A program made the position numbers and the translations under genes. The notes below the pieces were generated by a model that saw only the letters and a list, made by a program, of their open reading frames with translations, searched no databases and was not told the DNA's origin. From assembly GCA_001913845.2 (NCBI GenBank), contig MKGP02000072.1:1-42849 (forward strand): a DNA stretch of 42,849 nt, read 5' to 3'. Below are positions 1 to 42,849 of this stretch, in pieces (within the stretch, counting starts at the first letter, position 1; every line of letters begins with the position of its first letter). This DNA is from Limnothrix sp. CACIAM 69d. GTDB taxonomy: Bacteria > Cyanobacteriota > Cyanobacteriia > CACIAM-69d.

Positions 1-164
1 TTTCGCTTCCCCCTCAGCGCTTTATTAAATTAACAACCTTTTTCTTGATTGTCAACTCCTTTTCAAGAAAAATTTTTTTCCTCTCTTTCCCTAAAGCCCC
101 AATCCCCCTCCCCGTAACGCTTTGAGCGGATAAATTTTTTTCGATTTTTTGATTGGGATACGAG

Positions 165-204
165 GCGCGCCCCGGAATCGGTACGATCGGGGCGCGCTGT
201 TTTA
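165..204 (+). terminator. GC-rich stem-loop followed by T-rich stretch, upstream of glyQ
   Basis: A perfect 10-bp stem GCGCGCCCCG (165-174) pairs with CGGGGCGCGC (188-197) across a 13-base loop and is followed by TGTTTTA. This is the form of a Rho-independent terminator reading rightwards, probably for a gene left of the window. It ends only about 30 bases before the glyQ start, so it could instead act as a leader structure for glyQ. The preceding 1-160 is AT-rich and holds no recognisable gene. Confidence 0.5.
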
Positions 205-236
205 TGGATGACTGAGTGGATAAGGAGGATTCGGCA

Positions 237-1130
237 GTGTTTTTTCAGGATGCGATCGCGACGTTGCATGAGTTCTGGGCTGGTCAGGGGTGCTTGATTG
301 GTCAGCCCTACGATACGGAGAAGGGGGCGGGCACGAAAAATCCCCATACGTTTTTACGGGCGCTGGGGCCGGAACCTTGGTCGGTTGCCTATGTGGAGCC
401 TTGCCGGCGGCCAACGGATGGGCGGTATGGGGAGAATCCAAATCGCTACCAGCACTACTACCAGTACCAAGTGCTGATTAAGCCGTCGCCGGACAATATC
501 CAAGAGATCTATCTAGATTCGCTGCGGGCGTTGGGAATCCGCCCGGAGGATCACGATGTGCGGTTTGTGGAGGATAACTGGGAGGATGCGTCGGTTGGCG
601 CTTGGGGTGTGGGCTGGGAGGTTTGGCTGGATGGAATGGAGGTGACGCAGTTTACGTATTTCCAGCAGTGCGGTGGCTTGGATTGCGATCCGGTGTCGAT
701 CGAGATTACCTATGGATTGGAGCGGTTGGTGATGTATCTCCAAGGGGTGAGTGCGATCGCGGATATTCGTTGGAATGATCGGCTGCTCTATGGCGATGTT
801 CATATGCAGGGAGAAATTGAGCAGTGTCACTACAACTTTGAAGCGTCGGATCCAGAGATGCTGTTTGCGCTGTTTGGGTTGTATGAGAAGGAAGCGCTGC
901 AACTAATTGAGCGGCGTTTAGCGATTCCGGCGTTGGATTTTGTGCTGAAGTGTTCGCACACGTTCAATATGTTGGATGCGCGGGGTGTGATTGCGGTGAT
1001 GGAGCGCACGCGCTATATCGGCCGAATTCGCGGGATGGCGCGGCAGGTGGCGAAGCTTTATGTGGAGCGGCGAGAGGAGATGGGTTTTCCGCTGTGCCGA
1101 TCGACCGCTGGTGTGCTGACGGGGGTTTAG
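237..1130 (+). CDS. glyQ: Glycyl-tRNA synthetase alpha subunit
   Basis: This is the catalytic alpha chain of the heterotetrameric bacterial glycyl-tRNA synthetase, which charges tRNA-Gly in the cytoplasm; the beta chain (glyS) is not in this window. The protein begins [18 protein letters not shown] and carries the family blocks [43 protein letters not shown] and FTYFQQCGG. These cover nearly the whole chain, and 297 residues is normal for GlyQ. An in-frame GTG at 216 gives a longer reading. The GTG at 237 is preferred because AGGAGG (223-228) lies 8 bases upstream and the N-terminus then matches the family. The separation from glyS is usual in cyanobacteria. The function is near certain; only the start is open. 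Confidence 0.96.
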
Positions 1131-1240
1131 AGAACCAGGGTTGGGCAAAGGGGGCGATCGCGAAAGTCTCTATACTCGAAAGGACTGATGGGCCTGGCTA
1201 TTAGGTCTCGATGAGCCGCTTTTGAGAGAGGACGAGGAGA

Positions 1241-1741
1241 ATGGATTTGCTTTCGACGGTTGCAGACCGGCTGACGGAGATTCTGGAGCCGATCGCGGCT
1301 CAGTTTCGGGGACTGAATTTGCCGGAACCGGTCACCCATTGGGGCCACCCGCTGATGATGGGGATTGTGATGTTTGCGATGGGAACTGCTGCGGTCGTGA
1401 TGGGCTGGAAGGGCCGCCTGGCAGAGCCGAGTGATGCAAAGGTCACCATGCTGACGAGCCATAAGCGCTTGGCTCTCTGGATGACGACGTTTATGGCGAT
1501 GGGTTACTCGGGCGGTTTGTTGTCGCTGATCATGCAACAGAAGCCAATTCTGGAAAGCCCTCACTTCTGGACGGGGACGCTGGTGCTGGGGTTGTTGGGT
1601 GCTAATGGTGCAATTTCCATGTCGAAGTTTGGGGGCGGTCAACCGGCATTGCGGACAACCCATGCTTATTTGGGGTCGTTGGCGTTTGGAGTCATGGTGC
1701 TCCATGCAATTTTCGGATTGCGGTTGGGCCTGTCGCTGTAA
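1241..1741 (+). CDS. DUF4079 family membrane protein
   Basis: A 166-residue protein of the cyanobacterial and plastid family DUF4079, whose biochemical role is not established. About four hydrophobic segments are visible (roughly residues 38-58, 78-98, 108-124 and 140-160). Between them lie conserved-looking patches HWGHPLMMG, TSHKRLALWM and LRTTHAYLG, whose histidines could bind haem or metal (inference). It starts 110 bases after glyQ on the same strand with a purine-rich leader (GAGAGAGGA). A strong terminator follows at 1838-1878, so it could be cotranscribed with glyQ or stand alone. The family call rests on overall pattern recognition. Confidence 0.75.
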   Translation: MDLLSTVADRLTEILEPIAAQFRGLNLPEPVTHWGHPLMMGIVMFAMGTAAVVMGWKGRLAEPSDAKVTMLTSHKRLALWMTTFMAMGYSGGLLSLIMQQKPILESPHFWTGTLVLGLLGANGAISMSKFGGGQPALRTTHAYLGSLAFGVMVLHAIFGLRLGLSL

Positions 1742-1837
1742 GCCATGGGCGATCGGGAGTGCATTCCATGGCTAGTCTGAGCGCGGGCGCAGGGTGCTGG
1801 CGCATTACAGGCTGGCACTTGGCCGAGTAATGAATTG

Positions 1838-1878
1838 GGGCGATCGGGTGGCAGGATGTCTACTCGATCGCCCTTTTT
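1838..1878 (+). terminator. Rho-independent terminator after the DUF4079 gene
   Basis: GGGCGATCGGGT (1838-1849) pairs with ACTCGATCGCCC (1862-1873) at 11 of 12 positions around a 12-base loop, and TTTTT follows directly. The stem arms contain HIP1-like GCGATCG sequence. It ends transcription from glyQ/DUF4079 before comEC. Confidence 0.8.
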
Positions 1879-1927
1879 AATCGTTTTTCTCTAAACGAGG
1901 ATTTCACAACGAGGAGTTGAAGCAACA

Positions 1928-4285
1928 ATGACGGGGCCGGCAATTTTGGGGTTGGCATTTGTGGCGGGATTGCTGGCCTGGGGACTGCCGGGTGGCGGGT
2001 TGTGGCTGCTGGGCTTGGGGCTGGTGATGGCGGGGGTCAGATCAAGTGCGATCGCCCGACGGTTGCCCTGGCTTGACCCGAGCTTGAAGCCCTTATTTTG
2101 GGTGGTGGCGGGTTGTGTGGGATTGATGGCCACGCTGTATTTGCAATGGCGGCTGCCACAGCCGGGCACGGATGACATTAGCCGCGCGATCGCCCGTTTG
2201 GAACAGACTGGCCAGGCGATCGAGCTGGCCACCGTTCGGGGTCAAGTGGACTCGGCTTATCAAATCACCCAATCCGGCAAAGCCAGATTTTGGCTGCAAT
2301 CCACGCAATTACTGCAAATTCCAACGGCCACCGGCCCCGCCATCAACCCACCCCCTCAAAATTTGGCCCAGAGTGTCACGGGCCGAGTCTATGCAACGGT
2401 TCCTCTGCTCCAAGCAACGGGGCTGAAGCCGGGTCAGATGGTGGAAGTGACGGGACAGTTATATCGACCGCAACGGCCCACCAACCCCGGCGGGTTTGAC
2501 TTTGCTTGGTATTTGCAGCGGGAAGGTAGTTTTGCAGGGATATTTGGGCAAACGGTTCAGACCATTGATGGGGCCGTGCAACCGGATTCTTGGTGGAGCC
2601 TCAGTGCCTTCAATCCCCAGATGGTGCGTAAGCGCCTGGTGCAATCCCTAGTCAAGGTAATGGGATTTCCGGAAGGCGCGTTTCTGGGAGCCTTGATTTT
2701 GGGTCGGCTGGCAGTGGACTTGCCCGCAGATCTACAGACCACTTTTGTGCGAGCTGGTCTGTCCCATGTGTTGGCTGCATCTGGTTTTCAGATTGTGGTG
2801 ATTTTGGGGGTCTTTTTAGGGTTGATTCGGGTGCGCCCTTTGCCCTTAGGGGTAGCGATCGGGGGTGGAATTTTGCTCGGGGGTTATGTTTGGCTGGCGG
2901 GGGCCAGCCCCTCCGTGCTGCGGGCAGGGTTGATGGGTGCGGCGGTTTTGTGGGGGATGGCTCAGCAACGCCAGGTCAATTCCTTAGGCGCATTGCTGGC
3001 GGTGGTGGTGGTGATGTTGTGCTGGAACCCGCTCTGGATTTGGGACTTGGGGTTTCAGTTTAGTGTGCTGGCCACTTTGGGGCTGGTGGTGTCGGCAACG
3101 GCGATCGCCCAGCGGTTAAGCTGGCTGCCGGAGTTTGCGTCGGAACCGATCGCCTCAGCCCTGGCGGCGACAATTTGGACAATTCCAGTGCAGCTATGGG
3201 CTTTTTATCAAATTTCTGTCTACGGGCCGATCGCCTCAGCCTTGACCAGTCTTTGGGTATCGGTGTTAACGGTGACGGGGTTAATCGCAGCGGTGGCGAT
3301 TGGCCTGTTGCCGCCCCTAGGAAACTGGTTGGCCAGCGGCTTGGTTTATCCCGTGCGGGGATTGTTGACCTTTGGAGAATGGATCGCCAGTTGGCCGGGC
3401 AGCGCGATCGCCGTGGGAGCGATCTCGATCGGGCAGTTGTTGGTTTTATATCTCCTGCTGGTGGCCGTTTGGCAACTGCCCTGGTTCCAGCGGGCTAATC
3501 GTTGGGGCCTAGTGGCGATCGGGGCTTTAGTGGTGGCGATCGGGCCCGGCTGGTTGGCTCGCAGCGGGGAACTCACGGCCACCGTTCTGGATGCGGGCAG
3601 CCAACCAATGTTAGCCGTGCGGGATGGAGGACGCTTGTTGCTGGCGGGGGCCGGAGACTTGCCCATGGCCCAGTTTACGGTGTTGCCCTTTTTGCGCCAA
3701 CAGGGCATTAATCGCATTGAAGTTGGGGTGGTGATGAGCGATCGCCCCGATCGACGGCGAGGGTGGCTGCGAATTTTGGAGCAACAACCGATCGCAAACC
3801 TATACGATCAACCGCTGCAAACGGCCGCTTCTAATGTTGATCGAGCCATGGTCAGTGCGGCTCGGGTGCGCAACGGTCGCTACAGCAACCTGACAGCCGG
3901 TCAAACCTTGCGTATGGGCCGCGCCAACCTCACGATCATTGACCCGATCGCCCCCGCCTTAACCTTGGAGTTGGGGAAAGAGCGCTGGTTTCTCCTGGGC
4001 AATTGTTCCGTCGCTCAACAAAAATTGCTCGCCCAAACAGGACAGTTGCGATCGGTCACGGGTCTTTGGTGGCCAGGTCAAGACCTCGCCCCGGAACTGG
4101 TGGCCGCTTTGCAACCCCGCTGGGCGATCGCTTCCACCCGTGAGCTGGCACCCACCGTTACACCCCTCTTGCAATCGCAACGGGCGCAACTCTACCAAAC
4201 CGGCGAAGACGGAGCGATCACCTGGACGGCCGATCAAGGCTGGCGGGCCGCCCTAGACAGCATTCCCAGCGACCAACCGCTTTAG
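1928..4285 (+). CDS. comEC: ComEC/Rec2-family DNA-uptake channel
   Basis: A 785-residue polytopic membrane protein of the ComEC/Rec2 family, which carries transforming single-stranded DNA across the inner membrane. Residues 1-75 are hydrophobic. An OB-like soluble part with GRVYATVP and LKPGQMVEVTGQL follows to about residue 210. The competence signature AGLSHVLAASGFQIVVI lies near residues 276-292, followed by about eight membrane segments to residue 540. The C-terminal 240 residues correspond to the metallo-beta-lactamase-like domain. The metal-binding HxHxDH motif is absent, however: the matching stretch reads VVMSDRPDRRRGW. Nuclease activity in this domain is therefore unlikely. GGAG stands about 12 bases before the ATG. 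The gene appears intact and implies natural competence if the other com/pil genes exist elsewhere. Confidence 0.88.
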   Translation: MTGPAILGLAFVAGLLAWGLPGGGLWLLGLGLVMAGVRSSAIARRLPWLDPSLKPLFWVVAGCVGLMATLYLQWRLPQPGTDDISRAIARLEQTGQAIELATVRGQVDSAYQITQSGKARFWLQSTQLLQIPTATGPAINPPPQNLAQSVTGRVYATVPLLQATGLKPGQMVEVTGQLYRPQRPTNPGGFDFAWYLQREGSFAGIFGQTVQTIDGAVQPDSWWSLSAFNPQMVRKRLVQSLVKVMGFPEGAFLGALILGRLAVDLPADLQTTFVRAGLSHVLAASGFQIVVILGVFLGLIRVRPLPLGVAIGGGILLGGYVWLAGASPSVLRAGLMGAAVLWGMAQQRQVNSLGALLAVVVVMLCWNPLWIWDLGFQFSVLATLGLVVSATAIAQRLSWLPEFASEPIASALAATIWTIPVQLWAFYQISVYGPIASALTSLWVSVLTVTGLIAAVAIGLLPPLGNWLASGLVYPVRGLLTFGEWIASWPGSAIAVGAISIGQLLVLYLLLVAVWQLPWFQRANRWGLVAIGALVVAIGPGWLARSGELTATVLDAGSQPMLAVRDGGRLLLAGAGDLPMAQFTVLPFLRQQGINRIEVGVVMSDRPDRRRGWLRILEQQPIANLYDQPLQTAASNVDRAMVSAARVRNGRYSNLTAGQTLRMGRANLTIIDPIAPALTLELGKERWFLLGNCSVAQQKLLAQTGQLRSVTGLWWPGQDLAPELVAALQPRWAIASTRELAPTVTPLLQSQRAQLYQTGEDGAITWTADQGWRAALDSIPSDQPL

Positions 4286-4393
4286 GCTTCAGCGATCGAG
4301 GCCTCAACACGCGCCAACGCTCCAAGTTTGCACCCTTAAGGATTTAAGAAAAGGCTTTAACGAAGCCGCGCCAATGAAGCTGTAACGAAGCTA

Positions 4394-4415
4394 CGCAGTG
4401 GGTTCTGCGATTTTT
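4394..4415 (+). terminator. Weak hairpin with T-tract after comEC
   Basis: CGCAG (4394-4398) and CTGCG (4405-4409) form a short stem around TGGGTT, and ATTTTT follows. It lies in the 130-base gap between the converging comEC and LRAT-domain genes. The stem is only five pairs, so this is tentative. Confidence 0.35.
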
Positions 4416-5101
4416 CATGGGATCTTTTTAGCGTTCCGTAGCAACGTCTCGGTCATCTCCGCCAACCGATCGAGATCTGTCTTGAGGGTTTGGGCCCGCT
4501 CTTTGGCCGCCAACTTCCGGGCGATCGCCCGCCGCGCCACCGGCTCCCTCCCTTGTTGCATGGCCAACAACGCCACCTCATGCCAATCCCGCAGCTCATC
4601 CACAGCCCGGTTGTATTGCGGTTGCAGATTATTCCAAACCGGCTTGATATCCGCCAAGGCGCGATCGAGAATTGCCTGCACCTGGGCCTGCTCATCTCCC
4701 GACTCCGTAGGCTGATGCAGCACCTGATCCACCCAATCAGGATCAGCTTTTTCCAGGAAAGGTAAAAAGTCTTGTACTTGATGACTCACCGCCCGGCCCG
4801 TTTTGCACCAGGTGGCAAAATGCTCGCAATTATTCAGCAGCAGGCTATATTTTGTTTCCCCTAACCGACTGGCTGCGCGCTGGATCGTCGCATCGGGCAA
4901 ATAGCAAGTGGCATAACGCTTTACGGTGACCGGTTGCGTGCTGGCAAATTCCAGCAGTGATGTGCGCGTTACCTTGGGCACTTCACCGCGCTTGGAATAA
5001 TGGATCACGGTTCCATCGCCACAATCAATCCCGTGATGCTCATAGGCACTTTGCAACCCGGCCAGGGATCGCATCACATAAATTTGGTCGCCCCGCGCCA
5101 T
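4415..5101 (-). CDS. LRAT-domain (NlpC/P60-superfamily) protein with helical tail
   Basis: A 228-residue protein with the lecithin:retinol acyltransferase fold. The N-terminal 100 residues show the family layout: GDQIYVMR at the start, YEHHGID with catalytic-type His23, VIHYS with His34, and NNCEHFATWC with the probable nucleophile Cys92. Such domains transfer acyl groups from phospholipids or hydrolyse them; the substrate cannot be told here. Residues 130-228 are charged and helical, rich in Ala, Glu, Arg and Leu, and may be a coiled coil. There is no signal peptide, so a cytoplasmic or membrane-peripheral site is likely. GAGG lies upstream of the ATG. It converges with comEC and has no evident operon partner. 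Confidence 0.8.
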   Translation of the reverse strand: MARGDQIYVMRSLAGLQSAYEHHGIDCGDGTVIHYSKRGEVPKVTRTSLLEFASTQPVTVKRYATCYLPDATIQRAASRLGETKYSLLLNNCEHFATWCKTGRAVSHQVQDFLPFLEKADPDWVDQVLHQPTESGDEQAQVQAILDRALADIKPVWNNLQPQYNRAVDELRDWHEVALLAMQQGREPVARRAIARKLAAKERAQTLKTDLDRLAEMTETLLRNAKKIP

Positions 5102-5242
5102 GGGTCAAAATCCTCGCACCAAACCTCAAAACCAACCAACTACGAGTTAAACGGATCGCCACCGCTACAGCGATCAGGAGTGATCACCAACAGCGATCAA
5201 CGTAGCGATCGAGAACAGTTACCATCACCCCTTGGCCCCTTA

Positions 5243-5375
5243 GGGCCTGTCGTCGTTGAGCACAAAACCCTAGATCTGCCGTTAGCGGATTGTGGGAGAC
5301 AAGGGGCTGGGGACAAGGGGCTTAAGCCCCTTGTTACGACAATGAGGGGATGGAAGATCAAATGACGATACCCCC
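5243..5375. mobile_element. MITE-like element with TA target duplication
   Basis: A 133-base non-coding element. The left end GGGCCTGTCGTCGTT matches the inverted right end (GGGGGTATCGTCATT on the other strand) at 11 of 15 positions, and each end is flanked by TA (5241-5242 and 5376-5377). The interior carries the palindrome CAAGGGGCTTAAGCCCCTTG (5314-5333) followed by TTACGAC. Flanking TA duplications suit mobilisation by an IS630/Tc1-type transposase acting in trans. That assignment is inference, since no transposase is encoded here. Confidence 0.55.
5314..5333. repeat. Palindrome CAAGGGGCTTAAGCCCCTTG, copy 1
   Basis: A perfect 20-base palindrome, extending to 22 with A and T at the ends, inside the element at 5243-5375. 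The same sequence recurs at 14167-14186, 14272-14291 and 30250-30269. Confidence 0.9.
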
Positions 5376-5736
5376 TAAGCCAAGAGGGGATCCGATCGAA
5401 ATCGTATCCCCTCCAAGCTAGCGTTCTTTATGGACTTTCGGAATAACTTTCGGGTGCCGGGCCCGGTGTTCTTAGGAGGCAAACCATTCAACATGACATT
5501 GTGGGGTGGTGTTCGGAAGCGTTTGAACCAGAGGGCCATGGACAAGTTGGCGCACAGAGTCAGCAGCCAAGCTCAGCAATTCAATTCTCGGAACGGGGAC
5601 AACCCTTTGGCTTTGGGTGGGAGAGCGTTACCCCAACACCCCCAGTTCGGTTCGCAACGGGAACAGAGCAGGAGACGGAGGCAGCTCGCACCGGGTCGAT
5701 CGGGTTGCAGCGGATGGGAACCGCTAGGGCGCTGGC

Positions 5737-5934
5737 TTAGGGTGCTTGAAAACGCTCGCCGAGACCCCATTCATGCTTCAGAAACTCCTTGTACATGGTT
5801 TCTTTGACGATCATTTGGCGATACAGCTCAACCAAGAATTGCTGGGCCTGCTCAAGGCTCATGTGGGCTACCTGACTTTCGAAGGAGCGGATGTTGAACT
5901 GCTGTTCGAGGCTCAATTCAAATGAATGATCCAT
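5737..5934 (-). CDS. nblA: NblA family phycobilisome degradation protein
   Basis: A 65-residue NblA, the small helical adaptor that binds phycobiliproteins and brings Clp protease to phycobilisomes during nitrogen starvation. The core reads ELSLEQQFNIRSFESQVAHMSLEQAQQFLVELYRQM, followed by KETMYKEFLKHEWGL, which is the family signature end to end. The frame is open to 6057, but the ATG at 5934 is chosen because GAGGTG stands 7 bases upstream and the length then fits NblA (about 55-65). An NtcA-like site with a matching -10 box lies at 6099-6140, suggesting control by nitrogen supply. The gene is single here; some cyanobacteria carry two copies. Confidence 0.95.
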   Translation of the reverse strand: MDHSFELSLEQQFNIRSFESQVAHMSLEQAQQFLVELYRQMIVKETMYKEFLKHEWGLGERFQAP

Positions 5935-6098
5935 GGTAGTCACCTCACTGGGTGTAGCGGTTGCGAAGTCCCGCGCGATCGCCGAGTTGTTGTGCCGTCG
6001 TAGGGATTCGGCTCGATCGCACCGCAGATGGTCGTTGGTTTCAGCCTTGATCCCCACGGGTGGGGCAACGTCAAGGTTGAATGACCTATCTGCTTTTT

Positions 6099-6140
6099 AG
6101 ATTATGACATCTTGTAACGAGTGTTTGACAAAATGCATAC
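6099..6140 (-). promoter_or_regulatory. Putative NtcA-type promoter of nblA
   Basis: On the minus strand GTATGCATTTTGTC (6140-6127) resembles the NtcA consensus GTA-N8-TAC, with a good first half and a poor second half. CATAAT (6106-6101) or TAATCT (6104-6099) follows 20-22 bases downstream, the spacing expected for an NtcA-activated -10 box. This would leave a leader of about 160 bases before the nblA ATG. NtcA control of nblA is established in other cyanobacteria; for this site it is inference. Confidence 0.4.
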
Positions 6141-6549
6141 AGTTTCATCCAAGGACTGATTGCATTTCCTCATGGTTCCCATCACGGCGGCTGGCCATCC
6201 GGATGGCTAGGCACGTTGTCCCGATCGCCCTAGCGGGGAGCCAAAACCTGTGACCACATAGTGTTGGAGCGATTGGTTCCATTTTTCCCGGTTGAAATCA
6301 TCGATCGCGCAGGTCTGAAAACGGCTTCGGGAGACGAGGGCAAAGCAGCAGGGTGCTGCATCCGCAACCCAAGGCCACAACCCGATCACAGGGGGCGATC
6401 GGGGAAGTGCTAATGGTGTAGCGAATTTTTCCGAGGCAAAATGCTTGTGGCCAACAAAGAGCACAGAGCCAGAAACCGATGGGTTGAGCCAACCCATCCA
6501 CCCAACAGCTTGGCTCCCGAGTCACCCCCCGGGAGCGATCGGGTCAAAA

Positions 6550-6588
6550 AGCAACCCCTGCCTGGCATTGACTATCACCAGACAGGGG
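6550..6588 (-). terminator. Hairpin with T-tract downstream of crtR
   Basis: CCCCTGCCTGG (6555-6565) and CCAGACAGGGG (6578-6588) pair at 10 of 11 positions. Read leftwards the stem is followed by TTGCTTTTT. It lies about 200 bases beyond the crtR stop, so it may end the crtR message with a long trailer. Confidence 0.5.
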
Positions 6589-6594
6589 ATTGAT

Positions 6595-6632
6595 ACGGAA
6601 CGAAGATTGAGCAACGGAACGAAGATTGAGCA
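6595..6632. repeat. 19-bp perfect tandem duplication
   Basis: ACGGAACGAAGATTGAGCA occurs twice in direct succession (6595-6613 and 6614-6632) with no mismatch. Confidence 0.9.
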
Positions 6633-6789
6633 ATCGATCGGGAAGTGGTCAGGAATTAATCAGAAATTTATCGGGATCAAATCAGCAAATTCGTCATCAA
6701 TCAGCGATCAATACCCGGGTTTCCTGACAAATCATGCTGATTTGGGACTGGCTCTTGTTTCCCGATCGCCCCACCTCAGCCGCAATGAC

Positions 6790-7692
6790 TCAATGGCGAT
6801 GGAAACGAATGCCCAAGAACACGTCGTACATGAAACTCCAGAAATTTTTTTGGTCTCCCAGAATGCCCAGCGTTTGCGGCGATCCTTTCTGATCTAACAA
6901 CGGCTTCACCCGTTCATAAACCGTTTTGTAGTGATACCAGGGGATTGAGGGCCAAAGGTGGTGAATCAGGTGATAATTTTGTCCCAAAATCAACCAATTC
7001 AGCAGAGCACTCGGATAGACCCGTGCATTCTTCCAGCGATTGCGCTCCTCAAACGGCCGATGGGGTAAATAGTCAAAAAACAATCCCAGGGCCAACCCCA
7101 CCACCAACGCGGGCGAGAACCAGAAATTCATCACATAGCCAATGAAGTCCCAATGGATGCCGGCCCACACAATGCCCACCAGCACCATCCGACTCAGAAA
7201 CCATTCCAGCAACTCATACTTGCGCCAGAGCTTGCGTTGGAAGAAGAAAATTTCGTGATAGAAAAACCGGGGTGCAATCAACCACAGGGGCCCGCAGGTG
7301 GAAACGAAGTGATCGGGGTCGTTTTTGGGGTCGTTGACGTTGGCGTGATGTTGCAGGTGAACCCGCGTGAACACAGGAAACGCAAACCCCAACATCAGGG
7401 CGCTGCTGTGGCCCAAGATGGCATTGACGATCGGGTATTTGTGGGCGGCGTTGTGGGATGCGTCATGAATGACGGTTCCCGACAGGTGCATCGCCAGCAC
7501 ATTGGCACAAAAACAAATCCAGTCCGGCCAGTGCCAGAGCCAATAGCCACAGACGGAGAGCACCACAATCGCGGTGGCGGCCACCATCATTAGCAGCGTG
7601 GGGTTAAACAGTTCCTGGGGTGGGTCGAGATATTCTCGCGGAACGTGCTGCACTGCGGTCGTGGGCTGCTCGGGGGCCACCGCGATCGTCAT
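6790..7692 (-). CDS. crtR: Beta-carotene hydroxylase CrtR
   Basis: A 300-residue membrane di-iron enzyme of the fatty-acid desaturase superfamily that hydroxylates beta-ionone rings, making zeaxanthin from beta-carotene and contributing to myxoxanthophyll. Three histidine boxes are present: HDASH (76-80), HLQHH (112-116) and HLIHHLWP (241-248). Membrane segments lie at roughly 33-70, 92-108, 165-185 and 190-208. The LDPPQELFNPTL N-terminus and LFFDYLPHRPFEERNRW stretch are typical of cyanobacterial CrtR rather than of the CrtW ketolases, which have a different box arrangement. AGGAG (7698-7702) stands 5 bases before the ATG. It is monocistronic, with long gaps on both sides. Confidence 0.9.
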   Translation of the reverse strand: MTIAVAPEQPTTAVQHVPREYLDPPQELFNPTLLMMVAATAIVVLSVCGYWLWHWPDWICFCANVLAMHLSGTVIHDASHNAAHKYPIVNAILGHSSALMLGFAFPVFTRVHLQHHANVNDPKNDPDHFVSTCGPLWLIAPRFFYHEIFFFQRKLWRKYELLEWFLSRMVLVGIVWAGIHWDFIGYVMNFWFSPALVVGLALGLFFDYLPHRPFEERNRWKNARVYPSALLNWLILGQNYHLIHHLWPSIPWYHYKTVYERVKPLLDQKGSPQTLGILGDQKNFWSFMYDVFLGIRFHRH

Positions 7693-8009
7693 GGTCGCTC
7701 CTTGGCTGAGAAACGTTATGGTTTGTTAAAAATACTTCTAAGAATGATACGGCAACAACCCGCAATCCTTTTTAACCAATTGTTGTATTTGTCTAAAGTC
7801 TTGTCTTTCAAACCTGCAAAGTCCGGCAAGTTCTGGCCAACCGGTGCAGGGCGATGCTGATTGATCCGATTGCTCATCATGGGCCAAATCCATGAGGGCG
7901 CAGAGGGCGCACAACCGCACGCCCCGGATCAATTAACACTGAAGGCCTTGACTGAGAAGGGCAGAAAAGAACCCGAGTCGCGATCGATAAGCCGTGATCT
8001 GACATTTCC
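7693..8009. other. Gap between crtR and the D-LDH gene
   Basis: This is the crtR promoter region on the minus strand, AT-rich at 7715-7800. I see no protein gene and no confident -35/-10 pair. Confidence 0.5.
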
Positions 8010-9017
8010 CTAATCGGGAAGGCGCACCTCATTGGCGATCGGTTGGTGTTGCTCAAAGGCGGTGAGGTTTTCAATGGTGGTGCGAGCAATGTCCCCCAAG
8101 GCTTCGCGGGTAAAGAAGGCTTGGTGAGCGGTAATGATCACGTTTGGGAACGATTGCAGCAACTGGAAGGTATCGTCCTGAATCACGGTGTCGGACAGGT
8201 CACGAAAGAAGAGTTCGGCCTCTTGTTCATAAACATCAATGCCCAGATAGCCAATTTGACCCGATTTGATGCCTTCGATCGCGGCTTTGGTGTCCACCAG
8301 TTGGCCGCGACTGGTGTTGATTAGCATTACGCCGGGCTTCATCTGATCGATCGCCTGTTTGCTAATCAGATGGTGCGTGTCGTGGGTCAGAGGGCAATGG
8401 AGGGAGATGATGTCTGACTGGGCAAACAGCTCCGGCAAGGAGACATAGCGGGCTGTCCCGATCGTTTCAAATTGGGCGTTGGGGTAGACATCATAGCCCA
8501 GCACTTTGCAGCCAAATCCGGTCATGATTTGAGCCAAAATCACGCCAATTTTCCCGGTTCCCACAATCCCGACCGTTCGGCCGTGAAGATCAAAGCCCAA
8601 CAGGCCATTGAGGGAGAAATTATCGTCCCGCACGCGGTTATAGGCTCGGTGTAGCTTGCGGTTGAGCGCTTGGATCAAACCCACCACATGTTCGGCTACG
8701 GAGTAGGGAGAATAGACCGCGACACGAGCAACGGTGAGGCCACAGTCCTGGGCAGCACGCAGATCGACGTTGTTGTAGCCCGTGCAGCGAAGGGTGATCA
8801 GTTTTGTGCCGTTATCGGCCAGAAGTTTGAGGGTTTCGGGCCCTCCGTCATCGTTCACGAAAATGCAGGCGGCGGGAAATCTAGCGGCGAGGGCGGCGGT
8901 GTGGGCTTCTAGCCGGGTATCAAAGTAAACCAGTTCGTGGGGATGACCGGCGTTGGCGTTGGCGGCATCCAAAAATTGGCGATCGTAGGGTTCCGTGCTG
9001 AAAACGGCAACTTTCAT
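8010..9017 (-). CDS. ldhA: D-lactate dehydrogenase, D-2-hydroxyacid dehydrogenase family
   Basis: A 335-residue NAD-dependent enzyme interconverting pyruvate and D-lactate in the cytoplasm. The N-terminal catalytic half starts MKVAVFSTEPYDRQF and contains LRCTGYNNVDL. The Rossmann motif is GRTVGIVGTGKIG. LINTSRGQLVDT holds the catalytic-type Arg, and TAHQAFFTREAL near the C-terminus holds the acid-base His and the F-T-x-E-A-L stretch typical of D-LDH rather than of phosphoglycerate or formate dehydrogenases. The frame opens at a TTG (9029), but the ATG at 9017 is chosen because GGGGAAA stands just upstream. It lies upstream of no obvious partner; fermentative redox balance in the dark is the likely role (inference). 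Confidence 0.9.
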   Translation of the reverse strand: MKVAVFSTEPYDRQFLDAANANAGHPHELVYFDTRLEAHTAALAARFPAACIFVNDDGGPETLKLLADNGTKLITLRCTGYNNVDLRAAQDCGLTVARVAVYSPYSVAEHVVGLIQALNRKLHRAYNRVRDDNFSLNGLLGFDLHGRTVGIVGTGKIGVILAQIMTGFGCKVLGYDVYPNAQFETIGTARYVSLPELFAQSDIISLHCPLTHDTHHLISKQAIDQMKPGVMLINTSRGQLVDTKAAIEGIKSGQIGYLGIDVYEQEAELFFRDLSDTVIQDDTFQLLQSFPNVIITAHQAFFTREALGDIARTTIENLTAFEQHQPIANEVRLPD

Positions 9018-9167
9018 AGGTTTCCCCAAACTCTAAACGTCCCAAAACCCTTGAATCGGGCCTGTGGGCATGATGCCACGGGAATTTTGGGGATGGGGCG
9101 ATCGCGCCGATAGCCTGCGATCAGCCCGGGTCAACTCCAGCCCCAGCTAGGAACCGAGATCGATCGC

Positions 9168-9551
9168 CTAGGACTGCTTGAGGGCGGTCACTTGGATTTC
9201 AATTTTCATAGCCGGATCAGCCAACCCCGCCGAGATCATCGTGCAAGCGGGGCGCACCTCCCCGAAATACTGCTTCAGCACCGGCCAACATTGGGGAAAA
9301 TCCGCCGCATCTGACAGGATATAGGTGACGCGCACCACATCTTTCAACGAGGATTCGGCTTGCTGGAGAGCGGCTTCGATGTTTTTGAGGCACTGCTCGG
9401 TTTGCTCAGCCACGCTGTCGGAAATCGTCATGGTGTCGTAGTTGAAGCCCGTCGTGCCCGACACGAAGACCCAGGGATCCTGGCGCACGGCGCGGCTATA
9501 GCCGATTTCTGCTTCAAAGGACGAGCCGGAGCTAATCAGTTGTCGAGCCAT
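9168..9551 (-). CDS. ridA: RidA family enamine/imine deaminase
   Basis: A 127-residue member of the RidA/YjgF/UK114 family, homotrimeric proteins that hydrolyse reactive enamines and imines formed by PLP enzymes. The arginine that binds the carboxylate appears as VRPACTMIS (Arg100), and the C-terminal EIQVTALK contains the usual glutamate (Glu118). The N-terminus is SSGSSFEAEIGYSRAVR rather than the canonical start, placing it in a RidA subfamily whose substrate may differ from the archetype. AGGG lies about 10 bases before the ATG. It is preceded by the TPR gene on the same strand at a distance of 53 bases and followed by ldhA. Confidence 0.85.
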   Translation of the reverse strand: MARQLISSGSSFEAEIGYSRAVRQDPWVFVSGTTGFNYDTMTISDSVAEQTEQCLKNIEAALQQAESSLKDVVRVTYILSDAADFPQCWPVLKQYFGEVRPACTMISAGLADPAMKIEIQVTALKQS

Positions 9552-9604
9552 CTCGAAATATCCCTAGGAAATGATTTTTGAACCATGGGACAGGATAACC
9601 GACG

Positions 9605-10816
9605 CTAGCGGGGCCGACTGTTGACATATTCCCTTAATTTCTGGGCATCAGCAGAGTTGGGCCAACGCTTCAGCACTGATTCGAGCTGGGCGATCGCCTC
9701 GGGCCAACGTCCTGACCAGACAAACCCTTCAGCAATACCCAATTCGGCAGTTTCTCGCTCGGCCGCGTCCGCTGGGAGCTGGGCAAGGGCCTGGCGAAAG
9801 CTATCGATCGCCCGTTGATGCTGCCCCCAAGCTAGGTAATTTTGCCCCAGCTTTAAGTAAAAGGCTGGCCCCTGGGGCGCGAGGGCTAAGGCCCGCTGAT
9901 AAGCCTGGTCAGCGGATGGAGAATCGCCCTGGGTTTGATAGATATCCCCAATGATGTCGTAGACGATCGCCTGCTTATTCGGCTCACCCAGGGTATCCAG
10001 GCCCGTGTGGGCATCCACTACCTTCCGCAGTTCCGCCACGGCTGGCTCCAACCGATAGCGGTTCGCTAGCAATCGGCCCAAATGGTAGTGACCCCAAACC
10101 AAATCCGGTGATAACTGGAGGGCGGTTTGATAGGACGCTTGGGCTGCGTCATAGTCCATCATTTTCTGGAGAGCGACCCCTAAGCCAAGGTGCGCATGGG
10201 CAAAGCGCGGTTCTAGCAAAATCGCCATCCGATAGGCCTTGACGGCATCGTGCCAACTTTGCAGCCGATTGAGATCGTAGGCCATTTCAAAATAGGCGCT
10301 GGCTTCGATCGAGGATTCCGCCCGCAGGGGCCCCGCGTTTGCATCGCCCCGCAGGCCAAAATCGGTTACGGGTTCCCCCAGAGGCGACACCTGCCGCTCT
10401 AGAAAAAGCGGGAGAAATCCATAGCCCGGATCACGGGCGATCGCTTCCCGGTAGGCGGTGAGGGCCTCGGTGGGGCGATCGGCTGTCAGCAGGGCCCGGG
10501 CTAGTTTGAAGGTGGCAATTGTCGTTTGGCTGGCCGCATCCTCACCCAAGGCTTGGTAGCCCGCCACAGCCGTTTGATAGAAGCCGATCGCCGCCGTGGG
10601 ATCGTTGGCGCAGAGTCGGTAATCGCCCAGCAACTCTGCCTGGTCAGGCGATTGGGTTTTGATGGTGGACGGCTCGGATGGCAAAGGGTCGCAGCTAATC
10701 AAGACCGGCGGTTTGGGGGTTTCCGGTGGCATGGCCTGGGCGATCGAGGGGCCAGGGGCAGTCATTCCTAGCCACAGTCCCCACCCCACTAGGCTGATTT
10801 TGATCGATCGCAGCAT
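9605..10816 (-). CDS. Exported tetratricopeptide-repeat protein
   Basis: A 403-residue protein with a signal peptide (LVGWGLWLGMTAPGPSIAQA, about residues 9-28). TPR units run through residues 65-130 and 170-395, recognisable from repeats such as YFEMAYDLNRLQSWHDAVKAYRMAILLEP, AHLGLGVALQKMMDYDAAQASYQTALQLSP and FYLKLGQNYLAWGQHQRAIDSFRQAL. It probably acts as a periplasmic protein-protein scaffold; no catalytic domain is visible, and the partner is unknown. The gene begins 25 bases after the Uma2-family gene stops on the same strand and could share its transcript. Confidence 0.8.
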   Translation of the reverse strand: MLRSIKISLVGWGLWLGMTAPGPSIAQAMPPETPKPPVLISCDPLPSEPSTIKTQSPDQAELLGDYRLCANDPTAAIGFYQTAVAGYQALGEDAASQTTIATFKLARALLTADRPTEALTAYREAIARDPGYGFLPLFLERQVSPLGEPVTDFGLRGDANAGPLRAESSIEASAYFEMAYDLNRLQSWHDAVKAYRMAILLEPRFAHAHLGLGVALQKMMDYDAAQASYQTALQLSPDLVWGHYHLGRLLANRYRLEPAVAELRKVVDAHTGLDTLGEPNKQAIVYDIIGDIYQTQGDSPSADQAYQRALALAPQGPAFYLKLGQNYLAWGQHQRAIDSFRQALAQLPADAAERETAELGIAEGFVWSGRWPEAIAQLESVLKRWPNSADAQKLREYVNSRPR

Positions 10817-10841
10817 AGACGTTTGCTCCCTCTCCTGTGCT

Positions 10842-11600
10842 TTAGGGGTCGATCATTTCGGGATCTAGCCCCAATTCTCGCAGTCGGGCCGCGAGGCGAT
10901 CGGCTCGCTGCTGGGCCTGTTCAGCCCGTTGGCGCTCTTCTTCCGCCTGTTGTTGGGCCTGTTCAGCTTGCTCCCGTGCTTGTGTGGCTTGTTGCTCGGC
11001 TTGTTCAGCCCGTTGGCGCTCTTCCAACAGGGTTGAAAACGGCTGGCCATCGGGCCACAACAGCGCCAGGGTTTCCTCATCCCACTGGAAGCGAATGCCC
11101 AGCCGGGGACTGACCCAATCATGGGGATCGTCAACTGGCTCAAAACTCCCCTCCGCCCCCCGCATCAAGATGCTCAGGTCGTTGCGATCGGGGTCATAGA
11201 TGTAATATTCCTCCACGCCGTGGCGGTGATAGAACATCTGCTTTTTCATCATTTCGGTTAGGCGATTCCCCGGCGACAAAATTTCAAACACCACTTGCGG
11301 GGCGATGTTGTTTTCGCGCCATTGCATGTAGGAACCCCGATCGCCCTTGGGTACGCCAAACACCACCATCACATCGGGCGCTTGGCGAGTTTTGTTGTCG
11401 CCCTCGACGGGATACCAGAGCAAGTCGCCCGCTACGAAGACTTGGGGGTCGTTAGCAAAGAGGGCCGCGAGGTTGCTGTGGATCGTTTGAATCCAAAGGA
11501 ATTGTTTGGTGTTGTCTGCCATCGGCTGACCGTCGCTGTCGGGATAGTCGATCGGTTTCGGCTGGATTATTCCCGGTGTGCTGGGGGTTTGGGCAATCAT
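10842..11600 (-). CDS. Uma2 (DUF820) family protein with coiled-coil tail
   Basis: A 252-residue protein of the Uma2/DUF820 family, abundant in cyanobacteria and predicted to have the PD-(D/E)XK nuclease fold. The core motifs are visible: APDVMVVFG (Asp76), then VVFEILSPGNR (Glu106) and EYYIYDP. Residues 193-242 form a striking heptad-like tail built from Glu-Arg-Gln-Arg-Ala-Glu-Gln-Ala units, which should be a coiled coil. GAGGAT stands 7 bases before the ATG. The biological role of the family is unproven, and no partner gene suggests restriction or transposition here. Confidence 0.82.
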   Translation of the reverse strand: MIAQTPSTPGIIQPKPIDYPDSDGQPMADNTKQFLWIQTIHSNLAALFANDPQVFVAGDLLWYPVEGDNKTRQAPDVMVVFGVPKGDRGSYMQWRENNIAPQVVFEILSPGNRLTEMMKKQMFYHRHGVEEYYIYDPDRNDLSILMRGAEGSFEPVDDPHDWVSPRLGIRFQWDEETLALLWPDGQPFSTLLEERQRAEQAEQQATQAREQAEQAQQQAEEERQRAEQAQQRADRLAARLRELGLDPEMIDP

Positions 11601-11638
11601 CGGCGGATCCTCACGATCGCAATTGCTCCCATTATGGC

Positions 11639-11681
11639 AAGGGGCGATCGGCCAGGTCGGAATGGCCCGCGATCGCCCCTT
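11639..11681 (-). terminator. Strong hairpin after the RTX gene
   Basis: AAGGGGCGATCGGCCA (11639-11654) pairs with TGGCCCGCGATCGCCCCTT (11663-11681) with a small bulge. It begins 9 bases after the RTX-protein stop. The T-tract is poor, so it may act as an mRNA stabiliser rather than a classical terminator. Confidence 0.5.
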
Positions 11682-11689
11682 GGATGGTG

Positions 11690-13933
11690 CTAAATGGTTC
11701 CGAAATCCGCCGGGTCAAACACCGCCGGACTCACCCCCTGCACAAAGGCCAACACCTCGCTGCCAAAGCGAATTTCTGCCCCGCCGCTGACTGTGGCAAA
11801 ACTCAGGCCCCCAAAGGCCAAGGGAGCCACCAGCAAAATTCTGTCTGTGCCGTCTTGGTAATCCGTAATCGTTTCCGTGCCCTTGCCGGAACCGATGATG
11901 AATCGATCGGCCCCCGCGCCGCCCGTGAGGAGATCGTTGCCCAGATCGCCCGAGAGCAGGTCAGCTCCATCGCCCCCGAGCAGCGTGTCATTGTCCTGGC
12001 CGCCAAAGAGCGAATCATCGCCCAGGTCGCCCGACAGGAAATCCGTGCCGATGTTGCCAAAGAGGCTGTCGTTGTTTTGGCCGCCAAACAGGCTATCCGC
12101 ATCACGGCCACCATACAGCTCGTCGTCACCGATGTTGCCGAAAAGCTGGTCGTTGCCCAGGTTGCCAAAGAGTCGATCGCGATCGCGCCCGCCAAACAGG
12201 AAATCCGCACCATCACCGCCCAACAGGGTGTCATCACCCGCATTGCCAAACAGGCTGTCATCGCCCGCATTCCCGAAAACATTGTCACTCCCGCTGAGGG
12301 CCACCACTCGATCGTTCCCGGCCAGGGCATCGGCAGAATCGGCGTTATCGGTCAAGTTCAGGTCATCATTGCCAGCGGTGAACTGACCAGTGGGCGGCGG
12401 AGTTGTGCCCCCGCCACCCCCGCCAAATTCCGTGGAGCCAATGTCGATCGCCCCATCGCGCGGCAAACTGCGCTGATCCGTCGTCACGCCGGCCACGGCT
12501 TTTCCAGCGTTAATGGCCGGGCTGCCCGCTTGCAGTAAATAGCCCAATTGCCCACCGCCAATGTCTTGCAGCGGCCCCAGCTTGGGATCGGCCACGATCG
12601 CGCTGCCGGTGATTTGTGGATCTTTGCCCCCGGGCAATGAGGCCGGAAATTGCAGGTTATTGCCCCCATCGGTCAGGGTGCGGTTGGTTTGGAACGATTC
12701 GCTAAAGCTGTTACCGGCCCGATTGTTCACAAACAAACTGTTCGTGACTTCCACGGAAGACGCATCGTTTTTGAAAATGCCGCCGCCAAAGCCGCTGGCG
12801 GTGTTGTTGGCCAAAGTGACATTAATCAGTTTGTTCGCCTGATTATTGGCAAAGAAAATGCCGCCGCCAATCCCCCGCAGCGGATCGGGATTCACCGCTT
12901 TGTTATTCCCGATCGTGGTGTTGATGATTTGCACCGAAGCATCTTCGGCAATCCAAACCCCGCCGCCTTGGGTTTCAGCATTGTTATTGGCGATCGTGCT
13001 GTTGCGAATGATCGAATCGCCCACGGCCAAGCGCACACCGCCCCCCAAGCCATTTCCACCTGGATCGGCCACCACAGTGTTGTCAACAATGATTGAATTC
13101 TCAATCAGCGCCCTGTCTGGTCGGTAGGGATAGAGCGACAGCGCCCCCCCTTGGGCAGCGGCTCGGTTCGCCGAAAAGTAGCTGCTCCGAATGATCATCT
13201 GACCGCCCACCCCGTCGCCAAATTTGCTGGCCGCGTCGGCATAGATGGCCCCACCTTGGCCCCAAAAGGCCGCGCCGCCTTTGCTGGAATCGTTGCCCAC
13301 AAACCGGCTGTTTTCCACCAACAGTTCGGTTTGGATTGTCCCGATCGCCCCGCCGTTAGTTCCTTTGTTGTTGGTGAATTCGCTGTTGCGCACCACCAGC
13401 GTTGTTTCGGCCCAGCTTTGCACCGCGCCGGCCCCAAACTCCACGATCGAGCCGCTATTTTTTTGGCTGGCTCGGTTGTTATCAAAGCGGCTGTTGGTGA
13501 TTGTGCCCTTGCCTTGAAACTCCAAGGACACCGCACCGCCGGAGAAGTTTTCCGCCTCGTTGTTGCGGAAGGTGACGTTATCGATCGTCAGGTTGACGCG
13601 GATGTCAGTGCCAATCCCCGCACCGGAAGTGCTGACGTTGGTGGCTCCTCGGGTGCGCCCATCGGCCACGGTCAGGTTGCGAAACGTGGCAGAACCGCCC
13701 TGCTTGCTGACATAAAACACCCGGCTACTTTCGTTGCCGCTAATCACCAACCCTGGCGCATTGGCTCCATCAATGATGATGTCTCGATCGACCAACAGTT
13801 GGCCACTGGTGAGGCGAATGGTTTGGTTGGCCAAATTGGGGGCAAAGGTGATGGTGTCGCCATTGGGGGCCGCCGCCAGGGCCGCACGCAAGGAGCCGGG
13901 GCCGCTATCGGCCAGGGAGGTAACGAGTGTCAT
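11690..13933 (-). CDS. Beta-helix protein with C-terminal RTX calcium-binding repeats
   Basis: A 747-residue probable secreted protein. Residues 1-505 are a right-handed parallel beta-helix of the adhesin/polymorphic-outer-membrane-protein type, with turns such as LTIDNVTFRNNEAENFSGGAVS, IIRNSTIANNNAETQGGGVWI and LINVTLANNTASGFGGGIF. The start TSLADSGPGSLRAAL is common to such proteins. A TTPPPTG linker follows, then about 14 RTX nonapeptides (GDDSLFGNA, GDDTLLGGD, GNDLLTGGA) at residues 539-683. A serralysin-type end, ADRFIIGSGKGTETITDYQDGTDRILL, completes it. There is no N-terminal signal peptide, as expected for type I secretion through a C-terminal signal. A surface adhesin or matrix role is inference. 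No ABC exporter gene is nearby. Confidence 0.85.
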   Translation of the reverse strand: MTLVTSLADSGPGSLRAALAAAPNGDTITFAPNLANQTIRLTSGQLLVDRDIIIDGANAPGLVISGNESSRVFYVSKQGGSATFRNLTVADGRTRGATNVSTSGAGIGTDIRVNLTIDNVTFRNNEAENFSGGAVSLEFQGKGTITNSRFDNNRASQKNSGSIVEFGAGAVQSWAETTLVVRNSEFTNNKGTNGGAIGTIQTELLVENSRFVGNDSSKGGAAFWGQGGAIYADAASKFGDGVGGQMIIRSSYFSANRAAAQGGALSLYPYRPDRALIENSIIVDNTVVADPGGNGLGGGVRLAVGDSIIRNSTIANNNAETQGGGVWIAEDASVQIINTTIGNNKAVNPDPLRGIGGGIFFANNQANKLINVTLANNTASGFGGGIFKNDASSVEVTNSLFVNNRAGNSFSESFQTNRTLTDGGNNLQFPASLPGGKDPQITGSAIVADPKLGPLQDIGGGQLGYLLQAGSPAINAGKAVAGVTTDQRSLPRDGAIDIGSTEFGGGGGGTTPPPTGQFTAGNDDLNLTDNADSADALAGNDRVVALSGSDNVFGNAGDDSLFGNAGDDTLLGGDGADFLFGGRDRDRLFGNLGNDQLFGNIGDDELYGGRDADSLFGGQNNDSLFGNIGTDFLSGDLGDDSLFGGQDNDTLLGGDGADLLSGDLGNDLLTGGAGADRFIIGSGKGTETITDYQDGTDRILLVAPLAFGGLSFATVSGGAEIRFGSEVLAFVQGVSPAVFDPADFGTI
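11885..12319 (-). repeat. RTX nonapeptide-coding repeat block
   Basis: About fourteen 27-base units encode GGxGxDxLx-type calcium-binding repeats. The regular period leaves long open frames on the opposite strand that are not genes. Confidence 0.85.
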
Positions 13934-14345
13934 AAGATTTCCAGGAGAGACTTGTTGAGGCCTGTTTTAGCAGACGCAACTTCCTGAATTCGAGTGCCGC
14001 CCCCTGTGCCACTGACCTCAGAAGCACCCTGGATCTAGAAAACCGAATCTAAAAAGCCAAATCTAAAAAGCCCAAACCGATTTCTCCAAAACCGGTTCCT
14101 CAGTCATCTCATTGCTCAACCAATGCCAAATCAACAAAGACAAAAAGCTTTATCAATCAACCAAGACAAGGGGCTTAAGCCCCTTGCCCCATAACAACTG
14201 GTGCTCAGTCATCTCATTGCTCAACCAATCCCAAATCAACAAAGACAAAAAGCTTTATCAATCAATAAAGACAAGGGGCTTAAGCCCCTTGCCCCATAAC
14301 AACTGGTGCTTGGTGAGTGCCTGAAAACACGTTTCAGAAATTCGC
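13934..14345. other. Gap between the RTX gene and hemB
   Basis: Holds a 105-bp tandem duplication (14101-14310), preceded by short AAATCTAAAAAGCC repeats (14045-14075). No gene is visible. Confidence 0.7.
14101..14310. repeat. Two tandem 105-bp units, each with the GGGGCTTAAGCCCC palindrome
   Basis: Unit 1 (14101-14205) and unit 2 (14206-14310) differ at only a few positions (for example AATGCC/AATCCC and CAACCAAG/CAATAAAG). Each unit contains AAAGCTTTATCAATCAA and the palindrome CAAGGGGCTTAAGCCCCTTG (14167-14186 and 14272-14291), followed by CCCCATAACAACTGGTGCT. That tail resembles the one after the palindrome at 30250-30269, so the units probably derive from the same mobile repeat family, duplicated in place. 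Confidence 0.85.
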
Positions 14346-15329
14346 TTAGCCCCTCAGCCAGCGAGCCACATCCTTGGCGTGGTAAGTCAGAATCAAATCT
14401 GCGCCCGATCGCTTAAAGCTGGTCATGGTTTCCATCACCACCCGCTGCTCATCAATCCAACCGTTGAGGGCCGCCGCCTTCACCATCGAATATTCACCGG
14501 AGACGTTATAGGCCGCCACAGGCAAATTGCTAGCTTCCTTCACGCGCCAAATGATGTCCATGTAAGCCAGGGCCGGCTTCACCATCAACATATCGGCCCC
14601 TTCAGCCATGTCCAGGACAATTTCCTTGATGGCTTCCCGCCCATTGGCCGGATCCATTTGATAGGTGCGGCGATCGCCAAATTGCGGGGTTGATTCAGCC
14701 GCATCCCGGAACGGCCCATAGTAAGCCGAGGCATATTTGGCCGCGTAGGAAAGGATCGGAATATCTTGAAACTTGGCCGCATCCAAGGCTTCCCGAATGG
14801 ATTTCACAAACCCATCCATCATCCCCGAAGGTGCAATGATATCGGCTCCGGCATTGGCTTGGGAAATCGCAGTTTTCTTCAACAGCTCCAAGGTGGGATC
14901 ATTCAACACTCGCCCACTGAGATCGCCCGTTTCCAAATAGCCACAGTGCCCATGGCTGGTGTATTCGCACAGGCAAGTATCCACCGCCACCACCAAATCG
15001 GGCACGGCTTTTTTAACGGCTTCCGTTGCCTTTTGGACAATGCCGCAATCATGCCAAGCACCGGTTGCATCGGTGTCTTTGTCAGCGGGAATTCCAAACA
15101 AAATGATGGCGGGAATTCCCAGGTCATAAACCTGTTTGGCTTCTTCAACAATTTTGTCGATCGAGAGTTGATAAACACCCGGCATCGACTTCACTTCGTT
15201 CGCCACCCCTTCACCCGGCACAGCAAACAACGGGTAGATCAAATCGTTGGTGGTGACGACGGTTTCCGCAACCATGCGGCGCAGGGTTTCGCTAGTCCGC
15301 AAACGACGAGGGCGATGGGTGGGGAACAT
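14346..15329 (-). CDS. hemB: Delta-aminolevulinic acid dehydratase (porphobilinogen synthase)
   Basis: A 327-residue cytoplasmic enzyme that condenses two 5-aminolevulinate molecules to porphobilinogen, feeding haem, chlorophyll and phycobilin synthesis. Key parts are the cysteine cluster [14 protein letters not shown] (Cys119, Cys121, Cys129), which binds metal, the Schiff-base lysines in SYAAKYAS (Lys198) and MLMVKPAL (Lys251), and the IAPSGMMDG motif (165-173). The length is normal. The ATG at 15329 gives the usual N-terminus [10 protein letters not shown]. The gene stands alone between long gaps. The three-cysteine site suggests a zinc-type active site (inference). Confidence 0.97.
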
Positions 15330-15819
15330 AGGGTGTTAAAGGATTGAGTCTCAAAAACAGGGAGGCCGATCGGCGTTTTTAGCGTAAAGCCTGAGGGGCC
15401 AACGGAGATGAGAGCGTAAAGATACGTAAAGTTTGATCAGGAAAAATGTGCTCAGGCTTCACTGATTTGCTCGAAATTTGCCTGGAATTGGTTCGGGATT
15501 TGCTCAGGATTTACGCAGGATTATTGGTTTAGGAATAAGTTTGGGTGACTTGCGCTCCGCGATCGCCCCCTGGAGTAGCGGGGAAGCAAAGCGGCGCGAT
15601 CGGCACAAATGAGTGCAAATAAACATTACAAGCCGCCAAGTCCTCAGGATGCTGACCCCAAAAGTCGATAGAACTAAGGTATCGATGTTTTGGTTACCCA
15701 ATCGCGTTGCTGTGGCGTGGTTGCTAACACCAGTCGGTTGACCTTGGGTTGAAACGTTGAAACTCGGTTGAGACGGCCGCCGCACATCGTCGCCCGCATT
15801 GACCGGTCAGGAGGTGTTT
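15330..15819. other. Gap between hemB and a membrane-protein gene
   Basis: The divergent promoter region of hemB and the following gene. Short imperfect repeats around GATTTGCTC and CAGGATT occur at 15450-15530. No gene was recognised. Confidence 0.5.
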
Positions 15820-16272
15820 ATGGGATGGCAACTTGGGCAATGGCAGTTCGAGCCTTGGCGCACCGATTCGCCCCAACCGGATCAGTCAGATTGGCTGGCA
15901 ACGTTGGCCCACTGGTCAGTGTTCTTGGGCTGCGGTTTGGGCATGGTGACCCTGGCCCCGATCGGGGTTGATCGCGCCGTGTTGTTGGAGTTGGTCTGCT
16001 GCGGTTTGGCGATCGCAATTATGGTGGCGGCTCCTGACCCCCGTGCTCAGGCCAACGCTCGATCGGCCGTGAATTTTCACCTCAACGTTTTGGTAGCGGC
16101 CGCCCTTTGCAGCGCCCTGGTGGGAATCCCGTTTCTGATCGCCCTCACGATTAAGGCGCTGGTGTCGCCCCTGTTGGCGGCCGCCCGCGTGGCTGAGGAA
16201 CCAGGTTATATCCATCACTACGATTTCCTGTGGCAATGGCTAAACCCCGATCGCGATCGGGTGGGGATTTAA
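15820..16272 (+). CDS. Small membrane protein, DUF4870-like
   Basis: A 150-residue protein with three hydrophobic segments (about residues 28-50, 55-72 and 88-118). The patch AQANARSAVNFHLNVLVAAAL resembles the KEALNFQ-type helix of DUF4870/Tic20-related proteins, but the match is loose. The frame is open from a TTG at 15799. The ATG at 15820 is chosen because AGGAGG (15809-15814) stands 5 bases upstream. It precedes purC by about 180 bases on the same strand. The function is unknown. Confidence 0.65.
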   Translation: MGWQLGQWQFEPWRTDSPQPDQSDWLATLAHWSVFLGCGLGMVTLAPIGVDRAVLLELVCCGLAIAIMVAAPDPRAQANARSAVNFHLNVLVAAALCSALVGIPFLIALTIKALVSPLLAAARVAEEPGYIHHYDFLWQWLNPDRDRVGI

Positions 16273-16416
16273 GCAGGCGAGACCCTAGCCACACAACAGC
16301 CACACGGCAGTGCAGGATTGCAGCCATCCAACCCGGCCACCGGGTGGCCATCGAGCCGTCGCGATCGCTCAGCGGCTGGCCATGGACGACAGGCCCTAAG
16401 CTGGATGGGTCGAAAT

Positions 16417-16450
16417 TTATTGCGCTTCAGGAATTATTGCGCTTCAGGAA
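16417..16450. repeat. 17-bp tandem duplication in the purC leader
   Basis: TTATTGCGCTTCAGGAA is present twice without mismatch (16417-16433 and 16434-16450), ending 3 bases before the purC ATG. Each copy includes the AGGA ribosome-binding core; the second one is positioned for initiation. Confidence 0.9.
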
Positions 16451-16453
16451 TCC

Positions 16454-17176
16454 ATGACCGCTCTACAAAAGCTTTACGAAGGCAAAGCCAAAATCCTGTA
16501 CGCCACGGCGGATCCCACCATTCTGTTGGCCTGTTACAAGGACGATGCCACGGCGTTCAATGCCCAAAAACGAGGGACGATCGCGGGTAAAGGGCGCATT
16601 AACTGCACCATGTCGGAACACCTGTTTCGCAAGCTGGAAGCGGCGGGCGTGCCGACCCACTTTGTGGACTGCCCCGCTCCCAATGAAATGAATGTGCGGG
16701 CCCTGACCATCGTGCCCCTGGAAGTGATTGTGCGGAACTTTGCCGCCGGTAGTCTTTGCAAGCAAACGGGGATTGCCCTGGGCACGCCACTGGAACCCCC
16801 GTTGATTGAGTTCTGCTACAAGAACGATGAATTTGGGGATCCGCTGGTGACGGAGGGTCGAATCTACGCCATGAAGTTGGCCACGCCGGCTCAGGTACGA
16901 GAAATTACGGAGCTGACCCAACGGATTAACGAAATTCTGCGCGACTTTTTCCAGCAGTGCGACATTATCTTGGTGGACTTCAAGATCGAGTTCGGCATCG
17001 ACTCCGGTGGGCGCATTGTGCTGGGGGATGAGATCAGCCCGGATACCTGTCGCCTGTGGGATGCCAAGGAGACCGACCCGATCGCCCGAGTGTTGGATAA
17101 GGATCGCTTCCGTCAGGATTTAGGAAACGTGGAAGGAGCTTATCAACGAGTCCTGGAAAAGGTTTTGGCGAATTAG
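16454..17176 (+). CDS. purC: SAICAR synthetase (phosphoribosylaminoimidazole-succinocarboxamide synthase)
   Basis: A 240-residue cytoplasmic enzyme that ligates aspartate to CAIR with ATP in purine synthesis. The family blocks are KLYEGKAKILYAT at the N-terminus, KDDATAFNAQKRGTIAGKG, PLEVIVRNFAAGSLCKQTG, and the C-terminal DFKIEFGIDSGGRIVLGDEISPDTCRLWD with the nucleotide- and metal-binding Asp and Glu. The length equals that of the typical bacterial enzyme. The start has AGGA 4 bases upstream, within the second copy of a 17-base tandem duplication. It sits alone, not in a pur cluster, with bamA starting 277 bases downstream. Confidence 0.97.
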   Translation: MTALQKLYEGKAKILYATADPTILLACYKDDATAFNAQKRGTIAGKGRINCTMSEHLFRKLEAAGVPTHFVDCPAPNEMNVRALTIVPLEVIVRNFAAGSLCKQTGIALGTPLEPPLIEFCYKNDEFGDPLVTEGRIYAMKLATPAQVREITELTQRINEILRDFFQQCDIILVDFKIEFGIDSGGRIVLGDEISPDTCRLWDAKETDPIARVLDKDRFRQDLGNVEGAYQRVLEKVLAN

Positions 17177-17453
17177 AGATCCCCTGGCCACTCTCAAGCG
17201 ACAAACTCCTGCGGTAGGATTGCACTGTTTTGGTTGTTGGTTGGGTTGTCGGTTAGCGAACCGAATTCAGATGGAGTGAGATGGCTCCCGGTGGCGCGTG
17301 GTCGATTGCAATCCTCGATCGATGTCCGACCCCTAAATTCGGAGCAACGGCGCAGCAGCGAGCCTCAAACCCATCTCAATGGCTAAATTGGACGCTAACC
17401 CGTTGTTTCCACCGCCACATCGAAAGTTGGCTGCGTCCTAAGGTGAGGAGTGT

Positions 17454-19670
17454 ATGCGTGTTTTGCGTTTGATGATCCTGTGGCCAGTGCTGGCTGCAAG
17501 TGCCACGATCGTCTCGGTGACCAGTCCAGCAGCCCGGGCGACAGAACCACCCACGGCGACGGAATCGGCAGCAGCATCAACGGCGGAATCGGCAACGAAG
17601 CCAACCACGGACTCGGCATCGGCCACCCAGTCAACGGCGGAGCCAGCCACGGAATCCGTGGCCATGACTCCGGAGTTGTCGTTGGTTTCCCCAGCGGTCA
17701 CGGCCAATCCTGTGCCACCCGCCCCGATCGCGGTGGCCGCCGGCCCGACAGCACCAACCCCAACGGCCAACCCGGTCAACGGCCCGATCGCCGCCGGGCC
17801 CGCACAACCCAGCCCCCAGCCCTCAACCGGGGCGATCGCCCAAGGGGAACCCGCCCCCAGCCCGGCCGCCGAAGAACCCGCCGCCCCTGAGCAAACCCCA
17901 ACCGAAGCCAGAGTTCTGGTTGCGGAAGTGGTTGTGGCCGGCGCAGAAGCCGCCTTGCAAGAGGAGGTTTACAAAGTCATTCGCACCCGTCCGGGCCAAA
18001 CGGCCACCCGCAGCCAACTGCAAGAGGACATTAACCGCATTTTTGCCACGGGGCTATTCGCCAACGTGCGTGCCGTGCCGGACGACACCCCCTTGGGGGT
18101 AAGGGTCACCTTTGAGGTCACCCCCAACCCGGTTTTACAGGCGGTGCGAATTGAAGGCTCCACGGTGCTGCCAGCCACGGAAATCGATCGCATCTTCAGC
18201 CCCCTATATGGCTCCACCCTGAACCTGAACAAGCTGCAAGAGTCGATCAAACAGCTCACCCAGTGGTATCAGTCCAATGGCTATGTGCTGGCCCAAGTGG
18301 TGGGATCGCCGCGCGTGGGTCGAGACGGCAACGTGACCCTGGAAGTGGCGGAAGGGCAAATTGAAGACATCAACATCACCTTCCTGAACGACGAGGGCAA
18401 ACCCACCAACGAAGACGGCACAACGGTCACCGGCCGCACCCGTGATTTCATTGTGTTCCGCGAAATGGACACCAAACCGGGTGCAGTGTTTAACCGCGAT
18501 CAAATTCAGAAGGATTTGCGGCGCGTCTTTGGGCTGGGCATTTTTGAAGATGTGCAGTTGACCCTCAATCCCGGCACGGATCCGCGCAAGGTGGATGTGT
18601 CGGTGAATCTTCAGGAGAAAAACACCGCCGTTTTGGGAACGGAAGTGGGCTTCAGCTCCACCAGCGGCATTTTTGGTTCCGTCAGCTTCCAGGAACAAAA
18701 CCTGGGAGGCAATAACCAAAAGCTAGGCGCAGAAGTGCAACTGTCGGAGCGGGGTTTGGGCTTTGACCTCAGCTTCACGGATCCTTGGATTGCGGGTGAC
18801 CCCAACCGAACGTCCTACACGGTGAACCTCTACAAGCGGCGATCGATCTCGCTGATTTTTGATGGGGGTGAGCGAGAAGTGGAGTTGGACAACGGCGATC
18901 TGCCTCGGGTCGATCGCACCGGGGGGCGCGTGGTCTTTAGCCGGCCCCTGTCCAGCACCTGGAGCGGCTCCTTGGGGGCAGAGTTCCAGCATGTGCGCAT
19001 TGTCGATCGCGATGGCGACCTCAGCCCCGAAGACGAAGATGGCAACCAACTGGCCTTCAACGAGGATGGCAAGGACGACATCTTCACCCTGCAACTGGCC
19101 TTGACCAACGATCGCCGGAACGATCGAGTCACCCCCACCCAAGGCTCCTTCTTCCGGGTGGGTCTGGATCAAGCCATTCCCATTACCGGTATTTTCTTCA
19201 CCCGACTGCGGGCCAACTACAGCCGCTATTTCCCGGTGGAATTCACCAAGTTCACCAACGGCCCCGAAACGATCGCCGTGAACCTGCAAGCGGGCGGCGT
19301 GTTTGGAGACTTGCCTCCCTATGAAGCTTTCCCCCTGGGCGGCACCAACTCCGTGCGCGGGTTTGATGAAGGCGAGGTGGGCAGCGGTCGCTACTTCTTC
19401 CAATCTTCGGTGGAATATCGCTTCCCGCTGTTGAAGGTAACGGAACAAATTCCCGTGGGCGGCGTGCTGTTCCTGGACTTTGCCACCGACCTTGGCTCCG
19501 GGGAAGATGTGCCCGGGCAACCGGCCGTTGTGCGTGAAAAGCCCGGTTGGGGCGTGGGCTATGGGGTTGGGCTACGGGCCCGCACCCCGTTTGGCCCTAT
19601 CCGGCTGGATTATGGCTGGAACAGCGAGGGCGGCAATCGACTGCACTTTGGTATCGGCGAGCGGTTCTAG
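17454..19670 (+). CDS. bamA: BamA/Omp85 outer-membrane assembly protein
   Basis: A 738-residue Omp85 protein that folds beta-barrels into the outer membrane (the cyanobacterial relative of chloroplast Toc75). Residues 1-30 are a signal peptide ([13 protein letters not shown] ... SPAARA). Residues 31-155 form a low-complexity linker of Ala, Thr, Pro and Glu. POTRA domains follow at about 160-400 ([41 protein letters not shown]). The barrel begins near [28 protein letters not shown] carries the VRGF motif of loop 6, and the chain ends LHFGIGERF with the terminal Phe of outer-membrane proteins. AGGTGAGGAG lies just before the ATG. It leads the lipid A cluster. The long acidic/Pro linker before POTRA is common in cyanobacteria. 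Confidence 0.95.
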
Positions 19671-19675
19671 GGGCG

Positions 19676-20698
19676 ATGCAAAGGGAATTACCAACAGCAT
19701 TAGAACCAGAACTGCAAGCGGAACCCCAACCGGAACCCGCAATGGCTGGGCCGTCCTCGGAGGAGATGGCGATCACGCCGGAGATCCAGCGCCCGATCGC
19801 CCCCCTGCGCACCCTGGGCCAGGCCTTTAGTCGATCGGGCGTGGGGCTACATTCCGGATTGCCTGTGACCCTGTGGGTGCAGCCCAGCTTGGAACCGGGC
19901 ATTCGGTTTGTGCGCACGGATTTGCCCGATCGCCCGGCCATTCCCGCGCGTTGGGATTTGGTTTCTCAAACGCAACTGTCCACCGAGGTTCGATCGCCCC
20001 AAGATCCACAAGCCACCGTCCGCACGATCGAGCACCTGATGGCCGCCTTGGTGGCCTGTGGCGTGGGGGCGGCCCAAGTGGAGATTAATGGGCCCGAAGT
20101 GCCCCTGCTGGACGGTTCCGCCATTGAATGGTGTCGGGCGATCGCCCTGGCCGGTCTGCGGGCATTACCAAGCACCCGCACGCCAGCAACCGATCCGGCA
20201 ACCATTGCCGAACCCCTTTGGATCCATGAGGGCGATGCTTTTGTGGCCGCCTTGCCCGCCGCAGAACTGCGATTTAGCTATGGGATTGACTTTGCCCTAC
20301 CGGCGATCGGCAACCAATGGCACAGTTGGTCACCCGGAGAAACCTTCTGCCCGATCGAGCCGGAACCCCAACCCGGCTCCTTTGCCCACGACATTGCCCC
20401 CGCCCGCACCTTTGGCTTAGCCCACCAAATTGAACAATTGCGGGCCGCCAACCTGATCCAAGGTGGCAGCCTGGACAATGCCCTAGTTTGTGGCGAAGCG
20501 GGCTGGCTGAATCCGCCCTTGCGGTATGAAAATGAGCCAGCGCGTCATAAAATCTTAGACTTAGTTGGCGACTTGGCCCTGCTCGGAACCATTCCGCGCG
20601 CCCATTACTTGGCCTACAAAGCCAGCCATCGTCTTCATGGGCAACTGGTGACCAAACTGGCGGCAGTGATCGGCAATGGGTCTTCGATCGAAAGTTGA
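19676..20698 (+). CDS. lpxC: UDP-3-O-acyl-N-acetylglucosamine deacetylase
   Basis: A zinc hydrolase that commits the cell to lipid A synthesis by deacetylating UDP-3-O-acyl-GlcNAc in the cytoplasm. Taken from the ATG at 19676 it has 340 residues. Visible motifs are GVGLHSG, the zinc ligands His120 (TIEHLMAAL), His291 and Asp295 ([14 protein letters not shown]), DGSAIEW, and the catalytic KASHRLHG near the end. The frame stays open 129 bases upstream inside bamA. The ATG 5 bases past the bamA stop fits translational coupling, but ATGs at 19742 and 19766 are possible; the latter has GGAGGAG directly upstream. The extra N-terminal 40 residues are rich in Glu and Pro. It is followed by fabZ, lpxA and lpxB. 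Confidence 0.93.
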
Positions 20699-20948
20699 TC
20701 GGCAATTGACTGATTAAAAATTGATTGATCAAAAACCGATCAGTCATCGATCGAACCTTGATCGGAACCCGATCGGCAATGAGTCCTCGAAAACCAGTGC
20801 CAGCCCAGGGTTCCGCCATTGCTCAGTCAACACCCATCCAATTGCCCAGCAGCGGATAGGCACGCCCATCCCTCACAGGAGTTCGTGACCATCCGTGGTT
20901 TTGCCCACTCGATCGCCCACTGGCCCGTTGTTTAGGTTGTAAAGTCCT
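20699..20948. other. Short gap between lpxC and fabZ with GATCGGCAAT repeats
   Basis: This 250-base gap repeats GATCGGCAAT. A 20-base block from the lpxC 3' end (20668-20687) reappears at 20771-20790 with three mismatches. No gene or clear terminator is visible, so lpxC and fabZ may still share a transcript. Confidence 0.5.
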
Positions 20949-21473
20949 ATGTCCACTGTTTCTGCTCCAGAACCCGTTGTCACCGCCCAGACCCAGGACA
21001 CAACCACAACGGATCAGGCCGATCGCCCCGTTGGGCCCACCACCTTCACCGTTGAAGACATTCACCGGCTGCTCCCCCACCGCTATCCCTTCGCCTTGGT
21101 CGATCGAATCATCGACTATGTTCCCGGTAAGCGGGCCGTGGGGCTAAAAAATGTCACCTTCAATGAACCCCACTTCCAAGGCCACTTTCCCAATCGCCCG
21201 ATCATGCCAGGGGTGCTGATTGTGGAAGCCATGGCCCAGGTGGGCGGCGTGGTGCTCACCCAAATGCAAGACAACCCCGGTCAAGGTTTGTTCATGTTTG
21301 GGGGCATTGACAAGGTGCGCTTCCGTCGGCCCGTGGTTCCCGGTGATCAACTGATCATGACCGTCGAACTGCTTTGGGTGAAGCAAAAACGCTTCGGCAA
21401 AATGCACGGCCGGGCGGAAGTGGAAGGGCAACTGGCCTGTGAGGGCGAGTTGATGTTCTCCCTGGTGGATTAG
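20949..21473 (+). CDS. fabZ: 3-hydroxyacyl-[acyl-carrier-protein] dehydratase
   Basis: A 174-residue hot-dog-fold enzyme that removes water from 3-hydroxyacyl-ACP during fatty-acid elongation. The active-site His lies in [14 protein letters not shown], and the acid in [23 protein letters not shown]. The C-terminal [13 protein letters not shown] and GRAEVEG complete the family pattern. The first 30 residues (Thr, Gln and Pro rich) are an extension absent from E. coli FabZ. The start is uncertain because no good ribosome-binding site precedes the ATG. Its place between lpxC and lpxA links acyl-chain supply with lipid A synthesis, as in many Gram-negatives. Confidence 0.95.
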
Positions 21474-21552
21474 CGGACTAGTTGACGAACTAGACTTTTC
21501 AGCATTGGCTAAACGTATTAGTGTGTCAGGGCAGCGCGATCGCACCGATCCC

Positions 21553-22377
21553 ATGAAAGCAGCGATTCATCCGACGGCGATCGTTCATCCCGACGCAGAA
21601 CTCCATCCCACGGTGACAGTCGGCCCCTATGCCGTCATTGGCCCCGCCGTTTCAATCGGGGCCGAAACTCAGATTGGCCCCCATGTGATCCTTGACGGTT
21701 ACACCACCTTGGGGGAACGAAACCAAATTTTTGCAGGAGCCGCGATCGGCACAGAGCCTCAAGATCGCAAATATCAAGGGGCCCTCAGCCAAACCATCAT
21801 TGGCAACGACAACAAAATTCGTGAATACGTGACTATCAACCGCGCCACCCACGAAGGGGAAGTGACCCAAGTGGGGGACGGGAACCTGTTGATGGCCTAC
21901 AGCCACGTGGCCCACAACTGCCTGATTGAAGATGGGGTGGTGATTGCCAATGGGGTGGCCTTGGCGGGCCATGTGACGATCGAGTCGCGGGCCACCATTG
22001 GCGGCGTGTTGGGGGTTCATCAGTTTGTCAGAATCGGCCGGTTGGCCATGGTCGGCGGCATGAGCCGAATCGATCGGGATGTACCGCCGTTTATGTTGGT
22101 GGAGGGCAGTCCCGGCCGGGTGCGCACCTTGAACCGCGTGGGGCTGAAGCGGGCCGGCTATGACGAGCTAGACAATGGCCTGACCACCCAAACCCTGAAC
22201 AAGGCCTTTCGGATTTTGTATCGTTCTGAAGCCACGCTGGAGCAAGCCCTTGAGGAGCTAATGTTGCTGCCCTCCTGCGAAGCACTGCAACACTTAATTC
22301 GGTTTTTGCAGCAGTCTAAGGCGGGACGGCGGGGCCCGATGACCGGCCGCAAACCACCCCGCAGCAGCCATGACTAA
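21553..22377 (+). CDS. lpxA: UDP-N-acetylglucosamine O-acyltransferase
   Basis: A 274-residue left-handed beta-helix enzyme that transfers a 3-hydroxyacyl chain to UDP-GlcNAc, the first lipid A step. Hexapeptide repeats run from residue 1 to about 190 (IHPTAIVHPDAELHPTVTVGPYAVIGPAV). The catalytic His is in MAYSHVAHNCLIEDG, and the Q-F-V-R-I-G end of the helix is present. An in-frame TTG at 21505 exists, but the ATG at 21553 gives the normal KAAIHPTAIV start. The stop overlaps the lpxB start by eight bases. The C-terminal 20 residues (Arg, Gly and Pro rich) lie beyond the usual end. Confidence 0.95.
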   Translation: MKAAIHPTAIVHPDAELHPTVTVGPYAVIGPAVSIGAETQIGPHVILDGYTTLGERNQIFAGAAIGTEPQDRKYQGALSQTIIGNDNKIREYVTINRATHEGEVTQVGDGNLLMAYSHVAHNCLIEDGVVIANGVALAGHVTIESRATIGGVLGVHQFVRIGRLAMVGGMSRIDRDVPPFMLVEGSPGRVRTLNRVGLKRAGYDELDNGLTTQTLNKAFRILYRSEATLEQALEELMLLPSCEALQHLIRFLQQSKAGRRGPMTGRKPPRSSHD

Positions 22378-23548
22378 ATTGGGAACGCCCGATCGCCCTT
22401 TGCGGATTTTCCTGAGCACGGGGGAAGTATCCGGGGACTTGCAAGGGGCCCTGTTGATCCAGGCCTTGCAACGGGCGGCGGCGGCTCGGGGTCAGGTTTT
22501 GGAAATTACGGCGCTCGGGGGGCCGCGCATGGCGGCGGCGGGGGCCCGGCTGATTTTTGATACGAGTGCGATCGGTTCGATCGGCCTTTGGGAAGCTCTG
22601 CCCTTCGTGATTCCGACCCTAAAGCTCCAATGGCAAACCAAGGCCACCCTCCGTCAGCAGCCGCCCGATGTGGCCGTTTTTATTGACTACATTGGCCCCA
22701 ATTTGACCATGGGCCATTTCTTTAAGCGCCAATTGCCCCAAGTGCCCACCGCTTACTACATTGCGCCCCAAGAGTGGGTGTGGTCCTTGGGCGATCGCAA
22801 CACCACTCAGGTGGTGGGGCTGACGGATGTGATTCTGGCGATTTTTCCCCAGGAAGCCACCTACTATCAGCGCTACGGAGCCGCCGTGAAGTGGATTGGG
22901 CATCCGTTGATCGATCGCCTGGCCCAAGCCCCCGATCGGGCCGCCGCCCGCCAACATTGGGGACTGAGCGCCGATGAATTGGCGGTGGTGTTGCTGCCGG
23001 CCTCCCGTCGCCAAGAGCTAAAACTCTTGATGCCCAGCCTTTTTGCGGCCGCTCGCCAAGTGCAGGATCATCACCCCAAGGCTCGGTTTTTGATTCCGGT
23101 TTCTCTGCCCGCTTACCAACCCGCCATTGAGCAGGCGATCGCTGAATTTGGTCTCCAGGCGGAAATTGTCGGTGATAGCTTGCTGGCCATGGCCGCCGCC
23201 GACTTAGCCTTGACCAAATCTGGCACGGTGAATCTGGAGTTGGCGCTGCTGAAAGTGCCGCAGGTGGTGATTTACAAAGTGAGTCCGATCACCGCTTGGA
23301 TTGCCCGTCACCTGCTGAAGTTTTCAATTACATTCATGTCGCCGCCCAATTTGGTGGCCGAACAGGCGATCGTCCCGGAGCTGATGCAAGAACAGGCCAG
23401 CCCCGATCGAATTGCCCAAGAGGCGATCGCCCTGCTGCAACCCGATCGGGCCGCCCAGCTTCAGCAGGACTACCAAGCCATGCGAGATCGGCTTGGGGGC
23501 GACGGAGCCACCGATCGGGCAGCCCAGGAAATTTTGAACCTGATTTAA
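22370..23548 (+). CDS. lpxB: Lipid A disaccharide synthase
   Basis: A 392-residue glycosyltransferase (family GT19) that joins UDP-2,3-diacylglucosamine and lipid X into the lipid A disaccharide at the inner face of the membrane. The start RIFLSTGEVSGDLQGALL, then YIGPNLTMGHFFKRQLP, YYIAPQEWVWSLGDR, LLPASRRQELK and LTKSGTVNLELALLKVPQVVIYKVSP are the family blocks. The ATG lies within the lpxA 3' end (overlap ATGACTAA), so translation is probably coupled. Nothing terminator-like follows before the converging exonuclease gene 42 bases away. Confidence 0.95.
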   Translation: MTKLGTPDRPLRIFLSTGEVSGDLQGALLIQALQRAAAARGQVLEITALGGPRMAAAGARLIFDTSAIGSIGLWEALPFVIPTLKLQWQTKATLRQQPPDVAVFIDYIGPNLTMGHFFKRQLPQVPTAYYIAPQEWVWSLGDRNTTQVVGLTDVILAIFPQEATYYQRYGAAVKWIGHPLIDRLAQAPDRAAARQHWGLSADELAVVLLPASRRQELKLLMPSLFAAARQVQDHHPKARFLIPVSLPAYQPAIEQAIAEFGLQAEIVGDSLLAMAAADLALTKSGTVNLELALLKVPQVVIYKVSPITAWIARHLLKFSITFMSPPNLVAEQAIVPELMQEQASPDRIAQEAIALLQPDRAAQLQQDYQAMRDRLGGDGATDRAAQEILNLI

Positions 23549-23590
23549 GCGCTCCTAGCTTGCAGGCATTATGGGCAACAACCGCAGCCT

Positions 23591-24217
23591 TTAGTGCTCG
23601 AAAATATTCTCGTATTGCAGCAAATCGAGTTGCACGATCGTTTGGAGAGCCACAAAACATTGTTGGGCCAATTCCCAACGTTCTTCACGCTGCAACATTG
23701 CCATTAATTTTTGTCGAGCACTGAGCAAGTAGCGCACATCATTGGAGGCATATTCCAATTGCGCCACCGATAAATTCACCGCATTTCCCCAATCGGAACT
23801 CTGTTGGCGTTTATCCAACTCCACCCCCTCCAGTTCATTAATCAGGTCTTTGAGACCATGTTTGGGGCTGTAGGTGCGGGCTAATTTACTAGCAATTTTG
23901 GTGCAAAAAATGGGGTTCGTGGCAATATCCAGGTGGTATTGCAACATGGTCACATCAAAGCGGGCAAAGTGGAAAACCTTTTCGATCGCCTCATTTTCCA
24001 AAAGCTGCTTCAGGTTGGGTGCAACAGTCTGTCCTCGGGCAATTCGCACCACGGCTACTTGCCCCGCCGGATTACAAATTTGTACCAAACAGAGGCGATC
24101 GCGCCAGGGTTTAAGGCCCATGGTTTCCGTATCGATCGCCAGGGCAGAGGCTTGGCAATAGTCAGCGAGGGCTGCCGCTGATAAATCTTGTTCAAAAACC
24201 TGAAAATTTTCTAGCAT
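23591..24217 (-). CDS. RNase D-like 3'-5' exonuclease
   Basis: A 208-residue DEDD-family exonuclease. Exo I is ALAIDTETMGL, exo II is FHFARFDVTML, and exo III is YASNDVRYLLSARQ with the Tyr and Asp of the DEDDy type. Only the nuclease domain is present; the HRDC domains of E. coli RNase D are missing, as in many short cyanobacterial versions. It probably trims stable RNA ends in the cytoplasm. The frame opens at a TTG (24226), but the ATG at 24217 has GAGG just upstream. It converges with lpxB. Confidence 0.88.
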   Translation of the reverse strand: MLENFQVFEQDLSAAALADYCQASALAIDTETMGLKPWRDRLCLVQICNPAGQVAVVRIARGQTVAPNLKQLLENEAIEKVFHFARFDVTMLQYHLDIATNPIFCTKIASKLARTYSPKHGLKDLINELEGVELDKRQQSSDWGNAVNLSVAQLEYASNDVRYLLSARQKLMAMLQREERWELAQQCFVALQTIVQLDLLQYENIFEH

Positions 24218-24792
24218 TTTCCTCAAGAATCACGGACTAAATGAATGTTAATCGAATCAGCATTAATTGAATTGGCACTAATCCAGTTTCTTGGACATCA
24301 ACCCAATTGCAGCCTTTCCTTGAAGCCATGGTTATGTTTGACGCAAATGCCATGAATCAGTGATTAGGTGGGCCATGATCACCCCGGGAGGGTGATCAAT
24401 TCGTACTAACCAGCTTGGTACTCGCCAACTCGAAATTCACAAAATTGGCAATCCCCAAATTAGCATTAACCCAATGGGCAATTCGCAAATTAACATTATT
24501 CAATTAGCAGAATTAACTCAATCTAAAGAAATAGCCTGCTCATCCACTCATAAGCGCCTAAAGCTAGCACACAGAGCAAACACCCAGAAATAGCCTGATC
24601 CGAATTCCGAAACCCCCGGTGCTCGCGCTGCGATCCTGAACAATCAGTCCCTTATGGTTGCGGTTCAACTTCTGGCCAAGGGCTAAATAAGGGCTGATTT
24701 TTTGGCCTTGGGCCCATGGCGCGGATGAATATCCCTAGAATGGGGGCGTAGTTTTTGCTGCAATCGTCTAGCAAGCGCCCCAGTGGTTCAGT
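24218..24792. other. Gap between the exonuclease and VanY-like genes
   Basis: A 575-base AT-rich divergent promoter region. It has imperfect direct repeats around GGCAAT...CAAATTA.CATTA (24450-24505) and a 9-bp inverted repeat at 24376-24398. No gene was recognised. Confidence 0.55.
24376..24398. promoter_or_regulatory. Inverted repeat TGATCACCC-n5-GGGTGATCA
   Basis: A perfect 9-bp inverted repeat with a CGGGA spacer, 160 bases upstream of the exonuclease ATG and 395 bases upstream of the carboxypeptidase. There is no T-tract on either side, so an operator or structured RNA is more likely than a terminator. The binding protein is unknown. Confidence 0.4.
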
Positions 24793-25905
24793 ATGGATGC
24801 TTCGGATAGGGCTGAGAAGGCTGAATCGAACCAAACTGCCAAGCCTTCCTCGGCGGCGGCGGGAGTTGGCCCCCAAGTGGCAAAACGCTCGCGCCCCGAT
24901 CGCGCTTCAGAGTTGGAAGCTGGCTTGCTGACGGTGATGGGCAGTGCCGAAGTGCCGGAAGCGGTGCGCGATGCAAATCAACAGGCGGTGAATGGGCCGG
25001 CGCGGCCTCAGGGACGGCCCTGGCTCGGTCTTTTGGGAGGATTGTTGGGCCTCGGGGCGATCGCGGCGGGCGGTTTTGCCTACCTTTGGTCAGCGCGGCA
25101 GTTGCCCAATGCCTGGCAGGCTCGCTTAGACCAGATGATCGGTAGCGCCCCCAGCCCCACGGCTCCCGCCAGCCCTACGCCGGATCCCAACTCCCTGTTG
25201 GGCCATTTGCCCTACGAAGAAGCCCCCCAATCGGAACTTAGCCCCATTAGCAACGATGGCCAGATGCGATTGCGGCGATCGGCGGCCCGGGCCTATCGCT
25301 CCATGGCTGCTGCGGCTCGGGCAGATGGGGTGAATTTGGTGGTGCTGTCGGCGTTTCGCTCCGTGGAGCAGCAACAGTCCGTGTTTTTTAACATCAAGGC
25401 TGCCCGCAACCAAGCGGCCACCAAGCGGGCTGAGGTGAGTGCGCCTCCTGGCTATAGCGAACACCACACGGGCTATGCGGTGGATATTGGGGATGCCAAT
25501 GCACCTTCAACCAATTTGAATCAGAACTTTGAACAAACGAGGGCTTTTCGCTGGCTGGCGGATCAGGCGGCTCGGTTTAATTTCGAGTTGTCGTTTCCAG
25601 AGGGCAATCGTCAAGGCGTGTCCTATGAACCTTGGCATTGGCGCTTTGTGGGCGATCGCAACAGTCTGGAAACCTTCTATAAGGCTCGTCAGCAAGGGGT
25701 TGAACGATCGGGGAGTGGCCCTGCTGGGACTGAAGTTCCTGAATCTACGCCGACTCCAACCGATCGCCCCGATTCGTCCTCCGAGTCTGATGAGGTAGAC
25801 TCCCCGATCGAGTCGCGTCCTGATGCGGTGGATCAGCAAGATCGCGAAAGCCAGGATTCTAATCACTCGCAGCCATCTCCCCGCTCTCTGATTGATCGCT
25901 CCTAG
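24793..25905 (+). CDS. Membrane-anchored D-alanyl-D-alanine carboxypeptidase, VanY/M15B family
   Basis: A 370-residue zinc peptidase acting on peptidoglycan stems in the periplasm. Residues 1-75 are cytoplasmic and charged, and a single membrane helix spans about 77-99. A Ser/Pro/Thr linker follows. The M15B domain covers about 150-298: VVLSAFRSVEQQQ, then GYSEHHTGYAVDIGD with zinc ligands His224 and Asp231, and EPWHWRFVG with catalytic Glu279 and ligand His282. Residues 305-370 form a disordered tail of Asp, Glu, Ser and Pro. No vancomycin-resistance genes surround it, so a cell-wall maintenance role is likely. It converges with the glycosyltransferase 22 bases away. Confidence 0.88.
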   Translation: MDASDRAEKAESNQTAKPSSAAAGVGPQVAKRSRPDRASELEAGLLTVMGSAEVPEAVRDANQQAVNGPARPQGRPWLGLLGGLLGLGAIAAGGFAYLWSARQLPNAWQARLDQMIGSAPSPTAPASPTPDPNSLLGHLPYEEAPQSELSPISNDGQMRLRRSAARAYRSMAAAARADGVNLVVLSAFRSVEQQQSVFFNIKAARNQAATKRAEVSAPPGYSEHHTGYAVDIGDANAPSTNLNQNFEQTRAFRWLADQAARFNFELSFPEGNRQGVSYEPWHWRFVGDRNSLETFYKARQQGVERSGSGPAGTEVPESTPTPTDRPDSSSESDEVDSPIESRPDAVDQQDRESQDSNHSQPSPRSLIDRS

Positions 25906-25927
25906 TCAATTGCTCCTAGTCGATCGC

Positions 25928-27910
25928 CTAGGTCTTGGGCTTCTGACCCCCAGGCAATCGGAGTTGCACCAAGGGACTGAGGGCACAACCCCAGAAAAAG
26001 GCTTGGCGCACCGTGGCAGTCAGCGCGATCGAAGGGTCGGCATCTTGGCGCAAGGATCGCAACTTCAGCGCCTTGTAGCCATTGGCAACCATGATTCGCA
26101 GCGCCAATCCAGGCCAGGCGATCGGGGGGGTAATGATCCGTTTGAGGGCAAACGTAGCCAACCCACAGGCCCGGGCCAGGCGAATCAGATAGGCGCGATC
26201 GAGCCGCCAAGCGGGAATTTGGTGATGGGTTTTTAGGCGGGGCGCAAACCAAATTTCCCAGCCCGCACGCGCCAGGTACAGCAAGGGTTCATAATCATCC
26301 CCTTGCACGAATCGACCGGCTAATTTCCCGCTTAATTGGGGTTCCGGGGGCACGGTGGCTAACCAAGCAGCTCGGTTGACAATCAACGCCGCAGCGGGCG
26401 GGAGGCGCAACTGCTGGGCCAGGAAGGGGCCGGGGCGATCGGCAAACTCAGGATAGCTGCGAATGGCTAAATAGCCTTCCAAGTCACGCAGGGGCGGTGG
26501 CGGGTCGATCTCGTAGGCTCCCAAGACCTTGCCCCCAAAGGCCCCAACTTGAGGATGAGCCTCCGCAAAGGCGATCGCCTCCCGTAGCCAGTCCGGTTCC
26601 GGCCAGTTGTCATCGTCCAAAAAGGCCACCCAAGGGGCCGCCGTCAACCGCACGGCCCGTTGTCGGGCAAAGGCAGCTCCCTGGCGTGGCTCCTGGCTGA
26701 TGTGTAAAGGGCAGCGGTTCCAAGTTTGTTGAATTTGGCGCAGTTGGGCGATCGTGCCGTCACTGCTGTTGTTGTCGATCGCCCAAATTTCCCACCGCAA
26801 ATCGGGCGGAATTGCCAGCGCTTGGAGCCGATCGAACAGGGCAGGCAGTCGGTCAGCTCCGTTGTAAATCGGAATCGCGATCGCAATTTGGGGAGTCCAT
26901 GGCTGCGACGAGCCGGCCGCCCGTTGAACCGCACGGGCAATGGCTTGACGATCGCCCCGGTGCTCTCGATCGCGAAACCAGCGACCCATCACCCAAGGAC
27001 TCGTCAGGGTGCTGATCAGGAGCGATCGCTCGCAAACCAACACCGGATCTCGCGATCGCAACCCCCCTGGATGTTGCAGCCACCAGCACAACAACCGACG
27101 CAAATCGGACAGACCATAGAACCACGGGATGAGGAATCGGCGCGATCGATTCACCCGCAACAGCCGCACCACATAGCGACTCCAGCCAATGCCCTGAGCA
27201 AAGGAACGGAGATAATCGGCCGTGAAGCGGGTTGCCGGGAGCCGGTGACTAAGGCACAAGCTGGGGCAATAGGCCACAGAGTAGCCCGCTCGTTGGAGGT
27301 AGACCAGTGCTTCCAGATCTTCGGACGTGAGCCAGGTGTTTCCCGTTCGCCCACCCAAAATTAACCGAGGCGGCACGGCCGCCAGCCAAGCGGCCCGACG
27401 CACCACCAACCCCGCAGACGGCGGCAACAGGCCGCGCCCTGGCTCATAGACAAACGGCCGATCGCCCCGATCGACAATCGCAAAGAGCGATCGAATCCGT
27501 GCAAACCCCACCGGTTCCAGCCCCTCCAAAACCGGCAGGATGCGCCCCCCAAAAGCCCCCACCAGGTTGCGATCGACCCAATCACTCTGGGCAAACTGCC
27601 ACACCCGCGCCACCCAATCGGGATCCGGCACGGTGTCATCATCCAAAAAAGCCACCCAATCCGCACCCGATCGCACGATCGCCCGTTGCCGGGCAAAGGC
27701 CGCCCCCTGTTGTGGCTCTTGATCCCAATGAATTCGGGCCGATCGAGCTTGAAACGCGGCCACCACCTCCCGGGTGCGATCGTCACTATTGTTGTCAATC
27801 ACCCAAATGTCCCAGTCGATCGCCTGGGTTTCCACCTGGCCCAACAACGCCTCCAGCACAATCGGCAGGCGATCGGCCCCGTTATAGGTCGGAATCGCAA
27901 CAGTCAGCAC
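25928..27910 (-). CDS. Tandem two-domain family 2 glycosyltransferase
   Basis: A 660-residue protein made of two homologous GT-A glycosyltransferase family 2 units in a row. Unit 1 (residues 1-300) starts TVAIPTYNGADRLP, then WVIDNNSDDRT, QQGAAFARQRA and AFLDDDTVPDPDW. Unit 2 (about 341-660) repeats the pattern: AIAIPIYNGADRLP, WAIDNNSSDGT, RQGAAFARQRA and AFLDDDNWPEPDW. Both keep the DxD-type acid triad, so both may be active. Single-unit relatives resemble HpsE of hormogonium polysaccharide synthesis. The start is GTG with no clear ribosome-binding site. The C-terminal part of each unit is rich in Leu, Arg and Trp and may touch the membrane. No other polysaccharide genes are adjacent. Confidence 0.85.
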   Translation of the reverse strand: MLTVAIPTYNGADRLPIVLEALLGQVETQAIDWDIWVIDNNSDDRTREVVAAFQARSARIHWDQEPQQGAAFARQRAIVRSGADWVAFLDDDTVPDPDWVARVWQFAQSDWVDRNLVGAFGGRILPVLEGLEPVGFARIRSLFAIVDRGDRPFVYEPGRGLLPPSAGLVVRRAAWLAAVPPRLILGGRTGNTWLTSEDLEALVYLQRAGYSVAYCPSLCLSHRLPATRFTADYLRSFAQGIGWSRYVVRLLRVNRSRRFLIPWFYGLSDLRRLLCWWLQHPGGLRSRDPVLVCERSLLISTLTSPWVMGRWFRDREHRGDRQAIARAVQRAAGSSQPWTPQIAIAIPIYNGADRLPALFDRLQALAIPPDLRWEIWAIDNNSSDGTIAQLRQIQQTWNRCPLHISQEPRQGAAFARQRAVRLTAAPWVAFLDDDNWPEPDWLREAIAFAEAHPQVGAFGGKVLGAYEIDPPPPLRDLEGYLAIRSYPEFADRPGPFLAQQLRLPPAAALIVNRAAWLATVPPEPQLSGKLAGRFVQGDDYEPLLYLARAGWEIWFAPRLKTHHQIPAWRLDRAYLIRLARACGLATFALKRIITPPIAWPGLALRIMVANGYKALKLRSLRQDADPSIALTATVRQAFFWGCALSPLVQLRLPGGQKPKT

Positions 27911-28161
27911 AAATCAGCACAGAATCGAATTAGTGGCTATGGCTAGCAGTCTCCAGTATGAGTGATTCGCTTGAGATTGCTCGGGTAGTATCAGGTCATG
28001 AACTGTTAGGTGACAGATTGAGCTGGCCGCGAAAGCAATTGCATATTGCCGTGCCATTTATCCAATCGCCCAGAGGGAGTTGCTGAAGCGGCAAATGACC
28101 CGATAGGGTTAATCAACGGTTGTGTTGCTTTGTTGATCGCCTGTTCTAGCACCCCTTTGCC

Positions 28162-30150
28162 ATGATTGCTTCTGCCTTTGCCGAATCGGAGCTATTTCCC
28201 CAAGATCGGGCCCAGATGGGCCGTGCCGTGGATTATTCGGGCGCACAAAATTTGACTCAGGTGTGGGTGCGGGCGGCCCAACGCTTTGGCACGTTGCCGG
28301 CCCTGCGCGATCGCCACTCGTCACCAGCGCTGGAGCTGAATTTTGCGGAACTGCTGGAATATCTGCAAACGTTTGCGGCGGGGCTGCAAACGCTGCTGAG
28401 TCCTGAGGATGCCAGTGCGCGGGAGGAGGCGGGATTGGTTGTGCCGCCTCGGGTGGCGCTGTTTGCGGACAATAGTGCTCGGTGGTTTGTGGCGGATCAG
28501 GGCACGATGGCGGCGGGTTTTGCCAATGCGGTGCGGAGTTCTTTGGCGGAAACGGAGGAGTTGCGCTACATCCTGACGGACAGCGGGGCGCGGTTGTTGA
28601 TTGTTGAGAATCAAAAGACGCTGAATCGGTTGGCCGATCGCCTGGGAGATTTGCCTTTGGTGGCGATCGTGTTGCTGTCGGATGAGGAGCCGGTGCGATC
28701 GGGCGCGATCGGGGATGATGTGTTGCTTTTGAATTTTTTGGCGTTGCTGGAGCGGGGGCGCGATCGCCTGAAAACTCAGCCTTGGCAGCCACCCCAACAG
28801 GATCCAAAAACCCTAGCCACGCTGATCTATACCTCTGGGACTACGGGGCAACCGAAGGGGGTGATGTTGTCCCACGGGAACTATCTCTATCAGCTCAGTG
28901 CGTTCCGAACGGTGGTGGCTCCCCAACCGGGCGATCGGGTGTTGACCCTGTTGCCCACCTGGCACTCCTTTGGCCGCATTGGGGACTATTACTTGCTCTG
29001 TCAAGGTTGCGTCTTGGTTTACACCAACATTCGCCAGCTCAAGGCAGATCTGAAAACCGATCGGCCCCAATACATGATGGCTGTGCCGCGTCTTTGGGAG
29101 TCAATTTATGAAGGGGTGCAAAAGCAATTCCAATCCCAACCGGCCAGTACCCAAAAAATTGCCCAAACCTTTTTGGGGTTCAGTGAGCGCTACGTGCGAG
29201 CCAAGCGCCGCTGGCAAGGGCTGGAGTTGCGATCGAAACCGGCGGCGGGTTTGGAAAAACTGCTGGCGGGGGCGCGGGCGATCGCCCATTGGCCGCTACA
29301 CCGCTTGGGCGATCGACTGGTGTATCAAAAAATTCGGCAGGCCACCGGGGGCGAGCTGCAATATGCCATCAGTGGCGGCGGATCCTTGGCGGCCCATCTG
29401 GAAATGTTCTTTGAGATTGTGGGGGTGAATGTGCTGGTGGGCTATGGCCTCACCGAGACTTCCCCGGTACTGACGGTGCGACGTAATTGGCGGAATTTGC
29501 GGGGAACTTCTGGGCTGCCGCTGCCGGCCACGGAGTTGCGATCGGTTGATCTGGAAACCCGCCAGCCGCTGCCGGTGGGTGACAAAGGCCTAATTTTGGC
29601 CCGGGGCCCACAGATTATGGCGGGCTACTTTGGCAAACCGGAGGCAACGGCGAAGGCGATCGATTCGGAAGGCTGGTTTGATACGGGAGATTTGGGTTGG
29701 CTGTCGCCGATCGGGGACATCACCATCACCGGGCGGGCCAAGGACACGATCGTCTTGACCAATGGGGAAAATATTGAACCCCAGCCGATTGAGGATGCCT
29801 GTATTCGCAGTCCCTACATCAGCCAAGTTGTGTTGGTGGGTCAAGACCAAAAGACTCTCGGGGCTTTGATTGTGCCCAACCAGGAGGCGATCGCCGCTTG
29901 GGCCGCAGAACAGGGGCTTGATTCGGTGGATCTCCAAAGCGATCGGGTCCAGTCCCTGATTCGAGATGAGTTGGCGCGGGAGGTGAAGGATCGCCCCGGT
30001 TACAAAGCCGAAGAACGGATCAGCACCTTTCGTTTTTTGGCGGAACCCCTGTCGATCGAAAACGGTCTGTTAACCCAAACGATGAAAGTGCGGCGAAACG
30101 TGGTGTTTGAGCGGTTTGCGGATTTAATCACTGCCATGTTTGCCAGCTAG
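28162..30150 (+). CDS. aas: Long-chain acyl-[acyl-carrier-protein] synthetase, AMP-binding
   Basis: A 662-residue enzyme that activates free fatty acids with ATP and loads them on ACP (or CoA), recycling fatty acids released from membranes. The adenylate-forming signature LIYTSGTTGQPKGVMLSHGNY lies at 221-241, and YGLTETSP and GWFDTGDLGWLSPIGDITITGRAKDTIVLTNGENIEPQPIED are the later core motifs. The length and the insert with IRQLKADLKTDRPQYMMAVPRLWE match the cyanobacterial Aas family. The start is ATG without a clear Shine-Dalgarno, 250 bases from the divergent glycosyltransferase. A MITE-like element follows 43 bases after the stop. Confidence 0.92.
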   Translation: MIASAFAESELFPQDRAQMGRAVDYSGAQNLTQVWVRAAQRFGTLPALRDRHSSPALELNFAELLEYLQTFAAGLQTLLSPEDASAREEAGLVVPPRVALFADNSARWFVADQGTMAAGFANAVRSSLAETEELRYILTDSGARLLIVENQKTLNRLADRLGDLPLVAIVLLSDEEPVRSGAIGDDVLLLNFLALLERGRDRLKTQPWQPPQQDPKTLATLIYTSGTTGQPKGVMLSHGNYLYQLSAFRTVVAPQPGDRVLTLLPTWHSFGRIGDYYLLCQGCVLVYTNIRQLKADLKTDRPQYMMAVPRLWESIYEGVQKQFQSQPASTQKIAQTFLGFSERYVRAKRRWQGLELRSKPAAGLEKLLAGARAIAHWPLHRLGDRLVYQKIRQATGGELQYAISGGGSLAAHLEMFFEIVGVNVLVGYGLTETSPVLTVRRNWRNLRGTSGLPLPATELRSVDLETRQPLPVGDKGLILARGPQIMAGYFGKPEATAKAIDSEGWFDTGDLGWLSPIGDITITGRAKDTIVLTNGENIEPQPIEDACIRSPYISQVVLVGQDQKTLGALIVPNQEAIAAWAAEQGLDSVDLQSDRVQSLIRDELAREVKDRPGYKAEERISTFRFLAEPLSIENGLLTQTMKVRRNVVFERFADLITAMFAS

Positions 30151-30193
30151 GCTGCTGGGGCGATCGCAGCTTTAGCACTTGGCCACTCCTTTA

Positions 30194-30323
30194 GAGGATG
30201 TCTGAAAAGCCCAAATTGCTACTCTGTACGCCCCAGTGATCGACTCAGACAAGGGGCTTAAGCCCCTTGTCCCTACGACTATTGGTGCTTGCCCGTGCCA
30301 AAGAATACTTTTTAAACATCCTC
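30194..30323. mobile_element. MITE-like element with TTA target duplication
   Basis: A 130-base non-coding element with terminal inverted repeats GAGGATGTCTGAAAAG (left) and GAGGATGTTTAAAAAG (right end, read on the minus strand), matching at 14 of 16 positions. TTA flanks both ends (30191-30193 and 30324-30326). The centre holds the palindrome CAAGGGGCTTAAGCCCCTTG (30250-30269) followed by TCCCTACGAC. Three-base T-N-A duplications and G-A-G ends suit an IS5-family transposase in trans (inference). It ends 46 bases before the next gene's ATG and may supply its promoter. Confidence 0.65.
30250..30269. repeat. Palindrome CAAGGGGCTTAAGCCCCTTG, copy 4
   Basis: The perfect palindrome lies in the middle of the element at 30194-30323, 22 bases long if the outer A and T are counted. 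Confidence 0.9.
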
Positions 30324-30369
30324 TTAGGCTTTGATCGCCCCTGAAATAGGTTTGAGGAACCCAGTTGCA

Positions 30370-31047
30370 ATGATGTTCCAGGATCCAGCCTTGTTCAAAC
30401 AGTTCCTTGGGCGGGCCGCCTTGCTCTCCGTGCTGCTCTGTACCGGCGGCGCGGCTCTGGCGGGCGATCGGGCTATGCTGCCGAATTCAACCAAACAACC
30501 GGTTCAGGTCAAGGAACGGCGAGTGGAGCTTGTCCCGATCGCGGATCTGTTAGCCAATCCGCAACGGTGGGTCGATCGACTCATTGAAGTGCAGGGCCGT
30601 TTGCAACCCAGCCCGGATCCGCAAGGGGCGATCGGCTGCACCCGCATGGCCTGTCCTTTTCCCAGCACCGCCCAGCCCGGTGACCAGCGAGATTGCAATC
30701 GCTGCCAAGGGCCCGCCGGGTTGCAAGCGGGGTCTCAATGGTTAGCCCTCAGCAATTTGCGGTGTACGGGTGTTGAACAACTGACTTTGCGCCCGGGCGG
30801 TCAGGTCGATCGCACCATTCGTTGGGAAAGTGCCCGACTGGAAGATCAAGCCTGGAGCCTCGATCGGTCTTACAGTGCCGTGGGGACGTTACGGCGCAGC
30901 ACTGGCCCCGGAGCCGATCGCACCCAATACGAATTGGAGGTTCGATCGCTAGTAAACCTCGATCAAAATTCCTCTGATACCAATTCCTGGACTCTGGTAG
31001 CACTCAATCAAAAGCGAGATCCCCTCAAAGGAAGACCTCGCTTTTGA
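30370..31047 (+). CDS. Exported protein with a cysteine cluster, unknown function
   Basis: A 225-residue protein that I do not recognise. It starts with a signal peptide (FLGRAALLSVLLCTGGAALAG, probable cleavage after ALA). IADLLANPQRWVDRLIEVQGRL near residues 57-78 resembles the first strands of small OB-fold proteins. A cysteine-rich loop follows (GCTRMACPF ... DCNRCQG), with one more Cys in LRCTG; these may bind a metal or form disulfides outside the cytoplasm. The frame opens at TTG 30331. The ATG at 30370 is preferred since GAGGA lies 11 bases upstream and it begins the signal peptide. Its last bases are part of a bidirectional terminator. Confidence 0.7.
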   Translation: MMFQDPALFKQFLGRAALLSVLLCTGGAALAGDRAMLPNSTKQPVQVKERRVELVPIADLLANPQRWVDRLIEVQGRLQPSPDPQGAIGCTRMACPFPSTAQPGDQRDCNRCQGPAGLQAGSQWLALSNLRCTGVEQLTLRPGGQVDRTIRWESARLEDQAWSLDRSYSAVGTLRRSTGPGADRTQYELEVRSLVNLDQNSSDTNSWTLVALNQKRDPLKGRPRF

Positions 31048-31049
31048 TT
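31006..31049. terminator. Bidirectional terminator between converging genes
   Basis: AATCAAAAGCGAG (31006-31018) pairs perfectly with CTCGCTTTTGATT (31037-31049). The right arm ends in TTTTGATTT for rightward transcription, and the left arm gives TTTTGATT for leftward transcription. It overlaps the 3' end of the Cys-rich protein gene and lies 34 bases beyond the ndhH stop. Confidence 0.75.
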
Positions 31050-31082
31050 TAGATCGGTTTGCAGATTGATTGGTTGGCAAAT

Positions 31083-32267
31083 TTAGCGATCGACCGATCC
31101 CATAATCACGTCGATGCTGCCCAGAATCGCCATGATGTCCGCCACCTTCACGCCCTTCAGCAAGTGCGGCAGAATTTGCAAATTGGTGAAGTCTGGAGCC
31201 TTGATCTTGAAGCGCCAGGGGAACACATTGTCATCACCCACGATGAACACACCCAGTTCGCCCTTACCGCTTTCCAGGCGCACATAATGTTCGCCCTTGG
31301 GAATCTTGAACGTGGGAGCCAACTTCTTGCCAATGAATTGGTAGTCAAAGCCGTTCCATTCGGACTTTGGCCCACCCAGCATCCGTTGGGCTTCCAGGTT
31401 TTCGTAGGGGCCGCCGGGGATCTGATCCAGCGCTTGCAAAAGCATCTTGTTCGACTCGCGCATTTCCCGCACCCGCACCAGGTAGCGAGCGAAGCAGTCG
31501 CCGCCGGTTTCCCACTGCACCTCCCAATCCAGTTCGTCGTAGCACTCGTAGTGGTCAACTTTCCGCAGATCCCACTTCACGCCCGAACCGCGCAGCATGG
31601 GGCCCGACAAGCCCCAGTTGATTGCTTCTTCGCGACTGATTGTGCCAATGCCTTCCACGCGGCGGCGGAAGATTGGGTTATTGGTGATTAGCTTTTCGTA
31701 TTCGTCGATTTTGGGCGCGAAGTAGTTGCAGAAGTCGCGGCACTTGTCGATCCAGCCGTAGGGCAAGTCAGCGGCCACGCCGCCCATGCGGAAATAGTTG
31801 TTGTTAATCAACCGTGCGCCCGTGGCCGCTTCCCACAGGTCGTAGATCATCTCCCGTTCGCGGAAGATGTAGAAGAAGGGGGTTTGCGCACCCACATCGG
31901 CCAGGAAGGGGCCAAGCCACAGCAGGTGGTTGGCGATTCGGTTCAGCTCCAGCATGATCATGCGGATGTAGCTGGCGCGGCGGGGCACTTCAATGCCGGC
32001 GAGCTTTTCGGGAGCGTTAACCGTGATTGCTTCGTTGAACATCCCGGCGGCGTAGTCCCACCGACTGACGTAGGGCACAAACATGATGTTGGTGCGGTTT
32101 TCGGCGATTTTCTCCATGCCGCGATGGAGATAGCCAATGACGGGTTCGCAGTCAAGGACGTTTTCGCCGTCGAGGGTGACGATGAGCCGCAACACGCCGT
32201 GCATGGACGGGTGATGGGGGCCCATGTTCACGACCATCGGTTCGGTTTTGGTTTCAATCCGGGTCAT
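31083..32267 (-). CDS. ndhH: NAD(P)H-quinone oxidoreductase subunit H
   Basis: A 394-residue 49-kDa-type subunit of the thylakoid NDH-1 complex, which passes electrons from ferredoxin to plastoquinone and takes part in cyclic flow and respiration. The start [34 protein letters not shown], then [27 protein letters not shown] and the final [18 protein letters not shown] are unmistakable. The frame extends upstream to 32393, but the ATG at 32267 gives the family start and length. Hydrogenase cysteines are absent, as expected for the complex I family. It is monocistronic here. Confidence 0.97.
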
Positions 32268-32764
32268 AGGATCGATCGGTCTCCGTTGGTGGTTGCACTG
32301 GGCATCGCGTGTGGGCGATCGCCGCGTTGAATCAAGTCGGTGGCTGGGCGCACGACCGGTGGATGGCGATGGAACACCGCTTGCCATTATCAACCGAAAT
32401 TGCGGCGGACTGGCGGATCAGTGGGGAGCGATCGATTGTTTTTTGTTTGATCGCCCATAATCGCGGTTGTCGGTCATGGCGATTCGGGTATGGCGATTCG
32501 GGCATGGCAATTCGGGCATGGCAATTACGATGGCAATTGCGGTTGAGTTGCCCATCATCACCCCGCTGGACTCCTCTTTGGACTCCTCATCGGTAATGGG
32601 TCTTAATCCATCCTGCTTAATTCTGATTCATCCTGATTAATCCTGCTGGATCTTGATTCTGCTCAATTCCGGTTAATGTTTGATGCCTGATGCCTGAGGA
32701 ATCGCAAGGGCCATGGGACAATGAAGCGACAGAAATTCAAAAGCGCCCCTTCAGGACTTGATCC
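32268..32764. other. Divergent gap between ndhH and prmA with short repeats
   Basis: Contains five head-to-tail copies of an ATGGCRATTCGGGC-type unit (32476-32543) and further degenerate ATCCTGATTAATCCTG-like repeats (32600-32665). Both promoters must lie here, but no box pair is convincing. Confidence 0.6.
32476..32543. repeat. Five tandem units of about 14 bp
   Basis: ATGGCGATTCGGGT (32476-32489), ATGGCGATTCGGGC (32490-32503), ATGGCAATTCGGGC (32504-32517), ATGGCAATTACG (32518-32529) and ATGGCAATTGCGGT (32530-32543) follow each other without gaps, diverging progressively to the right. Confidence 0.85.
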
Positions 32765-33658
32765 ATGGCTAATAGTTGGTGGGAAATCAACATTCGCTGC
32801 CACCCATTACTCGAAGACACCGTTTATTGGCGAACTCAAGATTTTGGTTGCCGAGGCACCTCTAGCCAATACAAAGGCAAGAATTGTTTGATTTCCGCCT
32901 ATTTGCCCCAAGAGCAGGCGCAACTGCTAGATCTTTCTGCCCTGGCGCTTTGGTTACGCCAAGATGCCATTTTGGCCAATTTGCCTGAGCCAACGGTCAA
33001 ATGGAATTTGATTGATGAAGAGGATTGGTCGAGCAGTTGGAAAGAACATTGGCAGCCGCAAGAAGTGGGCGATCAGTTCTTGATTTGTCCGGCTTGGTTG
33101 GATGTGCCGGAAGCGGGTAAGCGGGTAGTGGTGCGTTTGGATCCGGGGGTTGCTTTTGGGACGGGGGCCCATCCCACAACGCAACTCTGCATGGAGTCGA
33201 TGGAGATGCGCTTTGACGGCAAGCCCACGGAGCAGATCATTGCGGACATTGGTTGTGGGTCGGGAATTTTGGCGATCGGGGCGTTGTTGGTGGGGGCCAA
33301 AACTGCCTACGCGGTGGATATTGATCCCTTGTGTTTGCGGGCAACTCAAGAGAATATTTCACTGAATCAGATTCAGCCCGATCGGGTGCATCTGGAGCAG
33401 GGATCTTTTGAGAAGCTGCAAGAGATGTTGGGCGATCGCAAAGTGGATGGCTTTTTCTGCAACATTTTGGCGGAGGTAATTGTGGATTTGATTCCGCAAT
33501 TAGAACAAATTAGCCATCAAAAGACTTGGGGAGTGTTGAGTGGTATTTTGTTAGATCAAGCCAAGGCAATTTCTGACACGTTGGAGCAAAGTGGTTGGAT
33601 TGTGGCCACGTTGTGGAAGCGTCAGGAATGGTGCTGTATTAATGTGCGGCGATCGTAA
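32765..33658 (+). CDS. prmA: Ribosomal protein L11 methyltransferase
   Basis: A 297-residue SAM-dependent methyltransferase that trimethylates ribosomal protein L11. The N-terminal substrate domain (WWEINIRCHPLLEDTVYW) is followed by the linker RLDPGVAFGTGAHPTTQLC (124-142). The SAM motif is IADIGCGSGILAIGAL (159-174), Asp185 lies in AVDIDPL, and FFCNILAEVIVDLIPQ corresponds to the N-x-L-A motif. The length is normal. AGGA stands 10 bases before the ATG. The family is non-essential in many bacteria. Confidence 0.94.
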   Translation: MANSWWEINIRCHPLLEDTVYWRTQDFGCRGTSSQYKGKNCLISAYLPQEQAQLLDLSALALWLRQDAILANLPEPTVKWNLIDEEDWSSSWKEHWQPQEVGDQFLICPAWLDVPEAGKRVVVRLDPGVAFGTGAHPTTQLCMESMEMRFDGKPTEQIIADIGCGSGILAIGALLVGAKTAYAVDIDPLCLRATQENISLNQIQPDRVHLEQGSFEKLQEMLGDRKVDGFFCNILAEVIVDLIPQLEQISHQKTWGVLSGILLDQAKAISDTLEQSGWIVATLWKRQEWCCINVRRS

Positions 33659-33814
33659 AGAAATGAATCTAACTCTGGTTTGATGCTGGTCGGATTGCGA
33701 TCGCCGGATCATCGCTCATCATCAGCGTCAATTTGCCCAAGCGCGAGATCGGATCCTGGGCGATCGAGCACTTGGTTGATTGATTACAGATTTGGTCGCA
33801 GATTTGATCACAGA

Positions 33815-34066
33815 TTACAGGTGGCTTTGGGCTGCACACAGTCGGGTAATTTGGCGCTTGGGGCCCACGGACACCAGATCGCAACTGAGGCGATCGCCCT
33901 GGCCCACTTGGCTCAATTGTTGTTTGCCCGCTTGCCAATGGCTGGCCATTTGGTTGAACCAGCGCCCGGCCAGGTTTCCAGATCTGGCGGAGGCCACATC
34001 TTCAACGGTGGCCACCGCGATCGACCCCAACAAAACCATGCTCGCGATTTGAATCAGACGCTTCAT
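33815..34066 (-). CDS. Small exported protein, unknown function
   Basis: An 83-residue predicted protein. The start MKRLIQIASMVLLGSIAVATVEDVASA has the positive end, hydrophobic core and A-S-A end of a signal peptide. The mature part (RSGNLAGRWFNQMASHWQAGKQQLSQVGQGDRLSCDLVSVG) has two cysteines and no motif I know. GGAG lies about 11 bases upstream of the ATG at 34066. It converges with prmA. The gene is supported only by the signal peptide and the start context, so it could be spurious. Confidence 0.5.
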   Translation of the reverse strand: MKRLIQIASMVLLGSIAVATVEDVASARSGNLAGRWFNQMASHWQAGKQQLSQVGQGDRLSCDLVSVGPKRQITRLCAAQSHL

Positions 34067-34385
34067 AAAAACGGGCACTCCAGCGGATCGTAGCCAGAAA
34101 TTGGATTCACTCAACAACACCAGCCGATCGGGGTGATTGTGCTGCGATGTTCATGGGTTGCGGCGCTCAGCGTTGAATTGCAGGATCGCTCAGCCTGGCA
34201 CTGCTGCCCAATCCCTGCAACACTGCTGCTACAGCCTTACCGTTGAATATGCCCTGCAACAGGACGATCGCTTCAGGTAGAAGGCCAGTTTAACAACTGC
34301 GTGAAGGTTCTGCTGCAAAACGGCTTAAAGACTTGCTTAAAACCTTGCTTAAAACCTTGCTTAAAAAATCCACAGAAATCTTGTT
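34067..34385. other. Gap with 12-bp repeats between two minus-strand genes
   Basis: This 319-base gap holds CTTGCTTAAAAC repeated three times (34332-34367) just beyond the stop of the DUF482 gene. No gene was recognised. Confidence 0.6.
34332..34367. repeat. Three tandem 12-bp units CTTGCTTAAAAC
   Basis: Units at 34332-34343, 34344-34355 and 34356-34367 differ only in the last base of the third. A partial unit (GGCTTAAAGA) precedes them. Confidence 0.85.
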
Positions 34386-35588
34386 TTAGAGTTTTAGTTC
34401 TGGCTGAGTCTGGCTAAATGGCAACTCAGCGTTAATGGCATCAATTTGTTGTTGTTCGTATTGATTAATTTCATCGATATAGGTTCGCAAAATGCGATCG
34501 AGCCGGGGATGATAAAGCCGGTGCAGGCTGTGGTTAGGGGTTGCCGGGAATCCGCGCCGCCGTTTGTGTTGTCCCCCCGCGCCGGGGTCAAAGAGTTGAA
34601 TTCCGTGGGCGATCGCCCAGTCGATTGGCTCGTAATAACAGGCATTGAAGTGCAGGTGGTCAATTTCCCGCGTACAACCCCAATAGCGACCGTAGAGCCG
34701 ATCGCCCTTGGTGATGCAAAAGGAGAGGGCGATCGGGTGGCGATCGTCGCCGTGGGCATGGGCCGTAAACAACACCACGCGATCGGCTAATTGATCGGCC
34801 AAATCCACAAAAAATTTGCGCGTTAAATATTGGCTGCCGCCCCAAAACTTCTCGCAAGTGCTGCTGTAAAAATCATAAACCTTGGAAAAATAGCCGTGGG
34901 GAATTTGTGAACCTTGCCAGGTTTTGAACTCCAAGCCACTATTCACCATGGATTTTCGTTCGCGCTTAATATTGCGGCGCTGATTGGCGTTGAAGCTGGC
35001 TAGATAATCTTCAAATGTTTGATAGTTATTACTCGTCCAAATGTAGCTGTGATGTTTCCAGGTAATGAAATCGCCCAAGGATTCCATGAGTTGTTGCCAT
35101 TGGGGATCCACAAACAGAAAATGACAGCCAGACACATGATGTCGGCTACAAAAATGATCGATCGCCCCCAGCATCATTTCAGTAATCGCCCGTTCATCTT
35201 CAGCAGAGTCAATTAAAAATCGATAGCCTTCCGCTGGCGTAAAAGGGGTCATTCCTAATAGTTTGGGATAGTAATCAACCCCTAGGCGATAGGACAAATC
35301 CGCCCACTGCTGGTCAAACACAAATTCGCCATAACTGTGTCCCTTGAGATAGAGGGGAGCTGCGGCAACCAACTTTCCCGATCGGCGCACCACTAAGTGG
35401 GATGGCAACCAGCCTTCTTGAGGGATTGCGCTGCCCGATGTTTCCAAATTATTCAACCAAGCCCATTCCAAAAAGGGAGTTTTTAGGGGTTTGGCTAATG
35501 CATCCCACTCCTGCGGACTCAGATCCGCCATCCGACTAACCCAAGAAAGTTCGTAGGCAATTTGTTCGGTGGTTGCGGTTTGGGCCAT
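34386..35588 (-). CDS. GNAT/FemAB-like protein, DUF482 (COG3146)
   Basis: A 400-residue protein of the DUF482 family, often labelled peptidoglycan biosynthesis or GNAT acyltransferase. The fold resembles FemAB, which adds amino acids from aminoacyl-tRNA to the peptidoglycan cross-bridge, but the substrate of DUF482 is not known. Family marks are PLKTPFLEWAWLNNLETSGSA, GWLPSHLVVRR, YLKGHSYGEFVFD, FNANQRRNIKRER, GRYWGC, LHFNACYYEPIDWAI and the strongly conserved FDPGAGGQHKRRRGF. No membrane segment is present, so it is cytoplasmic. It is on the same strand as the cytochrome b561-like gene but separated from it by a terminator. Confidence 0.85.
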   Translation of the reverse strand: MAQTATTEQIAYELSWVSRMADLSPQEWDALAKPLKTPFLEWAWLNNLETSGSAIPQEGWLPSHLVVRRSGKLVAAAPLYLKGHSYGEFVFDQQWADLSYRLGVDYYPKLLGMTPFTPAEGYRFLIDSAEDERAITEMMLGAIDHFCSRHHVSGCHFLFVDPQWQQLMESLGDFITWKHHSYIWTSNNYQTFEDYLASFNANQRRNIKRERKSMVNSGLEFKTWQGSQIPHGYFSKVYDFYSSTCEKFWGGSQYLTRKFFVDLADQLADRVVLFTAHAHGDDRHPIALSFCITKGDRLYGRYWGCTREIDHLHFNACYYEPIDWAIAHGIQLFDPGAGGQHKRRRGFPATPNHSLHRLYHPRLDRILRTYIDEINQYEQQQIDAINAELPFSQTQPELKL

Positions 35589-35720
35589 GGTTCACAGGGC
35601 GATCGAGGGGGGCTGATCTGGTCAAAATGATGCGCAATCGGTGCTGCTCGGTCAACGGCAGCGCTTTCGATACCCTAGCGCGATCGCCCTGGGCTTTCAA
35701 GGCAAGTGAGACAAATGACA

Positions 35721-35760
35721 AAACCCCGGAAGGCGGAGCGGTATCCATCTTCCGGGGCTT
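35721..35760 (-). terminator. Terminator after the cytochrome b561-like gene
   Basis: CCCCGGAAG (35724-35732) and CTTCCGGGG (35749-35757) form a perfect 9-bp stem. Read leftwards it is followed by TTTTGTC. It lies about 85 bases past the cytochrome gene stop and isolates the DUF482 gene downstream. Confidence 0.75.
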
Positions 35761-35840
35761 TCTCACCGGGGGCGATCGGCTTTCCTCAAATAATTGGAGG
35801 TCACTGAAGATGACTGGCGATTCTTTGAAATGACTTGAGA

Positions 35841-36443
35841 TTACTTGAGAGCCGTTTTGGAATTGCTGGATGATGACCTTTTCCAAAAACCTGTCCAACG
35901 CCGCCAAAGAGCACGAACAACTTTCCATTGATCGATCGCGTGGGCAATCACAAACACCAAAAAGCTATAGGAAAACCAAAAGTGTAAGCCACGCCCCAAA
36001 TCCACCATCTCAGCATTTTGGGGAAACAGTTCCGGCACAACAATGCCAAAGAATTTGACATTATTAGGTCTAACGGAATTAGACAGAAAAACACCCGTGA
36101 CCGGAACCACAATCATGAAGCCATAGAGGCTGCTATGCAGCAGAAATACACGCCACCAATGGGCGGACAGTTTGGGCAGCCGACGGGAATATTTGCGCCA
36201 CCAAACTCGGAACAACAACAGCACCCGTCCCAACAACAAACCAATGGTTAAAATCCCGATCGACTTGTGGAAATCATAGAGACCGGGGCGAAAGGAAACC
36301 TCGCGCGGCAGTTGCGCCATGAAAGTTCCTCCCACAAACAAAACGAGATAGGCCACCGCCATCCACCAATGCAAGGACATCAAATTTTGGAAGGCATTGT
36401 TGAGGCGGCGTTTGGGTGGGGCAACCTGGGCAGAATCAGCCAT
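35841..36443 (-). CDS. Cytochrome b561-family membrane protein
   Basis: A 200-residue integral membrane protein of the bacterial cytochrome b561 type. Four helices are visible (about residues 26-44, 60-82, 96-118 and 153-172). Histidines in helices suit two b haems: His25 (SLHWWM), His59 (YDFHKSIGI), His95/His103 (AHWWRVFLLHSSLYG) and His154/His168 (GLHFWFSYSF ... IAHAID). It probably carries electrons between the quinone pool and a periplasmic acceptor; the partner is unknown. The C-terminus is a Ser/Lys tail. The neighbour on the right is divergent. Confidence 0.82.
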   Translation of the reverse strand: MADSAQVAPPKRRLNNAFQNLMSLHWWMAVAYLVLFVGGTFMAQLPREVSFRPGLYDFHKSIGILTIGLLLGRVLLLFRVWWRKYSRRLPKLSAHWWRVFLLHSSLYGFMIVVPVTGVFLSNSVRPNNVKFFGIVVPELFPQNAEMVDLGRGLHFWFSYSFLVFVIAHAIDQWKVVRALWRRWTGFWKRSSSSNSKTALK

Positions 36444-36680
36444 GACGTTTGGGAGTTGGTCATTATTAACTAACCATAATCATAACGAGTACAGATTGAG
36501 CTGTGGGCACTCGTGGTGACCTGTGGGGATTCAGCCAAACCGGTTGGGCATCGTCGGGGCGATCGCCATCCACAGCGCGGCCCATAAGGGGAAACAGCGC
36601 GGTAGCATAGAGTGCGCCAAAGTGTGCGACACAATGCACACCCAAAACTTCAAAATCTGTCGGCTCGATCGCCCCTTCCT

Positions 36681-37280
36681 ATGGCTGAAAACTGGTTGGA
36701 ATCCTTGGTTTGGACGGACTACCGCGTGGCGGTTTTGTTTACCGTTTTGATACCGCTAGGGCTGTTGCTGTGGGCGCTTGTGGCTAAGGCCGACGCGCTG
36801 CAAAAGCTGATGGTGATCTATTGGCGGGTTTCGAGCCTGCTGGCCATCACGGTGTATTTGATGATTGGCTCTTTGCCCGTGAGCTTTGTGGCGGCGCTGG
36901 GGGCGCGGGTGCTGATTCCGCTGGGGCTGTGGTTCTGGGTCGATTTAAATGAAGAAATTGACGACCAACCCCAAGGCCGATTGAAGTTTGCGTTTAAGGC
37001 TTGGCGCTGGGCCATGACCATCTATTGCACGATCGGGACGGTGGCGCAGGTGTTGACCTTACCTTGTGCCCTGAAACCCACCGAAGTGCTGGTGAAGGAT
37101 GCGGCTTGCCGTGTTTGGTTGGAACCCACCTGGCTCTATCGGGAATATTTCCATAACAATACCAATCCCAGTTTCTTGGGTGTGTTGGGGGTTTTAGGCT
37201 TGGCAATTTATGTCATTTATTTGGCCTATTTTGTGGTGTTTCGGTTGGGCAAGCAGGGGCGATCGGCAACAGGGGTTTAG
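36681..37280 (+). CDS. DUF3177 family membrane protein
   Basis: A 199-residue cyanobacterial protein of family DUF3177 with unknown function. About five hydrophobic segments lie at 16-35, 45-75, 76-88, 110-128 and 163-188. Between them lie WTDYRVAVLFTVLIPLGLLLWAL and LEPTWLYREYFHNNTNPSFLG, which look family-specific. The frame is open from 36612, but the ATG at 36681 gives the natural start. The stop codon TAG (37278-37280) straddles the left boundary of a MITE-like element: T and A are the target duplication and the final G is the first base of the element. Confidence 0.8.
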   Translation: MAENWLESLVWTDYRVAVLFTVLIPLGLLLWALVAKADALQKLMVIYWRVSSLLAITVYLMIGSLPVSFVAALGARVLIPLGLWFWVDLNEEIDDQPQGRLKFAFKAWRWAMTIYCTIGTVAQVLTLPCALKPTEVLVKDAACRVWLEPTWLYREYFHNNTNPSFLGVLGVLGLAIYVIYLAYFVVFRLGKQGRSATGV

Positions 37281-37468
37281 GGCCTGTCGTCATTTCCATC
37301 ACCGTAGGGGTTGGGTCTCCCAACCCTAACCCGGGCGATCGCCACAACCCTGTCCACCCCTGGGAACACCCAAGGATCACGGGAACTGGGCGGGGAGACC
37401 CCGTCCCTACGACTGATCGCTTGGGAGGGCAAGATCATCAGGGTTTCAGGCGATTTGACGACACGCCC
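37280..37468. mobile_element. MITE-like element with TA target duplication inserted at a stop codon
   Basis: A 189-base non-coding element. The left end GGGCCTGTCGTCA and the inverted right end (GGGCGTGTCGTCA on the minus strand) match at 12 of 13 positions, and TA flanks both sides (37278-37279 and 37469-37470). Inside are two inverted hairpins (37303-37327 and 37391-37411) ending in CCCTACG. The ends are those of the element at 5243-5375. No transposase is encoded. Confidence 0.65.
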
Positions 37469-37580
37469 TAGGATCTTGATGTTTCCGTTGCCAAATCTTG
37501 AGGGCAAGGGACTGACCGTTCTGGCCCAGGGCGATCGGGATTGGGATCGGGGCGTAGATTTGGATCTGCGAGGCGATCGC
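37281..37580. other. Gap between the DUF3177 gene and the sensor fusion gene
   Basis: Mostly occupied by the MITE-like element at 37280-37468. The remaining 110 bases hold nothing I recognise. Confidence 0.6.
37303..37411. repeat. Pair of inverted hairpins with shared CGTAGGG tail (REPIN-like)
   Basis: CGTAGGG + GTTGGG-TCT-CCCAAC (37303-37324) and its inverted relative CGGGG-AGA-CCCCG + TCCCTACG (37391-37411) face each other 66 bases apart. The tail and the TCT loop are conserved, while the stem bases differ in a paired manner. Confidence 0.7.
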
Positions 37581-40505
37581 CTAATCTTCCACAAATTGCC
37601 GCATGGGAATTTCAACCAGGAAACTAGTTGAATGATTCAGCTCCGATCGACAAGTTAACCGGCCGCCATGTCGCTCCACCACAATTTGTTGGGCAATGGA
37701 CAAACCTAAGCCAGTTCCCTTGCCCACATCTTTGGTGGTGAAAAAAGCATCAAACAAGTTTCGTTGCACCTCAGGGGCAATTCCGGGCCCGTTGTCCGTA
37801 ATCACAATCTGCACCGTTTCGGGATCGGCCAAGGTGGTGGTGATGGCGATTTGTGGCGGTTCCCGATCGCTCCGTTTGTCCTCATCGATCGCGTCGATCG
37901 CATTGGTCAGCAAATTCATAAACACCTGGTTCATTTGCCCCGCGTAACACTCAATGGGGGATAACTCGCCGTAGTGTTTTTGAATCTGAATCGCTGGGCG
38001 CTGATCCGTAGCCTTCAGTCGGTTGCTCAAAATCATCAGCGTGCTATCCAACCCCGCGTGAATGTCTACGCTTTTCACCTCCGCTTCGTCCAGCCGCGAA
38101 AAGGTGCGCAAGGACAAAACAATTTCGCGAATGCGATCGGTTCCCACCCGCATTGATTTCAAGAGTTTGGGCAAATCTTCCTGCACAAACGTCACATCAA
38201 TTTCGTCCGCCAGTTCCAAAATTTCCGGCGTGGCCTTGGGAAAGGCCAATTGATAGGCAACCAACAGCGCCAACATATCTTGCACATAGTTGCAGGCATG
38301 TTCGAGGTTGCCGTGAATGAAATTCACCGGATTATTAATTTCGTGGGCCACCCCTGCCACCATTTGCCCCAAACTGGACATTTTTTCCGTTTGCACCAGT
38401 TGTGCTTGGGCTTTTTTCAACACCGTCAGGGCTTCCGATAATTGGGCGGTGCGTTGTTTCACCCGCTGCTCCAGATCCTTGGCCAAGTCTTGCAGGGCAG
38501 CTTCGGCAGCCTCGCGATCGCGCACTTCCTGCTGGAGTTGCAGGTTTTGGTTGTCCAACTCCTCTTCAGCCAGTTCGCGACTCTCATCAGTCAGCACCAA
38601 CCACCAAACCGCGATCCCCGACAAAACCAGCAACATCGCATACAAAACCCCAAAGGTTTCCAGCAGCGGTATTGATTCGACATCGGATTGCGCGAGGGGT
38701 AACTCAGCGATCGGCCCGAGGGTATAAACCAGCGCGAAAATCGCCCCCAGCAGGCCAGCCATGGCCGCGAACAGCCCCAAAAAACGCACCATCCGCTTAC
38801 CCAACCGCAAAGACAGGCGATCGCCAAAAATGGCCCGCGCCACGATGGGAGCCAAGCGCACCTGCTCGCCCACGGAGGGCTTGCAGGAATCGTGACAATG
38901 GGCATCCAGACTGCAACAGAGGGAGCAGATATGGCCGTCGTAAACGGGACAAAAGGCCAAATCCGATGGCTCATACTCGTTGTCACAAACGCAGCAACTG
39001 ACCAGAGTGGCAGCCGGAAAATTCAAGCGCACTTCGTTGGGCCGGGCGATGTAGTAGCGGCCTCGGGTTGCCCAGGCGATCAGTGGCGACAGACCGAAGG
39101 CAATTCCCAGGGCCAAAAATGGCGCATAGGCCCGCAGCGATTCCCCCAACAGCCCCACAAACGCCACCATGGCAATGACCGAAGCCACCACCATCGAGCC
39201 AAATCCCACAGGGTTGAAGTTGTAAAGATAGGCGCGTTTGAACTCCACGTAGGACGGACTGAGTTTGAGGGGTTTGTTAATCACCAAGTCCGCCACGATC
39301 GCCCCAATCCAAGCGATCGCCACGTTGGAATAGAGACCCAACACGGCCTCTAGGGTTTCAAAAACCCCCAACTCCATCAACAGCAGAGCGATCGACACAT
39401 TGAACACCAACCACACCACTCGCCCGGGGTGGGAATGGGTGAGCCGCGAAAAGAAGTTTGACCAGGCCAGGGATCCCGCGTAGGCGTTCGTGACGTTGAT
39501 TTTGACCTGGGAGATGATCACGAAAAACACCCCCACCGTCAGCACCACTTGGGGATCGTCAAAAACGGTGGCGAATCCGGCCAAATACATTTGAACCGGC
39601 TCCTTGGCCTTGGCAAAGGAAGCCCCATGCTCGATCGCCAAAGTTGCCAAAAAGGCCCCGCCCAACTGCTTGGCCACTCCCAACACAATCCAGCCGGGCC
39701 CTGCCGCCAACACCGCCAACCACCAGCGAATCCGATTGTTGGGGCCACATTCCGGCAAAAAGCGTAGATAGTCTACCTGTTCGCCCAACTGGGCAATCAG
39801 AGAAAAGGAAACGGTGGCCGCCGCGCCAAACAGCAAGGGATCAAAGGCGGCTCCGCTGGGGGAGTTTCCGGCAAAGTGGAGCCAGCGATCGAGGGCGGCC
39901 GGTTCCTTGAGACCCACAAACACAAAGGGCAACCCCATCAAAACCAGCCAAATCGGTTGCGTCCAAAACTGCAACCGCTCGATCGCCGTGATGCCATAAA
40001 ACACAACCGGCAACACCACCAAAGAGCAAAGGATATAGCCCAACCACAGGGGAAGATGCCAATAAAGCTCTAGGGCTTGGGCCAGGATTGCCGCTTCCAG
40101 CGCAAAGAAAATGAACGTAAAAGAGGCGTAAATCAGCGAGGTAATCGTTGAGCCAATGTAACCAAACCCTGCGCCTCTGGTGAGTAAATCAATATCAACA
40201 TTGTATTTAGCGGCGTAATAGGAAATCGGAATTCCCGCTAGGCCAATCAGCAGTCCCACCACCAAAATGGCCCAAAAAGAATTGCTGAATCCATAGCTAA
40301 TCACTAAAGATCCACCGATCGCTTCAAGGGCCAGAAAGGAAATACCGCCTAGGGCTGTATTGGCCACTAAAAATTCTGACCACTTCCGAAAGGACTGGGG
40401 CGCATAGCGAAGGGAATAGTCCTCGATCGTCTCGGTGGCCACCCAAGCGTTGTACTCTCGACGCTTCTGCACAACCTTTTTGCGGGGCATATACGGAGTC
40501 GTCAT
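37581..40505 (-). CDS. NCS1-type permease fused to a Cys-rich module and a histidine kinase
   Basis: A 974-residue membrane protein with three parts. Residues 1-490 form a complete 12-helix nucleobase:cation-symporter-1-like permease (EDYSLRYAPQSFRKWSEF, NTALGGISFLALEAIGG, GFGYIGSTI, NVTNAYAGSLAWSNFFSRL). Residues 504-541 hold nine cysteines and three histidines (SCCVCDNEYEPSDLAFC ... HICSLCCSLDAHCHDSC), suggesting a zinc-binding module. Two more helices (573-593, 617-637) and a coiled coil (640-705) follow. The kinase comprises an H-box MVAGVAHEINNPVNF (His721), N-box MNLLTNAIDAI, G1 VITDNGPGIAP and G2 GTGLGLSIAQQ. It probably senses a transported nucleobase-like compound and signals to an unlinked response regulator (inference). 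The start ATG has no clear ribosome-binding site. Confidence 0.88.
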   Translation of the reverse strand: MTTPYMPRKKVVQKRREYNAWVATETIEDYSLRYAPQSFRKWSEFLVANTALGGISFLALEAIGGSLVISYGFSNSFWAILVVGLLIGLAGIPISYYAAKYNVDIDLLTRGAGFGYIGSTITSLIYASFTFIFFALEAAILAQALELYWHLPLWLGYILCSLVVLPVVFYGITAIERLQFWTQPIWLVLMGLPFVFVGLKEPAALDRWLHFAGNSPSGAAFDPLLFGAAATVSFSLIAQLGEQVDYLRFLPECGPNNRIRWWLAVLAAGPGWIVLGVAKQLGGAFLATLAIEHGASFAKAKEPVQMYLAGFATVFDDPQVVLTVGVFFVIISQVKINVTNAYAGSLAWSNFFSRLTHSHPGRVVWLVFNVSIALLLMELGVFETLEAVLGLYSNVAIAWIGAIVADLVINKPLKLSPSYVEFKRAYLYNFNPVGFGSMVVASVIAMVAFVGLLGESLRAYAPFLALGIAFGLSPLIAWATRGRYYIARPNEVRLNFPAATLVSCCVCDNEYEPSDLAFCPVYDGHICSLCCSLDAHCHDSCKPSVGEQVRLAPIVARAIFGDRLSLRLGKRMVRFLGLFAAMAGLLGAIFALVYTLGPIAELPLAQSDVESIPLLETFGVLYAMLLVLSGIAVWWLVLTDESRELAEEELDNQNLQLQQEVRDREAAEAALQDLAKDLEQRVKQRTAQLSEALTVLKKAQAQLVQTEKMSSLGQMVAGVAHEINNPVNFIHGNLEHACNYVQDMLALLVAYQLAFPKATPEILELADEIDVTFVQEDLPKLLKSMRVGTDRIREIVLSLRTFSRLDEAEVKSVDIHAGLDSTLMILSNRLKATDQRPAIQIQKHYGELSPIECYAGQMNQVFMNLLTNAIDAIDEDKRSDREPPQIAITTTLADPETVQIVITDNGPGIAPEVQRNLFDAFFTTKDVGKGTGLGLSIAQQIVVERHGGRLTCRSELNHSTSFLVEIPMRQFVED

Positions 40506-41052
40506 AGCAGGTCAAAAAGATTACAGAATGGAGCAATTCATATACTTAGACGATTTGAACTTCCTTGGGCAGAAAGTCAATCGATTGCGTTGATTGCCGA
40601 AGATGGGTGATCGCTGCAACTATGAATAACTATGAATTTCATAGATTTATGGATAAAGCCGGGTTACTCAAAATTGAGTAAGCGATCGCATCAACAATCA
40701 AATGGAATGCTCGAAGAGACTGCTACATCGTAACTAGCCCATGGTTCTACCCTAGCGTGCTCCAAGGACTGACGATCGGACTGATTCTTGACCGCAGAAT
40801 TATTGACTATTTAATAATCATATCAATGATATCAATCGTTCTTCGGCTGCTTCTAAGGTGGTACTCAACCCTCTCAGCGTTGGCCATATTCGCAGCGATT
40901 AAACATGCTCAACTGAGTTGTCCCTTGGTTTTAGTATTCCTTGAGACAATTTGCTAAAGATTTATAAATTTCCCTTCATGAAAATTGCAAATTAAAGTCA
41001 ATTGGGGATGGTCTCGCGGTTCCCATGGTGCGTTCCGATGGCGTGTAATCGC
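40506..41052. other. Gap between two sensor kinase genes
   Basis: A 547-base AT-rich stretch. It has the inverted repeat TTACTCA-AAAT-TGAGTAA (40664-40681) about 160 bases before the sensor fusion ATG and the direct repeat CTATGAAT at 40619-40640. A rightward frame at 40757-40957 from a GTG would give a 66-residue hydrophobic peptide, but it lacks a ribosome-binding site. Confidence 0.55.
40664..40681. promoter_or_regulatory. Inverted repeat TTACTCA-AAAT-TGAGTAA
   Basis: A perfect 7-bp inverted repeat with a 4-base spacer in the promoter region of the permease/kinase gene. It has the size of a dimeric regulator operator. No T-tract follows, so a terminator is unlikely. The binding factor is unknown. 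Confidence 0.35.
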
Positions 41053-42468
41053 CTAACTGTTCTGATAGCTACCGACCTCCAGCGGGGGTTCGACCAGGCT
41101 GGGCAGGGTGATGGTGACGGTTGTTCCCCGATCGAGCTGACTATCTAAGCGGATCTGGCCCTGGTGGACTTGCACGATCGCCTGGACAATGGCCAGCCCC
41201 AACCCCGACCCGGCGGATTGACCGGTGCGATGGCGCGATCGGGACACATCGGCACGATAGAAGCGATCGAACAGATGGGGCAAAGCTTCCGGCGCAATGC
41301 CAATGCCGGTGTCTTGGACTTCGAGCTTTAGGGTGGGTTTGCGCAAGTCCCGATCGAGCCGCACCCAAACCCGCCCGCCCGATGGCGTGTATTGAATGGC
41401 GTTGCCAATCAGATTGGTCAGCAGCCGCGCCAACTGATCTCGATCGCCCCGCACCATCCAGGCTCGCGGATCGAGAATTTCACTGAGTTCGGGAATCAAT
41501 TCCAACGCTTGGCGGGTGGCCAGGGCCATTTGCTCCTCGATCGCCTCCAGCAGCAATTCCGCCAAATCCACCGTCCCCCACTGAGGTTGCACAATGCTGC
41601 TATCTTGGCGGGCCAAAAACAATAGATCGTCCACCAATTTTCCCAGGCGACGGGTTAACCGTTCGATCGCCTCCAACTGCGATCGCTCCATTTGGGGGTT
41701 AGTTTCCGCCAAAGCCACCTGCACGTTGGTTTGAATGGTGGCGATCGGGTTGCGCAGTTCATGGGATGCATCGGCCGTGAATTGCCGCAAGCGTTGGTAA
41801 GACTCGCGCACCGGTTCCATGGCCAGCCCCGACAGCCACCACCCGATCGCCCCGACAGCCCCAATCAACGCCACCACCCCAAAGCCCAGGTCGATCGCCA
41901 ACTGCTGGGCCGGTTTGGTGACCTCAAACCAAGGGTGACTGACTCGCAAATAGCCCAAGGGTTGCCCCCCCAGCGCAATGGCCTGAGTGCGCTGCCGCAA
42001 CACCAACGGCGGTTCCACCGGGCCCCGTCCCTCCGCTGGCTTCCCGGGCCCGTCGCGCAACACTTTCACCGTTTCACTTTTGCGCGTGGGATGCAGGGGA
42101 ATGGTCAAGGGTTCCGCAAAACTGGTCCAAAGCTGCTGGCCCGTGGGGCTAAACCACTCCAAATCGATGCGATCGTCTTCCACATCATTCCAAACCGTGC
42201 CCGTGTTGTCCCGAAAGCTGGCTTCCAGGTTCACCCGGGCCCGAGTAATCATCTGCTGTGGATCGATGGCGGCCAGGTCGCGCACTTGCACCGATTCAAT
42301 CACCAGCGATCGAGCAACTAGTTCGATCGCATGTTCGATCGTGTCATCCACCCGATCGACCAGCGTGGCCCTCGCATAACCATAAAAGGCGATCGCAGCC
42401 ACCAGCACCAACACTGCTGTTACGGTCGCGTACCAAAGGGCCAGCCGTCGCCGCGTTGTCTGAAACAC
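41053..42468 (-). CDS. Two-component sensor histidine kinase, RppB/NrsS-like
   Basis: A 471-residue classical sensor kinase. An N-terminal helix (about 11-31), a periplasmic sensor of about 160 residues (40-188) and a second helix (190-214) anchor it in the membrane. The dimerisation domain carries the H-box FTADASHELRNPIATIQ (His236). The ATPase has N-box LTNLIGNAIQYTP, G1 VQDTGIGIAPEAL, F-box LFDRFYRADVSR and G2 SAGSGLGLAIVQAI. The pattern is close to the cyanobacterial RppB/NrsS group, which responds to metals or plastoquinone redox; ligand residues were not identified here. The start is GTG with GAGGA 5 bases upstream. No response regulator gene precedes it within the 381 bases to the window edge. 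Confidence 0.88.
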   Translation of the reverse strand: MFQTTRRRLALWYATVTAVLVLVAAIAFYGYARATLVDRVDDTIEHAIELVARSLVIESVQVRDLAAIDPQQMITRARVNLEASFRDNTGTVWNDVEDDRIDLEWFSPTGQQLWTSFAEPLTIPLHPTRKSETVKVLRDGPGKPAEGRGPVEPPLVLRQRTQAIALGGQPLGYLRVSHPWFEVTKPAQQLAIDLGFGVVALIGAVGAIGWWLSGLAMEPVRESYQRLRQFTADASHELRNPIATIQTNVQVALAETNPQMERSQLEAIERLTRRLGKLVDDLLFLARQDSSIVQPQWGTVDLAELLLEAIEEQMALATRQALELIPELSEILDPRAWMVRGDRDQLARLLTNLIGNAIQYTPSGGRVWVRLDRDLRKPTLKLEVQDTGIGIAPEALPHLFDRFYRADVSRSRHRTGQSAGSGLGLAIVQAIVQVHQGQIRLDSQLDRGTTVTITLPSLVEPPLEVGSYQNS

Positions 42469-42637
42469 GATCGTCCTCGAATGATGGGTAGTTGCCTTTT
42501 CCCTAATCGTAATTCATTCGATCGGCTTGATTTAGCCTCTTAATTGACTTGAGCTGGCTAGCCGATTGAATTTCTGGGTAATGTTTGATTACCTTTTCGA
42601 TCCACTTCTCGATCAACTTGATTAGTTAAGTTTGTTC

Positions 42638-42702
42638 TTGAATTGCTTGATTGAATTGCTTGATTGAATTGCTTGATTGAATTGCTTGGTTGAATTGATC
42701 GG
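42638..42702. repeat. 13-bp tandem repeat TTGAATTGCTTGA, four full copies plus a decayed fifth
   Basis: Copies begin at 42638, 42651, 42664 and 42677 (the last ends GG instead of GA), followed by TTGAATTGATCGG at 42690-42702. Confidence 0.9.
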
Positions 42703-42713
42703 CTTGACCTTAA

Positions 42714-42849
42714 GAGGATATCTGACAGCTAATTCATAAAGAGAAGCTAAAGCCGACTTGGCAGCTCTAAATCTGGTTTTAGGCTAGACCTACCCGAAGC
42801 ATCACCCAGCTCATGAGTCGTCTCCCGGTCATTGCCAATCCTACCCGCA
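42714..42849. mobile_element. Possible left end of an insertion element, cut by the window edge
   Basis: GAGGATATCTGACAG (42714-42728) resembles the terminal repeat GAGGATGTCTGAAAAG of the element at 30194-30323 and is preceded by TAA, fitting a T-N-A target. The other end would lie outside the window, so this cannot be confirmed. Confidence 0.25.

Follow-up and report, generated by a model that had tools for sequence, protein, structure and literature searches.

The minus-strand open reading frame at positions 37581-40505 of the window, i.e., the whole stretch of 42,849 nucleotides from Limnothrix sp. CACIAM 69d (contig MKGP02000072.1) that was analysed, is a single, stop-free gene for a protein of 974 amino acids. 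In this protein a carrier of predicted NCS1 fold is followed by a module of eight invariant cysteines, two further transmembrane helices, a signalling helix and a histidine kinase. We consider it fairly probable that the protein is an NCS1-derived membrane receptor for urea or short-chain amides which drives a two-component system, and that its carrier is chiefly a sensor, with little or no transport. Such a receptor would hint at how bacteria perceive extracellular urea and formamide. The family is widespread: one genome scan returned 551 stretches encoding relatives, with 79 loci kept, and the family is found in bacteria of soil and water and also on Klebsiella plasmids. It also offers a natural comparison between sister carriers, those coupled to a signalling output and those lacking one, which split once and show few fixed differences. 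We see more interest in this sensor and transporter sister pair, and in the swapping of outputs, than in the fusion itself.

An earlier note, made from the sequence of this DNA, had described permease, cysteine cluster and histidine kinase in one chain, and the translated frame, the fold model and the Pfam kinase domains agree with it. The carrier domain takes up residues 1-490 (39036..40505; this and all other features of the gene lie on the minus strand), the cysteine module residues 504-541 (38883..38996), TM13 and TM14 residues 566-639 (38589..38810) and the signalling helix or coiled coil residues 640-706 (38388..38588). The kinase half is complete and of the HisKA type of sensor histidine kinase, with a HisKA domain at residues 712-735 (38301..38372; PF00512, 33.8 bits against a cut-off of 26.9) that holds the H-box and phospho-acceptor H721, and a HATPase_c domain at residues 857-969 (37599..37937; PF02518, 84.3 bits against a cut-off of 26.4) with N, G1 and G2 boxes. 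These two domains are the only ones to exceed a Pfam cut-off in the protein. Kinase halves of this type are present dozens of times in the strain's own genome; in other cyanobacterial fusions the kinase is of another type, with about 30% identity.

The existence of free-standing carriers would be compatible with a chimaera, i.e., separate permease and kinase genes wrongly joined in assembly or annotation, which the earlier note had named as a possible refutation. However, a second genome of the same genus carries a 99% identical fusion with an open frame of equal length, and of the 291 cyanobacterial genomes sampled, 34 (12%) have the carrier, and most of these, which include genomes of different families, hold open-frame fusions of about 930-1070 amino acids. 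Since a near-identical fusion exists within the genus and many others exist across the cyanobacteria, assembly error was ruled out and we give the chimaera practically no credence.

The carrier is best classed as a divergent NCS1 subfamily, because fold matches, profile-profile alignment, BLAST and the Pfam score of a homologue all lead there, as the earlier note's NCS1-like permease had anticipated. In an AlphaFold2 model of residues 1-640 (pLDDT 82.5, pTM 0.84), residues 1-490 adopt an NCS1 (LeuT-type) fold whose best structural matches are CodB (Z 33.0; TM 0.77 by target) and Mhp1 (Z 25-29). No further fold, of LeuT type or otherwise, exceeds Z 22.7, SSS carriers such as SiaT score about 20, and NCS1 structures occupy Foldseek ranks 1-5. 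Alignment by hhalign of a profile of 70 carriers with 11 NCS1 proteins gave a probability of 99.5 and E 3e-22 over 428 columns, and BLAST with the window carrier found a CodB-like protein at E 3e-13 and E. coli CodB at 6e-6. In Pfam, the window protein falls short of the PF02133 cut-off of 23.5 bits, which a free-standing homologue (L057, 55% identical) exceeds with 42.1 bits; on this score we withdrew the statement that the carrier has no Pfam family (hmmscan had given L057 no match). Sequence searches of the PDB, with the single protein or the profile, returned no match except a chance one to a RING domain (E 4.6).

Despite this likeness, the carrier is only about 18% identical to CodB and Mhp1, and differs from them in its extra eight-cysteine tail, in its fusion to a kinase and at the sodium site. 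The side chains that hold sodium in CodB are Thr278 and Thr279 of the Na2 site (PMC9379551); in the global profile alignment they fall on K335 (39501..39503) and I336, which are invariant in 69/69 members, fused and free-standing. The Na2-site hydroxyls on TM8 of the sodium-coupled CodB and Mhp1, which are not a feature of every NCS1 carrier, are absent at the aligned positions in all 69 members, and this suggests that a canonical sodium site is not to be expected anywhere in the carrier family. A further NCS1 member, the metformin transporter MetT (PMC13390362), reportedly imports a nitrogen compound that is small and linear rather than a ring compound; it is a free-standing transporter, and we liken it to the present family by description and not by sequence.

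Residues 504-541 contain exactly nine cysteines and three histidines. Eight of the cysteines (504, 507, 519, 527, 530, 531, 537 and 541) stay unchanged across 69 relatives, fused and free-standing; C505, H525 and H536 are not conserved among them. The module has CxxC pairs at 504/507 and 527/530 and a predicted hairpin and short helix, and probably binds zinc; comparison with zinc-binding modules of the treble-clef or RING-like kind gave no significant sequence match. Free-standing carriers, of about 560 amino acids, end just past it, and since the same eight cysteines close these kinase-less proteins, the module belongs to the carrier family as its conserved C-terminus and is not a linker made for the fusion. 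The zinc-finger-like segment proposed between carrier and kinase thus stands as to its residues, but not as something peculiar to that junction. A module that was itself the sensor, a metal or redox switch driving the kinase with the carrier merely as its anchor, would fit with eight invariant cysteines that lie, presumably in the cytosol, just ahead of TM13. Against it, the module would serve the carrier where no kinase follows, no linkage to metal genes was seen, and we regard this explanation as most improbable. For the same reason, i.e., the module's presence in free-standing carriers, the coupling to metal or redox state that the earlier note had considered finds no special case.

What is specific to the fused forms is the TM13/14 hairpin and the output domain; free-standing carriers lack the former. 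Helices are predicted at 566-596 and 614-639, and the full-length model, of moderate quality (pTM 0.58), has a continuous helix from TM14 toward the kinase (604-689), so the two further helices and coiled coil read from the sequence are recovered in the models.

Carrier-kinase fusions are already known for SLC5 (CbrA, CrbS and RpuS) and Amt, and transporter-kinase fusions have been called rare (PMC13022988). The analogy with CbrA drawn beforehand is sound in that both are carrier-kinase fusions of the LeuT superfamily: like the present protein, the SLC5-STAC kinases CbrA, CrbS and RpuS join a secondary carrier of that superfamily, a linker and a histidine kinase, and are concerned with small-nutrient use (PMC13022988, PMC9100948, PMC5715377). 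Here, however, the carrier is NCS1-like and not SLC5 (SSS), the closest folds being NCS1, and it ends in the eight-cysteine module; the linker is a TM13/14 hairpin with a long helix, and there is a free-standing sister clade, often at the same locus. The region between carrier and kinase, the place of the four-helix STAC domain in the CbrA type, has no Pfam match and was modelled as the cysteine module and two long helices. The kinase Ks-Amt5 (PMC5764959) is similar in that a nutrient transporter fold does the sensing and that what it senses is a small nitrogen compound, although the Amt fold is unrelated and the ligand differs. In the open-licence literature, where absence is weak evidence, we found neither an NCS1-kinase fusion nor a formamide or urea sensor kinase, and the literature searched yielded no membrane receptor for extracellular urea or formamide. 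In the database records examined, the fused proteins go by the names 'ATP-binding protein' or 'hybrid sensor kinase'.

Relatives are of two kinds, fused proteins of about 940-1560 amino acids and the free-standing carriers. The fused carriers precede outputs of the types HK, HK-REC, PAS-HK-REC, GAF-SpoIIE and PAS-GAF-PAS-GGDEF-EAL, with a plain kinase in the window, a hybrid kinase with receiver in Proteobacteria and a PAS-hybrid kinase at locus L014. A carrier that stands in front of unrelated signalling outputs behaves as a sensor input. We hold it to be evenly balanced whether the fused proteins form an unnamed class of bacterial receptors, built on an NCS1 carrier that no longer transports and serves as a plug-in membrane sensor of urea or short-chain amides for at least five output types, often beside a sister that still transports. 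Two of the non-kinase arrangements deserve description in their own right. At L018:6001-9763, in a member of the Methylococcaceae, the carrier is fused to GAF and a SpoIIE-type phosphatase and followed by an HATPase_c_2 (anti-sigma-like) gene, which we read as a carrier-gated partner-switching system, and at L017:6001-10668, in Methyloprofundus, the fusion to PAS-GAF-PAS-GGDEF-EAL is read as carrier-gated c-di-GMP turnover.

In a tree of 70 carriers there is one change between fused and free-standing forms, the sole exception being L065, which is cut by a contig end. Few positions separate the two clades, and they do so without overlap. Position 60 is L, M or C in 32/32 fused carriers (29 L, 2 M, 1 C) and D in 37/37 free-standing ones, and position 61 is E in all 32 of the former and F or Q in all 37 of the latter (L60-E61 in the window protein, TM1, 40323..40328). 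At position 138, in TM3, A (32/32 fused) replaces G (37/37 free-standing), and at 343 and 347 (A343 and A347 in TM8, 39465..39479) every fused carrier has A and every free-standing one S. Helices TM1 and TM8 form the Na2 region in the superfamily. A check set of further sequences, largely ones not used to find the signature, upheld the pattern: intact fused forms keep L/M/C60-E61-A343-A347, one having S at 138, and all free-standing forms keep D60 with F or Q at 61, one having A at 347. Two short sequences with the fused signature in this set are contig-end fragments, and one long sequence, L027, carries the free-standing signature and no output domain.

These differences suggest that the normal transport cycle has been abandoned in fused carriers, and the loss of three conserved polar groups (D60, S343 and S347) therefore favours a receptor over a transporter for the fused clade. 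Residue losses do not prove that transport is lost, and with the acid now at position 61 and not at 60, some of the function could be retained. A true transceptor, which would transport urea or amides and signal its own transport activity, as proposed for CbrA with histidine, has in its favour a complete and highly conserved carrier fold, the transport of histidine by the CbrA carrier domain (PMC7096432, PMC13022988) and the single carrier copy of the strain's genome, which holds no second, free-standing one. We nevertheless think it rather unlikely, given that the polar groups are fixedly lost in fused carriers, that free-standing paralogues coexist with them at ten loci, as in transporter/sensor pairs, and that many fused forms adjoin a dedicated ABC transporter. 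Since the contrast between the sister clades is so clean, the question of how a receptor arises from a transporter can be addressed directly by swapping a few residues.

The substrate hint comes from the gene neighbours of relatives. On six plasmids (from Burkholderia, Paraburkholderia, Methylobacterium, Chelatococcus, Sinorhizobium and Thioclava) the fused gene and a urtABCDE-type ABC transporter are transcribed divergently, a response regulator gene comes after the fused gene, and formamidase is present at five of these six proteobacterial loci. Among 58 free-standing loci, many of which are near-copies from related Streptomyces and so not independent, 31 have a gene for FmdA, AmiE/AmiF or urease no more than about 6 kb away, rising to 49 when UrtA-like binding proteins are included; the FmdA and aliphatic amidase proteins beside free-standing carriers both exceed their NCBIfam cut-offs. 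Examples are fmdA-fmdB with the carrier in Moraxella, the carrier with a urease operon in Acinetobacter, and a row in Methylovirgula of fmdB-fmdA, fused gene, response regulator, free-standing carrier and amidase. Across 291 cyanobacteria, FmdA over cut-off occurs in 27 of the 34 genomes with the carrier and in 49 of the 257 others (Fisher p 4e-12, ignoring phylogeny). Urease is so common in this set (252/291) that its presence says little. Cyanobacterial fusions adjoin FmdA at L115, AmiE at L013 and UrtA-like genes at L121, L122, L123 and L126. Transporters of the urt type beside fmdA or amiE have been argued to carry amides (PMC3098086), and formamide and acetamide support the growth of a Pseudomonas that has amiE-fmdA-fmdB-urtABCDE (PMC13209695).

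Formamidase, aliphatic amidase, urease and urtABCDE beside the relatives, together with the FmdA co-occurrence, therefore point to urea and short-chain amides. The nitrogen theme of the earlier note is thereby borne out, but its purine, pyrimidine or hydantoin ligand is not. A sensor of a nucleobase, hydantoin or allantoin could appeal to the closest folds, CodB and Mhp1, to the name 'allantoin permease' that PGAP gives some relatives, and to a CodB-like permease (35% identity to the E. coli protein) whose gene immediately follows a window-type fusion (L007:9227-10510). Yet no catabolic gene for nucleobases, hydantoin or allantoin was seen among the recurrent or annotated neighbours examined, where amide and urea genes dominate, and such a sensor seems to us quite improbable. 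Guanidine was also dropped as a substrate, as a guanidine-I riboswitch was found at a single Alicyclobacillus locus and not repeated (L068:10957-11071, minus strand, at a locus with urease, amidase and the free-standing carrier).

For the window protein itself, the ligand is inferred from relatives that are 40-70% identical. Within its subclade (L001-L009, L014 and L015) no amide or urea gene lies within 6 kb, and the scanned flanking genes are unrelated to one another and include no response regulator adjoining a window-type fusion. The flanks of the window gene agree with the earlier note in this, holding genes for DUF3177, a cytochrome b561-like protein, a FemAB-like protein, PrmA and an RppB-like kinase and none for a response regulator. 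The last of these, an upstream sensor kinase gene at 41053-42468 on the minus strand (295 bits, where the NCBIfam cut-off is 400), probably belongs to a separate system with its partner beyond the window. A REC-MarR regulator gene adjoins the fusions of L010-L013, and has only a weak partial match in the strain's own genome. Because this genome has UrtA and urease but neither FmdA nor an AmiE-like protein, our best guess is that urea is the likeliest ligand in this strain, with an unlinked response regulator.

In the receptor scheme that we infer, from its ligand and the loss of transport to the direction of signalling and the metal of the cysteine module, urea or a short-chain amide (formamide, acetamide) would bind in the carrier pocket and move the carrier between its two open states, i.e., by alternating access. 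Through the cysteine module, on the cytosolic side, and TM13/14 the movement would reach the continuous helix of TM14 and coiled coil, and so set the autophosphorylation of H721. An unlinked response regulator would then adjust the uptake and use of these nitrogen sources.

Some observations on the wider family are added here. At L026:3836-5740, L029:2658-3794 and further Streptomyces loci the free-standing carrier follows a gene for a UrtA/AmiC-like protein of the periplasmic-binding fold, which seems to have no signal peptide and is perhaps a cytosolic amide sensor. Two records filed as 'Acinetobacter phage MD-2021a' (328-379 kb) hold the fused kinase and look like bacterial DNA deposited as phage. 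An IncF plasmid of Klebsiella pneumoniae (L097) has the layout of the proteobacterial plasmids, in which urtABCDE and formamidase accompany a hybrid sensor kinase; matches occur in 342 Klebsiella plasmid records, and conjugative Klebsiella plasmids often carry this sensor, annotated only as ATP-binding protein or ArcB.
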